A stretch of 64,000 nt of DNA from Herbinix sp. (GTDB taxonomy: Bacteria > Bacillota > Clostridia > Lachnospirales > Lachnospiraceae). The stretch lies in contig JAQZBN010000027.1 of the NCBI GenBank assembly GCA_029238935.1, forward strand, positions 1 to 64,000, read 5' to 3'. The notes below the pieces were generated by a model, which did no database searches, was not told the DNA's origin, and worked only from the letters and a program-made list of their open reading frames with translations. This document shows, piece by piece, positions 1 through 64,000 of the stretch (the first letter of the stretch is position 1; each line of letters opens with the position of its first letter). The position numbers and the translations under genes are program-made.

Positions 1-258
1 AGTATAAGAAAAGGGTTACAGATGGGACACAAATGGAATGTAGAATACTTCTGTCGAGCAAAGTTAAACCCAGCTGAATGGTTATACAACAAAACTACTT
101 ACGGACAGACTATAGAAGAATATATTGAAAACGGTACCAAGAAGTGGAAGAAGAATAAGGCAAGGCAGATAGAGAAATTGAAATCGTTAGGGAAAGAATA
201 CTATACTAAAGAAAGACTTCAAGGTATAGCGATAAATAAAGCCTTGGTAACTACATAA
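1..258 (+). CDS. C-terminal fragment of an ORF inside the group II intron, possibly the intron-encoded protein
   Basis: The frame is open from the window edge (no stop between 1 and the Met at 22), so this is probably the end of a longer protein rather than a 78-residue one. The visible part is very Lys-rich with the run KKWKKNKARQIEKLK, consistent with an RNA-binding tail. It stops about 30 bases before domain V, where the reading frame in intron domain IV normally ends. No reverse transcriptase or HNH motif is visible in the part present, so the assignment rests on position. It could instead be an unrelated ORF carried by the intron. Confidence 0.45.
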   Translation, partial: SIRKGLQMGHKWNVEYFCRAKLNPAEWLYNKTTYGQTIEEYIENGTKKWKKNKARQIEKLKSLGKEYYTKERLQGIAINKALVTT

Positions 259-360
259 ATCATCGTAACGTTATGAATTACAATTGGTAAGCCGTATGCG
301 TTAGTAGCGCACGTGCGGTTTGATAAGGGGGTAGCCTAGAAATAGGTTACCCTACTTTAT
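1..360 (+). mobile_element. 3' end of a group II intron (domains V and VI)
   Basis: Positions 289-321 fold as a domain V hairpin: AAGCCGTATGCG pairs with CGCACGTGCGGTTT around a short loop and keeps the catalytic AGC triad. A domain VI-like stem follows at about 324-357 (GGGGGTAGCCTA, a GAAA loop, then TAGGTTACCC with an unpaired A placed as a branch point). The intron should end at about 358-360. The 5' part lies outside the window. The domain V match is strong; the exact 3' splice site is inferred. Confidence 0.8.
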
Positions 361-362
361 TA

Positions 363-547
363 TTACTTGAACGTATTTGCAGATGATTTATCTTCTAGTA
401 ATGAGTTGTCAATTAGTAATATTCCATTATTACTCAAAATATCTTCTTTAAAATTGCTTTTTACTAGACTATCAAATTCATGATAAGCATCGATTTTTGT
501 CTTTATCACCAAGTAATATAAGATATGATATTAGTGTTAAGTAAAAA
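363..547 (-). pseudogene. Short 3' gene remnant next to the intron end
   Basis: On the minus strand a stop-to-stop frame runs from 547 to a TAA at 363-365 and reads through about 60 sense codons (ending KSSANTFK) without a good start codon or ribosome site. It abuts the inferred intron 3' end, so it may be the tail of a gene whose upstream part was lost. No family is recognised, and chance is not excluded for an AT-rich stretch. Confidence 0.25.
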
Positions 548-553
548 TTAATA

Positions 554-1126
554 TTAATTTAATATTGCCTCTAGACGAACTTCTGTATTATTTATGTTAT
601 AAAATTTTATATGGTTTACATCAATAAACCTGACCTTTGTACTATCTGGTACTTCACAAAAAGTTATAATATAATCCTTCTTTGGAATATTAATTTTATA
701 TTCTTTCCCTTCTAATTCCACTTTAGCATATTGCACTCCAACTTTGTTTTTGCAAAATAGAATTATGTACTTACCCTTGTTAGTATCCCATATTTCGCAA
801 TCATATATGGAACCATCACCATAACCCGATTCACCCATTTTGTATTTATTATTCGGTCCTTTTGTAAGTTCCGCATACCCTTCCCATTTTCCAAATGTAA
901 TTATGAAATATTTCTTATTATCAAGGTTTAATTCTTGTTTTATTTCTATCTTATCGGTCACGGGTGTAGGGCGATTAATCCACTTAACGATGGCATTCTC
1001 AAATTGTAACTTTTCAGGTTCAATAGTATAAGTAGCTTCAATATGCTGATAATACATTGCTCTATTGATAATAATGATACTAATAATAATCAATATTGCT
1101 AATAAAAATATCTTTAATTTATTCAT
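554..1126 (-). CDS. Hypothetical membrane-anchored extracytoplasmic protein
   Basis: This is a 190-residue protein with a Lys-containing N-terminus followed by one strongly hydrophobic helix (residues about 5-22, rich in Ile and Leu). There is no lipobox Cys, so it is most likely held by an uncleaved signal anchor with the rest outside. The exposed part is beta-rich and Lys/Asp/Tyr-rich, with repeated short strands and no recognised domain. The start has an AAGGAAATTT ribosome site. It lies alone between the intron remnant and the PadR pair, in the region that looks acquired. Function is unknown. Confidence 0.6.
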   Translation of the reverse strand: MNKLKIFLLAILIIISIIIINRAMYYQHIEATYTIEPEKLQFENAIVKWINRPTPVTDKIEIKQELNLDNKKYFIITFGKWEGYAELTKGPNNKYKMGESGYGDGSIYDCEIWDTNKGKYIILFCKNKVGVQYAKVELEGKEYKINIPKKDYIITFCEVPDSTKVRFIDVNHIKFYNINNTEVRLEAILN

Positions 1127-1250
1127 AAATTTCCTTCTCTATTTCTATTATAATATACTATTTTTAACAATGCATACCAATGACTGCTATACATCACAAT
1201 TTGCTCTTTAATTGTAAGTATTAGACAAAGGGAGTAGAAACAAATATGAT

Positions 1251-1859
1251 TTATTCTTCTGTTTTTGCTGCTATAGAATAGCGAATAATTTCTTTTTGAT
1301 AGCATAATACTGGTATCAGAAGCAAAATTCCAATTATACCGAATATAATAACTTCCTTTGAAAAAGTTCTGCTACTTATATACTGCCAAACAGATAATCC
1401 TACGAACAAAATGGTAGATGTTAACCACGAATTTCTTATTTGTTTATAATAAACAGCTATATCTGCATTAGTTGTATGTAGTTCAAAGGGGCGTCCATCA
1501 TTTTTCTTTTCAACAATAAAAAGTTCTTTATTATAGGTACCAGGATTGGTTGAAATTTGTCCGGTACCATATCCATAAGGTCTCCACCGTACTTTACAGA
1601 TGGAATAGTTAAGGTTAACATTTTTATAAAATACTGTATAACCCATATCCTCAAGAAAAGAACGATATTCTTTTTCATTTTTATATGATTTATGTGCAAC
1701 AAATTCGATGCAGTACTGATATTGGTCTGGTTGGCATTCTACAAATTCATAGGATAAGTTACCTGCTTTAATCAGACGAAATCCATTATGAGCCATCTTA
1801 TTTAGCCATTTTACTTGTGTATCTAATAATCCTCCGAAAAAACGATAACATTTTTTCAT
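1251..1859 (-). CDS. DUF2812 membrane protein
   Basis: The N-terminal 140 residues match the DUF2812 pattern: the start MKKCYRFF, then the W-L-N-K-M-A-H-N-G-F-R-L segment. Two hydrophobic helices follow near residues 145-165 and 170-190, with a charged C-terminus. I place the start at 1859 rather than 1868, because it gives a TAATG overlap with the PadR stop and a GGAGGA site 8 bases upstream; a start at 1868 would touch that site. DUF2812 genes commonly sit directly after a PadR regulator, as here, so PadR probably controls this protein. Molecular function is unknown. An envelope-stress or export role would be a guess. Confidence 0.75.
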   Translation of the reverse strand: MKKCYRFFGGLLDTQVKWLNKMAHNGFRLIKAGNLSYEFVECQPDQYQYCIEFVAHKSYKNEKEYRSFLEDMGYTVFYKNVNLNYSICKVRWRPYGYGTGQISTNPGTYNKELFIVEKKNDGRPFELHTTNADIAVYYKQIRNSWLTSTILFVGLSVWQYISSRTFSKEVIIFGIIGILLLIPVLCYQKEIIRYSIAAKTEE

Positions 1860-2182
1860 TATTTGCATCCTCCTATTATTCTTGAAGCTGTTTCAGTTAA
1901 TTTATTCAGCCTTATTAATTCAGCCTCAGCTATTTCTTTTCCTGTTTCTGAAATTATATATTCCTTCTTTCGCTCACTTCCCTCATTAACTGGGCATATC
2001 CATCCTTTTTCATGCAAATTATTAATTGCACCATATAGTGAACCGGCTCCTAAATTAAGACGACCTTGGGTTTCGTTTTCTACAAACTGCATTATGCCAT
2101 AACCATGCTTAGGCTCATACAATGATAACAATATGAAAAACGTAACTTCTGTAAGAGCGCCTCCCTTTACATTGTCCTTCAT
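1859..2182 (-). CDS. PadR-family transcriptional regulator
   Basis: The winged helix of the PadR family is clear: LTEVTFFILLSLYEPKHGYGIMQ, then the wing region with LGAGSLYGAINNLHEKGW and a basic ERKKEYIISETGKE strand. At 107 residues it is the short type with one C-terminal dimerisation helix. I use the Met at 2182 (AAAGGAGA seven bases upstream), not the longer frame to 2242. The longer frame would translate through the promoter and operator. It is translationally coupled to the DUF2812 gene and very likely autoregulates through the palindrome at 2194-2214. The ligand cannot be predicted. Confidence 0.85.
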   Translation of the reverse strand: MKDNVKGGALTEVTFFILLSLYEPKHGYGIMQFVENETQGRLNLGAGSLYGAINNLHEKGWICPVNEGSERKKEYIISETGKEIAEAELIRLNKLTETASRIIGGCK

Positions 2183-2193
2183 ACAATTCTCCT

Positions 2194-2242
2194 TTATTAC
2201 GTTTACTGTAATAAATATATCACTAACCGTAATAAAAAGCAA
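2194..2242 (-). promoter_or_regulatory. PadR promoter with overlapping candidate operator
   Basis: Read on the minus strand, TTGCTT (2237-2242) and TATATT (2214-2219) are separated by 17 bases. Just downstream lies a dyad, TTATTAC and GTAATAA with a 7-base spacer (2194-2214). A further GTAATAA half-site at 2229-2235 falls inside the promoter spacer, 21 bases from the previous one, i.e. on the same helix face. This is a typical arrangement for PadR autorepression; the binding itself is inferred. Confidence 0.6.
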
Positions 2243-2341
2243 GAAAAGATAATAAAAAATTAGTACTCTATTATAGTTAGTTAAACCACATTGTAAAAAG
2301 TGTATTCTCTGTACACTGATTTAATTGATGTACACTTTTCA

Positions 2342-2626
2342 AACAGAGATTCTGGAAGAGGTTTTAAAATTCTTTCACCTGACAGTGAATATCTGTTTAC
2401 GCAGGCGAACGGTGATAGAATGACGAGCAGAAGCTTCAACTAATGGCTGGAGAAGTATTGTAGAGATGCTGGAGTAACGTTTAAGAGTAGTCATTGTATC
2501 CAAAGAACCTTTGCCAGTCGGTTGTATGCAATAGGCATGCCTTTAGAAGAAATCAGAGTATATATGGGGCATGAGGATACTGAGAAAACGAAAGGTTATA
2601 TCTACAATTACAATGAAATCGAATAA
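2342..2626 (+). pseudogene. Tyrosine recombinase (integrase) C-terminal remnant
   Basis: The frame reads DSEYLFTQANGDRMTSRSFN, a TAA stop at 2441-2443, and then the remaining catalytic half: SSHCIQRTFASRLYAIG, MPLEEIRVYMGHED, TEKTKGYIYNYNEIE and a stop. That order (H-x-x-R box, GH-D box, final Tyr) is the C-terminal half of a phage or ICE integrase. The gene is dead: the N-terminal half is missing, there is an in-frame stop, and the second catalytic Arg is replaced by Gln in HCIQR. It lies 140 bases from a duplicated tRNA-Gly end, the usual place for such an integrase. Confidence 0.75.
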
Positions 2627-2718
2627 AATCGTGCCTATATGGACAGGCATTATAGCGGTTCGAGTACGTAAAAGGATACAACACACATCCTGTACACATG
2701 ATTTTTAGATACAAAAAA

Positions 2719-2750
2719 ACAGGAAAGCTTGATTTTACTAGCTTTCCTGT
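2719..2750 (-). terminator. Rho-independent terminator downstream of the tRNA-Gly fragment
   Basis: ACAGGAAAGCT and AGCTTTCCTGT form a strong stem (2719-2750) that is followed by a T-run when read on the minus strand. It sits immediately after the partial tRNA-Gly copy at 2762-2790, as the original tRNA terminator would. Confidence 0.7.
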
Positions 2751-2761
2751 CCTTTTCAATG

Positions 2762-2790
2762 AAGCGCGAGACGGGATTCGAACCCGCGAC
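2762..2790 (-). repeat. Partial copy of the tRNA-Gly 3' end (candidate att site)
   Basis: These 29 bases are identical to 2965-2993, the T-arm and acceptor 3' strand of the intact tRNA-Gly gene, in the same orientation. The match continues for a few bases after a one-base indel. The rest of a tRNA is absent, so this is not a functional gene. A displaced tRNA 3' end beside an integrase remnant is what site-specific integration into a tRNA gene leaves behind. Confidence 0.7.
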
Positions 2791-2964
2791 TCCTCGCAGT
2801 GTCTTTGCTGCGTAAAGTTCACTCCGCAAAGCCACAGAAGAACAAGAATCTCGGCGTGAAGGCCTCCATTCTTGTTCTTCCAAGGTTGACTCTGTGAGAG
2901 TTCAAATACAAACTAGACACAAAAAAGAAAAGAACCTATGCTTCGCATAAGTTCCTTTCTTTTT
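2791..2964. other. Structured interval between the two tRNA-Gly ends
   Basis: There is no gene in this stretch. It contains a perfect 13-bp inverted repeat, GAAGAACAAGAAT (2837-2849) with ATTCTTGTTCTTC (2868-2880), around an 18-base loop. Next to it is a weaker CTTTGC/GCAAAG dyad. At about 2926-2963 there is a second hairpin (GGAACTTATGC/GCATAGGTTC, then T-rich on the minus strand) that serves as the tRNA-Gly terminator. Confidence 0.5.
2926..2963 (-). terminator. Terminator of tRNA-Gly
   Basis: Read on the minus strand, AAGGAACTTATGC, a GAA loop and GCATAGGTTCTTTTC form a stem that ends in a T-run, three bases past the tRNA 3' end. Confidence 0.7.
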
Positions 2965-2965
2965 A

Positions 2966-3037
2966 AGCGCGAGACGGGATTCGAACCCGCGACCCTCGCC
3001 TTGGCAAGGCGATACTCCACCACTGAGCCACTCGCGC
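2966..3037 (-). tRNA. tRNA-Gly (GCC)
   Basis: A complete cloverleaf on the minus strand. The acceptor is GCGCGAG/CTCGCGC with a U discriminator, the D-arm contains GCTCAGTGG, the anticodon loop is CTTGCCAAG (anticodon GCC), and the T-loop is GGTTCGAATCC. The length is 72 with no encoded CCA. Its 3' 28 bases are duplicated at 2762-2790. Confidence 0.95.
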
Positions 3038-3170
3038 ATATTATGTTGTGCTTGTTTTTGTTTTGTATTTCGTAAGCACATGACATAATATACTATAGTT
3101 TTAAAAGAATGTCAATACCTTTGAATTAATTTTTTTAATTTTTTTCTATTATTTATATTTTATATTTAAT

Positions 3171-3938
3171 TCAACCAATTAAAATGGTCATGACATAATC
3201 ATTCTTATGGAATTGCTTATTTTTGATGCTGTCAGATTTAGTAAGAGAAATCTCAACCCATAACTCTTCAGCAGCAAGGAGAAGATTAGCGAGCATGACA
3301 CCCATATCAAACATCTTGGAATGACTTAAAACTCCGGTCAAGAAAGCATTCTTCTTTGTAAAGATATGAATCCTGTTCTTGTATACAACAAAGCGCCATG
3401 GCTGGCTGTTCATACTGGAGGGGGCAAGTCTTGCAGCAAGGAGGATCTGCTTAATGTCAGGCATTACATCCTCTTTATATACAATCACATCCTTCTCTGG
3501 TAATCGTTTTGCATCAGCAGAACTGCGATACAAGGGTTCTGATGATTTGCCAAAAGCGAGAGAGTATACATAATTATATTTCATCATAGACTTCACAGCC
3601 TTCCCAGGATGTGCAGCACCAAGGAAACAGGCACCGAGACCCTTTGAGGTGATATAAAGATTTAATTGCTGCATCAAATAACCGGCATTGATCAGATAAT
3701 CATCCTTAACCTCTGAGGATAAGCTCAAATAATAAGGTGCTTTCACATTAAAAGGACCATGGAAGCCTTGATTACTCTCAATATTACTGATTAGTTTGAA
3801 TTCTACAGCGATACCATCGATTAACATAGGAAGACTATTCGCAAAATTTAAAATATCAGAAATTACGTCCCATTCGATTTTCTCTTGTAAGAAACTACGA
3901 ATTGACTTTCTGGAAAAAATAGCTTCAAACATATTCAT
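3171..3938 (-). CDS. Nitroreductase-family flavoprotein
   Basis: A 255-residue protein with the nitroreductase N-terminal signature (FSRKSIRSF, residues about 8-16, an FMN phosphate-binding segment) and the later AARLAPSSMNSQPWRFVVY block typical of FMN-dependent oxidoreductases. It is longer than classical NfsB proteins and resembles the two-lobe TM1586-like subfamily. The predicted role is NAD(P)H-dependent reduction of nitro or quinone-like compounds in the cytosol; the real substrate is unknown. It starts 15 bases after the AraC gene on the same strand, so the two are probably one transcript and AraC may control it. The start at 3938 has GGAAGG upstream. Confidence 0.8.
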   Translation of the reverse strand: MNMFEAIFSRKSIRSFLQEKIEWDVISDILNFANSLPMLIDGIAVEFKLISNIESNQGFHGPFNVKAPYYLSLSSEVKDDYLINAGYLMQQLNLYITSKGLGACFLGAAHPGKAVKSMMKYNYVYSLAFGKSSEPLYRSSADAKRLPEKDVIVYKEDVMPDIKQILLAARLAPSSMNSQPWRFVVYKNRIHIFTKKNAFLTGVLSHSKMFDMGVMLANLLLAAEELWVEISLTKSDSIKNKQFHKNDYVMTILIG

Positions 3939-3953
3939 GGTGCATTACCTTCC

Positions 3954-4826
3954 TTACTGGCTTGAGGCACTCTTTCGCATAGCATTTTTCTTATAATAGA
4001 GCGGAGAGATACCATAATATTTTTTGAACAATTTACTAAAATGATACACGTCATCATAGCCAACGAGATTAGCAATATTTTTGATACTTCCGCCATCTCC
4101 GTTGATTAGGATATCTTTAGCCTTTTCTAAACGAATCTTGATTAAATAATTAATCGGAGATTCTCCAGTTTCTTCTTTAAAGATCTTTGATATATATACA
4201 GGGCTCAGATACATATTATGTGCAATCTGTTCCAAAGATATCTTGTGTTCATAATTTTCATTTAAATAAGATATGATACGATTTACAGCATAGCTTTTAT
4301 TGTAGGATTCAAAATTGCAACCCCTCTGATCAGCGGAATCATCCACTACAGCCATTTCTCGTATCACTAGTAATAGCATCTGCATCAAATGAGTTTTTAA
4401 CATAAAATATTTACCCACTTGGCAGGCTTCTTTTTCAGCAATCATAGCATAACAATGCATGGAAATATCTTGTTTTAACTCTGAGGAGGTATGTAAAATA
4501 CAGCATCCATCTTTTAACTGAATGGAGTTCGGCTGCATATTTTTAAAATGAAAATCAGTAAAACCTGATATAAACTCTATCGTAGGCTCTTTCGGATTCG
4601 TTATGATATGCATATGTTTAACACCAGGGTTGCATATTATCAAATCGCCAGCTTCCACATCATATTCAATACCATCCACAAGATATTTTCCTTTACCGGA
4701 TAAAATATATGCTAGTTCTGTAAAGTCATGATCATGATAAACACCCTCATTCGCCATTCGAATCTTTGATACATAAAACACGGTGGGGTTGAAATCATTA
4801 TAGGTTATATCATAATCGAAGCACAA
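3954..4826 (-). CDS. AraC-family transcriptional regulator with cupin sensor domain
   Basis: The N-terminal half is an AraC-type cupin (DHDFTELAYILSGKGKYLVDG, then a GDLIICNPGVKH turn), a small-molecule or sugar sensor fold. The C-terminal 100 residues carry the two helix-turn-helix motifs (ISLEQIAHNMYLSPVYISKIFKEETG and IKNIANLVGYDDVYHFSKLFKKYYGISP). I favour a TTG start at 4826. The GTG at 4835 lies inside the AGAGGTGAT ribosome site itself, and the TTG is correctly spaced from it. It probably controls the adjacent nitroreductase and perhaps the divergent ABC exporter. Confidence 0.85.
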   Translation of the reverse strand: MCFDYDITYNDFNPTVFYVSKIRMANEGVYHDHDFTELAYILSGKGKYLVDGIEYDVEAGDLIICNPGVKHMHIITNPKEPTIEFISGFTDFHFKNMQPNSIQLKDGCCILHTSSELKQDISMHCYAMIAEKEACQVGKYFMLKTHLMQMLLLVIREMAVVDDSADQRGCNFESYNKSYAVNRIISYLNENYEHKISLEQIAHNMYLSPVYISKIFKEETGESPINYLIKIRLEKAKDILINGDGGSIKNIANLVGYDDVYHFSKLFKKYYGISPLYYKKNAMRKSASSQ

Positions 4827-5159
4827 AACAATCACCTCTTTTTCTATCTATGGACATAGTAGCATAATTATAACATTAGAATTACAAATAAGGAAACATA
4901 TTTTTAAATTATTTTTTAGTAATAAATCTTACCAAGAAACATATGAATTGTTTGGTATATGTTTTTGAACTTTTTAGATATCAATTATATATGGTATATA
5001 AAAAATCACATGGATTGCACAATAAAGTACATTTTTTTTCTCGAGAAAGCAGTTATAATGATATAATCTGTAACATGAATGTCTGTGATGCTATAGATAA
5101 GCCACAGATGACTACTACGCTTACATACTTGGTGTAAACGAAAGAGGAGGATAATTTTT
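4827..5159. promoter_or_regulatory. Divergent intergenic region between AraC and the ABC exporter
   Basis: A very AT-rich stretch of 333 bases between two divergent transcription units. Two overlapping TATAAT boxes at 5054-5067 are the best -10 candidates for the exporter; no convincing -35 is placed 17 bases upstream, so an activator may be required. A hairpin at 5082-5108 lies in the leader. The exporter ribosome site AGAGGAGG is at about 5142-5149. Confidence 0.45.
5075..5137 (+). CDS. Possible 20-residue leader peptide upstream of the ABC exporter genes
   Basis: An ATG at 5075 opens a 20-codon frame (MNVCDAIDKPQMTTTLTYLV) that stops 22 bases before the exporter start. It overlaps a hairpin (TCTGTG 5082-5087 with CACAGA 5103-5108) and lies just after two TATAAT-like boxes (5054-5059 and 5062-5067). 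No good ribosome site is visible, so it would be leaderless or weak. Related exporter operons such as bmrBCD use a leader peptide for attenuation. Here that is only a suggestion from layout. Confidence 0.25.
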   Translation: MNVCDAIDKPQMTTTLTYLV

Positions 5160-6923
5160 ATGACAGCTATGCAATGGTTTTTTTCATTCTTGAAAAAATA
5201 CCGCGGGAAACTTATCTTTGCTATGATACTGGTGACAATCACTTGTGCAATAGCAATCGTTAACCCTCACATCTCAGGTATTATCGTTGATGATGTAATT
5301 GAGGGTGGCAAACATGACATGTTACCGATGTTAATTGTTGTTTTGGTGGGGACAACAATCATACGATCAGTACTTAAGTATTGGTTTCTGTATATTTTTG
5401 AAACATCATCTCAAGGAATGCTCTACACCATGAGAGATCATGTTTACCGCAGATTACTGGAACAGGATTTTAGCTTCTATAATAAGAATCGTACCGGTGA
5501 TCTTATGTCCCGTCAAACTGGAGATATGGATGCTATCCGCCATTTCGTGGCCTTCGTTATTTATAATGTCTACGAAAATTTACTTCTATTCATAATTGCT
5601 CTTGTTATGATTTTTACCGTAGACATTCGTCTGGCGATCAGCATGATTTTAGTATTGCCTTTAACGGCCTTTTGTACTGCTAAACAGCTTAAGATGGTAA
5701 AACCTGCATTCCATAATATAAGGAAGCAATTCTCCAGCTTAAATACAGCGGTTCAAGAAAATGTCAGCGGTAATCGTGTGGTAAAGGCTTTTGCGAAAGA
5801 GGATTTTGAAATCGAGAAGTTCAATAAAGAGAACGATGGTTACAGAGCAGCTGAATTACATGCAGCGGATATTTGGAAGAAGTATGTACCGATCTTTGAA
5901 TTAATTGCCAATGCACTGACTATTATACTGTATCTTGCCGGTGGTATCATGGTTGTAAAAGGTGAGATTACAATGGGTCAGATGGTTACGGTCAGCGGTT
6001 ACCTTTGGATGTTAAACAACCCCTTACGTATGGCAGGCTGGATGGCAAACGATTATCAACGCTTTGTTACTTCAGTTGAGAAGGTATATTCTACCATCAG
6101 TGTTGAGCCAAACATCAAAGAACCTGAGAATGCAAAGGTTAAGAAGAGATTTCGCGGCGATATTACATTCTCCCATGTGAATTATCGTGCTGACGATGAT
6201 GTAATTCTTAAAGATATAAACTTTCATATTTTACCGGGTCAAACGGTGGGTATCATTGGAGCAACCGGTTCCGGTAAATCAACCTTGATGAATTTGCTAT
6301 GTCGCTTCTATGATGTTACCAGCGGTGATATAACTATTGATGGAATTAATCTAAAAGATATGGATTTATTTTCTCTTCGTGCTAATATTGGTATGGCAAT
6401 GCAGGATGTATTCTTATTTTCAGATACAATCGAAGGAAATATTGCTTACGGAAGACCGGATTGTACCTTAGAAGAAGTTCAGGCAGCAGCTAAGATTGCC
6501 AATGCCCATGACTTTATCATGCAGATGTCAGATGGATATGATACGATTGTCGGGGAACGAGGAGTAGGACTTTCCGGCGGACAGAAGCAGAGAATTTCAC
6601 TTGCCAGAGCTCTGCTAAAAGATCCTTCGATCATAATCCTTGACGATACCACTTCAGCGGTTGATATGGAGACTGAATCCCATATACAAAGTGAGTTGAG
6701 TTCCTTGGCAGAACGTCATACGGTATTTATTATTGCACATCGTATCTCGTCGATTAAGGATGCAGACCAGATCCTAGTATTGGATGATGGTAAAATTATC
6801 GAAGCAGGTACCCATGATGAGCTTCTTAAGAAGAAGGGGAACTATTACACCGTGTTCAGTCATCAGTATGGCGATTTCGATCAGATCAAAGCCCATAACA
6901 TGGCTATACATAACAAAAGGTAA
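5160..6923 (+). CDS. ABC exporter half-transporter A (TMD-NBD, degenerate-site subunit)
   Basis: A 587-residue type I ABC exporter subunit: six membrane helices in residues about 15-310, then the ATPase domain. Walker A is GATGSGKST, the signature is the canonical LSGGQ, and Walker B is IIILDDTTSAVD. In Walker B the catalytic Glu is replaced by Asp, marking this subunit as the degenerate-site half of a heterodimer (BmrC/LmrC type). The second half follows after 12 bases. Together they would form a membrane exporter for drugs, peptides or lipids; the cargo is not predictable. The start has AGAGGAGG upstream. Confidence 0.9.
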   Translation: MTAMQWFFSFLKKYRGKLIFAMILVTITCAIAIVNPHISGIIVDDVIEGGKHDMLPMLIVVLVGTTIIRSVLKYWFLYIFETSSQGMLYTMRDHVYRRLLEQDFSFYNKNRTGDLMSRQTGDMDAIRHFVAFVIYNVYENLLLFIIALVMIFTVDIRLAISMILVLPLTAFCTAKQLKMVKPAFHNIRKQFSSLNTAVQENVSGNRVVKAFAKEDFEIEKFNKENDGYRAAELHAADIWKKYVPIFELIANALTIILYLAGGIMVVKGEITMGQMVTVSGYLWMLNNPLRMAGWMANDYQRFVTSVEKVYSTISVEPNIKEPENAKVKKRFRGDITFSHVNYRADDDVILKDINFHILPGQTVGIIGATGSGKSTLMNLLCRFYDVTSGDITIDGINLKDMDLFSLRANIGMAMQDVFLFSDTIEGNIAYGRPDCTLEEVQAAAKIANAHDFIMQMSDGYDTIVGERGVGLSGGQKQRISLARALLKDPSIIILDDTTSAVDMETESHIQSELSSLAERHTVFIIAHRISSIKDADQILVLDDGKIIEAGTHDELLKKKGNYYTVFSHQYGDFDQIKAHNMAIHNKR

Positions 6924-6935
6924 GGGGGGAGACAC

Positions 6936-8726
6936 ATGGCTCGTAACAAATATGATATTGATGAAACCTTACAAAGTGAGTTTAATTTCGATCAATTAAA
7001 GCGTCTGTATACTTATATCAGACCATATAAAAAGGATATGTTGCTTACCATATTCCTCATGGTTGTATCTACTGCCCTGGGAATGTGGACTCCGAAAATG
7101 TTGATGACGATCATGGATGTTTATATTCCAAATGAAGATATCAATGGAATCATTATGATCAGTGTTGAGCTGTTAGTAATTTTTATCATAATCACGATCT
7201 TTCTGCGATTAAAAGTCACGATAACTTCAAGGCTTGGGCAGAATATTATACATAAAATCCGAAGTGATATCTTTGAGCACCTGCAGAAACTTCCGTTTTC
7301 CTATTATGATGACAAACCTCATGGGAAGATCCAGGTTCGTGTTGTTAATTATGTAAATAGCTTAAGTGATTTGCTATCCAATGGTATTGTAAATACAATC
7401 ACAGATTTATTCAGTCTTGTATTCATCGTAGCATTTATGCTTTCCATCAATGTAAGACTTACCATTGTTTGCATGTTCGGTCTGCCGGTATTAATGGTTT
7501 TAATTTTTGTGATTAAGAAAAAGCAAAGAGTAGCTTGGCAGATCTCTAGTAATAAATCTTCTAATTTAAATGCGTATATTGCAGAAAGTATCAATGGTAT
7601 TCGAGTAACACAAAGCTTCGTTCGTGAAGAGGAAAATATTAAGATATTTAATAGCTTAAGCAGTAATTATAGCAAAGCATGGATGAATGCAGTTAAATTA
7701 AACTTCTTACTATGGCCGGCAATTACAATTATTTCTACCATCACAACAGCCGCAATCTTTGTCCTGGGTGTTGAGTGGCTGGAAGAAGGAATAAAAGGAA
7801 TAACAGTTGGTGTATTGATTGCATTTACAGGTTACATCGGAAGATTTTGGGCACCGATCAATACTCTGGCAAGTTTTTATAACTCCTTATTAACGGCAGT
7901 TTCCTATCTGGAGAGAATTTTTGAGACCATCGATGAACCAATCCTTGTAAAGGACTGTGAAGGTGCGGTGGAGATGCCTCCGATTAAGGGAGAAGTAGTA
8001 TTTAAAGATGTTGTGTTTAGTTATGAAGATGGAGTTCCTATTTTGAATGGTATTAATTTTAGAGCGAATAGAGGAGATTCCTATGCGATTGTAGGACCTA
8101 CTGGAGCCGGTAAAACTACAATTATAAACTTGATCAGCCGTTTCTATAATCTGGACTCAGGTGAGATCACCATTGATGGAGTTGATATCAGTAAGGTAAC
8201 TATTAAATCCTTACGTAAGCAGATGGGTGTCATGCTGCAGGATAGCTTTATTTTTTCCGGTACGATCATGGATAATATCCGCTATGGTAATATGGAAGCA
8301 ACCGATGAACAGGTTATGGAAGCTGCTAAGACAGTAAGAGCTCATGACTTTATTACGGGTCTGGAAAATGGTTATAATACGGAAGTAAATGAACGAGGCA
8401 GTCGACTTTCCGCTGGTCAAAGACAGTTAATCAGCTTTGCAAGAGCACTTTTGGCGGATCCAAAGATTTTAATTTTGGATGAAGCAACCTCAAGTATTGA
8501 TACTGAGACAGAAATTCTGTTACAGGAAGGCTTAAGTAGACTGTTAGCAAACCGTACCTCTTTTATCATTGCACATCGTTTATCTACCATTAAGAATTCT
8601 TCCTGCATCTTGTATGTAGATAAGGGTCAAATTCAAGAGATGGGTACCCACGATGAGTTAATCAAGCAAAAAGGTAACTACTATGAACTTTATATGTCAC
8701 AGTATGATTTTCTTCAGAATCAATAA
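6936..8726 (+). CDS. ABC exporter half-transporter B (TMD-NBD, catalytic-site subunit)
   Basis: A 596-residue partner of the preceding gene, with an N-terminal cytosolic stretch, six membrane helices and a C-terminal ATPase domain. Walker A is GPTGAGKTT and Walker B is ILILDEATSSID with the catalytic Glu intact, but the signature is LSAGQ instead of LSGGQ. Set against subunit A, one ATP site has the Glu and the perfect LSGGQ, and the other has Asp and LSAGQ. This is the standard asymmetry of heterodimeric exporters and confirms they work together. The 12-base gap contains the ribosome site AAGGGGGG. Confidence 0.9.
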   Translation: MARNKYDIDETLQSEFNFDQLKRLYTYIRPYKKDMLLTIFLMVVSTALGMWTPKMLMTIMDVYIPNEDINGIIMISVELLVIFIIITIFLRLKVTITSRLGQNIIHKIRSDIFEHLQKLPFSYYDDKPHGKIQVRVVNYVNSLSDLLSNGIVNTITDLFSLVFIVAFMLSINVRLTIVCMFGLPVLMVLIFVIKKKQRVAWQISSNKSSNLNAYIAESINGIRVTQSFVREEENIKIFNSLSSNYSKAWMNAVKLNFLLWPAITIISTITTAAIFVLGVEWLEEGIKGITVGVLIAFTGYIGRFWAPINTLASFYNSLLTAVSYLERIFETIDEPILVKDCEGAVEMPPIKGEVVFKDVVFSYEDGVPILNGINFRANRGDSYAIVGPTGAGKTTIINLISRFYNLDSGEITIDGVDISKVTIKSLRKQMGVMLQDSFIFSGTIMDNIRYGNMEATDEQVMEAAKTVRAHDFITGLENGYNTEVNERGSRLSAGQRQLISFARALLADPKILILDEATSSIDTETEILLQEGLSRLLANRTSFIIAHRLSTIKNSSCILYVDKGQIQEMGTHDELIKQKGNYYELYMSQYDFLQNQ

Positions 8727-9184
8727 ATTTACGGAGAGAGATATAGTTTGATTGACGATAGCCTTTATATTACATAGAAAGGCTGCAAATAACTAAATAA
8801 AACTGATAAGCAAAAAAATATGGATTGCTTTAACAATAGCACAAAGTAAATTATAACGATAAAATCCATAATTAAGGATATTGCTATTGTAATAGAACTA
8901 ATAAAATTTTATATTAGAACTTATATATAAACCCATGATGGAGTATTTCGTGTCATGGGTTTATCTTTATGTATGAAAGTTATTTCATTGATTTTATTAT
9001 ATATAAAAATCCAAGACAGGAATCACATATTAAATGTCAGGATGATACTTATGATTCCTATCTCAATCATATTAATGAATTATCCTTAAAGATCTGTTAG
9101 GGATAATATGGTAATGCTTGTACAAGTATAGGGAATCAGTTACAATAGGAATGATTGGACCACGGAAAGGTAAAGGTGATAGTA
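8727..9184. other. Intergenic region between the ABC exporter and mutY
   Basis: There is no gene here. A hairpin (AGCCTTT/AAAGGCT, about 8760-8783) follows the exporter. A long-range dyad contains AACAATAGC and GCTATTGT (about 8832 and 8882). A stronger stem at 8929-8962 is annotated as a terminator. The rest is AT-rich without a recognisable element. Confidence 0.4.
8929..8966 (+). terminator. Probable terminator of the ABC exporter operon
   Basis: AAACCCATGA (8929-8938) pairs with TCATGGGTTT (8953-8962), followed by a modest T-rich tail (ATCTTTAT). It lies 200 bases past the exporter stop. Confidence 0.55.
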
Positions 9185-10258
9185 TTGAGTTACGATTACA
9201 AGGAAATAGTGCCATATCTACTGGATTGGTTTTCTTATAATGCAAGGATTTTAGCTTGGAGAGAAAATCCCAGGCCTTATTATGTATGGGTATCTGAAAT
9301 AATGCTGCAACAGACAAGAGTCGAAGCTGTTAAGGGATTTTTTGATCGTTTTATAACGGAACTGCCGGACATTAAAGCGTTGGCAGAAGCTGATGAGGAG
9401 AAGCTTCTTAAATTATGGGAAGGATTAGGTTATTATAACAGAGTAAGAAACCTTCAGAAAGCAGCAAGGGTTGTGATGGAAGAGCACGGAGGGGAATTAC
9501 CGGCAGATTATGAAAAGCTTTTAACTTTGCCTGGCATTGGATCATATACAGCTGGTGCAATTGCATCGATCGCATTTCAAATTCCGGTACCGGCAGTGGA
9601 TGGGAATGTTCTTAGAGTTACCAAAAGGATTGCCGGAAGCTTTGATGATATTACAAAAGAATCAGTGAAGAAGGAAGTATGGCAAGATTTGGTTCGAATT
9701 ATGCCAAGTCCAAGGCCTGGGGATTTTAATCAATCTCTGATGGAACTAGGTGCAACAGTGTGCCTTCCCAATGGGAAACCTCTCTGCGATAAATGCCCCG
9801 TGATGCATCTGTGTCAGGCTTTTCATAAGGATATCACGATGCTCTTACCGGTGAAGCCTTCGAAAAAGGAGAGACGAATAGAGGAAAAAACCGTATTGTT
9901 AATGGAATATCAGGAAAAGTATTATATACGAAAAAGGGCAGGGAAAGGTCTTTTGGCTGGATTGTGGGAACTTCCTAATAAAGAAGGGAAGGAAAATGCA
10001 GAGATAACCTATAAAGTTTTATCAGAAATGGGATATCAAATAGCCTCAATCGATAATCTTGGAGAAGTAAAACATATTTTCTCTCATATTGAATGGAATA
10101 TGGTGGGATATCATGTGACCTTGAACGAATTACCCTCACAAATTGTAGCAGAACATAGCGATTACATATGGGCAAGTAAGGATGATTTAAAGAATATCTA
10201 TTCTTTACCTGCTGCATTTTCTGCTTATTCGGAGCGGTGGAAGGAAAAGGAAAAATAG
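9185..10258 (+). CDS. mutY: A/G-specific adenine DNA glycosylase MutY
   Basis: MutY removes adenine mispaired with 8-oxoguanine in base-excision repair. The helix-hairpin-helix glycosylase domain is clear (YVWVSEIMLQQTRVEAV, then LPGIGSYTAGAIASIAF with the catalytic Asp in VDGNVLRV). The [4Fe-4S] cluster cysteines follow as C-x7-C-x2-C-x5-C in VCLPNGKPLCDKCP. The C-terminal MutT-like domain recognises the oxoG strand. I use the TTG at 9185, preceded by AAAGGTGAT, because the longer frame to 9155 reads through that ribosome site. It stands alone between two unrelated units. Confidence 0.9.
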   Translation: MSYDYKEIVPYLLDWFSYNARILAWRENPRPYYVWVSEIMLQQTRVEAVKGFFDRFITELPDIKALAEADEEKLLKLWEGLGYYNRVRNLQKAARVVMEEHGGELPADYEKLLTLPGIGSYTAGAIASIAFQIPVPAVDGNVLRVTKRIAGSFDDITKESVKKEVWQDLVRIMPSPRPGDFNQSLMELGATVCLPNGKPLCDKCPVMHLCQAFHKDITMLLPVKPSKKERRIEEKTVLLMEYQEKYYIRKRAGKGLLAGLWELPNKEGKENAEITYKVLSEMGYQIASIDNLGEVKHIFSHIEWNMVGYHVTLNELPSQIVAEHSDYIWASKDDLKNIYSLPAAFSAYSERWKEKEK

Positions 10259-10568
10259 AGACAAGATATCATTTTTTCTATTGGATATAGAGGGACAGTA
10301 TGATATAATTCTAAGGATGGTTTTAAGCCAAAACATAAAAAATAATTCTTGTGGAGCTGTCCTGTGGAATTGCTATGCAAGACTGCCATGTAAATTGCTA
10401 TGCAAGACTACCAGGTATAATTGCCATGCAAAACTGCTATGCAAAATTTGCTATGCGGCATATACTTAAATACTGTGTAGTACTCCATATCAGCTGGACT
10501 AAGAACAGAACGGAAAGATAAAACTTAATATAGTTAAGTACATAATAATTTAGATTGGAGTGTGAACC
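10259..10568. repeat. Intergenic stretch with degenerate GCTATGCAA repeats
   Basis: Between mutY and the lipoprotein gene, positions 10369-10457 carry at least five imperfect copies of a short unit (TTGCTATGCAAGACTG, TTGCCATGCAAAACTG and relatives). An open frame of 62 codons through it is a by-product of the repeats, and I do not call it a gene. The rest is AT-rich; the lipoprotein ribosome site TTGGAGTG is at the right end. Confidence 0.5.
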
Positions 10569-11234
10569 ATGAAATCACGAATACTTATTATCCTTTGTGT
10601 AGTATCTGTATTACTCGTGGGTTGTAAAAGTAATAATGATCAAATAACAAGTTTCATTCCGACGCAAGCAGTAACACCATCTCCTGCGCCTGAAGAAGAA
10701 AATACAGAGGAGGTTGCACCAGCGGAAGAACCTAGTACAGAACCTACAACAATGTATGTAAAATTAAATGATTATGGTGCCAAATTAAATATCAGAGATA
10801 ACCCTTCCAAGGATGGAGCATTGGTGGGTACTCTAGTTCATAGTGAAAAAATCGAGGTCATTAGCATAGAGAACGGATGGGCAAGCTTTATGGAAGATGA
10901 CAAGGTTTATTATGTAAATTCAGAATTTCTAGTAACAGAAGAACCGGAACCAATCCCAATGCCTACCGTAACACCAACTCCGGTAGTAACGCCAACAACT
11001 GCACCGACACCGACCATAGCGGCAACCCCAACGCCTACGAATAAGCCAACCCCTACCGTTGCACCAACTCCCACTAAGAGACCTTCTGTGACGGCAATTC
11101 CAAGACCAACCAAGACTCCTACTCCAGAGCCGACCAAACCTGCGCCGACGAAGAAACCTGCGAAGGAACCAACCCCAACCGTAACACCGGCTCCTACTCA
11201 GGCACCAACCCAGGAAACGAATCCCGTTGATTAA
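10569..11234 (+). CDS. SH3b-domain lipoprotein with a Pro/Thr-rich tail
   Basis: A 221-residue protein. A short signal peptide ends in the lipobox LLVGC (Cys at about residue 19), so it is exported and lipidated. Residues about 58-118 form a bacterial SH3 (SH3b) domain (AKLNIRDNPSKDGALVGTL, then VISIENGWASF), a cell-wall peptide-binding fold. The last 100 residues are a low-complexity TPTP-type linker that would span the wall. The gene overlaps the following YkuD gene by 8 bases in another frame. A Pro/Thr linker leading to nothing, right before a YkuD enzyme without a signal peptide, suggests the two were one protein or act as a pair. Confidence 0.85.
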   Translation: MKSRILIILCVVSVLLVGCKSNNDQITSFIPTQAVTPSPAPEEENTEEVAPAEEPSTEPTTMYVKLNDYGAKLNIRDNPSKDGALVGTLVHSEKIEVISIENGWASFMEDDKVYYVNSEFLVTEEPEPIPMPTVTPTPVVTPTTAPTPTIAATPTPTNKPTPTVAPTPTKRPSVTAIPRPTKTPTPEPTKPAPTKKPAKEPTPTVTPAPTQAPTQETNPVD

Positions 11235-11700
11235 TAGAGCAACTACTAAGATCTTAATATGGAAAGCAAAACGAAAGTTAGAGTTGTGGAATGAGAAGGA
11301 ATGTGTTGGGATTTATGATATTGGATTAGGCTTTTCTCCTATAGGCCATAAGAAAAGAGAAGGCGATGGAAAGACTCCGGAAGGTTCCTACGTTATTTGC
11401 AGCAGGAATCGTAATAGTAAGTTCTATCTTTCCTTTGGTCTTTCCTATCCCAATACGGAAGATGCAGAGGAAGGTTATCATAATTACATCATTAACAAAG
11501 AACAGTTGGATGAGATTGCAAATGCTATTAGGGATGGGTTTTGCCCACCTTGGAATACTCCCCTAGGGGGAGCAGTCATGATCCATGGGCATGGTAGTGA
11601 TACGGATTGGACAGCTGGCTGCATCGCTGTGAATAACGATATTATGGATATCTTGTGGGAGTATTGCACGGTCAGTACTCCGGTTACGATTTACGAATAA
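11227..11700 (+). CDS. YkuD-family L,D-transpeptidase catalytic domain, without signal peptide
   Basis: The YkuD fold covers most of its 157 residues: KILIWKAKRKLELWNEKE at the start, GDGKTPEGSY in the middle, and the catalytic HGHGSDTDWTAGCIAVNN with the nucleophilic Cys. Such enzymes cross-link or modify peptidoglycan outside the membrane, but here no signal sequence or anchor is present. The best start is a TTG at 11227 inside the end of the lipoprotein gene, in the +1 frame. A frameshift joining the two would give a complete SH3b-linker-YkuD lipoprotein. Alternatively this is a cytosolic or non-classically exported form. The 3' end overlaps the convergent LysR gene by 17 bases. Confidence 0.8.
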   Translation: MINRATTKILIWKAKRKLELWNEKECVGIYDIGLGFSPIGHKKREGDGKTPEGSYVICSRNRNSKFYLSFGLSYPNTEDAEEGYHNYIINKEQLDEIANAIRDGFCPPWNTPLGGAVMIHGHGSDTDWTAGCIAVNNDIMDILWEYCTVSTPVTIYE

Positions 11701-12574
11701 ACTGAAGAAATTTTTGAATTCCTTCGGAGAGGTAGGTATTGTTTGCATAAACAAAACCAACCTCTCTTTTATTAACCGGATTTTTTAAGGGTATTTCAAT
11801 TAATGCTCCTGCTTCTAACTCGGGAAGAACAAATTCCTTAATAACACAAGCAACACCCAAACCTATTTTTGCAAATTCAATCAGCAGATCCATATTGCTT
11901 ACTTCCAGAATGTGAGTTGGCTCAATCTGGTTTGACTTAAAATATTCTTCGATATATTTTCTGGAGATATTTTCTTCATCCAATAAAAGAATAGTAGCCG
12001 TGGAAAAGATATCGGTATGATTGCTTTCTCGCAACATCAGATGATCAAGGTATGATTTGGTAGCAACAAAGATATCTTGAGTTTCTCCTAGAGAATGAAA
12101 GTGAAAAGATTTTAAATGCTCCTGTCTTGCTACCAAACCGATATCAAGGGTATCATTCTCCAGAAGCTTCATAGTATGGGAAGAGGACTGGCACTCAATT
12201 GTTATTTTGATATGGGGATTTTCTTTGATAAAGCCCTTTAGGTAAGGCAATAAAAGATATTTACATAAGGTAGTACTTACACCAATCCGTAGATGACCCA
12301 CTCCTAAGGTATGGTTTTTCTTTAAGTTTTCTTCTCCTCGGGTGATAGCATCAAAGGCAGTCCTCGTATGTTCGTAGAGAAGTTTTCCTTCATCTGTTAG
12401 TTTTACACCACGGGAGTTTCGGACAAAGAGGGTTACCTGCAGACTTTCCTCCAGATTACTGATCGCTTTGCTTACTGCCGGTTGACTGATATATAATTCT
12501 TTGGCTGCACGGGAAATATTCTCAGTAGCAGCTACACAATGAAAGATATAGTAGAGAGACAAATTTTGATCCAT
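11684..12574 (-). CDS. LysR-family transcriptional regulator, probable regulator of leuBCD
   Basis: The N-terminal winged helix is typical (YYIFHCVAATENISRAAKELYISQPAVSKAISNLEE), followed by the two-lobe effector-binding domain, 296 residues in total. The start at 12574 has a GAGGTG site; the longer frame to 12613 crosses the dyads of the control region. It is divergent from leuB with 120 bases between, and the intergenic dyad at 12608-12628 fits a LysR box. It therefore probably controls leucine synthesis. The effector (perhaps an isopropylmalate or branched-chain intermediate) is a guess. Confidence 0.85.
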   Translation of the reverse strand: MDQNLSLYYIFHCVAATENISRAAKELYISQPAVSKAISNLEESLQVTLFVRNSRGVKLTDEGKLLYEHTRTAFDAITRGEENLKKNHTLGVGHLRIGVSTTLCKYLLLPYLKGFIKENPHIKITIECQSSSHTMKLLENDTLDIGLVARQEHLKSFHFHSLGETQDIFVATKSYLDHLMLRESNHTDIFSTATILLLDEENISRKYIEEYFKSNQIEPTHILEVSNMDLLIEFAKIGLGVACVIKEFVLPELEAGALIEIPLKNPVNKREVGFVYANNTYLSEGIQKFLQFIRKS

Positions 12575-12590
12575 AAACACCTCGTTCTGA

Positions 12591-12628
12591 TATAACAATA
12601 AGTTATAATACATATTCGTAATATGTAT
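12591..12628. promoter_or_regulatory. Candidate LysR operators between lysR and leuB
   Basis: Two dyads lie in tandem. TATAAC-N5-GTTATA occupies 12591-12607. ATACATATT-N3-AATATGTAT (perfect 9-bp arms) occupies 12608-12628. The second has the T-N11-A core expected of LysR-type sites, and the pair lies where the divergent promoters should be. Binding is inferred. Confidence 0.55.
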
Positions 12629-12694
12629 TTCTATTATATCAAAAAATATGGTAAAATAGCAATCAAAGAATGGAACATATAAGGAGGAACCACA

Positions 12695-13777
12695 ATGAAT
12701 TATAACATTGCTGTGATTCCCGGCGATGGAATAGGACCGGAGATTATTACCGAGGCAAAGAAGGTATTAGATCAGATAGGTGTAAAATATGGACATCAGT
12801 TCAATTATACAGAGGTATTAATGGGAGGTGTCTCCATTGATGCAACCGGAGAACCCTTGACGAAGGAAGCTCTTGAAACAGCAAAACTTAGTGACTCGGT
12901 TTTACTGGGAGCGGTGGGAGGTAATGTTGGTCAGTCGAATTGGTATTCTCTACCGCCACATCTAAGACCGGAGGCTGGTCTGCTAGCAATCCGTAAGGGA
13001 CTCAATTTATTTGCGAATATCCGTCCTGCTATTTTATTTGATGAGCTGAAAGGCGCTTGTCCTTTAAAAGAGGAGATTATTGGAGACGGGTTTGACTTTG
13101 TGGTAATGAGAGAGCTCACGGGTGGGTTATATTTTGGTGATCGGAACACCGTTTGTGAGGATGGTATAAGAAAGGCTACGGATACCCTTGTGTATGATGA
13201 AAATGAAATCAGGCGTATTGCAATATGGGCTTTTGAGATTGCAAGAAAGAGAAATAAGAAGGTTTGCAGCGTAGACAAGGCTAACGTATTAGACTCCTCC
13301 AGGCTTTGGAGACAGGTGACTAAGGAAGTAGCAAAGGACTATCCGGATGTAGAGTTAACCGATATGTTGGTGGATAACTGTGCCATGCAGCTAGTTAAAA
13401 ATCCAAGACAATTTGACGTTATACTGACAGAGAATATGTTTGGCGATATCTTATCCGATGAAGCCAGCATGATTACCGGATCCATTGGAATGTTGGCCTC
13501 TGCAAGTCTTGGGGATACCAAACTAGGGCTCTATGAACCGAGTCATGGATCAGCTCCGGATATTGCAGGACAGAATAAAGCAAATCCGATTGCAACCATA
13601 TTATCTGCAGCCATGATGCTACGTTATTCCTTTGATTTAGAAACAGAAGCAGTTAATATAGAAAGTGCAATTAAATCTGTTCTAAAGAAAGGGTATCGTA
13701 CCATCGACATTATGTCGGAAGGAATGACCCTGGTAGGAACTAGAGAGATGGGAGAACGGATCATAGCAGAGTTATAA
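12695..13777 (+). CDS. leuB: 3-isopropylmalate dehydrogenase
   Basis: LeuB oxidises and decarboxylates 3-isopropylmalate with NAD+ in leucine synthesis. The family pattern runs throughout: [10 protein letters not shown] at the start, [13 protein letters not shown] (substrate Arg), [37 protein letters not shown] and the [15 protein letters not shown] nucleotide site. It has 360 residues, normal for the family. It opens the leuB-leuC-leuD unit (35 and 14 bases between genes). leuA is not in this window. The ribosome site AAGGAGG precedes the start. Confidence 0.95.
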
Positions 13778-13812
13778 GAATGTAGCTAAGTAGTTGATAG
13801 GAGGATTATTAT

Positions 13813-15078
13813 ATGGGAATGACAATGACGCAAAAAATATTGGCAGCTCACGCAGGACTTGATAAGGTTACTGCTGGACAACTGATTGAAGCGAATCTGG
13901 ATCTTGTGTTAGGTAATGATGTTACCGCTCCGGTAGCAATTCATGAGATGCAGAAGATGACGATAAAGAAGGTATTTGATAAGGAAAAGATTGCTTTGAT
14001 TCCGGACCATTTTACCCCTAATAAAGATATCAAATCAGCAGAACATTGCAAATGTATGAGGGAATTTGCAATGGAGCAGGAGATTACGAATTATTTTGAA
14101 ATAGGAGAGATGGGAATTGAACATGCTCTGTTACCGGAAAAAGGACTCGTAGTAGCCGGTGATGTAGTAATCGGTGCGGACTCCCATACTTGTACGTATG
14201 GTGCTTTGGGAGCTTTTTCAACCGGTGTTGGCAGTACGGATATGGCAGCAGGTATGGCTACGGGGAAAGCGTGGTTTAAAGTTCCTTCCGCTCTTAAATT
14301 TGTACTGACCGGAAAACCTTTACCTTGGGTAAGCGGAAAAGATGTGATATTACATATCATAGGGATCATCGGTGTAGACGGAGCACTTTATAAGTCCATG
14401 GAATTTGTAGGGGAAGGTTTACAGAATCTATCCATGGATGACCGTTTTGCAATGGCGAATATGGCGATTGAAGCAGGAGCAAAGAATGGAATATTTCCTG
14501 TAGATGAGAAAGCAGTTCGTTATATGCAGGACCATTCTAAGAAGGAATTTAAAATCTATGAAGCAGATGAGGATGCAGAATATGAGCAAACCTATACGAT
14601 TGAATTATCTACTCTTCAGTCAACTGTTGCATTCCCACATTTGCCGGAAAATACAAGGCCGATTGATCAAGTTGGAGAGATTAAGATTGATCAGGTAGTC
14701 ATCGGCTCCTGTACCAATGGACGGATTGAAGATTTACGAACAGCAGCAAAGATTCTTGAGGGCAGAAAGGTTGCTAAGGGAATGAGAGTTATTATATTCC
14801 CTGCGACTCAAGCAATTTATCTTCAAGCAATGGAAGAAGGTCTTTTGTCAACGTTTATCAAAGCAGGGGCTGTGGTTAGTACTCCAACCTGTGGTCCCTG
14901 TCTGGGCGGCCACATGGGAATTCTGGCAGCCGGAGAGAAAGCAGTAGCTACAACGAATAGAAACTTTGTAGGGCGTATGGGACACGTTGATTCAGAAGTA
15001 TACCTGGCTAGTCCTGCGGTTGCAGCAGCCAGTGCGGTGACCGGTAAGATATCAGGACCTTCAGAACTGGGATTATAG
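13813..15078 (+). CDS. leuC: 3-isopropylmalate dehydratase large subunit
   Basis: The large subunit isomerises 2- to 3-isopropylmalate with a [4Fe-4S] cluster, together with LeuD. Visible motifs are [35 protein letters not shown] and [13 protein letters not shown], which supply the cluster cysteines. At 421 residues it is the shorter archaeal/clostridial type of isopropylmalate isomerase, which always pairs with a separate small subunit, as here. The ATG at 13813 follows GATAGGAGG. Confidence 0.95.
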
Positions 15079-15092
15079 GGAGGTGTAAAATT

Positions 15093-15587
15093 ATGAAAGC
15101 ATTTGGTACAGTACACAAATATGGAGATAATGTAGATACGGACGTTATCATCCCTGCAAGATACTTAAACTCATCCGATCCAAAAGAACTTGCTGCAAAA
15201 TGTATGATTGATATCGATAAAGATTTTGTGAACAGAGTAAAAGCAGGAGACATCATCGTAGCGAATAAAAATTTTGGCTGTGGTTCCTCTCGAGAGCATG
15301 CTCCAATCGCAATTAAAGCTTCTGGAATCAGTTGTGTCATTGCAGAAACCTTTGCCAGAATATTTTATCGTAATGCAATTAATATAGGACTTCCAATCAT
15401 TGAATGTACGGAAGCTGCGAAAGAGATAGAAGCAGGAGATCAAGTGGAAATTGATTTTGACAGTGGGATGATCTATGATAGAACCAAAGGGACTGCGTAC
15501 CAAGGTCAGGCTTTTCCTGAATTTATGCAAAAGATTATCAAAGCAGAGGGACTGATTAATTACATTAATCAGAGTGCAAATATATAA
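15093..15587 (+). CDS. leuD: 3-isopropylmalate dehydratase small subunit
   Basis: A 164-residue swivelling-domain subunit. It carries the [13 protein letters not shown] start and the [12 protein letters not shown] active-site loop that completes the LeuC catalytic pocket. It starts 14 bases after leuC with GGGAGGTG upstream, so the two are made together. The short length matches the small subunit that accompanies the 420-residue LeuC type. Confidence 0.95.
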
Positions 15588-15887
15588 TACATTATAAGAT
15601 TCATAATTACTGTTTTTTACTAATCATGCTTGATAAGTTACATACAAGTTTATCTACCCATTTTTATATGTATTACATGCTAATTTTGGAGGGTTTTATA
15701 ACCCTCCTTTAACTATGGAGATAATATCGATCCGATGATTCTAATTTGTGTATCAAAAAAAAGATAGATTGATATAAAAAGTATATTTCTAATGAATTTA
15801 TAATCTTTCGTGGCTTGACAGAGGAGGAAAATATAGGATATTGTATAACTTAGTTAAGTATGATTGTATAAAAGCAGGGGGAAGCAA
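15588..15887. other. Intergenic region between leuD and the ABC-2 transporter
   Basis: AT-rich with one clear hairpin, GGAGGG (15688-15693) with CCCTCC (15702-15707) and TTTAA after it. This is the most likely leuBCD terminator, although the T-run is short. The ribosome site AGGGGGAA of the next gene is at the right edge. Nothing else is recognised. Confidence 0.45.
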
Positions 15888-16589
15888 ATGGAATTAATAT
15901 TAAGCAATATTCGTAAATCCTTTGAGAAAAAAGAAGTATTAAAAGGGATTAATTTTACATTTGAAAAAGGAAAGATATATGGATTATTAGGAAGAAACGG
16001 AGCCGGGAAAACAACGCTGTTTAATTGTCTGAGCAGAGAGACGGAAGTGGACTCCGGAAAAGCAATATTAAGGACAGGAAGCCAAGAGAAAGGGTTAAAA
16101 GATGAGGATATCGGTTATGTATTCTCTACAGCGATACTACCTGAGTTTTTAACCGGTTACGAGTTTATCCGGTTTTATATGGATATCCATGGGGACAAAA
16201 TTACATCATCTATGACGCCTCATGATTATTTTGATATGATAAAAATCGATCGGGAGGATCGTAATCGCTTAATCAGAGGGTATTCCCATGGAATGAAGAA
16301 TAAGTTACAGATGTTAATGTTTATTATTGCAAGACCACCGGTGATACTCCTTGATGAACCTCTAACATCCCTCGATGTAGTGATAGCTCATGAGATAAAG
16401 AAACTTCTCTTAGACATACGCAGTGAACACATCATCATTTTTTCTACCCACATATTACAGCTAGCCACGGATCTCTGTGATGAACTTATTGTTCTGAATG
16501 GAGGAACCTTGGAGCAGTTGGATCATCGTATGCTAAAGGATAAGGAATTTGAAGATAAGATCATAGCGATATTAAGTGAGGAGAAATAA
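15888..16589 (+). CDS. ABC transporter ATP-binding protein
   Basis: A 233-residue ATPase with Walker A GRNGAGKTT, Walker B VILLDEPLTSLD and switch His in FSTHI. The signature is unusual, GYSHGMKNKL instead of LSGGQ, which is common in ABC-2 exporters of this group. I start at the Met at 15888 (AGGGGGAA upstream); the frame extends to 15864 without a ribosome site. It is followed after 2 bases by its membrane partner. The cargo is unknown; such pairs export peptides, antibiotics or envelope components. Confidence 0.85.
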   Translation: MELILSNIRKSFEKKEVLKGINFTFEKGKIYGLLGRNGAGKTTLFNCLSRETEVDSGKAILRTGSQEKGLKDEDIGYVFSTAILPEFLTGYEFIRFYMDIHGDKITSSMTPHDYFDMIKIDREDRNRLIRGYSHGMKNKLQMLMFIIARPPVILLDEPLTSLDVVIAHEIKKLLLDIRSEHIIIFSTHILQLATDLCDELIVLNGGTLEQLDHRMLKDKEFEDKIIAILSEEK

Positions 16590-16591
16590 GT

Positions 16592-18241
16592 ATGGATACT
16601 CATATGCTTAAGACCTTAAAAACTGCCTCGAATATCACAGTTGCTTCGTATATGAACTGGTTTATTTATTATATGAAGAAAGTTCCGCTCCTTGGGAAGT
16701 TATTTACTTCCATTGATTATATTGATATAAAAAGTAAAAAAGTAATAACATCACTGATTATGATTGGGAGAGCAGTTGCCGGTGTGTTTGGTGTAGCCTT
16801 ATATTCCTTAATTACGGTGGCACTACCTATTATTATATTCTTACAAGGTAACTCACCGGAGTTTGGAGGAGATAGTTCAGAGATTTCCTATCAAGGATTT
16901 TTATATTTGTATTTTGTTTTATACTTTATTTTTAATGGTCTTTTAAACTGTTATACCCTGGAACCGAAGCGGATGAAATTTATCTGTGTCAAACTGATGA
17001 GAATGGATGCCTATGAATATAGTGTTGCTACTTATTTTACGAAAAAACTTTGGAATATCATAGCCTCGCTTCCATCGGTCATTCTTATAAGCTTAATGTT
17101 TGGAGGTACGGCTAAAGAAGGTATTCTTCTCTGCATCATGGCAAAAATGTTTGGTTTTTTTGGTGAGAGCATCCATCTGCTGTATTTTCATAAACTTCGC
17201 AAGCTTCTTCATAAGAATTACTATATTATATTTCCAAGTATGATTTTATTGTTAGCTGCTGCATATATACCAGTGATTATGAAACGACTTTACCCGATGG
17301 ATGAGTTCCTATTTCATCCGATCTTCGTATTGCTGGTTCTTATCTTAGGAGTGTTGGGAGCGTATTATATTCTACATTACACTGATTATAAGGAAGGTAT
17401 CAATTGCTCCAACAGTTTATCCGATATAGCTGCCATCAATGTAAAGGAAGTAAAAAAAGAGACTAGATTTGCAGATGTGAAGTTGAAAGAGAAGGAGTTT
17501 ACAAAAGAAGAACTCGAATCTGATCGGTATAAGGATAAAAAGGGATATGACTATCTTAATGCATTATTTTTTAATCGTCACCGGAAACAGATTTTTCAAC
17601 CGGTTTTAAGAAGATTACTGGTGATTGCTTGCGCCATAATTATCGGTGTTATAGGTACCTTTTTCATAGAATCCTTTTCGAATAAATTCGAAAGTATTTT
17701 ACTTCGTATCTATCCTTTGTTAGTGTTTTTTATGTATTTTATATCTACAGTCGTACAAAGAGCAACCAAAGCTATGTTTTATAATTGCGATATGAGCTTA
17801 CTTCATTATGGGTTTTATAAGAAGGGAAACGTTTTACTCCACATGTTCTGGATTCGACTAAAGTATCTCGCTGGTCTTAATCTTCTTCCTGCGATTGCAA
17901 TTGCATTAGGTTTGTGGTTATTGACATACCTGAATCAACCCCAGATGATGATGGAAGTGTTACCAGTTATGGCTTTTGTACTGGTATTATCCTTATTTTT
18001 CACCGTACATCACGTATTCCTATATTATATCTTACAGCCCTATACGACGGAGTTAGGAATGAAAAGTCCGGTATATTCGATTGTAAATACGATTGTATAT
18101 TTTGTATGTTGGGTTAGTATACAGATTGAAGTAACACCTTCTGGATTTTTTACCATTGTGATGGCTGCTACAATCATATATAGCTTAGCAGCATTATTCT
18201 TGGTATATAAATTTGCTCAGAAAACATTTAATGTAAAATAA
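16592..18241 (+). CDS. ABC-2 type permease, large
   Basis: A 549-residue integral membrane protein with about 11-12 hydrophobic helices arranged as two blocks (residues about 45-270 and 330-545), separated by a charged cytosolic loop near 275-325 (VKEVKKETRFADVKLKEKEF). It directly follows the ATPase gene with a 2-base gap, so it is the membrane half of the same transporter. One permease this large probably replaces two normal half-size subunits. The helix count is by eye. Confidence 0.75.
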   Translation: MDTHMLKTLKTASNITVASYMNWFIYYMKKVPLLGKLFTSIDYIDIKSKKVITSLIMIGRAVAGVFGVALYSLITVALPIIIFLQGNSPEFGGDSSEISYQGFLYLYFVLYFIFNGLLNCYTLEPKRMKFICVKLMRMDAYEYSVATYFTKKLWNIIASLPSVILISLMFGGTAKEGILLCIMAKMFGFFGESIHLLYFHKLRKLLHKNYYIIFPSMILLLAAAYIPVIMKRLYPMDEFLFHPIFVLLVLILGVLGAYYILHYTDYKEGINCSNSLSDIAAINVKEVKKETRFADVKLKEKEFTKEELESDRYKDKKGYDYLNALFFNRHRKQIFQPVLRRLLVIACAIIIGVIGTFFIESFSNKFESILLRIYPLLVFFMYFISTVVQRATKAMFYNCDMSLLHYGFYKKGNVLLHMFWIRLKYLAGLNLLPAIAIALGLWLLTYLNQPQMMMEVLPVMAFVLVLSLFFTVHHVFLYYILQPYTTELGMKSPVYSIVNTIVYFVCWVSIQIEVTPSGFFTIVMAATIIYSLAALFLVYKFAQKTFNVK

Positions 18242-18247
18242 TAACAG

Positions 18248-18297
18248 ACTTGATTACTTTCGTTTATAATCCTATAATTGAAGTAATCAAGTTTTTT
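18248..18297 (+). terminator. Terminator of the ABC-2 transporter operon
   Basis: ACTTGATTACTT (18248-18259) pairs perfectly with AAGTAATCAAGT (18281-18292), followed by TTTTTT. It starts seven bases after the permease stop. Confidence 0.85.
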
Positions 18298-18387
18298 GGT
18301 TGTTGTAGATTTAAATGAATTGTACATATCTTTCATATCGAAGTAAAGATTATGATCAAAATGAGTAAAAGTAAGGAGGATATTATT

Positions 18388-18801
18388 ATGTGGATTTTGT
18401 ATGCATTTCTATCTGCTGTATTTGCAGCTTTGACTTCAATTCTTGCAAAATTAGGAATGAAAAATGTAAACTCGAATCTAGGGACGGCGATAAGAACCTT
18501 TGTTGTACTTTTAATGGCTTGGGGAATTGTATTTATTACCGGTAAACAAAAAGAAATTACAACACTAACGAGTAAGAACTGGAAGTTTTTAATCTTATCG
18601 GGACTCGCAACCGGTGCATCTTGGCTTTTTTATTTTAAAGCTTTACAGGTTGGCGAAGCATCAAAAGTAGTACCGATTGATAAGCTTAGTGTTGTAATCA
18701 CTATGGTGCTTGCCTTTGTGTTTTTAGGTGAAGCATTTACCGCCAAAACTGTGATTGGAGGGTTATTAATCACGATCGGTACATTGGTTTTAGTATTTTA
18801 A
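18388..18801 (+). CDS. EamA/DMT-family transporter, half-size
   Basis: A 137-residue, five-helix protein with a single EamA repeat (AFLSAVFAALTSILAKLGMKN at the start; SGLATGASWLFYFKALQVGEASKVVPI in the middle). Normal DMT transporters have two such repeats, so this one should act as a dimer, like small multidrug resistance-type proteins. The Met at 18388 has AAGGAGGA upstream; the frame extends to 18352 without a site. The substrate is unknown. Confidence 0.8.
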   Translation: MWILYAFLSAVFAALTSILAKLGMKNVNSNLGTAIRTFVVLLMAWGIVFITGKQKEITTLTSKNWKFLILSGLATGASWLFYFKALQVGEASKVVPIDKLSVVITMVLAFVFLGEAFTAKTVIGGLLITIGTLVLVF

Positions 18802-18895
18802 GCTTTGGGTCGAATAAATATTAAATATTATGAACCTTTTTTATCATTTCATCATAAGTTGAAATAGATCGTGTAAATAGGTGATGATAATTGAA

Positions 18896-19630
18896 ATGAA
18901 TGGCACAATAAGATATTCAATTCGGCCTTACGATACCATATGGATGCTGGCGCAAGTATTTAATACCACAGTTGATTCAATTATGGCATTAAATCCGGGA
19001 ATTACACCGACTAACTTACAAATTGGGCAGGTTATAACGATTAATCCAGGAGATACCTTTCATCCAATCGACACTCCGAATGCGTCCGATCAAGCAGTGA
19101 GCGCTATGTTAGCTGAGCTGGTCAACTATATGCGTATGCTCTGGGAACAGCATATTGCTTGGACGAGAATTGTTGTGATGGAAATACTCAATGATATTCC
19201 GGAATTAGAAGCTGCAACACAAAGATTACTTCGCAATCCTTCTGATTTTGCTGAAGCATTACGACCTTTTTATGGAGATGAAGTTGCTTCTGCATTAGAA
19301 GGATTAATGACAGAGCATATTACCATTGCAGCAGAATTAGTTCAAGCTGCAAAAGCTGGTAATAATGAAGCGGCTGCTGAAATTGAGCAGAGATGGTATG
19401 AAAATGCGGATCAGATTGCAGCCCTTCTTGGAAGTATTAATCCATATTGGACCACAGAGGATTGGAGTGCCATGTTATATGAGCATTTGGATTTACTAAA
19501 AGCGAGTATTGGAAATATGGTTGCAGAAAACTATATGGAAAGTATTAATGGATATGATGCCATGGAGCAACAAGCACTTGAGATGGCAGATATGATGGCA
19601 GAGGGTATCTATATGCAATTTGCTCAGTAA
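18896..19630 (+). CDS. LysM protein with a helical C-terminal domain
   Basis: Residues about 7-50 form one LysM module (YSIRPYDTIWMLAQVFNTTVDSIMALNPGI, ending LQIGQVITI), a glycan-binding fold. The remaining 180 residues are almost entirely helical, with LWEQHIAWTRIVV, RNPSDFAEALRPFYG, LMTEHITIAAELV and RWYENADQIAALLG segments suggesting a four-helix bundle. There is no signal peptide, as is usual for spore-coat or mother-cell LysM proteins. I start at the ATG at 18896 with AGGTGATG upstream. A spore-associated role is inferred; the helical family has no function I can name. Confidence 0.7.
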   Translation: MNGTIRYSIRPYDTIWMLAQVFNTTVDSIMALNPGITPTNLQIGQVITINPGDTFHPIDTPNASDQAVSAMLAELVNYMRMLWEQHIAWTRIVVMEILNDIPELEAATQRLLRNPSDFAEALRPFYGDEVASALEGLMTEHITIAAELVQAAKAGNNEAAAEIEQRWYENADQIAALLGSINPYWTTEDWSAMLYEHLDLLKASIGNMVAENYMESINGYDAMEQQALEMADMMAEGIYMQFAQ

Positions 19631-19712
19631 CGCGCTAAATATAGATAGAGATGTAAATTACACACACTATGATAACTAAAATTTGTTCACCTTTCTAATT
19701 TACTCTTATTGG

Positions 19713-19748
19713 ACAGATTCGATAGCAGATCGGATCTGTTCTTCTTTT
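19713..19748 (+). terminator. Terminator after the LysM/helical gene
   Basis: ACAGATTCGAT (19713-19723) pairs with ATCGGATCTGT (19729-19739) around AGCAG, followed by a T-rich run TCTTCTTTTTTT. Confidence 0.75.
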
Positions 19749-19866
19749 TTTAAAATTTGCATTTATATGCAGGAATTAACAATTTAATTTATTATACTCC
19801 TATGAATTAATTTAGCTTTATTACAGATAATAATAAGGTAAAAAGAAAGCAAGGAGGAATAAAAAT

Positions 19867-20046
19867 ATGGCAATTAGAAAAATGGATAAACCAAATGAAG
19901 GTATCAAATGTGTGGTTAATACTTGCAGTTATTATATGAATGGAGATCATTGCTCCGCAGAACAAATCCAAGTTGAACCTAGGAATGCACATGATTCTGA
20001 ACAAACAGATTGTGCTACCTTTGTGGCTAAGGATAAGATGAGTTAA
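19867..20046 (+). CDS. DUF1540 small Cys-rich protein
   Basis: A 59-residue protein starting at an ATG with AAGGAGGAAT upstream. It has four regularly placed cysteines: IKCVVNTCSYYMNGDHCSAEQIQV and later EQTDCATF. This matches the DUF1540 pattern, a small Cys motif frequent in Clostridia. Metal binding by the four Cys is likely from their spacing, but the function is unknown. It stands alone and ends at a shared bidirectional terminator. Confidence 0.85.
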   Translation: MAIRKMDKPNEGIKCVVNTCSYYMNGDHCSAEQIQVEPRNAHDSEQTDCATFVAKDKMS

Positions 20047-20059
20047 GATTGATTAAAAA

Positions 20060-20095
20060 GAAAGAGTATCCTTAGGATACTCTTTTAATAATTTT
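20060..20095. terminator. Bidirectional terminator between DUF1540 and ytvI
   Basis: AAAAGAGTATCC and GGATACTCTTTT form a perfect 12-bp stem with a 3-base loop (20060-20086). A T-rich tail follows on the plus strand, and CTTTCTTTTT on the minus strand. It serves both convergent genes. Confidence 0.85.
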
Positions 20096-21155
20096 ATTTA
20101 AAAAGATGAATGGTTCCTTCATCGTTCATTTTCTTAAGAATTGTGGCGAGAACCGGTATGAGGAAAATACCTATCACGCCTAATAGCTGAGCTCCTACAA
20201 AGATACATAAGAGAGTAACTACAGGATGAAGTCCAATCTGTTGACCCACGACTCTTGGCTCAATACTCTGTCGTACTGCTGTAATTATAATATACAGAAT
20301 AAACATACCGATTCCAAGATGATTCATTTGTAGAGCAAAAGCGATTACAACCCATGGTAATAAAATTGCGCCTGTTCCTAAGATGGGTAAGATATCAACA
20401 AAAGCTACCAAAGCACCAATCAAAATAGGATTCGGAATTCCAAGGATTAAAAACCCTATGGACAATTCTATAAAGGTGATCGTAATTAAGGTTGCATAAG
20501 CTCGAATAAATTTGACTAATGTACCTAGTACATTTGTTTTTATTTTTAAGATTAAAGTTCTTCTTTCACCGGTAAATTGTTTCAAAACAAAATCAGATAT
20601 TCTGTGATAATCTATGGTGAAAAAGAAAGATGATACAATTGTAAATATAAAGTTAATTAAGAAGGAAGGGAGCTGACTCGCAAATCCGGCGATTGTTGTA
20701 AGAACAATCGTGGAAGCCTTGCTTACAAAGGAATAGATCGAATCACTAAGGTTGTCAAATACATCCTCCAAACTCATTTCAATATCAGGAAATTGAGCTA
20801 AAATATTACTGGTTGCTTTGTTTAGTGCTGGTTCTATTGTTCCTGAATAAAGACCTGGTAACTCATAAAATAATTTTTGCAAAAAGGCAAAAATTCTTCC
20901 ACCGATTAAAGTGAGAAGTAGTGCTATTAGACCATAAAAAATGATTAATATGATAATTGATACAAACGACCTTTTGATGTGTGTTTTATTTTCTATTTTA
21001 TCAATCAAAGGTCGAAATATAAAAGCAACAATCAAGCCTATGACAAAAGGGGTTAACATAGGAAGAAGGTATTTTAATACAATATATGATATAATCAATA
21101 ATACTGCATAATATAAAAAACGTATCAGAAATGCTTTTTGCTTATCTATGTTCAT
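20094..21155 (-). CDS. ytvI: AI-2E-family permease, YtvI-like
   Basis: A 353-residue membrane protein of the AI-2E transporter superfamily. It has N-terminal helices (FLYYAVLLIISYIVLKYLLPMLTPFVIGLIVAF), a long cytosolic or peripheral segment, then the conserved C-terminal helices with ILIGALVAFVDILPILGTG and the PRVVGQQIGLHPVVTLLCIFVG block. YtvI is the sporulation-expressed member in Bacillus. The assignment to YtvI rather than another AI-2E paralog is by overall similarity. Transport substrate is unproven for the family. It is followed on the same strand, upstream, by the phosphate-related pair but with its own start. Confidence 0.75.
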   Translation of the reverse strand: MNIDKQKAFLIRFLYYAVLLIISYIVLKYLLPMLTPFVIGLIVAFIFRPLIDKIENKTHIKRSFVSIIILIIFYGLIALLLTLIGGRIFAFLQKLFYELPGLYSGTIEPALNKATSNILAQFPDIEMSLEDVFDNLSDSIYSFVSKASTIVLTTIAGFASQLPSFLINFIFTIVSSFFFTIDYHRISDFVLKQFTGERRTLILKIKTNVLGTLVKFIRAYATLITITFIELSIGFLILGIPNPILIGALVAFVDILPILGTGAILLPWVVIAFALQMNHLGIGMFILYIIITAVRQSIEPRVVGQQIGLHPVVTLLCIFVGAQLLGVIGIFLIPVLATILKKMNDEGTIHLFK

Positions 21156-21188
21156 AACCGCTCCTTTTGTCTTTCCAACAAAATATAA

Positions 21189-21821
21189 TTAGGAATTCTT
21201 CATTACAATACTTTCAATGCTATCTGCAACATCTTCGCACTCGTCGCAACATTTTTCTAAACGATGTAAAATCTCAGTCCAGGTCATTAATTCGATCGGA
21301 TCTTTGGATGTTTGATATAATTTACGTACTGCATCTACATACAATGCATCGCCTTCTTCTTCCATTCGATTTACTTCGATAATCTTGGAATGAAGTGTCT
21401 TAGAACCTTTAAAGTTTGCAAATTCTTCTACTGCAGTATGCATGGTCTTACAACATTCTACGATTAGCTCTGTAAACTTAAGAATTTCTGGGCGAATGGA
21501 TTGGATATTGAACATATCAATATAGATGATAACATCTTCAATTGCATCAGTAACTTCATCAATGTTTTGGCATAAATCAGTGATATCTTCACGTTCGATT
21601 GGAGGAAGGAATTCCTTCACCAAACGATTCATTACCTCGTGCTTTGCTAGATCGGCATTATGCTCGATTTGATGCATTTCTTTTCTTTTTTCTGTAACAT
21701 ACTTTGGATCGAATTCATGTAATGTTTTGTTCAGGATTTCAGCTAAATTCAGAGAATGCTTTGATAAATTAATAAATGCAGAAAAGTAATTAAAATCATT
21801 CTTTTTACCCATTTTATTCAT
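21189..21821 (-). CDS. PhoU-like DUF47 regulator of the Pit phosphate transporter
   Basis: A 210-residue all-helical protein of the DUF47/PhoU-like type (YkaA). The typical start NDFNYFSAFINLSKHSLNLAEIL is followed by metal-binding-type acidic segments (EHNADLAKHEVMNRL, DLCQNIDEVTDAIEDV, MEEEGDALYVDAV). It lies 13 bases after the Pit gene on the same strand, so both are co-transcribed. In this family the protein modulates a low-affinity phosphate permease; that role is family knowledge plus context. Confidence 0.85.
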   Translation of the reverse strand: MNKMGKKNDFNYFSAFINLSKHSLNLAEILNKTLHEFDPKYVTEKRKEMHQIEHNADLAKHEVMNRLVKEFLPPIEREDITDLCQNIDEVTDAIEDVIIYIDMFNIQSIRPEILKFTELIVECCKTMHTAVEEFANFKGSKTLHSKIIEVNRMEEEGDALYVDAVRKLYQTSKDPIELMTWTEILHRLEKCCDECEDVADSIESIVMKNS

Positions 21822-21834
21822 CTTCCTTTCTTGA

Positions 21835-22884
21835 TTAAAATAGTTTCATAAAAATATAGGCCATAACATATCCAAGTAAACCGCAGCCGGGGAAGGTCAA
21901 TACCCATGCAGCTACCATTTCTTTTACGATGCCCCAATTTACTGAGGAAACTCTCTTAGAAGCACCGGCACCCATGATCGCTGTTGTCTTCATGTGAGTG
22001 GTACTAACAGGAATACCCCATACGGATGATGCGAATAAACTGATTGCTGCAGCTGTATCTGCTGCGAAACCTTGATAATTTTCCATCTTAACCATACCCA
22101 TACCAACGGTTTTAATGATACGGTATCCACCGATGGAGGTACCTAGAGCCATAACTGCAGAACATAAAACCATGAGCCAGATAGGCACAGTAAAGTCAGT
22201 AACATTTGCCTGTCCTTTCGCTAAGAATACACCTAGCATAAATACACCCATAAATTTTTGTCCATCTTGTGCACCGTGCATAAATGCCATCGCTGCACCG
22301 CCAGCAACCTGTGCTTTTTGAAAAAATGGGTTTGTCTTACGTTTGTCTAATCGTTTGCAGACAAGTACAAAGAATTTTGAAATAAAAAATCCTAAGCCCA
22401 ATCCCATCACGGTAGATAAACCAAGACCGTAAACTACTTTGATCCATTCGTTTCCGTTGATACCTTCACCGCCCTGCAAAGCAATCGCCGCACCGGATAC
22501 ACCTGCGATTAATGCATGGCTTTCACTGGTCGGAATACCAAATGCCCAAGCTGCCGTAGCCCAAACTACAATAGCAAATAAAGCAGCACAGAGAGCAACT
22601 AAGGCGTTCTTTGGATCTCCACCGAAATCAACCATCTTATAGATTGTTTGAGCTACGGTGGCATTGACAGCTGTCATCACCAGTACACCTAGGAAATTGA
22701 AAATAGCAGCCATTATGATTGCTTTTTTCGGATCCAGGGAACGGGTAGATACACAGGTAGCAATTGCATTCGGGGCATCAGTCCAGCCATTTACCAGTAC
22801 AACGCCAAGTACAAGCAATACGGTAATAAATAAAGCCGGGTTTGATGTCAGCTGCTTTAGGAAATCAGCTAATTCAATTGTCAT
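21835..22884 (-). CDS. pit: PiT-family inorganic phosphate permease
   Basis: A 349-residue membrane protein carrying both PiT repeats: VNGWTDAPNAIATCVSTRSL near the N-terminus and GIPVSTTHMKTTAIMGAGASKR near the C-terminus. A GIPTSESHALIAGVSGAAIA loop and FMHGAQDGQKFMG lie between them. It imports phosphate (often as a metal complex) using an ion gradient. I start at the Met at 22884 with AGGAGGCG upstream rather than at 22962. It is the first gene of the pit-DUF47 unit. Confidence 0.9.
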   Translation of the reverse strand: MTIELADFLKQLTSNPALFITVLLVLGVVLVNGWTDAPNAIATCVSTRSLDPKKAIIMAAIFNFLGVLVMTAVNATVAQTIYKMVDFGGDPKNALVALCAALFAIVVWATAAWAFGIPTSESHALIAGVSGAAIALQGGEGINGNEWIKVVYGLGLSTVMGLGLGFFISKFFVLVCKRLDKRKTNPFFQKAQVAGGAAMAFMHGAQDGQKFMGVFMLGVFLAKGQANVTDFTVPIWLMVLCSAVMALGTSIGGYRIIKTVGMGMVKMENYQGFAADTAAAISLFASSVWGIPVSTTHMKTTAIMGAGASKRVSSVNWGIVKEMVAAWVLTFPGCGLLGYVMAYIFMKLF

Positions 22885-23300
22885 ATAAGCGCCTCCTATG
22901 TGTAAAATATTTAAAAAATTACAAACCATAAAAATTTTAGCATGAAAATAATATAATATCAATCGATTCTTTGTAATTCGTGATAAGAAATACTAAATTG
23001 TCGATTTTTTTGGTAAATGTTAAATGATAGCAATTTATAAATATACTTTTATTTTGTATATTTTTTAGTACTAAAATTTTAGAATTATTGTCTTATTATT
23101 TATCATAGTATTCGAGTATATGTTTCATTATTTAGTTTATTTTCTATAATTATAAGAAAGTTTTCCGAAAATCTCACATTATTTTTGATTTATACGTTGA
23201 TTTTTAGATAGAAATCCTTTAATATATACAGTACTACTTAAACAGGAAAAAGTTTAATATGAAATATATATCATAAATATACTAAAAAGGTGGTAATAGG
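22885..23300. promoter_or_regulatory. Divergent control region of pit and ilvD, with a CodY-like box
   Basis: A very AT-rich 416 bases. AGTTTTCCGAAAATC at 23159-23173 matches the CodY consensus AATTTTCWGAAAATT at 12 of 15 positions, about 130 bases before ilvD. CodY control of branched-chain amino-acid genes is established in Firmicutes, so the site is plausible. No T-box or other leader structure is visible. The ilvD ribosome site is AAGGTGG. Confidence 0.45.
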
Positions 23301-24974
23301 ATGAGAAGTGACGCAGTAAAAACCGGTATGCAACAGGCACCCCATCGTTCCTTATTTAATGCTTTGGGGTTAACAAAGGAAGAATTACAAAAACCTCTGA
23401 TTGGTATTGTAAGCTCGTATAATGAAATTGTTCCCGGACATATGAATCTGGATAAAATAGTAGATGCTGTTAAACTTGGCGTCGCAATGGCAGGAGGTAC
23501 ACCGATTGTTTTCCCTGCAATTGCTGTTTGCGATGGTATTGCAATGGGTCATCAAGGGATGAAATACTCCTTAGTTACAAGAGACCTAATAGCTGATTCA
23601 ACGGAAGCAATGGCCATGGCTCATCAATTTGATGCTTTGGTTATGGTTCCAAATTGTGATAAAAATGTACCCGGATTATTAATGGCTGCAGCAAGAATTA
23701 ATGTTCCTACCATCTTTGTTAGTGGTGGTCCGATGTTAGCAGGACGTGTGAATGGTTGTAAAACCAGTTTATCCAGTATGTTTGAAGCCGTTGGTGCATA
23801 TAGTGCAGGTAAGATGACAGAAGAAGAGGTAGAAAATTATGAAAATAAAGTCTGTCCAACCTGTGGTTCTTGCTCCGGTATGTATACAGCAAATTCTATG
23901 AATTGTCTTACAGAAGCCTTAGGAATGGGTCTTAAGGGTAACGGAACTATACCTGCTGTTTATTCAGAACGAATAAAACTTGCAAAACATGCAGGTATGA
24001 AAATAATTGAACTTTTGGATAAAAATATTAGACCTAGAGATATTATGACCAAAAAAGCGTTCCTTAATGCACTTACTGTTGATATGGCTTTAGGATGTTC
24101 TACCAATAGTATGCTTCATTTACCTGCAATCGCGCATGAAGCAGGTATCGAATTAAATGTTGATATTGCGAATGAAATCAGTTCCAAAACTCCAAATCTT
24201 TGTCATCTTGCACCAGCAGGGCATACCTATATGGAGGATCTGAATGAAGCAGGTGGCGTGTATGCAGTTATGAATGAATTAAATAAGAAAGATTTATTAT
24301 ATACTGACCTGATCACAGTAACCGGATTAACGGTAGAGGAAAATATCAAAAATTGTATCAATGTAGATACGGAAGTTATTAGACCTATTGACCAGCCTTA
24401 TAGTGAGATAGGAGGAATTGCGGTCCTAAAGGGAAATCTCGCACCGGATTCCGGCGTCGTGAAACGTTCTGCAGTGGCACCTGAGATGTTAAAGCATGAA
24501 GGTCCAGCTAAGGTTTTTGATTGTGAAGAGGATGCAATCGATGCAATTAAAGGTGGTAAAATCGTATCGGGAGATGTTGTTGTAATTCGATATGAAGGAC
24601 CTAAGGGTGGTCCTGGAATGAGAGAGATGTTAAACCCTACCAGCGCTATTATGGGTATGGGACTAGGTTCAACGGTAGCGCTAATTACCGACGGACGCTT
24701 TTCCGGAGCATCCAGAGGAGCCTGCATCGGTCATGTTTCACCGGAAGCAGCGGTAGGTGGAAACATAGCATTAGTAGAAGACGGTGATATAATACAGATT
24801 GATATTAATGCAAATACATTAAATTTTGTAATTTCCGAGGAAGAGCTGGAGAAGAGAAGAGCTAATTGGAAGCCAAAGGAACCAAAGATTACGACCGGTT
24901 ATTTGGCAAGATATACTGCAATGGTAACTTCCGGTAATCGTGGTGCTATCCTAGAGGTTCCTAAATTAAAATAA
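23301..24974 (+). CDS. ilvD: Dihydroxy-acid dehydratase
   Basis: A 557-residue enzyme of valine/isoleucine and pantothenate precursor synthesis that dehydrates dihydroxy-acids using an Fe-S cluster. Cluster and active-site motifs are [34 protein letters not shown] and the C-terminal [22 protein letters not shown]. Length is normal. It starts with MRSDAVKTG, typical of the family. It stands 160 bases before ilvB on the same strand, and the two may be one transcript. Confidence 0.95.
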
Positions 24975-25136
24975 AATCTAATATATTATAATAGGAAGTA
25001 ATGCAAATTTAATACAGCAATAAGCTAAAAAAGCAAGCAAACTATAGAGTTTCATTTTCAATAGCAAGAAATAAAATCAGACTCTATTAAAACAGTGGAT
25101 TAACGTTTTCTAGTCCAATATATACGGAGGTGCTTT

Positions 25137-26807
25137 ATGGAATTAACAGGTTCTCAAATTGTAATTGAATGTTTAAAAGAACAAGGTGTAGATACCGTAT
25201 TCGGATATCCGGGCGGTACCATCTTAAATATATACGATGAATTGTATAAGCATAGCCATGAGGTAAGACATATTCTTACATCCCATGAACAAGGAGCTTC
25301 CCATGCTGCAGATGGTTATGCAAGAGCAACTGGCAAAGTAGGGGTATGTTTTGCTACCTCCGGTCCCGGATCTACAAACTTAGTAACCGGTATCGCAACC
25401 GCTTATATGGATAATGTTCCGATGGTAGCGATTACTGCTAATGTTGCAGTAAACCTTTTGGGCAGGGACTCTTTTCAAGAGATCGATATCACCGGTGTTA
25501 CAATGCCGATTACAAAGCATAACTATATTGTTAAGGATATTACGAAACTGGCAGATACGATCCGAAAAGCTTTCCGGATTGCGCAATCCGGTAGACCGGG
25601 CCCGGTTCTGGTTGATATTACAAAAGATGTTACTGCAGCCATAACTGAATATAAAAAAGTTGTACCAGCACCAATCTTACCTAAGACAGAGGATATTACG
25701 GAAAAGGATATTGAGTCAGCATTAGAATTGATTCACAAATCGAAGAAGCCATTCATTTTTGTTGGTGGTGGTGCTGTTATTTCCGGTGCTTACGAGGAAC
25801 TTAGAAGCTTTGTTGACAAGGTGAATGCACCAGTTGCTGATACCTTGATGGGAAAAGGTGCTTTTGATGGAACGGATCCGTTGTATACAGGCATGCTTGG
25901 TATGCATGGAACAAAAACCTCCAATTTAGGCGTTACGGAATGTGATTTATTAATCACTATAGGTGCAAGATTTTCAGACCGTGTAACGGGTAACGCTTCA
26001 AAATTTGCTAGAAAAGCTAAAATTCTTCAATTTGATATTGATCCGGCCGAAATTAATAAGAATGTTAAAACTCATAGAAGTGTCATTGGGGATATTAATG
26101 AAACTCTTAAGAAGATCAACCAGAGATTAGAAAAGCAGGATCATAAGGACTGGGTAGCCCATATCATGGACTTAAAAGAGAGATATCCGCTCAAATATAA
26201 GAATGAAAAGTTGACCGGACCATATATCCTAGAAAAATTATATGAAATTACGGGCGGAGATGCGATTATCACCACAGAAGTAGGCCAGCATCAGATGTGG
26301 TCGGCACAATACTTTAAGTATCAAAAACCTAGAACCTTCCTTACATCCGGCGGACTTGGAACGATGGGATATGGACTTGGTGCTTGTATTGGTGCGAAGG
26401 TTGGTATGCCGGAGAAGACAGTTATTAATATTGCAGGTGATGGTTGTTTTCGCATGAATATGAATGAAATTGCAACTGCAACCCGTTACAATATCCCGAT
26501 TATTCAGGTGGTTTTTAATAACCATGTTCTTGGTATGGTACGTCAATGGCAAACATTATTCTATGAGCAAAGATATTCCTATACGAATTTAAATGATAAA
26601 GTGGACTTTGTTAAGCTAGCAGAAGCAATGGGTGCAAAGGCATATCGCATAACTAAAAAAGAAGAAGTCGAAGAAGTATTCAAAGAAGCAATTACACTAA
26701 ATATTCCGGTTGTTATTGATTGTATTATTGACAGTGATGATAAGGTTTGGCCAATGGTTGCACCGGGAGCTCCGATAGAGGAAGTATTTACAGAAGAGGA
26801 TTTATAA
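25137..26807 (+). CDS. ilvB: Acetolactate synthase, large (catalytic) subunit
   Basis: A 556-residue ThDP enzyme that condenses two pyruvates, or pyruvate with 2-oxobutyrate. It has VFGYPGGTILNIYDEL with the HEQGASHAADGYARA catalytic Glu region, the QEIDITGVTMPITKHNY block of biosynthetic AHAS, and the ThDP motif IAGDGCFRMNMNEIATA ending in NN. The FAD-domain GMLGMHGT is present, so it is the anabolic type. No ilvN regulatory subunit follows; serC is next. The start has ACGGAGGTG upstream. Confidence 0.92.
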   Translation: MELTGSQIVIECLKEQGVDTVFGYPGGTILNIYDELYKHSHEVRHILTSHEQGASHAADGYARATGKVGVCFATSGPGSTNLVTGIATAYMDNVPMVAITANVAVNLLGRDSFQEIDITGVTMPITKHNYIVKDITKLADTIRKAFRIAQSGRPGPVLVDITKDVTAAITEYKKVVPAPILPKTEDITEKDIESALELIHKSKKPFIFVGGGAVISGAYEELRSFVDKVNAPVADTLMGKGAFDGTDPLYTGMLGMHGTKTSNLGVTECDLLITIGARFSDRVTGNASKFARKAKILQFDIDPAEINKNVKTHRSVIGDINETLKKINQRLEKQDHKDWVAHIMDLKERYPLKYKNEKLTGPYILEKLYEITGGDAIITTEVGQHQMWSAQYFKYQKPRTFLTSGGLGTMGYGLGACIGAKVGMPEKTVINIAGDGCFRMNMNEIATATRYNIPIIQVVFNNHVLGMVRQWQTLFYEQRYSYTNLNDKVDFVKLAEAMGAKAYRITKKEEVEEVFKEAITLNIPVVIDCIIDSDDKVWPMVAPGAPIEEVFTEEDL

Positions 26808-27105
26808 AAAAATAATAATAAAAAAATATGCATGGTATGGGTTTCAATCGGTCTTAATAAAATGATAGAGTATGAAAAGAAATGTTCTATAAATTCTTAA
26901 GCAACCGAGGGAAACTCTGGCATGGTTATAGATTAAATAAATAATCATGAGCATCAATATAAAAGATATTGACAAAAAAATAACAGAGAACTATAATAAA
27001 TATTAACTTTAATGAATTAAAGTTGTACAGAAGTCAATTGATAATGTACAACGAAAGGTACAGAGCTAAATGGTATAATGGGAATGATTTAAGGAGGATG
27101 AAAAA
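26808..27105. other. Intergenic region between ilvB and serC
   Basis: About 300 AT-rich bases. A GCAACCGAGGGAAACTCTGG patch near 26900 superficially recalls a riboswitch core but has no supporting stems. No terminator with a T-run is evident after ilvB. The serC ribosome site AAGGAGGATG is at the right end. Confidence 0.35.
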
Positions 27106-28191
27106 GTGGGAAGAATTTATAATTTTTCAGCAGGTCCGGCAATGTTACCGGTAGAAGTATTACAAGAAGCAGCAGATGAGATGCTTGATTACAGAGGGAC
27201 AGGAATGTCAGTAATGGAAATGAGCCACAGATCGAAAGCTTATGAGGAGATTATTCAGGAAGCGGAAAAAGATTTACGGGAATTGATGAATATTCCAGAT
27301 AATTATAAAGTACTTTTCCTGCAGGGAGGAGCTTCCCAACAATTTGCTATGATTCCTATGAATCTAATGAAGAACAAAGTAGCGGATTATATCATTACCG
27401 GTCAGTGGGCAAAGAAGGCTTATCAAGAAGCTAAAATCTATGGAACAGCAAATGCGATTGCCTCTTCAGCGGATAAAACCTTTTCTTACATACCAGATTG
27501 TTCCGACCTTCCTATCTCAGAGAATGCGGATTATGTTTATATCTGTGAAAATAATACTATCTATGGTACTAAATTTAAGACATTACCAAATACTAAAGGT
27601 AAGCTGTTAGTTTCTGATGTTTCCTCTTGCTTCTTATCAGAACCTGTTGATGTAACAAAATATGGAATTATATATGGAGGTGTTCAGAAAAATATTGGTC
27701 CTGCCGGTGTAGTTATTGTAATCATCCGTGAAGACTTAATAACGGAAGATACCCTTCCGGGAACTCCTACTATGTTAAAATACAAGATTCATGCAGATGA
27801 AAAATCTCTTTATAATACACCGCCTGCTTATGGTATTTATGTCTGTGGTAAAGTGTTTAAATGGATTAAAAATCTTGGCGGTTTAACTGCAATGAAAGAG
27901 AGAAATGAGAAGAAAGCAGCTATTCTTTATGATTTCTTAGATCAAAGCAAAATGTTTCATGGTACCGTGGTAAAAGAAGACCGTTCCTTAATGAATGTTC
28001 CTTTTGTAACCGGCAATGAAGAACTGGATGCTAAATTTGTAAAAGCAGCAAAAGCAGCCGGATTTGAAAATCTGAAGGGGCATAGATCAGTTGGTGGCAT
28101 GAGAGCCAGCATATACAATGCAATGCCCATCGAAGGTGTTCAAAAGTTAGTAGAGTTTATGCAGAGATTCGAAGAAGAGAATACAAAATAA
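27106..28191 (+). CDS. serC: Phosphoserine aminotransferase
   Basis: SerC transfers the amino group from glutamate to 3-phosphohydroxypyruvate, the second step of serine synthesis. The start NFSAGPAMLPVEVLQEAADEM is diagnostic; the phosphate-site MEMSHRSKAYEEI and the PLP-Lys region GGVQKNIGPAG are present, and GHRSVGGMRASIYNAMP closes it. 361 residues, normal. The start codon is GTG with AAGGAGG nine bases upstream. serA follows 26 bases later. Confidence 0.95.
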   Translation: MGRIYNFSAGPAMLPVEVLQEAADEMLDYRGTGMSVMEMSHRSKAYEEIIQEAEKDLRELMNIPDNYKVLFLQGGASQQFAMIPMNLMKNKVADYIITGQWAKKAYQEAKIYGTANAIASSADKTFSYIPDCSDLPISENADYVYICENNTIYGTKFKTLPNTKGKLLVSDVSSCFLSEPVDVTKYGIIYGGVQKNIGPAGVVIVIIREDLITEDTLPGTPTMLKYKIHADEKSLYNTPPAYGIYVCGKVFKWIKNLGGLTAMKERNEKKAAILYDFLDQSKMFHGTVVKEDRSLMNVPFVTGNEELDAKFVKAAKAAGFENLKGHRSVGGMRASIYNAMPIEGVQKLVEFMQRFEEENTK

Positions 28192-28217
28192 GTGGATCAT
28201 AAAGGAGAGTTGGTACA

Positions 28218-29396
28218 ATGAAGTATAATTGTCTTAACCCAATCGCAGATGTGGGACTTAATATTTTTACGGATGCGTATAAAAAAATAGAAGTTTTTGA
28301 TGAAGCAGATGTTGTACTGGTAAGAAGTGCTGCGATGCATGACATGGAATTTACAGATAACTTGAAAGCAATTGCCAGAGCGGGTGCCGGTGTCAATAAT
28401 ATACCGTTGGATAAATGCGCAGAACAGGGTATTGTTGTATTTAATACACCGGGAGCTAATGCCAATGGCGTTAAAGAATTGGTGATTGCCGGTCTTATTA
28501 TGGCTTCTCGTGATATTGTTGGTGGAATAAATTGGGTGCAAAGTGTAAAAGAAGATGCATCTGTAGCAAAGCTTGTGGAAAAAGGTAAAGCTAAATTTGC
28601 AGGAAAAGAAATTCAAGGAAAAAAATTAGGTGTGATCGGACTTGGAGCAATTGGTGTATTAGTTGCCAATGCAGCAAATCGTCTTGGAATGAAGGTATAT
28701 GGTTGTGATCCATTTATATCCGTAGACAGTGCATGGAATTTATCCCGTGACATCGTTCATGTGAAATCCAGAGATGAAATTTATAAAGAATGTGATTATA
28801 TCACAGTACATACTCCTTTGATTGAAGACGCGGATCCTAGTGTCAATACCAAGGAAATGATCAATAAAGAAACCATAGAGAAGATGAAGGACGGCGTTAT
28901 CATTCTGAACTTTGCTAGAGATCTTCTGGTAAATGATGATGATATTGCGGCAGCATTACAATCTGGTAAGGTAGCTAGATATGTTACTGATTTCCCGAAT
29001 AATAAGACTGCAAATATGGAAGGTGTAATTGCAATTCCTCATCTAGGTGCTTCTACAGAAGAATCCGAGGATAATTGTGCTGTTATGGCTGTTAAGCAAT
29101 TAATGGATTATATGGAAAACGGTAATATTAAGAATTCCGTAAATTTTCCTAATTGTGATGCAGGTATCTGTATGGCTGCAGGCCGTATTGCAATACTTCA
29201 TAAAAACATTCCAAACATGTTAGCACAGTTTACCGGTGCATTTTCTGCTGTAAATGTGAATATCTCTGACATGGTGAATAAGAGTAGAGGCGATTATGCC
29301 TATACTGTAATTGACGTAGAAGCACCAATCAGTGAAGAGGACGTAGTTAAATTAGCTGCAATTAAGGGTGTTCTCAAGGTTAGAATCGTAAAATAA
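28218..29396 (+). CDS. serA: D-3-phosphoglycerate dehydrogenase with C-terminal ACT domain
   Basis: SerA oxidises 3-phosphoglycerate with NAD+, the first step of serine synthesis. The catalytic domains show RAGAGVNNIPLDKCAEQGI, the NAD site GVIGLGAIGVLVANAA, and the Arg and His of NFARDLLVNDDD and IPHLGASTEESEDN. Residues about 320-392 are an ACT domain (IAILHKNIPNMLAQFTGAF), so feedback control by serine is likely. The intervening ASB domain of longer SerA is absent. It forms a unit with serC and the DUF1015 gene downstream. Confidence 0.95.
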   Translation: MKYNCLNPIADVGLNIFTDAYKKIEVFDEADVVLVRSAAMHDMEFTDNLKAIARAGAGVNNIPLDKCAEQGIVVFNTPGANANGVKELVIAGLIMASRDIVGGINWVQSVKEDASVAKLVEKGKAKFAGKEIQGKKLGVIGLGAIGVLVANAANRLGMKVYGCDPFISVDSAWNLSRDIVHVKSRDEIYKECDYITVHTPLIEDADPSVNTKEMINKETIEKMKDGVIILNFARDLLVNDDDIAAALQSGKVARYVTDFPNNKTANMEGVIAIPHLGASTEESEDNCAVMAVKQLMDYMENGNIKNSVNFPNCDAGICMAAGRIAILHKNIPNMLAQFTGAFSAVNVNISDMVNKSRGDYAYTVIDVEAPISEEDVVKLAAIKGVLKVRIVK

Positions 29397-29683
29397 TAGA
29401 GCTTATATATAATAACAAGAATGTTCTTTATTTTGTCCTTTGACAAGGTAGGGAACATTTTTGCTTAATCAAGACAATGGAAATCATTCGTTGTTTCCAT
29501 TGTTTATGAAAGTGAACATTTGATTTTTTTATTTGTTTATGGTAAATTATTCATAAAGTATTCTATATCTGATAACAATCAAAGTTACCGTATTATATCG
29601 AATACATTGATAAAAAATTCAAATCTGTTCTTCTTCATATTATAGTATCCCAGAAAAGAATGAAGAGTTATGGAGGACATAGT
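29397..29683. other. Intergenic region between serA and the DUF1015 gene
   Basis: Two hairpins: AATGTTC/GAACATT with a long loop, followed by TTTTGC (about 29420-29464), and CAATGGAAA/TTTCCATTG (about 29475-29503). The first is a probable serA terminator. If so, the DUF1015 gene has its own promoter, or readthrough occurs. Confidence 0.45.
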
Positions 29684-30925
29684 ATGGCGGATGTAAAACC
29701 ATTTTTTTGCATAAGGCCTGATCAAAGAGTAGCAGCCAGGGTGGCAGCTTTACCCTATGATGTGTATAATCGTAATGAGGCATTACAAGAAGTCGTAAGA
29801 GAACCGCTTTCTTTCTTAAAAATCGATCGTGCAGAAACGCAATTTGATGAACAGGTGGATACCTATAACCCGATTGTATATCAAAAAGCAAGAGAATTGC
29901 TCATAGAGATGCTGCAAGAGAAAATATTGATCGAAGACAGTCAGGAATGTTATTATATCTATGAATTAACTATGGAGCAAAGATCTCAAACAGGTATTGT
30001 TGCCTGTTGTTCCATAGACGATTACATAAACAATACAATTAAAAAGCATGAGAATACAAGAGAGGATAAGGAAATAGACCGAATCCATCATGTAGATGTC
30101 TGCAATGCCCAAACCGGACCGATTTTCTTAACATATCGGTCATTACAATCCGTCGATGAAATTGTAGCTGAAAGTCAGAAAGAAGAAGCTCTTTATGATT
30201 TTACTTCAAAGGATGGAATTAGCCATAGGGTTTGGAGAATCACAGATCATGGTAAGGTTGAGACCTTGCAAAGTTCATTTTCTACAGTTAGCAATATTTA
30301 CATTGCTGATGGGCATCATCGTGCCGCGTCAGCCGTTAAGGTTGGGCTGAAAAGGAGAGCTGAGAATCCTAAGCATACTGGGAAGGAAGAATATAATTAT
30401 TTTCTCTCCGTCCTATTTCCTCATGATCAGTTGTTGATTATGTCCTATAACCGAGCTGTGAAGGATTTAAACGGTTTGTCCAAATCAGAATTTATTGATA
30501 AGATTAAGGAGAGTTTTTTGGTCGAGTGTCTGGGGCAATCGCCCTTTGCTCCAATGGAGAAGGCTTGCTTTGGTATGTACTTGGAGGATGAATGGTATTG
30601 TCTTAAAGCAAAGGATGTAATCCGGTCCGTTAAAGATCCCGTAGCAGCCTTGGACGTATCCATTCTACAGAATTACTTGTTAAAACCTATCCTTGGAATT
30701 GAAGATCCCAGGACGGATAAGAGAATAGATTTTATCGGAGGAATCCGTGGATTATCGGAATTAGAGAGAAGAGGAAAGGAAGATATGAAGGTGGCTTTCT
30801 CCATGTATCCTACTTCCATAACTGAACTATTTGATGTATCAGATGCAGGTAACTTAATGCCACCAAAATCAACTTGGTTTGAACCGAAACTGCGAAGTGG
30901 CATTTTTATTCACCCATTGTCTTAA
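29684..30925 (+). CDS. DUF1015 protein, possibly serine-pathway associated
   Basis: A 413-residue protein of the DUF1015 family. It starts MADVKPFFCIRPDQRVAARVAALPYDVYN, which is the family opening, and carries HENTREDKEIDRI and the strongly conserved IADGHHRAASAV motif near residue 215. That motif resembles the nucleotide-site box of the ParB/Srx fold used by SerK-type serine kinases. It is found here right after serC-serA, an arrangement I associate with this family. No serB phosphatase is seen in the window. A serine-pathway role is inference from context. The Met at 29684 has TGGAGGA upstream. Confidence 0.75.
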   Translation: MADVKPFFCIRPDQRVAARVAALPYDVYNRNEALQEVVREPLSFLKIDRAETQFDEQVDTYNPIVYQKARELLIEMLQEKILIEDSQECYYIYELTMEQRSQTGIVACCSIDDYINNTIKKHENTREDKEIDRIHHVDVCNAQTGPIFLTYRSLQSVDEIVAESQKEEALYDFTSKDGISHRVWRITDHGKVETLQSSFSTVSNIYIADGHHRAASAVKVGLKRRAENPKHTGKEEYNYFLSVLFPHDQLLIMSYNRAVKDLNGLSKSEFIDKIKESFLVECLGQSPFAPMEKACFGMYLEDEWYCLKAKDVIRSVKDPVAALDVSILQNYLLKPILGIEDPRTDKRIDFIGGIRGLSELERRGKEDMKVAFSMYPTSITELFDVSDAGNLMPPKSTWFEPKLRSGIFIHPLS

Positions 30926-31010
30926 TCTTGACAGATAATGTCTTAAAAAGAGAAAATACCATATATCATGGTATTTCATAATACAAACGAAAATAAGGAG
31001 GTTTTTAATT

Positions 31011-31604
31011 GTGGCAGCATTAAGAGGAACTAAAACATTAGAAAATTTAATGAAGGCTTTTGCAGGAGAGTCACAGGCTAGAATGCGTTATACGTATTTT
31101 GCATCCGTTGCAGGTAAGGAAGGGTATAAGCAAATCCAGAATATATTTATGGAGACTGCAGAGAATGAGAAGGAGCATGCTAAAGTATTTATGAAACTGG
31201 CACTGGCTGGTCTTGATGGAGAGAACCCTGCACCGGTAGATATTAATGCAACTTATCCATTTTCTTTCGGTGATACTGTAGCAAATTTAAAATCAGCAGC
31301 AGCTGGTGAACATGAGGAAGCAGAGCTGGATTATCCCGCATTTGCAAAAACTGCAAAAGAGGAAGGTTTCCTAGAGATCGCTGGTCGTTTCCTATTAATA
31401 GCAAAGGTAGAAAAGCATCATGCAGAGAGATATCTTAAACTCCTTGAGAATATTGAGAATGGTACCGTATTTAAGAAAGATGGAAAAGTGTTCTGGAAAT
31501 GTATAAATTGTGGTTATATTCACGAAGGAGATGGAGCACCGGAACTATGTCCTGCTTGTGCTCATCCTAAGAGCTACTTCCAGCTTCTGGACGATTGCTT
31601 TTAA
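31011..31604 (+). CDS. Rubrerythrin
   Basis: A 197-residue non-heme iron peroxidase that protects anaerobes from H2O2. The diiron ferritin-like domain holds the ligand motifs (AGESQARMRYTYFA, ENEKEHAKVF, GEHEEAELDY, VEKHHAERY). The C-terminal rubredoxin-like domain has the two Cys pairs (WKCINCGYIHEGD and PELCPACAHP). The start is GTG with AAGGAGG upstream. A small hairpin (AAATACCATA/TATGGTATTT class, about 30955-30977) precedes it. It appears monocistronic. Confidence 0.95.
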   Translation: MAALRGTKTLENLMKAFAGESQARMRYTYFASVAGKEGYKQIQNIFMETAENEKEHAKVFMKLALAGLDGENPAPVDINATYPFSFGDTVANLKSAAAGEHEEAELDYPAFAKTAKEEGFLEIAGRFLLIAKVEKHHAERYLKLLENIENGTVFKKDGKVFWKCINCGYIHEGDGAPELCPACAHPKSYFQLLDDCF

Positions 31605-31794
31605 AACCATATTAAAAGTATCATAATACATATGCCTATCAAGCGATTATAAGCAGATAATTCAGTGGAATCTTTGCCTCAGGCAAGGTCTTTTGAATGC
31701 TTACGCTTGATATGGCATTTTTTATTTTTTTTTCACTTTTTAATATGGACGAGATGTGATAAAATAAAGGAAATAAGTTAAAGGGAGACAAACG

Positions 31795-32457
31795 ATGAAT
31801 AATATTTTTAATATGGAGAACGGTTTTTTTTCTGTTCTGAGTAAGATTTGTGATATTTTATTCATTAGCGTTGTATGGGCTTTGCTTTGTATTCCGATTG
31901 TAACAATTGGACCGGCAACAACAGCGTTGTATTATGCAACAGTAAAAGTAGTTCGAAGAGAACGAGGGTATCTGTTCCGTGAATTCTTCAGATCCTTCAA
32001 GGATAATTTTAAGAATGGTGCTATTATCGGTGTTATTATTACTGTAGTAACCATCATATTGATCTTTGACCGTACCTATGCAAAGGCGCTCATTGAACAA
32101 AACAACAGTAATTTAGGTATGATATTACTGTCAGTATTTACTGCTATGGTGGTATTATTATTATGTTTTACTATATATGTATTCCCTATCTTATCACGGT
32201 TCACAATGACTAAGAGACAATTAGTGAAATCAGCGTTCTTTATGTCCATTAAGCATTTACCTTCTACAATAGCGATGGCAGTCATTGTTGCTTTATTTGC
32301 ATTAATATCTTATGGGATTCCTATATTTATTTTCATTGCACCTGGTTTGACTGCATTTTTAGTATCACTTTTGATGGAACGAATATTCAAAAAATATATG
32401 CCAAAATCGGAAGGAAATAGCGAAGAAACAGGCAAGGATGAATGGTATTTGGAATAA
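31795..32457 (+). CDS. DUF624 (YesL-like) membrane protein
   Basis: A 220-residue protein with five hydrophobic helices and the family opening FFSVLSKICDILFISVVWALLCIPIVTIGPATTALYY. YesL-type proteins often neighbour sugar-utilisation genes, but here none is adjacent, and function is unknown. The start has AAAGGGAGA upstream. A weak hairpin after the preceding gene (TTTGCCTCAGGCAAGG) separates it from rubrerythrin. It is probably a lone gene. Confidence 0.8.
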   Translation: MNNIFNMENGFFSVLSKICDILFISVVWALLCIPIVTIGPATTALYYATVKVVRRERGYLFREFFRSFKDNFKNGAIIGVIITVVTIILIFDRTYAKALIEQNNSNLGMILLSVFTAMVVLLLCFTIYVFPILSRFTMTKRQLVKSAFFMSIKHLPSTIAMAVIVALFALISYGIPIFIFIAPGLTAFLVSLLMERIFKKYMPKSEGNSEETGKDEWYLE

Positions 32458-32558
32458 TATAGATACTGTAACTTGTTATTTATTCGGTAGTATAGAAACA
32501 CGGAACAGAATATAGTTTATCAATGATTTTACAGTTGATAGAAATTATTCGTAAATTT

Positions 32559-32675
32559 TTGAAAAAAACTCTTTTCTTTTTTATAAAAACGTGGTATATA
32601 CTTATATATAATAAATAAATAAAATTAACTGTATGGAGCAAAGGTGTTCTCATTTATTTGAGAACGCTTTTTTCA
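32559..32675 (+). promoter_or_regulatory. glnN promoter and leader with an intrinsic terminator
   Basis: TTGAAA (32559-32564), 17 bases, TATAAA (32582-32587) forms a good promoter. Transcription would start near 32593. Inside the 5' leader, AAAGGTGTTCTC (32640-32651) pairs with GAGAACGCTTTT (32660-32671), followed by T's, giving a terminator only 20 bases before the glnN ribosome site AGAGGAGA. A terminator in a leader implies attenuation. An ANTAR-type antiterminator is the best known regulator of GSIII leaders in Clostridia, but no clear upstream hairpin is visible. Confidence 0.65.
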
Positions 32676-32694
32676 TAATGAGAGGAGAATCCAT

Positions 32695-34803
32695 ATGTCA
32701 GAAAAATTAACAGATCTTTTTGGAATTGACGTATTTAATGATGCAACCATGGTAGAACGTCTACCAAAGAAAACTTATGCCGCTCTGAAAAAGACCATTG
32801 AAAATGGGGAAGACCTGGATCCAAGCGTAGCTGAGGTTGTAGCAAATGCCATGAAGGATTGGGCAATCGAACGAGGTGCGACACATTATACTCATTGGTT
32901 TCAGCCGATGACTGGTATAACAGCAGAAAAGCATGATTCCTTTATCAGCCCCACTCATGATGGTAAAGTTATTATGGAATTCTCTGGAAAAGAATTAATT
33001 AAAGGTGAGCCAGATGCTTCCTCTTTCCCATCCGGTGGATTGAGAGCAACATTTGAAGCTAGAGGTTATACAGCATGGGATTGTACTTCTCCGGCTTTCT
33101 TAAGAGAAGATGCATCAGGTGTTACTTTGTGTATTCCCACCGCTTTCTGTTCTTACACTGGTGAAGCATTGGATATGAAGACTCCACTTCTTCGTTCCAT
33201 GGAAGCAATCAGCAAGCAGGCAGTTCGTGTATTAAAATTATTTGGACATAGCGAAGTTAAGAGAGTAAGCACTTCCGTAGGACCGGAACAGGAATATTTC
33301 TTAGTAGATAAAGCAAAGTACTTAAAGAGAGATGACCTTATTTTCACAGGAAGAACCTTATTTGGAGCAATGCCTCCAAAGGGTCAGGAACTTGAGGATC
33401 ATTATTTTGGAATTCTGAAAGAAAGAATCTCTTCTTATATGAAGGAACTGAATGTTGAGCTTTGGAAGATGGGCGTTACAGCAAAGACTCAGCATAATGA
33501 AGTAGCTCCGGCACAACATGAGCTAGCTCCAATTTATGCAACAGCAAACATTGCAACAGACCATAACCAGTTAGTTATGGAATGTATGAAGAAGATTGCG
33601 AATCGTCATGGACTAACTTGTCTTTTACATGAGAAGCCATTTGCCGGTGTCAATGGTTCTGGTAAACACAATAACTGGTCCATGGTTACCAATACAGGTA
33701 AAAACTTATTAGATCCAGGAAAAACTCCTCACGAGAATGTACAGTTCCTATTATTCCTGGCAGCAGTATTAAAAGCAGTTGACTTACATGCAGATCTTCT
33801 CCGCGTATCTGCAGCAAATCCTGGAAATGATCATAGATTAGGTGCAAACGAAGCTCCTCCTGCCATCATTTCTGTTTTTTTAGGAACTCAGTTAGATGAC
33901 GTTCTGAAACAGTTAATTGAGACCGGCGAAGCTAAGAGCAGTAAAGAAGGCGGTAAGTTAAATATCGGTGTTCAGACAATTCCAGCCCTGAACAAGGATG
34001 CAACAGACAGAAATCGTACTTCACCATTTGCATTTACCGGTAACAAATTTGAATTCCGTATGGTTGCTTCCTCTATGTCCATCGGTACTGCCAATACCAT
34101 CCTCAATACCATCGTAGCTGATGTTCTTTCAGATATCGCAGATGAATTAGAGAAGGCAGTTAACTTTGATTTAGCACTTCACGATTTAATTAAGAAAATC
34201 GTTACAGAGCATTACAGAATCGTATTTAATGGTAACGGCTATTCTGATGAATGGGTTGTAGAAGCGGAGAGAAGAGGTTTACCTAACATTAAGTCTATGG
34301 TAGAAGCAATACCTGCCATGGTAACCGATAAGGCAGTGGACCTGTTTGAGAAACATCATGTATTTTCTCCAATCGAACTTCATTCCCGTGCAGAAATCTT
34401 ATATGAGGCTTATTCCAAGGCTATTAATATTGAAGCAAGAACTATGATCTCCATGGTTAGTGTAAAATACATTCCTGCTGTTATTCAATACACTAAGAAA
34501 TTGGCTGATTCCATCAATGCAATTAAAGCAGCAGTGGTTGATGCAGATGTAAGTGTACAGACAGATTTATTAAAGGAAACTTCAGCACTACTTGCAAAAG
34601 CTCAGATCGCATTAAAGAAATTACAGGCAGCTACAGATGCAGCCAGTGCAAAGGAAGAAGGTGCAGAAATGGCAGCTTCCTTCCGTAATGAGGTATTTCC
34701 TGCAATGGTTGAACTGAGAACACCGATTGATGCATTAGAGTTAATCGTAGAGAAAGAATTATGGCCAGTTCCAACCTATGGAGATTTATTATTCGAGGTA
34801 TAA
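32695..34803 (+). CDS. glnN: Glutamine synthetase type III
   Basis: A 702-residue GSIII, the large hexameric-ring type that makes glutamine from glutamate, ammonia and ATP. The type-specific blocks are evident: [63 protein letters not shown], and [15 protein letters not shown]. Type I GS would be about 440 residues and lack these. Expression is likely controlled by the leader terminator just upstream. A clear terminator at 34838-34878 ends the gene. Confidence 0.95.
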
Positions 34804-34837
34804 TCAAACAATTTTTGATGATTTAATCAATTTTTAT

Positions 34838-34880
34838 AAGGATCCCGAGAAGGTGAAATACCCCTCTTGGGATCTTTTAC
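34838..34880 (+). terminator. Terminator of glnN
   Basis: AGGATCCCGAGA (from 34839) pairs with TCTTGGGATCTT (34865-34876) with G-U pairs, followed by a T-run TTTT. Confidence 0.8.
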
Positions 34881-34892
34881 TATAAATTTTTC

Positions 34893-34955
34893 TTGACATT
34901 TGATACGTTTTCTTATATATTTTGATTATCAAAATATTTGTTTTACAAAACAAAT
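34893..34955 (+). promoter_or_regulatory. fab operon promoter with overlapping FabT operators
   Basis: TTGACA (34893-34898), 17 bases, TATATT (34916-34921) is a near-perfect promoter. A perfect palindrome, arms ATATTTTGAT and ATCAAAATAT around one T, covers 34917-34937 and so overlaps the -10. It contains the TTTGATTATCAAA core known for FabT sites in Firmicutes. A second palindrome, ATTTGTTTT and AAAACAAAT around AC (34936-34955), follows directly. FabT made from this transcript would repress its own operon. Confidence 0.85.
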
Positions 34956-34972
34956 GCTCAGGAGAGAAGCAT

Positions 34973-35434
34973 ATGAAAGATAAATTAGTTGAGATTAATA
35001 ATCTGCTAGTTGAAGTATATGATGATGTTAATCAGATTGAAGAGTATTCGATTAAGCAGGGTGCTTTTCGTGATTTATCCATCACTGAAATACACACAAT
35101 AGAAGCGGTTGGATTATATGGATCGAAAACTATGTCAGAGGTAGCAGCTCAGTTGGAGATAACGATGGGCACCTTAACAACAGCGATTGATAAGCTGATA
35201 AAGAAAAGCTATGTGGAACGAAGCAGAAGTAATACCGACCGAAGGATAGTAAATGTCAGCCTAACCAAAAAAGGAAAACTGGCATATCGTATTCATGAAA
35301 AGTTTCATCTGGATATGGTGAAAGAAATCATGATTGATTTTTCTTCGGAAGAAGAAGAAATCCTACTAAGAGCTTTGCGCAAATTAAACGAGCATTTGAA
35401 GGATATTACGAAAAAATCTCCACAGAGTGAATAG
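34973..35434 (+). CDS. fabT: MarR-family repressor of fatty-acid synthesis (FabT)
   Basis: A 153-residue MarR winged-helix protein (LSITEIHTIEAVGLYGSKTMSEVAAQLEITMGTLTTAIDKLIKKSYVERSRSNTDRRIVNVSLTKKG): the recognition helix lies around MGTLTTAIDKL. It is the first gene of the fatty-acid locus, 45 bases before fabH, and its promoter carries FabT-type palindromes. This matches FabT, which with acyl-ACP as corepressor turns the operon down. I start at the ATG at 34973 (CAGGAGA upstream), since the longer frame to 34922 overlaps the operator. Confidence 0.9.
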   Translation: MKDKLVEINNLLVEVYDDVNQIEEYSIKQGAFRDLSITEIHTIEAVGLYGSKTMSEVAAQLEITMGTLTTAIDKLIKKSYVERSRSNTDRRIVNVSLTKKGKLAYRIHEKFHLDMVKEIMIDFSSEEEEILLRALRKLNEHLKDITKKSPQSE

Positions 35435-35479
35435 TTTACCAAGAAAGCGTTATGTTAATGATATAGGAGGACTACCAAG

Positions 35480-36460
35480 ATGAGACATGCAACAATCATC
35501 GGTACAGGAAGCTATGCACCTGACAATACTATGACAAATGAAGACCTTACGAAATTGGTTGATACCAATGATGAATGGATAATTACCAGAACTGGAATTA
35601 AAGAAAGAAGAATTGCTACCGGAGAGTTAACCTCAGATCTAGCTTATGAAGCAGCTGTTCGTGCAATACAAAATGCTGGACTTACCGCAGCTGAGATTGA
35701 TTTGATCATATGTGCGACCATCACACCGGATTCTTTTATGCCTTCGGTAGCTTGTATTGTTCAAGATCGCTTAAAGGCTATGAAGGCAGCAGCTTTTGAT
35801 CTTACTGCAGCTTGTACCGGTATGATTTATGGTATGGTAACAGCGGCTCAATTTATTGAGACAGGTATGTATCAGAACATCTTAGTGATTGGAGCTGAAA
35901 CCCTCTCAAAGATTCTTAATTGGGAAGATAGATCCACTTGCGTATTATTCGGCGATGGTGCCGGTGCAGTAGTAGTATCATCAACTGAGAAGGAAAGTGG
36001 AATGTTATCATCCAATTTATTGAGTGATGGCAGTAAGCAAGCCCTTCTCTCCTGTCCTGCAGTACCTTTAAACAATCCGTTTACGAAAGCAGAGACTACT
36101 AATTTTGCACCAAGTATCACGATGCAGGGGCAGGAAGTGTTCAAGTTCGCGGTTCGCAGTATTACAGAGAATGTGAAAGCAGTGTTAAAGAAAGCCAATC
36201 ATACCGTAGAAGATATTAAATATATCATACCTCATCAGGCAAATTTACGAATTATTGAACAAGCGGCAAAGTTTTTAGATGTTCCAGTAGATAAATTTTA
36301 TCTTAATCTAGAGCATTATGGAAACACATCAGCAGCCAGTATAGGTATTGCTTTGGATGAATTAGTACAGAATAAGCAAATACAACATGGTGACAAACTC
36401 ATTCTGGTAGGCTTTGGCGGTGGAATGACCAGCGGAGCAGTATTGCTGGAATGGGATTGA
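35480..36460 (+). CDS. fabH: Beta-ketoacyl-ACP synthase III
   Basis: FabH condenses an acyl-CoA primer with malonyl-ACP, starting fatty-acid synthesis. The catalytic Cys lies in DLTAACTGMIYGM, the His in IPHQANLRI, and the Asn in LEHYGNTSAASI, completing the C-H-N triad. 326 residues, normal. It follows fabT closely (TAGGAGGA upstream) and precedes acpP by 60 bases. Confidence 0.97.
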   Translation: MRHATIIGTGSYAPDNTMTNEDLTKLVDTNDEWIITRTGIKERRIATGELTSDLAYEAAVRAIQNAGLTAAEIDLIICATITPDSFMPSVACIVQDRLKAMKAAAFDLTAACTGMIYGMVTAAQFIETGMYQNILVIGAETLSKILNWEDRSTCVLFGDGAGAVVVSSTEKESGMLSSNLLSDGSKQALLSCPAVPLNNPFTKAETTNFAPSITMQGQEVFKFAVRSITENVKAVLKKANHTVEDIKYIIPHQANLRIIEQAAKFLDVPVDKFYLNLEHYGNTSAASIGIALDELVQNKQIQHGDKLILVGFGGGMTSGAVLLEWD

Positions 36461-36520
36461 TATACACATCAGTAGAAACACAAATAAAATAAATCATATG
36501 AATCATGGAGGAATTTTAAA

Positions 36521-36760
36521 ATGGAATTAAATAAGATTAAAGATTTAGTAGCAGATCAATTAGGAGTAGATGCAGCAGAAATTACTTTAGAGACTTCCTT
36601 AAAGGATGACTTAAACGCAGATTCTCTTGATTTATTCCAAATTATCATGTCATTAGAAGAGGAATTTGGTATTGAGATTCCTACCGAAGATACCGAAAGC
36701 ATTCATACAATAGGCGATGTAGTAAGCTATCTCGAAAGCAAAGGGGTAGAGGAAGCTTAA
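36521..36760 (+). CDS. acpP: Acyl carrier protein
   Basis: A 79-residue, very acidic four-helix carrier. The phosphopantetheine Ser is in LNADSLDLFQIIMSLEEEF (normal DSL motif). It carries the growing acyl chain for every enzyme encoded by the neighbouring fab genes. It starts with ATGGAGGAAT-type spacing (GGAGGAATTTTAAA). A perfect hairpin follows 80 bases later, before fabK. Confidence 0.97.
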   Translation: MELNKIKDLVADQLGVDAAEITLETSLKDDLNADSLDLFQIIMSLEEEFGIEIPTEDTESIHTIGDVVSYLESKGVEEA

Positions 36761-36842
36761 AGTTATTCTCATGCAGAAGGAATGAAAGCAATGAGTAACT
36801 TTAATAAGGGACGATGAGTCAATAGGAGAAGAATTGCACTTT

Positions 36843-36878
36843 GTATATATACCGGCAAATAATTGTCGGTATATATAC
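36843..36878 (+). other. Perfect hairpin between acpP and fabK
   Basis: GTATATATACCG (36843-36854) pairs with CGGTATATATAC (36867-36878), with further pairs inward and no T-run. This is not an ordinary terminator. It may act as an mRNA processing or stability element protecting the abundant acpP end. Confidence 0.6.
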
Positions 36879-36947
36879 GTTAAGGTTCTTCTTGGCTACA
36901 GTCTATGAATGATCGATCTTCGATTTGGGAAAGGCACAGGTGTTAAA

Positions 36948-37877
36948 ATGAAATCACGTATTTGTGAGATGTTAAATATAGAGTATCCTATTTTTCAAGG
37001 TGCAATGGCAAGAATATCGGATGCTTCCCTAGCAGCTGCAGTTTCAGAAGCCGGAGGTCTCGGTATTATTGCAGGGGGTACTGCACCGATCGATTTCGTA
37101 CGTAATGAAGTGAGGAAAGCAAAAGAGCTTACGAAGAAGCCTTTTGGTGTTAATATCATGTTACTAAGCGAAAATGCAGATGAAATTGCTAAAATGGTAT
37201 GTGAAGAAAATGTCAAGGTGGTAACAACCGGAGCAGGGATGCCAGGAAAATACATGGAAATGTGGAAAGATCATGGCATTAAAGTAATACCGGTAGTACC
37301 TTCCGTTGCTATGGCTAAGAGAATGGAACGAAGTGGAGCAGATGCAGTCGTTGCAGAAGGAACAGAATCCGGTGGTCATGTTGGAGAGTTAACTACAATG
37401 GTATTGGTACCTCAGGTAGTAGATGCTTTATCCATTCCGGTAATTGCAGCCGGTGGTATTGGAGATGGCAGAGGAGTTGCAGCAGCGTTTCTTTTAGGTG
37501 CTGATGCAGTCCAGGTAGGTACTAGATTTTTAACAGCCTATGAATGTACTGTGCATGAAAATTATAAGAAGAAAATATTAAATGCAAAAGATATTGATAC
37601 AATTGTAACAGGACGTCCAACCGGTCATCCAATCCGAGTACTTAAAAATAAATTGGCACGTCAATTTAAAGATTTGGAAACCGCTGCTGCACCGATTGAA
37701 GAATATGAGAAGCTTGGTATCGGAGCTTTGGCGAAAGCGGTAACCGGAGATGTAGAGTATGGCTCTGTAATGTCTGGCCAAATCGCAGCAATCGTGAATA
37801 AAGAACAAAGCTGTAAAGACATCATTCTTGAGATGATGACGGAAGCACAGAGCTTGTTAAACAAAGACTGGAGGTAA
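36948..37877 (+). CDS. fabK: Enoyl-ACP reductase II (FMN-dependent)
   Basis: A 309-residue FMN TIM-barrel enoyl reductase, the last step of each elongation round, replacing FabI. Typical segments are YPIFQGAMARISDASLAAAVSEAGGLGIIAGG, PFGVNIMLLS, VVAEGTESGGHVGELTTMVLVPQVVDAL and IAAGGIGDGRGVAAAFLLGADAVQVGTRF. I start at the Met at 36948, since the frame from 36909 lacks a site. Its position inside the fab operon supports FabK over the similar nitronate monooxygenases. Confidence 0.93.
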   Translation: MKSRICEMLNIEYPIFQGAMARISDASLAAAVSEAGGLGIIAGGTAPIDFVRNEVRKAKELTKKPFGVNIMLLSENADEIAKMVCEENVKVVTTGAGMPGKYMEMWKDHGIKVIPVVPSVAMAKRMERSGADAVVAEGTESGGHVGELTTMVLVPQVVDALSIPVIAAGGIGDGRGVAAAFLLGADAVQVGTRFLTAYECTVHENYKKKILNAKDIDTIVTGRPTGHPIRVLKNKLARQFKDLETAAAPIEEYEKLGIGALAKAVTGDVEYGSVMSGQIAAIVNKEQSCKDIILEMMTEAQSLLNKDWR

Positions 37878-37880
37878 CGT

Positions 37881-38813
37881 ATGGGTAAGACAGCATTTCT
37901 CTTTGCAGGGCAGGGAGCTCAGTACATTGGCATGGGAAAAGAGTTATATGAGAGATTCCCGGTCTGTAAGAATACCTTTGACGAAGCCAGTGACAGTCTT
38001 AATTTAGATTTAAAGCAGTTATGTTTTGATGGAAATAAAGAAGAATTAGATAAGACTGAAAATACACAGCCCGCTGTTGTAACAACCTCTATCGCTGCTT
38101 ACCGTGCTATAACAGAATACGGTATTTGGCCGGATGTCGTAGCGGGATTAAGTCTAGGAGAATATTCTGCTCTGACTGCTAGTGGCGTTTTTACTTTATC
38201 TCAGGTAGTCCCATTAGTAAGAAAGCGTGGAAGGTTTATGCAGGAAGCAGTGCCTACCGGTTTAGGAAAGATGACTGCTGTTCTAGGCTTATCGGAAGAT
38301 AAAATTAAGGAAGCATGTCTGGAAGCAAGTGAGTTTGGAATAGTTGAGCCTGCTAATTTTAACTGCCCAGGGCAAATAGTCATTGGTGGTGAGATTGAGG
38401 CAGTGGATGTAGCAGCGAAATTAGCAAAAGCAAAAGGTGCTATGAAAACAATAGATTTACCGGTAAGTGCACCATTCCATACTTCAATGTTACGACCTGC
38501 TGCTGAAAAGTTAAAAGTAGAGTTATCCGGACTATCCATTGGTGAAATTGCCGTTCCGATAATCAGTAATGTAACCGCTTCTTATATCGAAAGTTCGGAG
38601 CAGGTAAAAGAGTTGCTGTATCAGCAGGTTATGAGTAGTGTTCTTTGGGAACAAACCATTCGAACCATGATAGATGAAGGAGTTACTGAATTCATAGAGA
38701 TTGGACCTGGTAAGACCTTATCCGGTTTTGTGAAAAAAATAGATCGTGGACTTAAAATATATAATGTCGAGGACATAGCTTCCCTGGAGGCAGTTTTGGC
38801 AGCCAGACAATAA
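37881..38813 (+). CDS. fabD: Malonyl-CoA:ACP transacylase
   Basis: FabD moves malonyl from CoA to ACP. The opening [19 protein letters not shown], the catalytic Ser in [10 protein letters not shown], and the His in SAPFHTSML are all present. 310 residues, normal. It starts 3 bases after fabK with TGGAGGTAAC as ribosome site. Confidence 0.97.
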
Positions 38814-38895
38814 TTAGGGTTTGTTAAGCGTTTTGTTACACATAAAAGAAGTAGTAATTTACTTACCCGAATTAGTATAGAAAGGAATCAAGGAT

Positions 38896-39636
38896 ATGTT
38901 GAATGGAAAAACTGCAATAATCACTGGAGCAGGAAGAGGAATTGGCAGAGCGATAGCACTGGAATTTATAAAGTATGGAGCCAAAGTTGTGGTGAATTAC
39001 CGTAACAGCATAAAGCAGGTAGAAGAGCTCTTAGAAACCATCCGAGAAGCTGGTGGAGAAGCGATTGCTGTGCAGGCAGATATCAGCAAAGAAGAAGAAG
39101 CAAAGCAGTTGGTAGATGCGGCAGTAAAGCATTTTGGCAGACTGGATATCCTTGTGAATAATGCAGGAATAACAAAAGATACGTTAATGATGAGAATGTC
39201 AGAGGATGACTTTAGCAGTGTCATAGATATTAATTTAAAAGGAACCTTCTTTTGTATGAAGCATGCATCAAATGTAATGCTGAAACAAAGAAGCGGTAAG
39301 ATCATAAATTTATCCTCAGTGGTAGGAATTACTGGAAATGCCGGTCAAGTAAATTATGCAGCCTCCAAAGCAGGAGTGATCGGTATGACTAAATCTGCCG
39401 CCAGAGAATTAGCAATACGAGGTATCACCGTAAATGCTGTCGCTCCCGGCTTCATACAAACTGAGATGACCGATGTTCTGCCAGAAAAAATAAAAGAAGC
39501 TACCGTAGCTAATATACCCCTCAAGCGTTTTGGTGCTGCCAATGAAGTCGCAGGTGCAGTCAGTTTCCTTGCATCGGAAGCAGCAAACTATATAACAGGT
39601 CAGGTATTGCAGGTAGATGGCGGTATGGTGATGTAA
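38896..39636 (+). CDS. fabG: 3-oxoacyl-ACP reductase
   Basis: A 246-residue short-chain dehydrogenase that reduces 3-ketoacyl-ACP with NADPH. GAGRGIGRAIA is the cofactor loop, NNAGITKD and the Ser-Tyr-Lys triad (LSSVVG, YAASKAG) are intact, and the C-terminus closes with ITGQVLQVDGGMVM. It lies in frame order fabD-fabG-fabF as in many Firmicutes. Confidence 0.96.
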   Translation: MLNGKTAIITGAGRGIGRAIALEFIKYGAKVVVNYRNSIKQVEELLETIREAGGEAIAVQADISKEEEAKQLVDAAVKHFGRLDILVNNAGITKDTLMMRMSEDDFSSVIDINLKGTFFCMKHASNVMLKQRSGKIINLSSVVGITGNAGQVNYAASKAGVIGMTKSAARELAIRGITVNAVAPGFIQTEMTDVLPEKIKEATVANIPLKRFGAANEVAGAVSFLASEAANYITGQVLQVDGGMVM

Positions 39637-39753
39637 CTGTTGGTACAGTTGAGAACAGTCCTGCAAATATGAAAATTAGAGCTATTATAATAACAGCCGG
39701 ACATAGTGTTTGATACCGTTTAGATGGAACAAAAATAGGAGGATTACCGAATT

Positions 39754-40992
39754 ATGAGTCACAGAGTAGTCGTTACAGGTATGGGTGCTGTTACCCCAAT
39801 CGGTAATAGTGTAGAAGAATTTTTTCAAAGTGTGAAAGATGGTAAAACCGGAATTGAAGCTATCAATTCTTTTAATACAGAAGCATATGCTGTGAAACTT
39901 GCAGCAACGGTTAAAAATTTTGATCCTAAACAATATATGGATGCGAAGGAAGCAAGAAGAATGGATCGCTTCTCTCAATTTGCTATTGCTGCTACCAAAG
40001 AAGCAATAGAAGATTCAGGTATCGATTTAGAAACAATCGAATCGGAGCGATTTGGTGTCATCGTTGGATCTGGAATCGGTGGAATTGATAGTATTGAAAA
40101 AGAAGCAAAAACTTTAATTGATAAGGGTCCAAGACGAGTAAATCCTTTGTTTATCCCAATGATTATCACCAATATGGCAGCAGGTAATATAGCTATCAAA
40201 TACGGTGCGAAGGGTATATGCTCCAATGTAGTAACAGCTTGTGCAACCGGTAATAACAGTATTGGAGAAGCATACCGTAATATTAAACATGGTTATGCTG
40301 ATGTTATTCTTGCAGGGGGAACTGAAAGTTCTATTACACCTTTATCTATGGCAGGTTTTTCTGCCTTGACAGCGTTATCAACCAGTACCGATCCTGCCAG
40401 AGCGTCAATTCCTTTTGATAAGGAAAGAGATGGATTTGTTATGGGCGAAGGTTCTGGCGTGCTTGTTTTAGAAGAATATGAGCATGCTGTAAAGCGTGGA
40501 GCAAAGATCTATGCTGAAGTAGTTGGATACGGCGCAACCTGTGATGCTTATCATATTACATCTCCTGCTCCGGATGGTGATGGTGCTGCAAGAGCAATGA
40601 TGTTAGCAATGAAAGAAGCAGAAGTGGAACCGAAAGATATCTCTTATATCAATGCACATGGAACAAGCACACCGGTCAATGATAAGTTAGAAACCTTAGC
40701 AGTAAAAAAAGCATTTGGTGATTTGGCTTATAAAGTACCGATTAGTTCAACGAAATCCATGATTGGTCACTTACTTGGGGCTGCCGGAGCAGTTGAAGCG
40801 GTTGCTTGTATTAAAGCGATTGAAAATAATTATATACCTGCAACTATCGGACTTAAAGTTCCTGATGAAGAGTGTGATTTGGATTATGTTCCAGGTGAAG
40901 GAAGACAGCAGAAGCTTTCTTATGTTATGTCAAACTCCTTAGGTTTTGGTGGACATAATGCTACCGTAATCTTTAAAAATATGGAGGTTTAA
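39754..40992 (+). CDS. fabF: Beta-ketoacyl-ACP synthase II
   Basis: FabF elongates acyl-ACP by condensation with malonyl-ACP. The Cys nucleophile is in VTACATGNNSIGEAYRNI and the two His are in INAHGTSTPVND and MIGHLLGAAGAVEA. 412 residues, normal. accB starts 1 base after its stop, so the two are tightly coupled. Confidence 0.97.
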   Translation: MSHRVVVTGMGAVTPIGNSVEEFFQSVKDGKTGIEAINSFNTEAYAVKLAATVKNFDPKQYMDAKEARRMDRFSQFAIAATKEAIEDSGIDLETIESERFGVIVGSGIGGIDSIEKEAKTLIDKGPRRVNPLFIPMIITNMAAGNIAIKYGAKGICSNVVTACATGNNSIGEAYRNIKHGYADVILAGGTESSITPLSMAGFSALTALSTSTDPARASIPFDKERDGFVMGEGSGVLVLEEYEHAVKRGAKIYAEVVGYGATCDAYHITSPAPDGDGAARAMMLAMKEAEVEPKDISYINAHGTSTPVNDKLETLAVKKAFGDLAYKVPISSTKSMIGHLLGAAGAVEAVACIKAIENNYIPATIGLKVPDEECDLDYVPGEGRQQKLSYVMSNSLGFGGHNATVIFKNMEV

Positions 40993-40993
40993 T

Positions 40994-41473
40994 ATGGATT
41001 TTAAAGCAATTCAGAGTTTAATGAAGGAAATGAATCAAACCGAATTAACGGTAGTAGAAATAGAAGCAGAGGGAATTCGTATCCGTATGGAAAAAGGGGG
41101 TAATATCCCGATGACAGTGATGCAGCCGTTGCAAATTCCCGCAGCAAATATCAGTGCACCGGTAGTTACTGCACCACAAGCATCACCACAGGCTACGATT
41201 GTGGAAGAAAGTCCGGTGAAAAAACCGGAAGAAGTGATTGGTAACAAAGTATTATCTCCTATGGTAGGAACCTTCTACGCAAAAGCATCACCGGATAAAC
41301 CTCCATTTGTTAAAGTAGGAGATAAGGTGAAAAAAGGGCAGACCCTTTGTATTATTGAAGCTATGAAATTAATGAACGAAATTGAAAGCGAATATGATGG
41401 TGAAGTTGCCGAAGTCTTACTTCAGAATGAAGATATGGTGGAGTATGGCCAGCCATTGTTTATAATAAAATGA
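40994..41473 (+). CDS. accB: Biotin carboxyl carrier protein of acetyl-CoA carboxylase
   Basis: A 159-residue BCCP. A Pro/Ala-rich flexible linker (residues about 45-80, many PVV/APQ repeats) is followed by the biotinyl domain with the biotin Lys in IEAMKLMNEIESEYDG. It carries CO2 between AccC and the AccAD carboxyltransferase. It is the first acc gene, ending 140 bases before fabZ. Confidence 0.96.
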   Translation: MDFKAIQSLMKEMNQTELTVVEIEAEGIRIRMEKGGNIPMTVMQPLQIPAANISAPVVTAPQASPQATIVEESPVKKPEEVIGNKVLSPMVGTFYAKASPDKPPFVKVGDKVKKGQTLCIIEAMKLMNEIESEYDGEVAEVLLQNEDMVEYGQPLFIIK

Positions 41474-41612
41474 TAAGTCGTTTCAATAACCTTAAAGCCG
41501 ATCAGGCGACCATAATAATAACTTAGAATAAGACGTACATGAAAAATTAGACCGTTAGGATAGAATAACAGGATACGTAGATTGGCTTGATTGTTAGTAG
41601 AAAGGAAGAACT

Positions 41613-42038
41613 ATGCTTAATATAGATGAAATACAGAATATCATTCCTCATCGACCACCCTTCTTATTAATTGACCGGATCGATGAGTTAGAACCTGGAA
41701 AACGCGCTGTGGGTCGCAAGGGCGTTACCATGAACGAACCTTTTTTCGCAGGACATTTCCCTGGGAAAGCCGTTATGCCTGGAGTACTTATATTAGAAGC
41801 TTTGGCTCAAACGGGGGCAGTTGTTATGTTAAGCCGTGAAGAGAATAAAGGTAAGAAAGCGTTCTTTGGCGGTATGGATAAGGTAAAATTCAAGAGACAG
41901 GTGGTACCGGGTGATGTTCTTACTTTAGAAGTGGAAATCATTAAGGACAAAGGCATCTTTGGAGTAGGGAAAGCTGTCGCATATGTGGAGGATAAGGTTG
42001 CAGTGGAAGCAATCCTGACCTTTGCAATTCAACCTTAA
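41613..42038 (+). CDS. fabZ: 3-hydroxyacyl-ACP dehydratase FabZ
   Basis: A 141-residue hot-dog enzyme dehydrating 3-hydroxyacyl-ACP. The start [20 protein letters not shown], the catalytic His in [13 protein letters not shown] and the Glu in [13 protein letters not shown] are present. It lies between accB and accC, the common Firmicute order. Confidence 0.97.
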
Positions 42039-42056
42039 CAAAAAAGGAGACTATTA

Positions 42057-43403
42057 ATGTTTAAGAAAATTTTAATAGCTAATCGGGGTGAAATTGCTGT
42101 CAGAATCATAAGAGCCTGCAGAGAGATGGGAATTAGCACTGTTGCAGTATATTCTGAGGCAGATAAAGAAGCTTTACATGTTATGCTGGCGGATGAAGCG
42201 GTGTGTATTGGACCAGCAAAATCGAAAGACAGCTATTTGAATATGCAAAATATCATTAGTGCAACTGTTTTAACCGGAGCAACTGCTATTCATCCAGGAT
42301 TTGGATTTTTATCAGAAAACAGCGCATTTGCAAGAATGTGCGAAGATTGTAATATCACATTTATCGGACCCAGTGCGGATGTCATTGATCTGATGGGTAA
42401 TAAATCAAAAGCCAGAGAAACCATGCAGAAAGCCGGTGTATCTGTAGTTCCGGGCTCCGATGGAGTATTAGAAACATACCAGGATGCAAAAAAACTTGCA
42501 GATGAAATGGGCTTTCCTGTTATGATTAAAGCTTCTGCAGGAGGCGGCGGTAAAGGCATGAGGGCAGTATTTCGTCCAGAGGATCTGGAGAATGCTTATA
42601 ATTCTGCGAAAGCAGAATCAAAGGCAGCCTTTGGTGATGATAATCTATACATGGAAAAACTAATTCTAAATCCGAAACATATTGAATTTCAAATTTTAGC
42701 TGATAAATATAGTCATGCCGTTCATCTGGGTGAAAGAGATTGTTCCGCTCAGAGAAGGAACCAGAAGATGCTAGAGGAATCTCCTTCTGCTGTAATGAGT
42801 GAGGAACTTCGCCAGGAGATGGGAAATGCTGCAGTGCAGGCGGCTTTGGCTACAGGCTATGAAAATGCAGGAACCATAGAATTTTTACTGGACCAAGAGG
42901 GAAAGTATTATTTTATGGAGATGAATACCAGAATACAGGTAGAACATCCGGTTACTGAAATGGTAACAGGAATTGATATGATAAAGGAACAGATCAAAAT
43001 TGCCAATGGAGAACCTCTTACCTTCGGTCAGAAGGAGGTTCAGATCAAGGGGCATGCAATCGAATGTAGAATTAATGCTGAAGATCCTACCAGAAACTTC
43101 ATGCCATGTCCAGGACGAATTGAAAATGTACTGTTCCCGGGTGGTTACGGTATTCGTATTGACAGTGCAGTGTATCCAGGATATCTGGTTCCACCGGTAT
43201 ATGATTCCATGCTGGCGAAGTTGATTGTATATGGTAAGACGAGAGAAGAAGCGATTCAAAGGATGAAGCGAGCTTTATCAGAATTTATTATTGAAGGAAT
43301 CCATACAAACATTGAGTTTCAATATGAATTACTGGAGCAGGAAGAATTCTTGTCAGGAAAGTATAATACCGGCTTAATCGAGGGAAAGAAGCATTATGAA
43401 TAA
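42057..43403 (+). CDS. accC: Biotin carboxylase subunit of acetyl-CoA carboxylase
   Basis: A 448-residue ATP-grasp enzyme that carboxylates biotin on Acc[26 protein letters not shown] is the N-terminus, [14 protein letters not shown] is the ATP loop, [18 protein letters not shown] and [20 protein letters not shown] contain the catalytic and metal residues. It overlaps accD by 8 bases, so translation is coupled. Confidence 0.97.
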
Positions 43404-44286
43404 AAATCCGTTTAAGGGAAAGCAATATGCTACATCAAAAGTATACCGGGTAAGACCTCAGGATATTGATATCGATAAGCCTGAAGAAGAAAAGCCTAAT
43501 GTTCCGCAAGGAATAATGACGAAATGTCCGGTTTGCGGCAAGGTAATCTATACTAAGCTTTTAATCAAAAATTTCAAAATGTGTGACGAATGTGGTGCGT
43601 ATTTTAAAGTATCAGCCAATGAAAGACTTGCTATGATATTAGACGAGGAGACTGCGTTTACGGAGTATGATCCCCATTTGTCAACGAAGGATCCATTAAA
43701 TTTCCCAGGCTATAATGATAAACTGATTAAGCTGCAATCCAAAACAGGGCTTGTGGACGGGTTAGTAACTGGCAAAGGCGTGATTGGTGGTAATCCAGTA
43801 ATGATTGGCGTAATGGATGCAGCATTTTTGATGGGAAGTATGGGGTCTACCATAGGTGAAAAACTGGCTAGATTGTTTGAACGGGCTACCCAAGAAAGGC
43901 TTCATGTTATCGTATTTACAGCTTCCGGCGGAGCAAGAATGCAAGAAGGTATCTTCTCCTTAATGCAGATGGCTAAGGTAAGTGCAGCGGTAGCAAAACA
44001 TAGTGAAGCAGGATTGTTATATATCACCGTTTTAACTGATCCTACCACCGGTGGTGTAACAGCGAGCTTTGCAATGCTTGGAGATATTATTCTTGCTGAA
44101 CCGAAAGCATTAATTGGTTTTGCCGGTCCCAGAGTAATTGAGCAAACCATTGGTCAGAAATTACCGGAAGGTTTTCAGAGAGCAGAGTTCTTACTTGATC
44201 ATGGTTTTGTGGATCGCATTGTACCAAGAGATCAGCTGAGGGCTACGTTAGGAACCATTTTAAAGATACATTCCAATCATCCTTAA
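43396..44286 (+). CDS. accD: Acetyl-CoA carboxylase carboxyltransferase subunit beta
   Basis: A 296-residue carboxyltransferase beta subunit. A four-Cys zinc ribbon sits near residues 40-62 ([11 protein letters not shown], then CDECGAYF), followed by the crotonase-like core with [24 protein letters not shown] and [17 protein letters not shown]. It overlaps accC and is followed by accA after about 100 bases; together they form the alpha2-beta2 transferase. Confidence 0.97.
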
Positions 44287-44392
44287 AGGAGCAAATGCGA
44301 AAATAAATATACGCATGGCGATTTATCTTATCATTCTCTATGCAACTTTGTTCCTTTGAACAAAGGCTGTGAAGAAAGGCATGGTTATTATT

Positions 44393-45178
44393 ATGGACAT
44401 AACACCGTGGGAAAAAGTCAAATTAGCCCGTATGCCGGTAAGACCGACTGGGCTTGATTATATTGAAGGAATATTTCATGATTTTATGGAGCTTCACGGT
44501 GACAGAGCTTACGGAGAAGATCGGGCGATTGTTGGAGGTATCGCAATGCTTGGAGATTTGCCCGTAACAGTGATAGCCCAACAAAAAGGAAGAAATACAA
44601 AAGAAAATATTGCACGAAACTTTTCAATGCCTCATCCGGAGGGCTATCGAAAAGCACTTCGGTTAATGAAGCAAGCTGAGAAGTTCCATCGACCTGTGAT
44701 TAACTTTATTGATACACCTGGAGCTTTCTGTGGTATCGGTGCAGAAGAGAGGGGGCAGGGAGAAGCCATTGCAACCAATTTGGCAGAGATGATGTTATTA
44801 AAAACTCCGATTTTGTCTGTCGTTATCTCCGAAGGCGGTAGCGGTGGAGCTTTAGCACTGGGTGTTGCAGATAAAGTCTATATGCTGGAACATGCAATCT
44901 ATGCTATTCTTTCACCAGAGGGTTTTGCCAGTATCCTTTATAAGGATTCTTCAAAGGCTGACCAGGCCGCAAAGGATATGAAGCTGACAGCGCAGGATTT
45001 ATTGCAATTTGGTATTATCGATGGTATCATTCCCGAGCCGCAGGGTGGAGCTCATATGGATACTTCAAAAATGCTTCAGAACATGAAAGCCGTGATGGAA
45101 CGAGACATTACTGAAATGATGCAAAGACCTATGGAATCTTTGCTAGAGCAAAGATATCAGAAATTCCGTAAGATGTAG
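44393..45178 (+). CDS. accA: Acetyl-CoA carboxylase carboxyltransferase subunit alpha
   Basis: The alpha partner of AccD, about 261 residues, with crotonase-fold motifs ([62 protein letters not shown]). It is the short type lacking the longer N-terminal coil of E. coli AccA. The start is uncertain: GTG 44369, ATG 44381 and ATG 44393 are in frame, and only 44393 leaves room for the GAAAGG site. It is the last gene of the operon. Confidence 0.93.
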
Positions 45179-45513
45179 CGGAAGTGAATTAGGTTGGAGT
45201 AGAATAGAATAATTATGTATTATGAAGAGCTGTAGTATCTATGTATTTGAGATACCACAGCTTTTATTAATTTAAAGGATATAGAAGTAAATGTAATTAG
45301 TAGATTCCGTGGCTAAGGTATTATTTTAAGATACCCTTTCTAAGATATAATTTTTTAAGATACCTTTGCGAAGATAAGATTAAGTAATGGTAAGAAAAAT
45401 TAAGGATTTAAAGTTCACATAAAAATAAGTGGTAATATATTGTAATTTAGTATATAATAACACAACTAATATAAAGGACACAAGGAGTAGATAATTAAAA
45501 ATAGGGGTAACAT
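45179..45513. other. Intergenic region after the fab/acc operon
   Basis: It holds the operon terminator at 45228-45270. After it, three loosely related AAGATACC-type segments repeat at about 45320-45375 (TTTAAGATACCC, TTTTAAGATACC). The rest is AT-rich with no gene; the next gene has only a weak ribosome site (AATAGGGGT). Confidence 0.4.
45228..45270 (+). terminator. Terminator of the fatty-acid operon
   Basis: AGCTGTAGTATCT (45228-45240) pairs with AGATACCACAGCT (45250-45262), one mismatch, followed by TTTATT. It lies 50 bases past accA. Confidence 0.8.
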
Positions 45514-46287
45514 ATGGAGAGAGAGATAGGAAAACTAATTGGCAGTGGCGGTACATCCAATGTATATGAGTGGGGGGATAATCAGGTAATTAAAATCTAT
45601 AAGCCCCATGTTTCCGACGATGTAATAAATCATGAGAGTTATATAGGTGAATTATTAAATAGATTTTCACTTGGTATACCAAAGTATATCGGTTCCACTA
45701 TGACGGAAGGTAAAAGAGCATTATTATACGAACGGATATATGGAAAAAACTTAGCAGAACCGTTAATCAATGGTTATTATAATCCTGAAATAGCATATCA
45801 GTTTGCAAAAATGCATTATGACATACATAAAAAAGCAATCCATGAACTCCCCTCACAATATGATTTTTTGCGAAATCGTATTGTGGAATTAGAAAATCTG
45901 GATGGGAAAGAAGTGACGCTTTTATTGAATTTACTTGATAGTATTCCGGTAGAACATAAGTTATGTCATGGGGACTACCAACCGCTTAATATCGTTGGTG
46001 AATCTATTATTGACTGGAATGGTGCTTGTTCTGGCAGCCCGCTATTGGATGTTGCTTGGAGCTATATGACACTCAATTCGCCGATCATTATGCACTTGTT
46101 AGGCGAAGAGATCAGTAATTTGTTTCTTACCCTTGCAAATGATTATTTGTCCTATTATTGCCAGTTGGCGGGTTTACAGGAGGACCAAATTTTAAGATGC
46201 TTACCAATCGTTGCAGCCAGGAGACTTTTTGATAATAATCAAAGTGATAATGATTTTTCCAGGCAGGAAAATAAAAATTACTACTAA
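45514..46287 (+). CDS. APH-fold phosphotransferase / kinase-like protein
   Basis: A 257-residue aminoglycoside phosphotransferase-like protein. The N-lobe has a Gly loop (IGSGGTSNVYEWGDNQVIKIYK, with the VIKIY Lys), and the C-lobe the Brenner motif LCHGDYQPLNIVGES followed by the metal Asp in IIDWNGACSGSPLLDVAW. All kinase residues are in place, so it is probably active. The substrate could be an antibiotic, a sugar or a choline-like metabolite. The start has only a weak site. It stands alone with no resistance neighbours. Confidence 0.8.
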   Translation: MEREIGKLIGSGGTSNVYEWGDNQVIKIYKPHVSDDVINHESYIGELLNRFSLGIPKYIGSTMTEGKRALLYERIYGKNLAEPLINGYYNPEIAYQFAKMHYDIHKKAIHELPSQYDFLRNRIVELENLDGKEVTLLLNLLDSIPVEHKLCHGDYQPLNIVGESIIDWNGACSGSPLLDVAWSYMTLNSPIIMHLLGEEISNLFLTLANDYLSYYCQLAGLQEDQILRCLPIVAARRLFDNNQSDNDFSRQENKNYY

Positions 46288-47032
46288 ATTTAACATAAGT
46301 TTAAAATTACTATTAATTTGAATATACGTATTAAAATCTGGTACTAAAATGTATATAAGTATTAGAAGATGAACTACTATATATTTTGACTAAAGAATCA
46401 AAAGCCATAGTAGACGAATAATCTTAACAGGTCACACCATAATTTATATAGATAAGCCCTATTCATTATATAATACATAATAAGGTCTTTTCTTTAGAAA
46501 AGCGTAGAATGAATTTTTGGAGATCAGATAACATAATTATAGTAAAATAGATAAGTATAATAAATAGATAATCAGAGTATCATAAGCACTACCTTAATCA
46601 TATGATTAAATAAAATATATTGACAGAACTAAAATAGTATGATATTCTCATAAAAATAAAAATATGAATCGGATTTACAGAGAGAAGATGGGTGTTGGCA
46701 CCGGGTGAGAATCTTCATGAGGATCATATAGAAGCAGTCTTGGAGCTATGAACCGAACAGAGTGATCTTAGTAGACTTCATCGGAGGTTTCCACCGTTAC
46801 AAGGAAAGCAGTATCAAGTCATTCAAACAACTTCGTACTGACAAAGTGCAGAGATTATCTCTGAAATTAGGTGGTAACACGGACTATATCGTTCGCCCTA
46901 AGTTGATGTTCAACTTAGGGCTTTTTTTATTGGAGTTTATTTGTATCGTTCAAAAGGTCCAATACAAGGTAAGAGTATTTTTATCGGTGGTTATTCAGAG
47001 TACTTTAATATCATAAAATAGGAGGATTAAAG
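46288..47032. other. Intergenic region containing the alaS T-box leader
   Basis: The first 350 bases are AT-rich with a small TCTTTTC/GAAAAG hairpin near 46492 and no gene. From about 46665 the T-box leader begins. The alaS ribosome site TAGGAGG is at 47020-47026. Confidence 0.5.
46665..46930 (+). promoter_or_regulatory. T-box riboswitch leader of alaS
   Basis: The leader has the stem I start (AGAGAGAAGATGGG), a candidate specifier GCT (46745-46747) in GGAGCTATGAACCG, which is an Ala codon, the T-box-like ATTAGGTGGTAACACGG (46867-46882) and a classical terminator (CCCTAAGTTG with CAACTTAGGG, then seven T's, ending about 46928). Uncharged tRNA would pair with TGG in the T-box bulge and prevent termination. 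The gene downstream is alanyl-tRNA synthetase, so the specifier is read as Ala. Confidence 0.85.
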
Positions 47033-48868
47033 ATGAAACAAACAAATTGTAATCAAAGTAATTCATGGAGTTCAAAAAAACTGCGCAAAAGTTATCTTGA
47101 ATTTTTTAAAAGCTATGGTCACGAAATTATACCATCTGCTTCTTTATTACCTGACAATGATCCTACAGTTCTATTTACAACAGCAGGGATGCATCCTTTG
47201 GTGCCGTATCTCCTTGGCGAAAAGCATCCTTTAGGAAGGCGACTGGTGGACTGCCAAAAGTGTATCCGTACCGATGATATTGAAGAAGTTGGTGATGAAA
47301 CGCATTTAACCTTCTTCGAGATGTTAGGGAATTGGTCCCTTGGAGATTATTTTAAACGAGAATCAATAACAATGAGTTATGAATTTCTAACCTTAGAACT
47401 AGGTATTCCAAAAGAACGGTTGGCAGTGACCGTATTTGAAGGAGATGACAGTGTTCCAAGAGATGTAGAAACTCATCATATATGGAGTAGCTTAGGACTT
47501 AGGGAGAACCAAATATTTTTTTACGGACGAAAAGAAAACTGGTGGGGACCTGCTGGGCAAACAGGACCCTGTGGACCGGATAGTGAAATATTTTATGATA
47601 ACGGCTGTAATCCATGCAGTGACCAGTGCGGTCCTGCCTGCAACTGTGGTAAATATGTAGAGATCTGGAATAATGTATTTATGGAGTATAAGAAAGAGGG
47701 GAATGGGACTTATACCCTTCTTAGCCAGAAGAATGTTGATACAGGAATGGGATTGGAACGAATTCTTGCCATATTAAATAACAAGAATTCCGTATTTGAA
47801 ACAGATCTCTTTCTCCCACTTATCATGAAGTTAGAAGATCTTATGGGAATAAAGATACTGAACGAAATAAATAATATGAATTCTGCGGAGGAAACTATGA
47901 AGCAATTTAGAATTATTGCTGATCATATGCGATCCATCACCTTCCTCCTTGCAGACGATAAGGGGATTATTCCTTCTAATACGGAACAAGGCTATATTCT
48001 CCGTAGATTAATCCGCCGTACCCTACGATTGCTTAAAAAATGTAATATTAATCAAAATGTATTACCGGAGTTTGCAGAAATAGTAATCTTAAATAATCAG
48101 GAGGAGTATCCTGAATTAGTGAGGAATAGAGATTTTATCTTTGACCAACTTAAGAAAGAGTATCATTTATTTCGTAAAACTTTGGACAGTGGACTTAAAA
48201 AGGCGGAACAATTTATGAGGTCACTGGAAGGTGATAGGATTTTAAGTGGTGATCTGGCTTTTAAACTATACGATACGTATGGTTTTCCAATCGAACTGAC
48301 GATAGAATTAGCTGAGGAATATGGTGCTTCCGTCGATCTTTTCGAATTCAATAGAAAGTATAAAGAACATCAAGAAAAGTCGAGAGTTGGCGCTGAAGGT
48401 AAATTTAAAGGGGGCCTTGCTGATCAAAGTGAAAGGACAGCACGGCTTCACACTGCTACCCATTTATTAAACGGAGCACTTAGGATCGTATTAGGAAATA
48501 CCGTATATCAAAAAGGAAGTAATATTAATGCTGACCGGTTACGTTTTGACTTTTCCTTTGATCGGAAATTAACCGAGGAAGAACTTCAGAAAGTAGAGCA
48601 AATCGTAAACGAAGCGATAGATAAGGACATTCCTGTCATCTGCGAAGAGTTGACTACGACAGAAGCAAAAGACCAAGGCGCAATCGGAGTCTTTGATCAT
48701 AAATATGAACAACGGGTTAAAGTCTATACCATACAGGGCTATTCCAAAGAAATTTGTGGAGGACCTCATGCTAGTAAAACCAGTGAATTGAAGCACTTTA
48801 CTATTTTGAAAGAAGAAAGTTCCTCCGCAGGTGTGCGTAGAATAAAAGCATCGATACAGGAAGATTAG
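47033..48868 (+). CDS. alaS: Alanyl-tRNA synthetase, short form lacking the C-terminal domain
   Basis: A 611-residue synthetase. The class II core has LYFFFK-type start ([25 protein letters not shown]), [18 protein letters not shown], and the long CNCG-rich insert with C-x-x-C residues. The editing domain is kept: [12 protein letters not shown] (H-x3-H) and CGGPHASKT. The normal 870-residue enzyme continues with a coiled coil and DHHA1/C-Ala domain, which is absent, and no continuation frame follows the stop. It is controlled by an Ala T-box. It could be a second AlaRS beside a full-length one elsewhere, or the sole enzyme. Confidence 0.85.
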
Positions 48869-48882
48869 TTAAAATAATGTTG

Positions 48883-48944
48883 ATCATATGCTCCCTTGCC
48901 AGTGGAAAAATCGTAAGTCGTCTTCAGTGATGGGAGCATATGAT
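48883..48944. other. Perfect 13-bp inverted repeat after alaS
   Basis: ATCATATGCTCCC (48883-48895) and GGGAGCATATGAT (48932-48944) are exact complements with a 36-base loop. There is no T-run directly after, so it may be a weak terminator or a small mobile remnant. Confidence 0.5.
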
Positions 48945-49115
48945 ATGATTTCATAAAACACCTATTATATATCTACATTTGAAATTCAGTTAAGATAATT
49001 ATTATTGTATAATCTATAGGATAATAAATGTTATATGATTGTTATTTGATTTAACATTGATTCTAAAAAAGAGCCGCACTAGTCTGATTTGGCGTTCTTA
49101 ATAACCAGTTTGCTA

Positions 49116-50411
49116 TTATATAACGGGTAAAATTTTTTCAATATCAAATTGTGAATTAAGGATTAACCATAATTGTGGAACATATACCATGATGCTCCAG
49201 ATTCCGGTTCCGCGTAAACCATATTCAGTAATAAGTTTTACTAAAGCATCAATGCTTCTTGCATCAATTGACCACACTATGTGCTGTATCGGAAAGCCCA
49301 CATTAAATTGGTAATACTCAAAATACGGTGTCTGTGATATTTCATCGAATTGTATGGTGGATCCCACGTCATAGGCTAGTCGAACAGCAGAGGCAGTTGT
49401 TAAGGAATAAGCACTTGATTTTCCCGGTACATAGGGAAGAGTCCAGTCATATGAAATAACGGGTTTACCTATAAGAAGATTATCCGGGGGTACTAACGTA
49501 ATGACATAATCAATGAAAGTTTTTAGGTTATAGATAGAACTGACCGGTGCTGGAGGATTTGTATTCATTCCCCAGATGAATTGCAGAAATATGATATCAT
49601 CCACTACCTCATTGATTTTTGAATAATCAATTTTTTCAAATTCCACTTTGTTATCAACATTTTCAATATTAGGATTTATTGTAGTATATACATAGTATCC
49701 TTCCTGGTGCAATCGATCTGATGCCTTTGTGATAAAGTTTTGATATAACCATTGATTGGATTCGTTCATAAAGTAAAATACAAAGTTGACACCGTAATAG
49801 CCCTTCGTTCTCATAATATTAATTAAGTTATTGAGCTGTATATCTTGATATTCAACATTTAGTAATAGTTCATAAGCTACTTCTAAATCAGGCTCTCCTT
49901 GATCGGATAATGTTGTTAACATGATAAGGGGAACAACACCATATTCCAATGATAGTTTAACAAGGTTTTCGTCATCGAAGTAAGTTGTTATGCTGCCTTC
50001 TTTTGTAGCTCTATAATTAAAAACTGATATATAAGTTAAATTAGGAAGAGTTTTTCTAAGGGTAGTTTCATCAATAAAAGGATACGAAAACCCAATGGTT
50101 GTTGTTTTACCATGCGTGTTATAACTGATGACAAGAGTTTCACCGGGATAAATATTCTCGCGGGAAGAAAGAAATGGATTATTACGTAATAATTGCATCA
50201 CAGGAATATCATGAGTAGTTGCAATACTATCTAATGTATCACCCTCTTCTACAGTATAAGTTTGCTTAGGAAAAGCGATTACTATAGTTTGACCAGGAAC
50301 TAAGGTATTTGGATTAATCGCATTGTCCTGAATCAGCGTTGAAGCTGATACACCATATCGATCAGCTATGGAATTAATAGTATCACCGGGTTGTACTATA
50401 TATATTTCCAT
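49116..50411 (-). CDS. LysM protein with a catalytically degenerate GH18-type domain
   Basis: Residues about 1-46 and 52-95 are two LysM modules (IYIVQPGDTINSIADRYGV and YTVEEGDTLDSIATTHDI). The rest matches the YaaH-like GH18 barrel of spore-germination enzymes. The catalytic DxxDxDxE region is replaced: where GVNIDFE should be, the sequence reads GYYGVNFVFYFMNE, so the essential acidic residues are gone. It therefore probably binds peptidoglycan or another glycan without cutting it. No signal peptide, as for spore-coat LysM proteins. Its gene is alone, minus strand. Confidence 0.85.
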   Translation of the reverse strand: MEIYIVQPGDTINSIADRYGVSASTLIQDNAINPNTLVPGQTIVIAFPKQTYTVEEGDTLDSIATTHDIPVMQLLRNNPFLSSRENIYPGETLVISYNTHGKTTTIGFSYPFIDETTLRKTLPNLTYISVFNYRATKEGSITTYFDDENLVKLSLEYGVVPLIMLTTLSDQGEPDLEVAYELLLNVEYQDIQLNNLINIMRTKGYYGVNFVFYFMNESNQWLYQNFITKASDRLHQEGYYVYTTINPNIENVDNKVEFEKIDYSKINEVVDDIIFLQFIWGMNTNPPAPVSSIYNLKTFIDYVITLVPPDNLLIGKPVISYDWTLPYVPGKSSAYSLTTASAVRLAYDVGSTIQFDEISQTPYFEYYQFNVGFPIQHIVWSIDARSIDALVKLITEYGLRGTGIWSIMVYVPQLWLILNSQFDIEKILPVI

Positions 50412-50783
50412 GTTGGCCTCAATTAAATTGTTTAAATTATTTTATGAGTAATAAATGAATAATGTTAATCATTAAAAAACCTTGCATATCATAGAGACAC
50501 GCAAGGTTTAATTAATGTAAATATCTTTTCGTTGTTATTTCGCTTATCATCAAAGACAACTCAAGTCATCTACCTTATCCTGTTCTTCGCAATACCAATA
50601 ACATTGTTATATCACTTTATCATCAATGATTTCTGAGATCATCGTATTGCGATACCGGTATACAGCATGAAAGTATGATAAATTCTCTTGTTTCTTAGCC
50701 CTCTATGACAATCTCTCATTCATTAGCTTATATTCCATTAAAATTTTTTATTGATACCAATACTGTAATACTTGAGGTTTAGA
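50412..50783. other. Intergenic region between two minus-strand genes
   Basis: AACCTTGC (50478-50485) and GCAAGGTT (50501-50508) form a hairpin followed on the minus strand by six T's, the likely terminator of the upstream membrane-protein gene, although it lies 275 bases past its stop. I see no gene on either strand between. Confidence 0.5.
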
Positions 50784-51518
50784 TTATTTAGGCATCTTAT
50801 TACGAATAATCTCAGCAATAAATCGTATGAGGATCCCTACCACCAAAGTGGCGGTTAACAATAATTCAAAACTATATACGATATCATAATCCCATCCATA
50901 AAGCTTAGAATCACCTTGGGGGAAGTAACGAAGCCATAGCAAAACCAACACATTACATAACCCTAGGAAAGAACCTAGGATAGGAAGCTTCGGTATCGTA
51001 GTGGCAGCATAAAAAATCATAAAGTAAGTAATGTAATATAGAATAGAGTAGTACTTTTCATTCAATAGATCCGTATCTCGAGCCAAGAATAAATAAGCCA
51101 TTATTACCAAACCAGTTCCAATAGAGGAATATATCATAGGTTTTTTATAATTCTCCTTATCAAAGCTAGCCATAAAGAAAGAGAGAGCAATGAATACCCA
51201 GGGTAAGAAATTAAAGATGGGATATTGCTTCTGATTGATTGATTCTAGCAATACAGAGGTTCCAGCTGTGATGAATAGGAGTAGTGGACATATTTTTGCA
51301 AGAATAGTAGCACTTCTGGATAATAACGTATTACGATTTAAAATATAATCCAAGATTAACCCAAGTAACAAAAATGGAGCCATGGTCAACAAAATTCCCA
51401 GCTGTGATTTTACAAGAAAACCCTCGAGGATAGTGTGTGCCACAAGGAATATAAGAGAGACTGTTATCATGGATAGAGCAGTTAAATATTTCATTAAGAA
51501 TTGTGATCGCTGTTTCAT
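50784..51518 (-). CDS. Hypothetical multi-pass membrane protein
   Basis: A 244-residue protein with about seven or eight hydrophobic helices, short loops, and a basic C-terminus (IRFIAEIIRNKMPK). No conserved family is recognised by eye. The ATG at 51518 has AAGGAGGTAC upstream, a strong ribosome site. It is downstream of the ABC-F gene with a terminator structure between, so it is probably transcribed separately. Confidence 0.65.
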   Translation of the reverse strand: MKQRSQFLMKYLTALSMITVSLIFLVAHTILEGFLVKSQLGILLTMAPFLLLGLILDYILNRNTLLSRSATILAKICPLLLFITAGTSVLLESINQKQYPIFNFLPWVFIALSFFMASFDKENYKKPMIYSSIGTGLVIMAYLFLARDTDLLNEKYYSILYYITYFMIFYAATTIPKLPILGSFLGLCNVLVLLWLRYFPQGDSKLYGWDYDIVYSFELLLTATLVVGILIRFIAEIIRNKMPK

Positions 51519-51556
51519 AAGTACCTCCTTATAATTATCATACGGTTGTAAGAAAA

Positions 51557-51630
51557 GCCGCTGTTAACTCAACTCTATCTTATTTATGTCATCTACCAGA
51601 TAAATAAGAAGCTAGTGAATTGCCAGCGGC
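51557..51630 (-). terminator. Nested hairpin terminator after the ABC-F gene
   Basis: On the minus strand an outer stem GCCGCTG/CAGCGGC (51624-51630 with 51557-51563) ends in TTTTCTT and encloses a second perfect stem, TCTTATTTAT with ATAAATAAGA. It lies 60 bases past the ABC-F stop. Confidence 0.7.
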
Positions 51631-51689
51631 CCTTGTATTCGTTTATTAAAAGTTATTGGTTACATGGTTGAATACTTGGAAGTAACAAA

Positions 51690-53327
51690 TTACTCGTGTG
51701 TTTCTTCCTCTGAGCTAAACTGCATTACCTGTCTCTTTCTTGCCATCTCATCGCTATCAAGATATTCATCGTAAGTAGTAATCTTATCAATGAGTCCATT
51801 AGGAGTTAATTCCATGATATGATTCGCTGTCGTTTGAATAAATTGATGATCGTGGGAGGTAAATAAAAGAACACCGGGGAATTTAATTAATCCATTATTG
51901 AGGGAAGTAATCGATTCCATATCTAAGTGGTTGGTAGGCTCATCAAGAATTAATACATTAGCACCAGCAATCATCATCTTAGATAACATAACTCTAACCC
52001 TCTCACCTCCGGAGAGTACTTTTACCTGCTTAGAACCTTCTTCCCCTGCAAATAACATTCTACCCATGAAACCACGAACATAAGTAACATCCTTTTCTGG
52101 GGAGAATGGCATAAGGAAATCAACAATGGTCTCTTCCCCTGCGAAAAGCTTGGTATTGTCCTTCGGGAAATAGGAGGTATTGGTAGTAATTCCCCATTTA
52201 TAATTTCCTTCATCCGGTTCTAGCTCACCTGCCAGTATACGGAATAAAGTAGTAGTAGCTAAGGTGTTTGGTCCAACAAAAGCAATCTTATCCTCTTTAC
52301 CTACGATAAAGGAGATATCATCTAATACCTTAACTCCATCAATAGTTTTTGATAGATGTTCTACCGTAAGAACTTCGTTGCCGATTTCTCTGCTCGGTCT
52401 AAAATCAATATAAGGATATTTACGACTAGATGGTCTGATGTCATCAAGCTCAATCTTTTCCAAAGCTTTCTTTCTTGAAGTAGCTTGCTTGGATTTGGAA
52501 GCATTGGCACTGAAACGTTGAATAAATTCCTGTAATTCCTTGATTTTTTCTTCTTTTTTCTTGTTCGCTTCCTTCATCTGCTTTACCATTAACTGACTGG
52601 ATTCATACCAGAAATCATAGTTACCGGCATAGAGCTGAATTTTAGCATAATCGATGTCTGCAATATGAGTACATACTTTATTTAAGAAATAACGGTCATG
52701 GGATACTACGATAACGGTATTTTCAAAGTTGATTAAAAATTCTTCCAACCAACGAATCGCTTCAAGGTCCAAATGGTTGGTAGGCTCATCGAGAAGCAGA
52801 ATGTCAGGATTACCGAATAATGCTTGTGCAAGCAGAACCTTAACCTTGTCACTGCCTCCTAATTCACTCATCATCTTGTAATGAAGATCAGTCTCTACAC
52901 CAAGACCATTGAGGAGAGAAGCGGCATTTGATTCAGCTTCCCAACCATCCATGGATGCAAATTCACCTTCTAATTCACTGGCTTTAATACCATCTTCGTC
53001 GGTGAAATTTTCTTTTGCATAGATTTGCTCTTTTTCTTTCATTATTTCATAAAGACGCTTGTTACCCATGATTACGGTATCAAGTACCTGAAATGCATCA
53101 TATTTGAAATGGTCCTGTTGTAAGAAGGACAATCTTTGTCCTGGAGTAATAATAATATCTCCCTTTGATGGCTCTAATTGGCCGGATAATATCTTAAGAA
53201 AAGTGGATTTACCTGCACCATTGGCTCCGATCAATCCATAGCAATTGCCCTCTGTGAATTTAATATTCACATCCTCAAATAAGGCTCTTTTACCTAATCT
53301 TAAAGTTATGTTACTTGCCTGTATCAT
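51690..53327 (-). CDS. ABC-F family protein with degenerate second ATPase site
   Basis: A 545-residue tandem-ATPase of the ABC-F type, which acts on ribosomes rather than in membranes. The first Walker A is GANGAGKST, with signature ELGGSDKVKV (not LSGGQ) and Walker B ILLLDEPTNHLD. The linker KQMKEANKKKEEKIKELQ is the charged coiled arm. The second Walker A reads GPNTLATTT, so the Gly-Lys is missing, while its signature LSGGERVRV and Walker B VLILDEPTNHLD are intact. It resembles YkpA/YbiT members. A translation-factor role is inferred. The start has CAGGAGG upstream. Confidence 0.85.
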   Translation of the reverse strand: MIQASNITLRLGKRALFEDVNIKFTEGNCYGLIGANGAGKSTFLKILSGQLEPSKGDIIITPGQRLSFLQQDHFKYDAFQVLDTVIMGNKRLYEIMKEKEQIYAKENFTDEDGIKASELEGEFASMDGWEAESNAASLLNGLGVETDLHYKMMSELGGSDKVKVLLAQALFGNPDILLLDEPTNHLDLEAIRWLEEFLINFENTVIVVSHDRYFLNKVCTHIADIDYAKIQLYAGNYDFWYESSQLMVKQMKEANKKKEEKIKELQEFIQRFSANASKSKQATSRKKALEKIELDDIRPSSRKYPYIDFRPSREIGNEVLTVEHLSKTIDGVKVLDDISFIVGKEDKIAFVGPNTLATTTLFRILAGELEPDEGNYKWGITTNTSYFPKDNTKLFAGEETIVDFLMPFSPEKDVTYVRGFMGRMLFAGEEGSKQVKVLSGGERVRVMLSKMMIAGANVLILDEPTNHLDMESITSLNNGLIKFPGVLLFTSHDHQFIQTTANHIMELTPNGLIDKITTYDEYLDSDEMARKRQVMQFSSEEETHE

Positions 53328-53682
53328 GAAAACCTCCTGAATCTCATAAGTTTATTACACTTCGTTGTCGATCAATTACATTCGCAATATCTATTGTATC
53401 GTATATTCTTGATTTTGCAAGTGATATTTCATGTGAAAGGCGGTAATATTCAGGTGATTGGGTTAGTTTAATCAAAATATTTATTTACAATATTTATGAA
53501 ATATTGCTATATGTAGGTTGTGCTGTTATAATATGACAAGTAATACAAACATAGTAATGTAAATATTTACTATTTGCGTGTAACTATTTAGTATATTTAT
53601 GTGAATATTTATAACGTACCTGTAAAATAAGTATTATTTACATTATGATTGACAATTAGATTGCGAAAAGCGGAGGGATGTT
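53328..53682. other. Divergent intergenic region between ABC-F and SGNH hydrolase
   Basis: AT-rich. A run of related TAAATATTTA, TAACTATTTA and GAATATTTAT segments lies at about 53560-53620. No stem-loop or known leader is visible. The SGNH gene ribosome site is GCGGAGGG. Confidence 0.35.
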
Positions 53683-54315
53683 ATGAAAGAAATTTTTACA
53701 AATGGTCAAGTGGTTTTATTTCAAGGCGACAGTATCACCGACTGCGGCAGAAACAGAGATGATATTACATCGTTATCCGAGGGGTATCCCGGAGTTGTAG
53801 CAAAGATGTTTCATTTATTATTTCCTAAGACTGAGGTGACTTTTGTAAATAAAGGTATCTCCGGAAATAGAGTTAGAGATCTTTTGGATCGTTATGATGA
53901 GGATTTTAAGAAGATTAATCCGGATTTTGTCTCAATCTTAATCGGTGTCAATGATACCTGGAGAAGATATGACTCCAACGATGTGACCACCTCAGAAATG
54001 TATGAGAATTCTTACCGTACCTTACTAGAGAAGATTAAGAAGGACATGCCAAATTGTAAAATCATGATCATAGAACCGTTCTTATTAAATTCCTTACCTG
54101 ATAGAGCGGCATGGAGAGAGGATTTAGATCCAAAGATTTTAGTGGCTAGAAAACTTGCGAAGGAGTATGCAGATTATTATCTTCCTATGGATGGAATTTT
54201 TGCGAAACTTGAAGTTGAGCAATACACCAATGTTGAATTAGCAGAGGATGGAGTACACCCAAGTGCCATCGGACACAGCATTATAGCGCAGGAATACATC
54301 AAGGCATTATCCTAA
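53683..54315 (+). CDS. SGNH/GDSL hydrolase
   Basis: A 210-residue esterase-type SGNH enzyme. All blocks are visible: GDSITDCGRNRDD (nucleophile Ser), GISGNRVRDL (Gly), IGVNDTWRRY (Asn) and DGVHPSAIGH (Asp-His). There is no signal peptide, so it would act in the cytosol on acyl or acetyl esters, for example deacetylating sugars from plant polysaccharides. The substrate is not decided by sequence. The gene is alone. Confidence 0.88.
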   Translation: MKEIFTNGQVVLFQGDSITDCGRNRDDITSLSEGYPGVVAKMFHLLFPKTEVTFVNKGISGNRVRDLLDRYDEDFKKINPDFVSILIGVNDTWRRYDSNDVTTSEMYENSYRTLLEKIKKDMPNCKIMIIEPFLLNSLPDRAAWREDLDPKILVARKLAKEYADYYLPMDGIFAKLEVEQYTNVELAEDGVHPSAIGHSIIAQEYIKALS

Positions 54316-54775
54316 ATAGAGAGCAATTCGCTGTATTTTCGTCTAGGATATATTTGGTTTACTTAAAAACGATTAAAATAAACGAACCTATTAGAATGAT
54401 AACACATTCCAATAGGTTCTATTTGTTATATTCATACATTTTATTGTATGAATTTCTTTTACTGTATGCATTTCTTTTACAGTATGAATTTCTATTGCTT
54501 TATGAATTATTAAATTTTGCATTTCATTCTGCTATATGCAGTTTCTTATATATAAATTTCTTGCTGCTATGCTGTGCTGTTTTTTTATATATGCATTATT
54601 TTGTTAATGCAATTTTTTGTATATGCAATTTGGTTGCTTATGAATTTCTATTTAATATGCATTTTGGTTGTTTATGAAATTCTATTGTTTATGCATTCTT
54701 CTGCAACATACATATATTTGCTATGTGCATTAAAACCTTCGCAATTGTAGTAAAATACGTTATAGAGAAGGGTAA
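54316..54775. repeat. Intergenic low-complexity region with ~17-18 bp degenerate repeats
   Basis: First a hairpin, GAACCTATTAGAATG with CATTCCAATAGGTTC (54381-54420), probably terminates the SGNH gene. Then 54424-54750 repeats a degenerate unit about every 17-18 bases (TATGAATTTCTTTTACTG, TATGCATTTCTTTTACAG, TATGAATTTCTATTGC and many decayed forms). A 107-codon open frame through it is a repeat artefact, rich in Leu and Tyr, not a gene. Confidence 0.55.
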
Positions 54776-55873
54776 TTATTTTGCAGCAGCAACTTCCTTA
54801 AGACGTTCAATGATCGGTAAGTGTTGAGTACATAAAGACTCACACTGTCCACAAGCAATACATTCTGCTGCCTTTGAGCTTGGAATACCCCAATGCCATT
54901 TGAGACGATCCATTAAATTATTACCTAATATTTTCTCATTATAGGCGTCCATATATTTAGGAATATCAATATCCACAGGACATGATTTGCAATAGGAACA
55001 TCCGGTGCAAAGATTATTCAGGGCAACCCCTTTATTCTCATATTCGTTATAGATAACAGAAGCAGGTTTTTCTACCAAATTCTCAACCGCTTTACAAGCA
55101 TCATCCACATGTTGTTTTGTGGTACATCCAGCAAGGGTAATTGTAATTTCCTTATGGGAAGCTACAAAATTAAGAGCAGCCTGAGGAACGGTTAAATCAG
55201 TACCTTCAGCAAGGTAACGGAAGGTTTCTGGATTGTTAGGAATTAATCCTCCACCCAAAGGATTCATAACAACAACACCCATGCCCTTGTTATAAGCAGC
55301 TTCTATACCTGTTTGACGGAAACGGTAGTTTAATGCATTGTATCCAATCAGCATACCTTTAAACAAGTCGGATTCTACTACCTTTTCCAATTCATTTCCC
55401 TGCATATGGGATGAAAATACGATATTACGGATTAAGCCTTGCGACTTTGCTTCTTCAAAGAAACCATACAGAGCATCTCTTTGTCTTTCATAGGAGTTTA
55501 GATCCAGAAGACACCATAGATGATAAAAATCAAGGTAATCAACTTTCAATCTTGATAAGGTCTTATGAAGTCTTTCAAAATAAGCTTCTTTGGTGGCTTT
55601 ACCACCTACAGTGCCCATATTCATCTTAGAGGAAACATAATAACTATCTCTTGGTAATTGGGATAAAGCGATACCGGTAATCTCTTCACTTTTATCATCA
55701 CAATAAAAAGGTGCTGTATCAAAATAATTGATCCCTTTTTCATGAGCATATAACGCAACTTCTGCACATTTTTCCAGGTTACCCGCTTTTACATCTTCAT
55801 CATTGTAGCGCATACAACCCATACCAATGGCAGAAACCTTCATATCAGTATCTCCATATTGCTTATAATACAT
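54776..55873 (-). CDS. Aldo/keto reductase with C-terminal ferredoxin-like [4Fe-4S] domain
   Basis: A 365-residue protein. The AKR barrel has the catalytic tetrad area (FDTAPFYCDD with Asp and Tyr, SSKMN with Lys, DFYHLWCL with His) and the GMGCMRYN opening. The final 80 residues carry two Cys clusters: CTGCSYCKSCPVDI and CIACGQCESLC, a typical 4Fe-4S pair. Such fusions are common in clostridial oxidoreductases and probably couple ferredoxin to NADPH-type chemistry. Substrate unknown. The start has GGAGGTAAC upstream. Confidence 0.9.
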   Translation of the reverse strand: MYYKQYGDTDMKVSAIGMGCMRYNDEDVKAGNLEKCAEVALYAHEKGINYFDTAPFYCDDKSEEITGIALSQLPRDSYYVSSKMNMGTVGGKATKEAYFERLHKTLSRLKVDYLDFYHLWCLLDLNSYERQRDALYGFFEEAKSQGLIRNIVFSSHMQGNELEKVVESDLFKGMLIGYNALNYRFRQTGIEAAYNKGMGVVVMNPLGGGLIPNNPETFRYLAEGTDLTVPQAALNFVASHKEITITLAGCTTKQHVDDACKAVENLVEKPASVIYNEYENKGVALNNLCTGCSYCKSCPVDIDIPKYMDAYNEKILGNNLMDRLKWHWGIPSSKAAECIACGQCESLCTQHLPIIERLKEVAAAK

Positions 55874-56134
55874 CTTGTTACCTCCATTACATGTAAAGTT
55901 CGATTCATAAATTTTATCAATAAAAAGTATGAATTATTCCTTGTAGTATATCATAGCATAAGGATTATTTCCAGTAGCAGTTCATGTTTTCGGAAAACGT
56001 TTACAGATTATTCATTATTTGAAAAATTTCTTAGAAATAGACGATACTAGGAAGAGAACCTTATGGGTTTAAATTCGTTTGACTTTTATATTTAACTTGG
56101 TTAGAATGTAGTTAACAAATATTAGGGGTATTCT

Positions 56135-57085
56135 ATGGCAATTAATAAAGCAATGAAGATGGCATTAAAAGCGTTGTCTTATCCTGATCTGGATTTGAAG
56201 AAAACCTACAAATTACAAAGGCAGATATCGGTGGCAACTCATCCATATTTAAAGCCCATGTATGAAATATGGGATCATAAGATTGTTAACGGGGATCATG
56301 AGATTCCGGTTCGGATCTTTATGCCCCAAGATATTGAAAAGACAGAAAAGGTTTTGATCTTTTTTCATGGTGGTGGCTGGGTCATCGGGAATATAGACAG
56401 TTATAGTGCAATCTGCTCCAATATGGCGATACAGACTGGTCATATGGTAGTCTCCGTAGATTACCGATTAGCACCGGAATATCATTTTCCAGCAGCTCCC
56501 GAAGATTGTTATGCTGTCGCAAGAGCAATCTTTACCGATCGGACCTTATTGGATGTAGCTCAAAAGGATATTACATTAATCGGGGACAGTGCCGGTGGAA
56601 ATCTGGCAGCAGTGGTATCCCTGATGGCAAGAGACCGAGGCGAATTCTTACCATCAAAGCAAATTCTGATTTATCCTTCTACTTACCATGACCATACCGA
56701 TACCTCACCCTTTCCATCGGTAAAGGAGAATGGAACGGATTATCTTTTAACCTCAAAGCGAATATGTGAATTTATTGATTTCTATAAAAGCAGTGATGAT
56801 GATTTAACGAATCCATATTTGGCACCATTGTTATCGGAGGATTTATCACATCAACCTAAGACCATGATTATCACAGCTGAATATGACCCACTCCGGGACG
56901 AGGGAGAAGCCTACGGGAAAAAACTATATGAATTTGGAAATGAAGTAGAGGTATACCGCATGAAGGATGCCTTGCACGGGTTTTTATCTCTTCCAAAGCA
57001 TTTTATCCATGTTAAAAGAACTTACGAACTGATTAATCGATTCTTAAACAACGAACAGAATGAGAAGATAAATAAAACACACTAG
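56135..57085 (+). CDS. Alpha/beta hydrolase (HSL-type esterase), first gene of the acyl cluster
   Basis: A 316-residue hormone-sensitive-lipase-like esterase. HGGGWVIG supplies the oxyanion hole, GDSAGGNLAA holds the Ser nucleophile, and EYDPLRDEG and ALHGFLS give the Asp and His. No signal peptide, so it is cytosolic. It is 28 bases before the acyltransferase gene and begins a four-gene plus-strand run, so it probably removes or moves the acyl group that the others handle. The natural ester is unknown. Confidence 0.88.
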   Translation: MAINKAMKMALKALSYPDLDLKKTYKLQRQISVATHPYLKPMYEIWDHKIVNGDHEIPVRIFMPQDIEKTEKVLIFFHGGGWVIGNIDSYSAICSNMAIQTGHMVVSVDYRLAPEYHFPAAPEDCYAVARAIFTDRTLLDVAQKDITLIGDSAGGNLAAVVSLMARDRGEFLPSKQILIYPSTYHDHTDTSPFPSVKENGTDYLLTSKRICEFIDFYKSSDDDLTNPYLAPLLSEDLSHQPKTMIITAEYDPLRDEGEAYGKKLYEFGNEVEVYRMKDALHGFLSLPKHFIHVKRTYELINRFLNNEQNEKINKTH

Positions 57086-57113
57086 TTAGAAAGGAGAACT
57101 GCAAAAAAAGCTT

Positions 57114-58385
57114 ATGACGAAAAAGAAACCAGTGGAATGGTCGAGACTTGATAATGCTGCGAAGATATTTCCTCCTAACAGCAATGAAAAAGATACTAAG
57201 GTATTTCGGTTCGTAGCCGAGCTAATGGATGATATAGATGAGCAAATGCTTCAGGAAGCGGTTGAAAAAACGGTTGCTGTTTTCCCTTTTTATCAGTCAG
57301 TTCTTCGAAAAGGCGTTTTCTGGTATTATCTTGAGAATACAGATATTCTCCCAAGGGTAAAGGAAGAGAATAAGCTACCCTGCAGTATGCTATATTATCC
57401 AAATCGAAGAAATCTTCTTTTTGAAGTGACTTATTATAAAAAACGCGTTAATCTGGAAGTATTTCATGCTTTAACGGATGGCACCGGTGCATTGGGGTTC
57501 TTAAAGACTCTGCTCTATTTCTACATCATAAAACGTTATGAAGAAGATTTCGTGGGAAAGTTTCCGAAACTCGATTACGATGCTTCGATCGCTCAAAAGA
57601 TGGATGATAGTTTTTTAAAACATTACTCGGGAAAGACCACCTCGAATAAAATCAAAATAACCAAAGCTCATCATATTCTAGGACGGAGACCAATTGATAA
57701 TCGGATTAAGATCATTGAAGGAACGATGTCAGTGAAAGAAATCATACAACTGGCCCATGAACATGACACAACACTGACAGTCTATCTGACAGCCCTTTTC
57801 ATTTATTCTATCTATCAGGAGATGTCTGTTCGAAACCGCAGATTGCCAATTGTATTATCTATCCCAGTGAATTTGCGCAGTTATTTTCCATCTGTGACAG
57901 CAAGGAATTTCTTCGGTACAATCTATGTCAGTTATAATTTCTCTAAAAGCGGCAATGACTTAGATAATATTATCAAAGAAGTCAAGGAAGGCTTTCAAAG
58001 GGAACTGACTCAAGAAAAATTGGAAGAGCATATGAATAAACTTGCAGCGCTGGAACACAATGCGTTTGCCAGGGTAGTTCCATTATCGATAAAGGATTTT
58101 ATCCTGCGAATGGCAAGCTCTATCAGTGATCGAGGTATTACCGCTTCCGTTTCAAATATCGGTAAGATTACCGTACCCGGTGAATTAGCACCCTATATCA
58201 AACTATTTGATTGTTTTACCAGTGCTAGGCGTCCTCAGATTTGCATGTGTTCCTTTGGAGATCAACTGGTCGTTAGCTTTACCTCACCCTTCGTGGGAAC
58301 TGATATACAAAAGAATTTTTTTCGTATGTTAACTGAGCAGAACGTGCAGGTTACCATTGTATCGAATACAAAGGATAATATGTAA
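57114..58385 (+). CDS. Condensation-fold acyltransferase (alcohol acetyltransferase-like)
   Basis: A 423-residue protein of the chloramphenicol-acetyltransferase / condensation superfamily. The active-site region is FHALTDGTGALGFL, a version of HHxxxDG with the His and Asp-Gly, and the start WSRLDNAAKIFPP and VSNIGKI near the end are typical of the alcohol acetyltransferase-like group. The first His of HH is replaced by Phe, as in some active relatives. It would transfer an acyl group from CoA or a carrier to an alcohol or amine. The ribosome site GAAAGGAGAA is unusually far (about 17 bases) from the ATG. Confidence 0.75.
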   Translation: MTKKKPVEWSRLDNAAKIFPPNSNEKDTKVFRFVAELMDDIDEQMLQEAVEKTVAVFPFYQSVLRKGVFWYYLENTDILPRVKEENKLPCSMLYYPNRRNLLFEVTYYKKRVNLEVFHALTDGTGALGFLKTLLYFYIIKRYEEDFVGKFPKLDYDASIAQKMDDSFLKHYSGKTTSNKIKITKAHHILGRRPIDNRIKIIEGTMSVKEIIQLAHEHDTTLTVYLTALFIYSIYQEMSVRNRRLPIVLSIPVNLRSYFPSVTARNFFGTIYVSYNFSKSGNDLDNIIKEVKEGFQRELTQEKLEEHMNKLAALEHNAFARVVPLSIKDFILRMASSISDRGITASVSNIGKITVPGELAPYIKLFDCFTSARRPQICMCSFGDQLVVSFTSPFVGTDIQKNFFRMLTEQNVQVTIVSNTKDNM

Positions 58386-58410
58386 GATCAGCAGAAAGTA
58401 AGGTGAAAGA

Positions 58411-59073
58411 ATGATTCTTTGTGAACATTGTAAAGTCTCAATTAAAGGGAATCAGAGCCAGTGCCCTCTTTGCGGAGGAATTCTGCAGGGAAAGGCAAAG
58501 GATGAGGATGTATTTCCTCCGATCCCTACGATTTATCAGGAGTTTAATATATTTATCAGGGTCATCATCCTGATATCCATTGCTGTGATGGCAATCTGCT
58601 TTGCAATTAACGTTATCTTCACCAGTGAGTCCCGTTGGTCTTTTCTGGTGGCAGGAGCAGTTCTATGTATGTGGGTCAGTCTCTTCTTTATTATAAGAAA
58701 GAAAAATAATATACCTAAAACCATCGTATGGCAGGTGGGATTAATCAGTGTCCTTACAGTCATATGGGATTATTCCATGGGTTGGCATGGTTGGTCCATC
58801 GATTATGTAATTCCATCAATTTATGTGGTGGCCATGCTTGTGATGGCAATCGCGGCGAAGATTCTCAAGATAAGTGTCAGGGATTATATCGTATATATCC
58901 TGGTGGATGGCTTGTTTGGATTTATCCCGGTTATTTTTTTGTTGTTTGGAGGACTCAGCGTGAAGTATCCTTCGGTCATTTGTGTTTCAGTAAGTGTAAT
59001 ATCGTTATCGGCACTGCTTCTGTTTGAAGGGGAAAATATCAAAGCAGAATTAAATAAAATCATGCATATATAG
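58411..59073 (+). CDS. Zinc-ribbon membrane protein (DUF6320-like)
   Basis: A 220-residue protein. It opens with a four-Cys zinc ribbon (CEHCKVSIKGNQSQCPLCGG), then six hydrophobic helices. The combination matches the DUF6320 type that I associate with the acyltransferase and hydrolase arrangement seen here. It lies 25 bases after the acyltransferase gene. The ribbon probably faces the cytosol and may recruit a partner; no reaction can be assigned. Confidence 0.7.
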   Translation: MILCEHCKVSIKGNQSQCPLCGGILQGKAKDEDVFPPIPTIYQEFNIFIRVIILISIAVMAICFAINVIFTSESRWSFLVAGAVLCMWVSLFFIIRKKNNIPKTIVWQVGLISVLTVIWDYSMGWHGWSIDYVIPSIYVVAMLVMAIAAKILKISVRDYIVYILVDGLFGFIPVIFLLFGGLSVKYPSVICVSVSVISLSALLLFEGENIKAELNKIMHI

Positions 59074-59110
59074 CAGGCAATTTGCATCCGATTAAGAAAG
59101 GAAGTCGTTT

Positions 59111-59785
59111 ATGACCACATTTATGTTAAAAATGATTGCGATTATTACCATGTTAATCGATCATTCCGCAGCAATCTTTGTTCCGAACAATCTACCTATG
59201 TACTGGGTACTTAGGGGAATAGGAAGATTAGCTTTTCCTATCTTTGCCTTTTTATTGGTGGAAGGTTTCTTTCATACCAGAGATGTAAAAAAATACTTAA
59301 TTCGTCTCGGGTTGTTTGCATTCATCTCAGAGATACCATTCGATCTTGCATTTTACAAAACCTTTTTCTATCCGGGACATCAAAATATCTTCTTTACTTT
59401 GTTCTTGGGATTGTTATTAATGATGATTTTAAAGAAAGCGGAGGAGAGATTCAAGAAGAAAACGATTATAAGCAATATACTGGATGCTGTTATAACGGTA
59501 GGTTTTTGTATTATAGCAGTACTATTAGCGACAGACTATAATTATTCCGGAATTTTATTGATCATATCATTCTATTTATTCCGTGGAAATAAGATATTAC
59601 TTACCTTATCCTTATTGATCGTAACAGGATATTTAATGGGACCTTTTTCAGCAATCGCAACTCTATCAATGATCTTTATCTGGTTTTATAACGGAAAAAA
59701 GGGCAGAGATGCAAAATATCTATTTTACATCTTCTACCCAGCACATTTACTTATTTTATTTTTCATTAGTAAATTCGTATTATGA
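59111..59785 (+). CDS. TraX-family membrane acyltransferase-like protein
   Basis: A 224-residue multi-pass protein of the TraX family (eight helices). The opening LKMIAIITMLIDHSAAIF and GRLAFPIFAFLLVEGFFHTRD are the family signature, with an H in the LIDH motif that resembles the acyltransferase-3 active His. In F-pilus systems TraX N-acetylates pilin; there is no conjugation gene nearby, so here it probably acetylates a surface glycan or lipid. It is the last gene of the four-gene cluster, 37 bases after the zinc-ribbon gene. Confidence 0.85.
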   Translation: MTTFMLKMIAIITMLIDHSAAIFVPNNLPMYWVLRGIGRLAFPIFAFLLVEGFFHTRDVKKYLIRLGLFAFISEIPFDLAFYKTFFYPGHQNIFFTLFLGLLLMMILKKAEERFKKKTIISNILDAVITVGFCIIAVLLATDYNYSGILLIISFYLFRGNKILLTLSLLIVTGYLMGPFSAIATLSMIFIWFYNGKKGRDAKYLFYIFYPAHLLILFFISKFVL

Positions 59786-60215
59786 GCCTAGCTCCGTAAA
59801 CTCATATCCTTATCATGAAGTTGATGAAAGGAATTATGATTACGGATTGTATCCTCTACGTTTTGAGATTTTTCGGGAAAATAAAATTTGGTATCAAAAT
59901 CTAGTGATAAATTAGTGGAAGGAAAGCGGTAAGTTTTCTTAGAAGATTCAAAATACATGGTGATGATCCTCCTGTCGAAATGAAAGTATTTTCATGTCTT
60001 AGGCAATGAAATATGATACTATTATTGTTCGTAATAAGCGAAATATTATTCGGATAAAAGATTGGAATTGCCGAAACTTCTGACATTATTTACAAAATCA
60101 CTCGTTGTTTTTTACGTTTTTTATGTGATCAATCGATATTAAATAAGTTTTATTGATTTTTAGCGCTGATTTTATCAATGAAATAATCTACTTATCATCA
60201 TTTGGAGGATATTTT
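59786..60215. other. Intergenic region between the acyl cluster and the DUF5721 gene
   Basis: A frame of about 45 codons continues in one register after the TraX stop (to 59915), rich in Tyr and Asn, without a ribosome site. I do not call it a gene. No clear terminator is visible directly after TraX. The DUF5721 ribosome site TTGGAGGA is at the right end. Confidence 0.35.
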
Positions 60216-60710
60216 ATGATTTCCTTACACATACTTGAAGTTAAGGCTTTTATGGCAAAATTATTTACTAACACCATGTTTGACCATTTTATTTTAAAGG
60301 AAATGGATGTACAAACATTTACAAACTTTCATATCTCAGGACAGTTTAATGAGACTTTTTTTTCAAAAGATGAGCTTATGGAACGGGGAGAAAAGCAAAA
60401 TACCCGGTGGAGTGATGTGAAAGCGATTGCCTTTGCAATGATTAAAGGGAATAAAACTCCTTTGCAGCTAAGGATTGTATTTCAACTGCCGGTGGAAGAT
60501 ATCTCAGTTATGCTGCAGGCAGGAACGGGAAAACTTCGGGTAGAAGAAATCGGAGGTTTATATTTGAACGTTCGATTTGACAAAGGTGAACTTAATGTCA
60601 TCACAGGAACAGCGATCAAGACCTTTACCATGGATAAGACGCTGGAGCAAGAATGGGACTTGGCAGTACGGAATTTTCTGAAACAGCAGGGAATACCGTT
60701 TGAAGAGTAA
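60216..60710 (+). CDS. DUF5721 protein
   Basis: A 164-residue soluble protein with the segment VKAFMAKLFTNTMFDHFILKEMDVQTFTNFHISG near the start and IAFAMIKGNKTPLQLRIVFQ in the middle, the pattern of the DUF5721 family. I start at the Met at 60216, with TTGGAGGA upstream; the frame extends left to 60153 without a site. Function unknown. It is followed by the CIRCE element and htpG. Confidence 0.7.
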   Translation: MISLHILEVKAFMAKLFTNTMFDHFILKEMDVQTFTNFHISGQFNETFFSKDELMERGEKQNTRWSDVKAIAFAMIKGNKTPLQLRIVFQLPVEDISVMLQAGTGKLRVEEIGGLYLNVRFDKGELNVITGTAIKTFTMDKTLEQEWDLAVRNFLKQQGIPFEE

Positions 60711-60739
60711 AAGTATTAATTTAATTGCAATCAGTATTG

Positions 60740-60802
60740 TTAGCACTCTTGATAGAAGAGTGCTAATTTTTTCTTGACTTTTGTTTTTCTTCGTATTATC
60801 AT
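60740..60802 (+). promoter_or_regulatory. CIRCE element and promoter of htpG
   Basis: TTAGCACTC-N9-GAGTGCTAA at 60740-60766 is a perfect CIRCE, the binding site of the heat-shock repressor HrcA. A promoter follows: TTGACT (60774-60779), 17 bases, TATCAT (60797-60802). So CIRCE lies seven bases upstream of the -35 rather than over the start, an unusual place for repression. The htpG ATG is 92 bases further. Confidence 0.85.
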
Positions 60803-60893
60803 ATCAGTTAAAGGAATTCTAGGAACTGCGTCAGCAGCCATGAAAGGAATCCTACAATCAAAAATAAAATTTTATTTATAAAGGAGTGTTATT

Positions 60894-62945
60894 ATGAGCA
60901 TTGAACATGGCAATTTATCCATCAATTCAGAGAACATATTCCCAATAATTAAGAAATGGTTATATTCAGACCATGATATTTTTTTCCGTGAATTGATCTC
61001 TAACGGAAGTGATGCTATCACAAAATTAAAGAAACTTGAAATGATGGGTGAAGCAACAGTAGAAGAGGATAATCATTATAAGATTGAAGTAGTGGTAAAT
61101 CCAGAAGAGAAGACAATTCAATTTATTGATAACGGTATCGGTATGACGGCGGATGAGGTAAGAGAATATATTAACCAGATCGCATTCTCCGGTGCTCAGA
61201 AGTTCTTAGAAACTTATAAGGACAAGACCAATGAAGATCAGATTATTGGTCACTTTGGTTTGGGCTTCTATTCCGCATTTATGGTGGCACATAAAGTAAC
61301 CATCGATACTCTTTCCTGGCAGCCAGGTGCAGCTCCGGTTCATTGGGAATCTGAGGGCGGAACTGAATTTGATATGAGCGAAGGAACCTATGAGACCAGA
61401 GGTACTTGCATCACTTTATATCTAAATGAAGAAAGTTATGAATTTAGCAATGAATACCGTGCGAAGGAAATCATTAAGAAATATTGTTCCTTTATGCCAG
61501 TGGAAATCTATTTTATGAATGCCAATGCCCCGGTGGATGAAGTAAAAGAAGACATTGTCGATGCTGAAGTAGATGAAGACGGCAATGTTACTGAGGATGA
61601 GTCTAAGGAACCAAAAGGACCTCAACCTGTGAATAATACCCATCCTTTATGGGCAAAGCATCCAAATGATTGCACCGAGGAAGAGTACAAGGAATTTTAC
61701 CGTGAAGTATTCCATGATTATAAAGAGCCTTTGTTCTGGATCCACTTGAATATGGATTATCCGTTTAATTTAAAGGGTATCCTGTATTTCCCTAAGATCA
61801 ATACTGAGTATGATTCTCTGGAAGGACTAATCAAATTATATAGTAATCAGGTATTTATTGCAGATAATATTAAGGAAGTAATTCCGGAATTCTTAATGTT
61901 ATTAAAGGGTGTGATTGATTGTCCGGATCTTCCGCTTAATGTATCCAGAAGTGCTCTTCAAAACGATGGTTTTGTTAAAAAGATTTCTGACTACATCACC
62001 AAGAAGGTAGCAGACAAACTTTCCGGTATGTATAAGGTGGAGAGAGAAAGTTACGAGAAATTCTGGGATGATATTAGTCCATTTATTAAATTTGGATGCC
62101 TGAAAGACGAAAAGTTCAGAGATAAGATGAAGGAGTTCATTATCTTTAAGAACCTGGATGGTAAATATGAAACCTTAGCAGAGTATGTAGAGGCAAACAA
62201 AACTACCACAGCTGAGGACGTTAAGGAAAACGATCCGGAAGAAGAGAAGGAATGCAATTGTGATCACGATCATGAACATGATGAGAACTGCGAATGCGGT
62301 CATGACCATGAGCATGAGGAGAAAGAAGAAAATAAAACAATTATTTATTATGTAACAGATGAGAAGCAACAGAGCCAGTATATTAACTTGTTCAAAGATG
62401 CTGGAATCGATGCATTTATTTTAACTCATAATATTGATCAACCGTTCATTACTCAACTGGAATACCAGGATCAAAAGATAAAATTCCAGAGAATTGATGC
62501 TGAACTTACTGACAGCTTCAAGGAAGAAACCAAGAAAGCTGACAAGAAAGCATTAAAGAAGAATACGGATGAGATGAATAAACTATTCCGTAAAGTTCTC
62601 GGTAAAGAAAAATTGGAAGTAAAAGTAGAGAAACTTAAGAATGAAAAAGTATCCTCTATGATTACCCTGTCCGAAGAAAGCCGCAGAATGGCGGAAATGA
62701 TGAGAATGTATAATATGCAGGGTATGGATCCTGGCATGTTCGGCGGTAACGGTGAGACTTTGGTACTCAATGCAAATCATAAACTGGTTCAATACCTGCT
62801 GGAAAATGAAAAGTCAGAGAATGCTTCCATTATCTGCGAGCAGTTATATGATCTGGCACTTTTAAGCCATAAACCTCTGGAACCAGCTGCCATGACAAAA
62901 TTCATTCAAAGAAGCAATGAGATCATGATGTTAATTACAAATTAA
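60894..62945 (+). CDS. htpG: Chaperone HtpG (Hsp90) with a His/Cys-rich insertion
   Basis: A 683-residue Hsp90. The N-terminal ATP domain has ELISNGSDA (normally NASDA), DNGIGM and GHFGLGFYSAFMVA. The middle and C-terminal domains are complete, although the region near 210-245 is acidic and extended (VDAEVDEDGNVTEDESKEP). Residues about 452-478 carry an insertion CNCDHDHEHDENCECGHDHEHE, which looks metal-binding and is absent from standard HtpG. It is under CIRCE control. A strong terminator follows at 63025-63066. ATP-driven folding function is expected to remain. Confidence 0.92.
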   Translation: MSIEHGNLSINSENIFPIIKKWLYSDHDIFFRELISNGSDAITKLKKLEMMGEATVEEDNHYKIEVVVNPEEKTIQFIDNGIGMTADEVREYINQIAFSGAQKFLETYKDKTNEDQIIGHFGLGFYSAFMVAHKVTIDTLSWQPGAAPVHWESEGGTEFDMSEGTYETRGTCITLYLNEESYEFSNEYRAKEIIKKYCSFMPVEIYFMNANAPVDEVKEDIVDAEVDEDGNVTEDESKEPKGPQPVNNTHPLWAKHPNDCTEEEYKEFYREVFHDYKEPLFWIHLNMDYPFNLKGILYFPKINTEYDSLEGLIKLYSNQVFIADNIKEVIPEFLMLLKGVIDCPDLPLNVSRSALQNDGFVKKISDYITKKVADKLSGMYKVERESYEKFWDDISPFIKFGCLKDEKFRDKMKEFIIFKNLDGKYETLAEYVEANKTTTAEDVKENDPEEEKECNCDHDHEHDENCECGHDHEHEEKEENKTIIYYVTDEKQQSQYINLFKDAGIDAFILTHNIDQPFITQLEYQDQKIKFQRIDAELTDSFKEETKKADKKALKKNTDEMNKLFRKVLGKEKLEVKVEKLKNEKVSSMITLSEESRRMAEMMRMYNMQGMDPGMFGGNGETLVLNANHKLVQYLLENEKSENASIICEQLYDLALLSHKPLEPAAMTKFIQRSNEIMMLITN

Positions 62946-63318
62946 GTTTGTAAATGATTAAGAGTTAATCAATTTAGCATGGAATGAATCAATTGGTTAT
63001 CATATATTAAATATAAAATTTATTAAACACGAGCTTTCCAATTAGGAAAGTCTCGTGTTTTTTTTATAGAATCGGAAATAATATAACATAAACTACATTA
63101 CAACTATTTTTATAAAATTTTTATGAAATACATCTTTCATAATATAAGTATTTATGCTAGTATATATAGTAATGAAAACTATCTTATGCGGTGGTATGGC
63201 TAGGTGATGCGATATTCGATACAGCATAAGGAAAAAATAAACAGTAAAAGTAAAATAAAGTAAGGAATATTACAGAAGATTGAACTGAATCTTTAGAATA
63301 GAAGCAGGAGGACGATAT
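62946..63318. other. Intergenic region between htpG and the DegV gene
   Basis: It holds the htpG terminator (63025-63066) and then AT-rich sequence with a GTGATGCGATATTCGATACAGC patch of no known class. The DegV ribosome site GCAGGAGGA is at the right end. No further gene is seen. Confidence 0.4.
63025..63066 (+). terminator. Terminator of htpG
   Basis: AAACACGAGCTTTCC (63025-63039) pairs with GGAAAGTCTCGTGTTT (63045-63060), one bulge, followed by a run of T's. Confidence 0.85.
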
Positions 63319-64000
63319 ATGTCATATAGGATCATAGGAGATAGTTGTACAGATTTACCGAAGAATTTAAAAGAAGATGAGCATTTTCGTTTGGTACCAT
63401 TAACTTTAATCGTGGATGATGTCTCAATAGAAGATAATGAAAATTTTGATCAGCAGGATTTTCTACATCGTGTGAAGATGAGTCCTAATAGTCCGAAATC
63501 AGCATGCCCTTCTCCCGAGGATTATATGAAGGAATTTGCTTATGATGGAGATATCTACGTTATCACACTGTCATCTGCTTTAAGTGGTTCCTATAATAGT
63601 GCTGAAGTAGCAAAAGGAATATACCTAGAAGAACATCCGAATAAAAATATTGCAATTATTGATTCACGCTCTGCATCCGTAGGTCAAACCTTATTAGGGA
63701 TGAAAATAAAGGAACTGGTGGAAGCAGGAAAAGAGTTTTCTGAAATAGTAAATGTAGTTACTACTTACCGGGATGAGATGAAGACAAAGTTCGTTCTGGA
63801 ATCACTTGATACACTTAGAAAAAATGGTCGCCTTACCGGTTTGCAAGCGATTATCTGCAGTGCTCTGAATATAAAACCTGTGATGGGTGCTACAATGGAA
63901 GGTACCATCTGTAAATTAGACCAGGCAAGAGGTATTGTTAAAGCACTTATGACCATGGCGAAAGCGATCGAACAGGATGTATTTAAACCTCAGGAGCGTA
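63319..64000 (+). CDS. DegV family fatty-acid-binding protein, 5' part
   Basis: The gene runs off the right edge; about 227 codons are present. It opens MSYRIIGDSCTDLPKNLKED with the DegV Asp-Ser and Thr-Asp ligand motif, then ITLSSALSGSYNSAEVAK and IDSRSASVGQTLLGMK, which line the fatty-acid carboxylate pocket, and LRKNGRLTG. DegV-type proteins bind fatty acids; FakB members feed them to the FakA kinase. Whether this one is a FakB is not decided. The ATG has AGGAGGAC upstream. Confidence 0.9.
   Translation, partial: MSYRIIGDSCTDLPKNLKEDEHFRLVPLTLIVDDVSIEDNENFDQQDFLHRVKMSPNSPKSACPSPEDYMKEFAYDGDIYVITLSSALSGSYNSAEVAKGIYLEEHPNKNIAIIDSRSASVGQTLLGMKIKELVEAGKEFSEIVNVVTTYRDEMKTKFVLESLDTLRKNGRLTGLQAIICSALNIKPVMGATMEGTICKLDQARGIVKALMTMAKAIEQDVFKPQER

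Follow-up and report, generated by a model that had tools for sequence, protein, structure and literature searches.

What an esterase, an acyltransferase, a zinc-ribbon membrane protein and a TraX-family protein might do side by side in a Herbinix genome is the question raised by this locus. In the window (the whole stretch of 64,000 nucleotides analysed), the four ORFs lie at positions 56135-59785, all on the + strand and separated by gaps of 28, 25 and 37 bases. The original prediction had described such a row of co-directional genes and had assigned them to these families; ORF coordinates and strands bear out the former, and Pfam scores together with a CxxC...CxxC motif the latter. It had also joined all four genes into one pathway. 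The conserved unit consists of three genes, EST, AAT and DUF6320, and TraX is a lineage-specific neighbour outside it. The three seem to be a small, uncharacterised machine, present in many Clostridia, for adding acyl groups at the inner face of the membrane and probably also for taking them off. Among the papers searched, none names DUF6320 and none gives a function for the EST-AAT-DUF6320 gene set, and the Pfam entry DUF6320 (PF19845) gives the function as unknown.

Organization of the locus

56079..56107, + strand: promoter-like site of the sigma-70 type (TTGACT-17-TAGAAT, 10 of 12 consensus matches), just 5' of EST
56135..57085, + strand: EST, hormone-sensitive-lipase type esterase, 316 aa (Abhydrolase_3, PF07859, 226.7 bits)
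57114..58385, + strand: AAT, acyltransferase of the HxxxDG superfamily, 423 aa (AATase, PF07247, 34.7 bits, cut-off 22)
58411..59073, + strand: DUF6320, zinc ribbon and five or six transmembrane helices, 220 aa (PF19845, 200.9 bits, cut-off 29.9)
59111..59785, + strand: TraX-family membrane acyltransferase, 224 aa (PF05857, 162.7 bits, cut-off 25)

The promoter-like site shares its score with one other + strand site in the consensus scan, which found 24 sites against a shuffle mean of 17.7 (sd 4.9), a frequency not clearly above that of the shuffles. A purine-rich, Shine-Dalgarno-like stretch, read by eye, precedes each of the four starts. By Pfam, the upstream neighbours of EST are an aldo/keto reductase-ferredoxin protein and a GDSL esterase; TraX is followed by a DUF5721 gene (Pfam) and then by a protein judged HtpG-like from its sequence alone. 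In agreement with the original claim, the neighbours checked include no conjugation, NRPS or polysaccharide gene, and PADLOC gave zero matches for the EST, AAT, DUF6320 and TraX proteins.

The esterase and the acyltransferase

EST shows the features of the hormone-sensitive lipase / Abhydrolase_3 family, namely HGGG, GxSxG and a catalytic histidine, all seen in aligned operonic esterases:

56366..56377, + strand: HGGG oxyanion-hole motif, EST residues 78-81
56582..56596, + strand: GDSAG nucleophile elbow, EST residues 150-154 (S152)
56975-56977, + strand: EST H281, catalytic histidine

Residues S152, H281, H78, G79 and G80 are kept in all 128 aligned operonic esterases and G81 in 95% of them, and no column above the 90% line emerged from this alignment for the catalytic acid. 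The closest solved relative by sequence is EST2 (1qz3, 5e-55). There is a secondary Pfam match to Say1_Mug180 (PF10340, 39 bits, cut-off 21), but Abhydrolase_3 fits far better.

The catalytic motif of AAT was located by alignment of relatives:

57465..57482, + strand: HALTDG, AAT residues 118-123

H118 and D122 are invariant in 60 of 60 aligned relatives, and HxxxDG is present in 175 of the 179 AATs examined, the exceptions being three that read HxxxDA (L046, L131 and L136) and the truncated L210. PapA_C matches 40 of the 60 relatives, AATase 29 (E 0.01) and Condensation one. AATase is also the family of yeast Atf2. No solved relative of AAT was found by sequence at E 0.1. Hydropathy shows no transmembrane-like stretch in either EST or AAT, and both are therefore probably cytosolic.

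Conservation of the gene neighbourhood

Class genomes carry DUF6320 in 41 of 148 cases (108 of 391 in another sample), family genomes in 157 of 299, and genomes from across the phylum in only 11 of 249. Its neighbourhood was compared in a class set of 40 DUF6320-centred loci and a named set of 80 AAT-centred loci, the best 80 of 577, which overlap slightly; five row pairs are identical in AAT, including L032/L086 and L033/L095. These 120 loci (L032-L151) were picked by a DUF6320 or AAT match, not by fusion, ribbon or TraX traits. Loci L152-L211 were picked in part for looking fused, ribbonless or TraX-linked, so that totals including them are not prevalence figures.

AAT lies directly 5' of DUF6320 in 37 of the 40 class loci, the three without the pair being matches below Pfam's cut-off. 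The two genes are likewise paired in 79/80 named loci, and the sole miss ends at a contig end. EST lies no more than 1.7 kb from AAT in 68 of the 80 named and 12 of the 40 class loci. The linkage of the three genes is far beyond chance. Of the four-gene unit first proposed, this part stands and TraX drops out. That the genes occur apart in most genomes is true of TraX, is not true of AAT and DUF6320, and is only partly true of EST. The ribbon protein, for which a role as membrane hub had been suggested, does look like the membrane partner of AAT, given this pairing and repeated fusions of the two (see below).

TraX

In the first helix of TraX, a Lys and an Asp-His pair are kept in 15/15 aligned copies. 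The gene lies within 4.5 kb of AAT in none of the 40 class loci and in 10 of the 80 nearest named relatives, and 14 of 148 class genomes contain both DUF6320 and TraX, where their separate frequencies predict 13.3; the claim of a fourth pathway component finds no support in these counts. In the family-wide surveys (100 genomes for TraX, 299 for DUF6320), match places are those among the matches listed, strongest first. Of 100 family genomes, 94 carry TraX and 56 carry DUF6320, but among the matches listed only two family cases show them side by side; one more pair is separated by 2.2 kb. For 20 family TraX loci taken from the upper part of the match list, the gene directly 5' of TraX is isoamylase-like in 11. 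In two close outgroups an isoamylase-like gene sits between DUF6320 and TraX, and their adjacency in the window is therefore probably derived. TraX was rejected as a component on its absence from the class loci, the chance-level co-occurrence and the isoamylase-like partner elsewhere. In the window's clade, all 10 rows have TraX directly 3' of the unit on the same strand, as do L153 and L093, and its adjacency to the unit shows three changes on the tree. TraX probably belongs to a separate module, brought next to the unit in the window's lineage.

DUF6320, its zinc ribbon and fusion to AAT

58420..58473, + strand: zinc ribbon C4-C7-C18-C21 of DUF6320 (CxxC...CxxC), proposed docking element

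In the hydropathy profile of DUF6320, five distinct stretches rise above threshold and a sixth was counted by eye; the membrane domain carries a conserved Asp/Trp/Pro cluster, which a six-helix topology would place on the outer side. The Pfam match begins at residue 35, leaving the ribbon outside. The four cysteines are invariant in 62 aligned unfused members, a set selected for the motif, and in 20 class members, made up of the window protein and 19 chosen by hand. An alignment of DUF6320-only rows with fusions (A3) was discarded, its nearly invariant columns suggesting that the DUF6320 rows had been spread over the acyltransferase.

In a fusion-enriched set of 179 AATs, 41 are fused to DUF6320 and represent 40 distinct sequences; about six independent fusion events are seen on an IQ-TREE phylogeny of 83 AATs. 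In this partly selected sample, none of the 41 fusions has the ribbon and 124 of the 134 unfused partners do; the comparison leaves aside four AATs that have no DUF6320 partner (L084, L160, L170 and L171). In L160, AAT is present and DUF6320 absent. Among the trait-unselected loci L032-L151, the counts are 0/6 fusions versus 107/111 unfused. An apparent ribbon-keeping fusion, L199, was rejected, as the AAT C-terminus and stop are found in the +1 frame and the long frame reflects a frameshift; it is scored as unfused in IQ-TREE and in the fusion-ribbon table and still as fused in FastTree. The fusions without a ribbon, set beside the ribbon in most unfused partners, suggest that AAT docks onto DUF6320 through the ribbon. 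However, ten unfused partners, in two clades, are also ribbonless, so that docking may be possible otherwise or the ribbon may have another role, and ribbon loss could be a mere by-product of the deletion that joins the genes. Contrasted per lineage on starred branches, three of four comparisons run in the expected direction and none against it (sign test p 0.25-0.5), which is too few for significance. A scan of AAT columns for relaxation in lineages without the ribbon returned columns that track the tree as much as the trait.

Proposed mechanism and alternatives

In the proposed mechanism, AAT would be a soluble CoA-dependent acyltransferase and DUF6320 its near-obligate membrane partner, whose cytosolic zinc ribbon would dock AAT onto the membrane domain; the acceptor would then lie in the membrane or be delivered there. 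EST, encoded in the same operon, would hydrolyse the product of AAT or a wrongly acylated by-product, so that the pair would run a reversible or proofread acylation cycle. The CoA donor, the membrane alcohol as acceptor, ribbon docking on AAT, the opposed directions of AAT and EST, and the topology are all inferred. The reading as a whole (docked AAT, membrane partner, acylation cycle with EST, separate TraX) is tentative, with slightly less than an even chance of being right. More doubtful is its generalization, in which DUF6320 would define a class of two-part membrane acyltransferases, the ribbon acting as a plug that docks a soluble HxxxDG enzyme and is lost upon fusion, and the membrane domain handling a lipid acceptor or moving the acylated product across the membrane.

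The three genes could instead acylate in sequence, on the model of mycobacterial acyltrehalose and sulfolipid synthesis: the HxxxDG enzyme would form the first ester, the alpha/beta hydrolase would act as a transacylase yielding a product with more acyl groups, and the small membrane protein would help to present or move it. The kinds of parts match, these being a PapA-type acyltransferase, an alpha/beta hydrolase and an integral membrane protein in the available part of PMC4183827, and the PapA_C matches among AAT relatives point the same way. However, that text gives Chp1 and Chp2 an N-terminal transmembrane domain, whereas EST is of the hormone-sensitive lipase type and has none in its hydropathy profile. 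The listed neighbours, inspected by clustering and by eye, showed neither a recognisable polyketide synthase or MmpL nor a recurrent flanking partner that would name a substrate; only clade-specific or generic families recur beside the unit. The 108 operon-neighbour ORFs tallied include 12 TraX and about seven EST in downstream position. Sequential acylation is on balance unlikely.

Still less likely is detoxification or export tagging, in which AAT would promiscuously acylate foreign hydrophobic alcohols and EST would rescue the cell's own. Such a role has been published for yeast Atf2/Say1, as given in the available text of PMC4076087. It agrees with a unit that has no recurrent biosynthetic partner and with the patchy spread of DUF6320 (41/148 class, 56/100 family and 11/249 phylum genomes). 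Against it, the lineages that carry the unit include Herbinix and Acetivibrio, which are free-living fibre degraders, and no recurrent exporter lies beside the unit: 28 loci have ABC-type ATPases up to four genes away, but their positions vary and both strands are represented.

The probability falls further for a unit of AAT and DUF6320 alone, with EST an operon passenger that clears unrelated esters. EST does not adjoin 26 of 38 class AATs, and its presence switches 20 times on the AAT tree (FastTree). However, the linkage survives a change in gene order, EST being 3' rather than 5' of AAT in one clade; both share one frame in L159, an EST-AAT fusion; and EST stands beside AAT in most near relatives (68/80). 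The original pathway, which gave AAT and EST the handling of an acyl ester and TraX the acetylation of a surface glycan or lipid, is highly improbable, since the constant position of TraX in the window's clade is outweighed by its absence near AAT in the class loci, its chance-level co-occurrence with DUF6320, its location mostly elsewhere, often behind an isoamylase-like gene, and the intervening gene in the outgroups.

If the preferred reading, a docked AAT working in a cycle with EST, is true, an acylated membrane compound not yet known would exist in major gut bacteria and DUF6320 would gain a role; the named loci with the unit include the gut bacteria Dorea and Robinsoniella. Fusion accompanied by ribbon loss would be a natural experiment that marks the ribbon as a protein-docking element, a directly testable idea.

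Comparison with known systems

The unit resembles the mycobacterial PapA1-Chp1-Sap and PapA3-Chp2 systems in combining an HxxxDG acyltransferase with an alpha/beta-hydrolase fold and, in the sulfolipid case, a membrane protein; in the available portion of PMC4183827, Chp1 and Chp2 transesterify and Sap is thought to aid translocation. Unlike in the mycobacterial loci, the window EST belongs to another esterase subfamily and is without a transmembrane-like stretch. TraX is a borderline member of the TmAT superfamily according to the accessible part of PMC12423673. The window copy differs from the TraX that acetylates F-pilin, as no pilin or conjugation gene is present among the neighbours checked and the family TraX often follows an isoamylase-like gene.

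In yeast, Atf2 and Say1 run a cycle of sterol acetylation and deacetylation in which the ester is made and broken at the membrane, as described in the available part of PMC4076087. The window AAT scores above the AATase cut-off and EST above that of Say1_Mug180, so that the parallel is one of family membership. In Clostridia, sterols would be unlikely as an endogenous substrate. Say1 has its own transmembrane segment in the same portion of PMC4076087, whereas EST has none and the membrane part is the separate DUF6320. The most likely function of the unit would be the reversible O-acylation of a membrane-embedded alcohol, working in the manner of this yeast pair.

Genes of the cluster

The original prediction described four genes on the + strand at 56135-59785 of the window, and their reading frames, coordinates, gaps and family assignments were all borne out by ORF reading and family searches: an HSL-type esterase (EST), an HxxxDG acyltransferase (AAT), a zinc-ribbon membrane protein (DUF6320) and TraX. 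Hydropathy profiles of these proteins contain no transmembrane-like stretch in EST or AAT and many in TraX. In DUF6320, five separate stretches exceed the hydropathy threshold and a sixth was counted by eye; its CxxC...CxxC ribbon lies within residues 1-21. The window's genome holds one match each for AAT, TraX and DUF6320. It falls in a large family of Clostridia, probably Lachnospiraceae, given that Mobilitalea, Herbinix and Anaerocolumna are the named relatives closest to it. A group II intron match lies at 287-360 of the window (41.1 bits; gathering score, 40).

Linkage of EST, AAT and DUF6320

Among 148 genomes of the class Clostridia, AAT lies directly upstream of DUF6320 in 37 of 40 DUF6320 places, the other three being weak DUF6320 matches under Pfam's cut-off. 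In named genomes, DUF6320 is the next gene after AAT at 79 of 80 AAT places (the best 80 of 577); at the remaining place the contig end is reached. A profile search for AAT matched 50 of the 148 class genomes. Six AAT-positive genomes with no DUF6320 profile match were read directly: DUF6320 adjoins AAT in three (L159, L161, L163), and no DUF6320 stands beside AAT in L160 and the distant relatives L170 and L171. EST is found within 1.7 kb of AAT at 12/40 class loci and 68/80 named loci (again the best 80 of 577). Linkage is kept in one clade where EST is downstream, not upstream, of AAT, and in a single assembly the two genes are joined ahead of DUF6320:

L159:4628-6841, + strand, EST and AAT as one 737-aa frame

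The immediate flanks of this three-gene unit differ between loci, so it does not belong to any larger cluster that recurs.

Two plasmid records contain a relative. In one of these, Anaerotruncus colihominis plasmid NZ_CP094683.1, the gene directly downstream of EST, AAT and DUF6320 belongs to the diacylglycerol kinase family, which points weakly towards lipids. Relatives of AAT, aligned over most of their length, occur in four records labelled unclassified bacteriophage from human faeces (MT835641.1, MT835472.1, MT836634.1, MT835493.1), which may be phage or host contigs; the one record inspected carries no annotation. The AAT-DUF6320 pair is also present in two Treponema-labelled contigs (L117, L127), perhaps through horizontal transfer or misbinning.

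Fusion and loss of the ribbon

In 299 genomes of the window's family, the frame around DUF6320 exceeds 560 aa in at least 34 places, and these 34 were all fetched. Apparent AAT-DUF6320 fusions account for 42 of 179 AATs, or 41 after removal of L199, which was ruled out as a frameshift; the set includes the 34 loci fetched for frame length, and these totals do not represent prevalence. Junctions were read in 12 fusions: the membrane domain begins where the AAT C-terminus ends, and the join mostly falls on an FP or YP motif. The ribbon is present in none of the 41 fusions versus 124 of 134 unfused partners, and in loci not picked for the trait the counts are 0/6 versus 107/111. On an IQ-TREE phylogeny of 83 AATs, the fused state changes six times:

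main Lachnospiraceae clade
L138
L167
L169 (placement weakly supported)
L044
group L166, L172, L173, L180, L185, L190 and L200

For five of these changes the closest unfused relatives bear the ribbon, the exception being L044. A formal contrast gave three of four pairs as expected and none opposed, too few to reach significance. Ten unfused DUF6320 proteins lacking the ribbon (L045, L046, L202-L206, L056, L064, L158) fall in two clades, of which one has a fusion as its sister, showing that the ribbon is no absolute requirement. From these sequence patterns we infer that the ribbon may be a docking element between AAT and DUF6320, dispensable once the two are covalently joined.

TraX as a neighbour

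TraX lies within 4.5 kb at 0/40 class loci and 10/80 named loci (the best 80 of 577). DUF6320 and TraX co-occur in 14 of 148 class genomes, the expectation being 13.3 (41 x 48 / 148). Among 100 family genomes, TraX is found in 94 and DUF6320 in 56; among the matches listed for the family, the two adjoin only in the window's genome and G202, and lie 2.2 kb apart in G171. An isoamylase-like gene (Pfam alpha-amylase match, 44.6 to 51.8 bits in three tested) stands directly upstream of TraX on the same strand at 11 of 20 family TraX loci fetched (L214-L233) and is missing there from nine, a pairing that suggests a separate alpha-glucan-linked TraX module. It also occurs in two loci, L152 and L079 (Anaerocolumna), close outgroups of the window's clade:

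L152:7202-9121, isoamylase-like gene beside TraX
L079:10143-11983, isoamylase-like gene beside TraX

Both have the order EST, AAT, DUF6320, isoamylase, TraX, DUF5721, with HtpG following directly or farther along; the L079 frames for isoamylase and HtpG are broken into pieces. The only isoamylase in the window's genome is a distant one (33% identity). The most economical interpretation is that two modules lie next to each other, the isoamylase gene having been lost in the window's clade. TraX adjacency changes three times on the AAT trees, so L153 and L093 may instead have gained it independently; some functional link of TraX to the unit is possible as well.

Predicted mechanism and known parallels

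The HxxxDG motif is kept in 175 of 179 AATs (three others have HxxxDA and one is truncated), and AAT matches the PapA_C and AATase models. EST retains the HGG motif, nucleophile serine and histidine in 128/128. Across 62 aligned DUF6320 members, selected for the ribbon, the four cysteines, P36, D120, W128 and P135 are conserved. If the protein has six helices (hydropathy by eye) and the ribbon inside, D120, W128 and P135 would be on the outward-facing side, a hint that anchoring is not the protein's only role. Judging from sequence, we commit to the three-gene unit as a putative membrane-tethered O-acyltransferase with an opposing esterase: AAT, held at the membrane, would O-acylate an acceptor, and EST would work against it.

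The individual protein families are already known. Literature searches found no paper naming DUF6320 and nothing relevant on the gene set; as far as the literature was searched, the stable gene combination, repeated fusion and ribbon loss are undescribed. The main rival to a tethered acyltransferase with an opposing esterase is an arrangement of the mycobacterial PapA-Chp-Sap type, as it appears in excerpts of PMC4183827. The nearest working parallel, going by excerpts of PMC4076087, is the yeast Atf2/Say1 sterol cycle.
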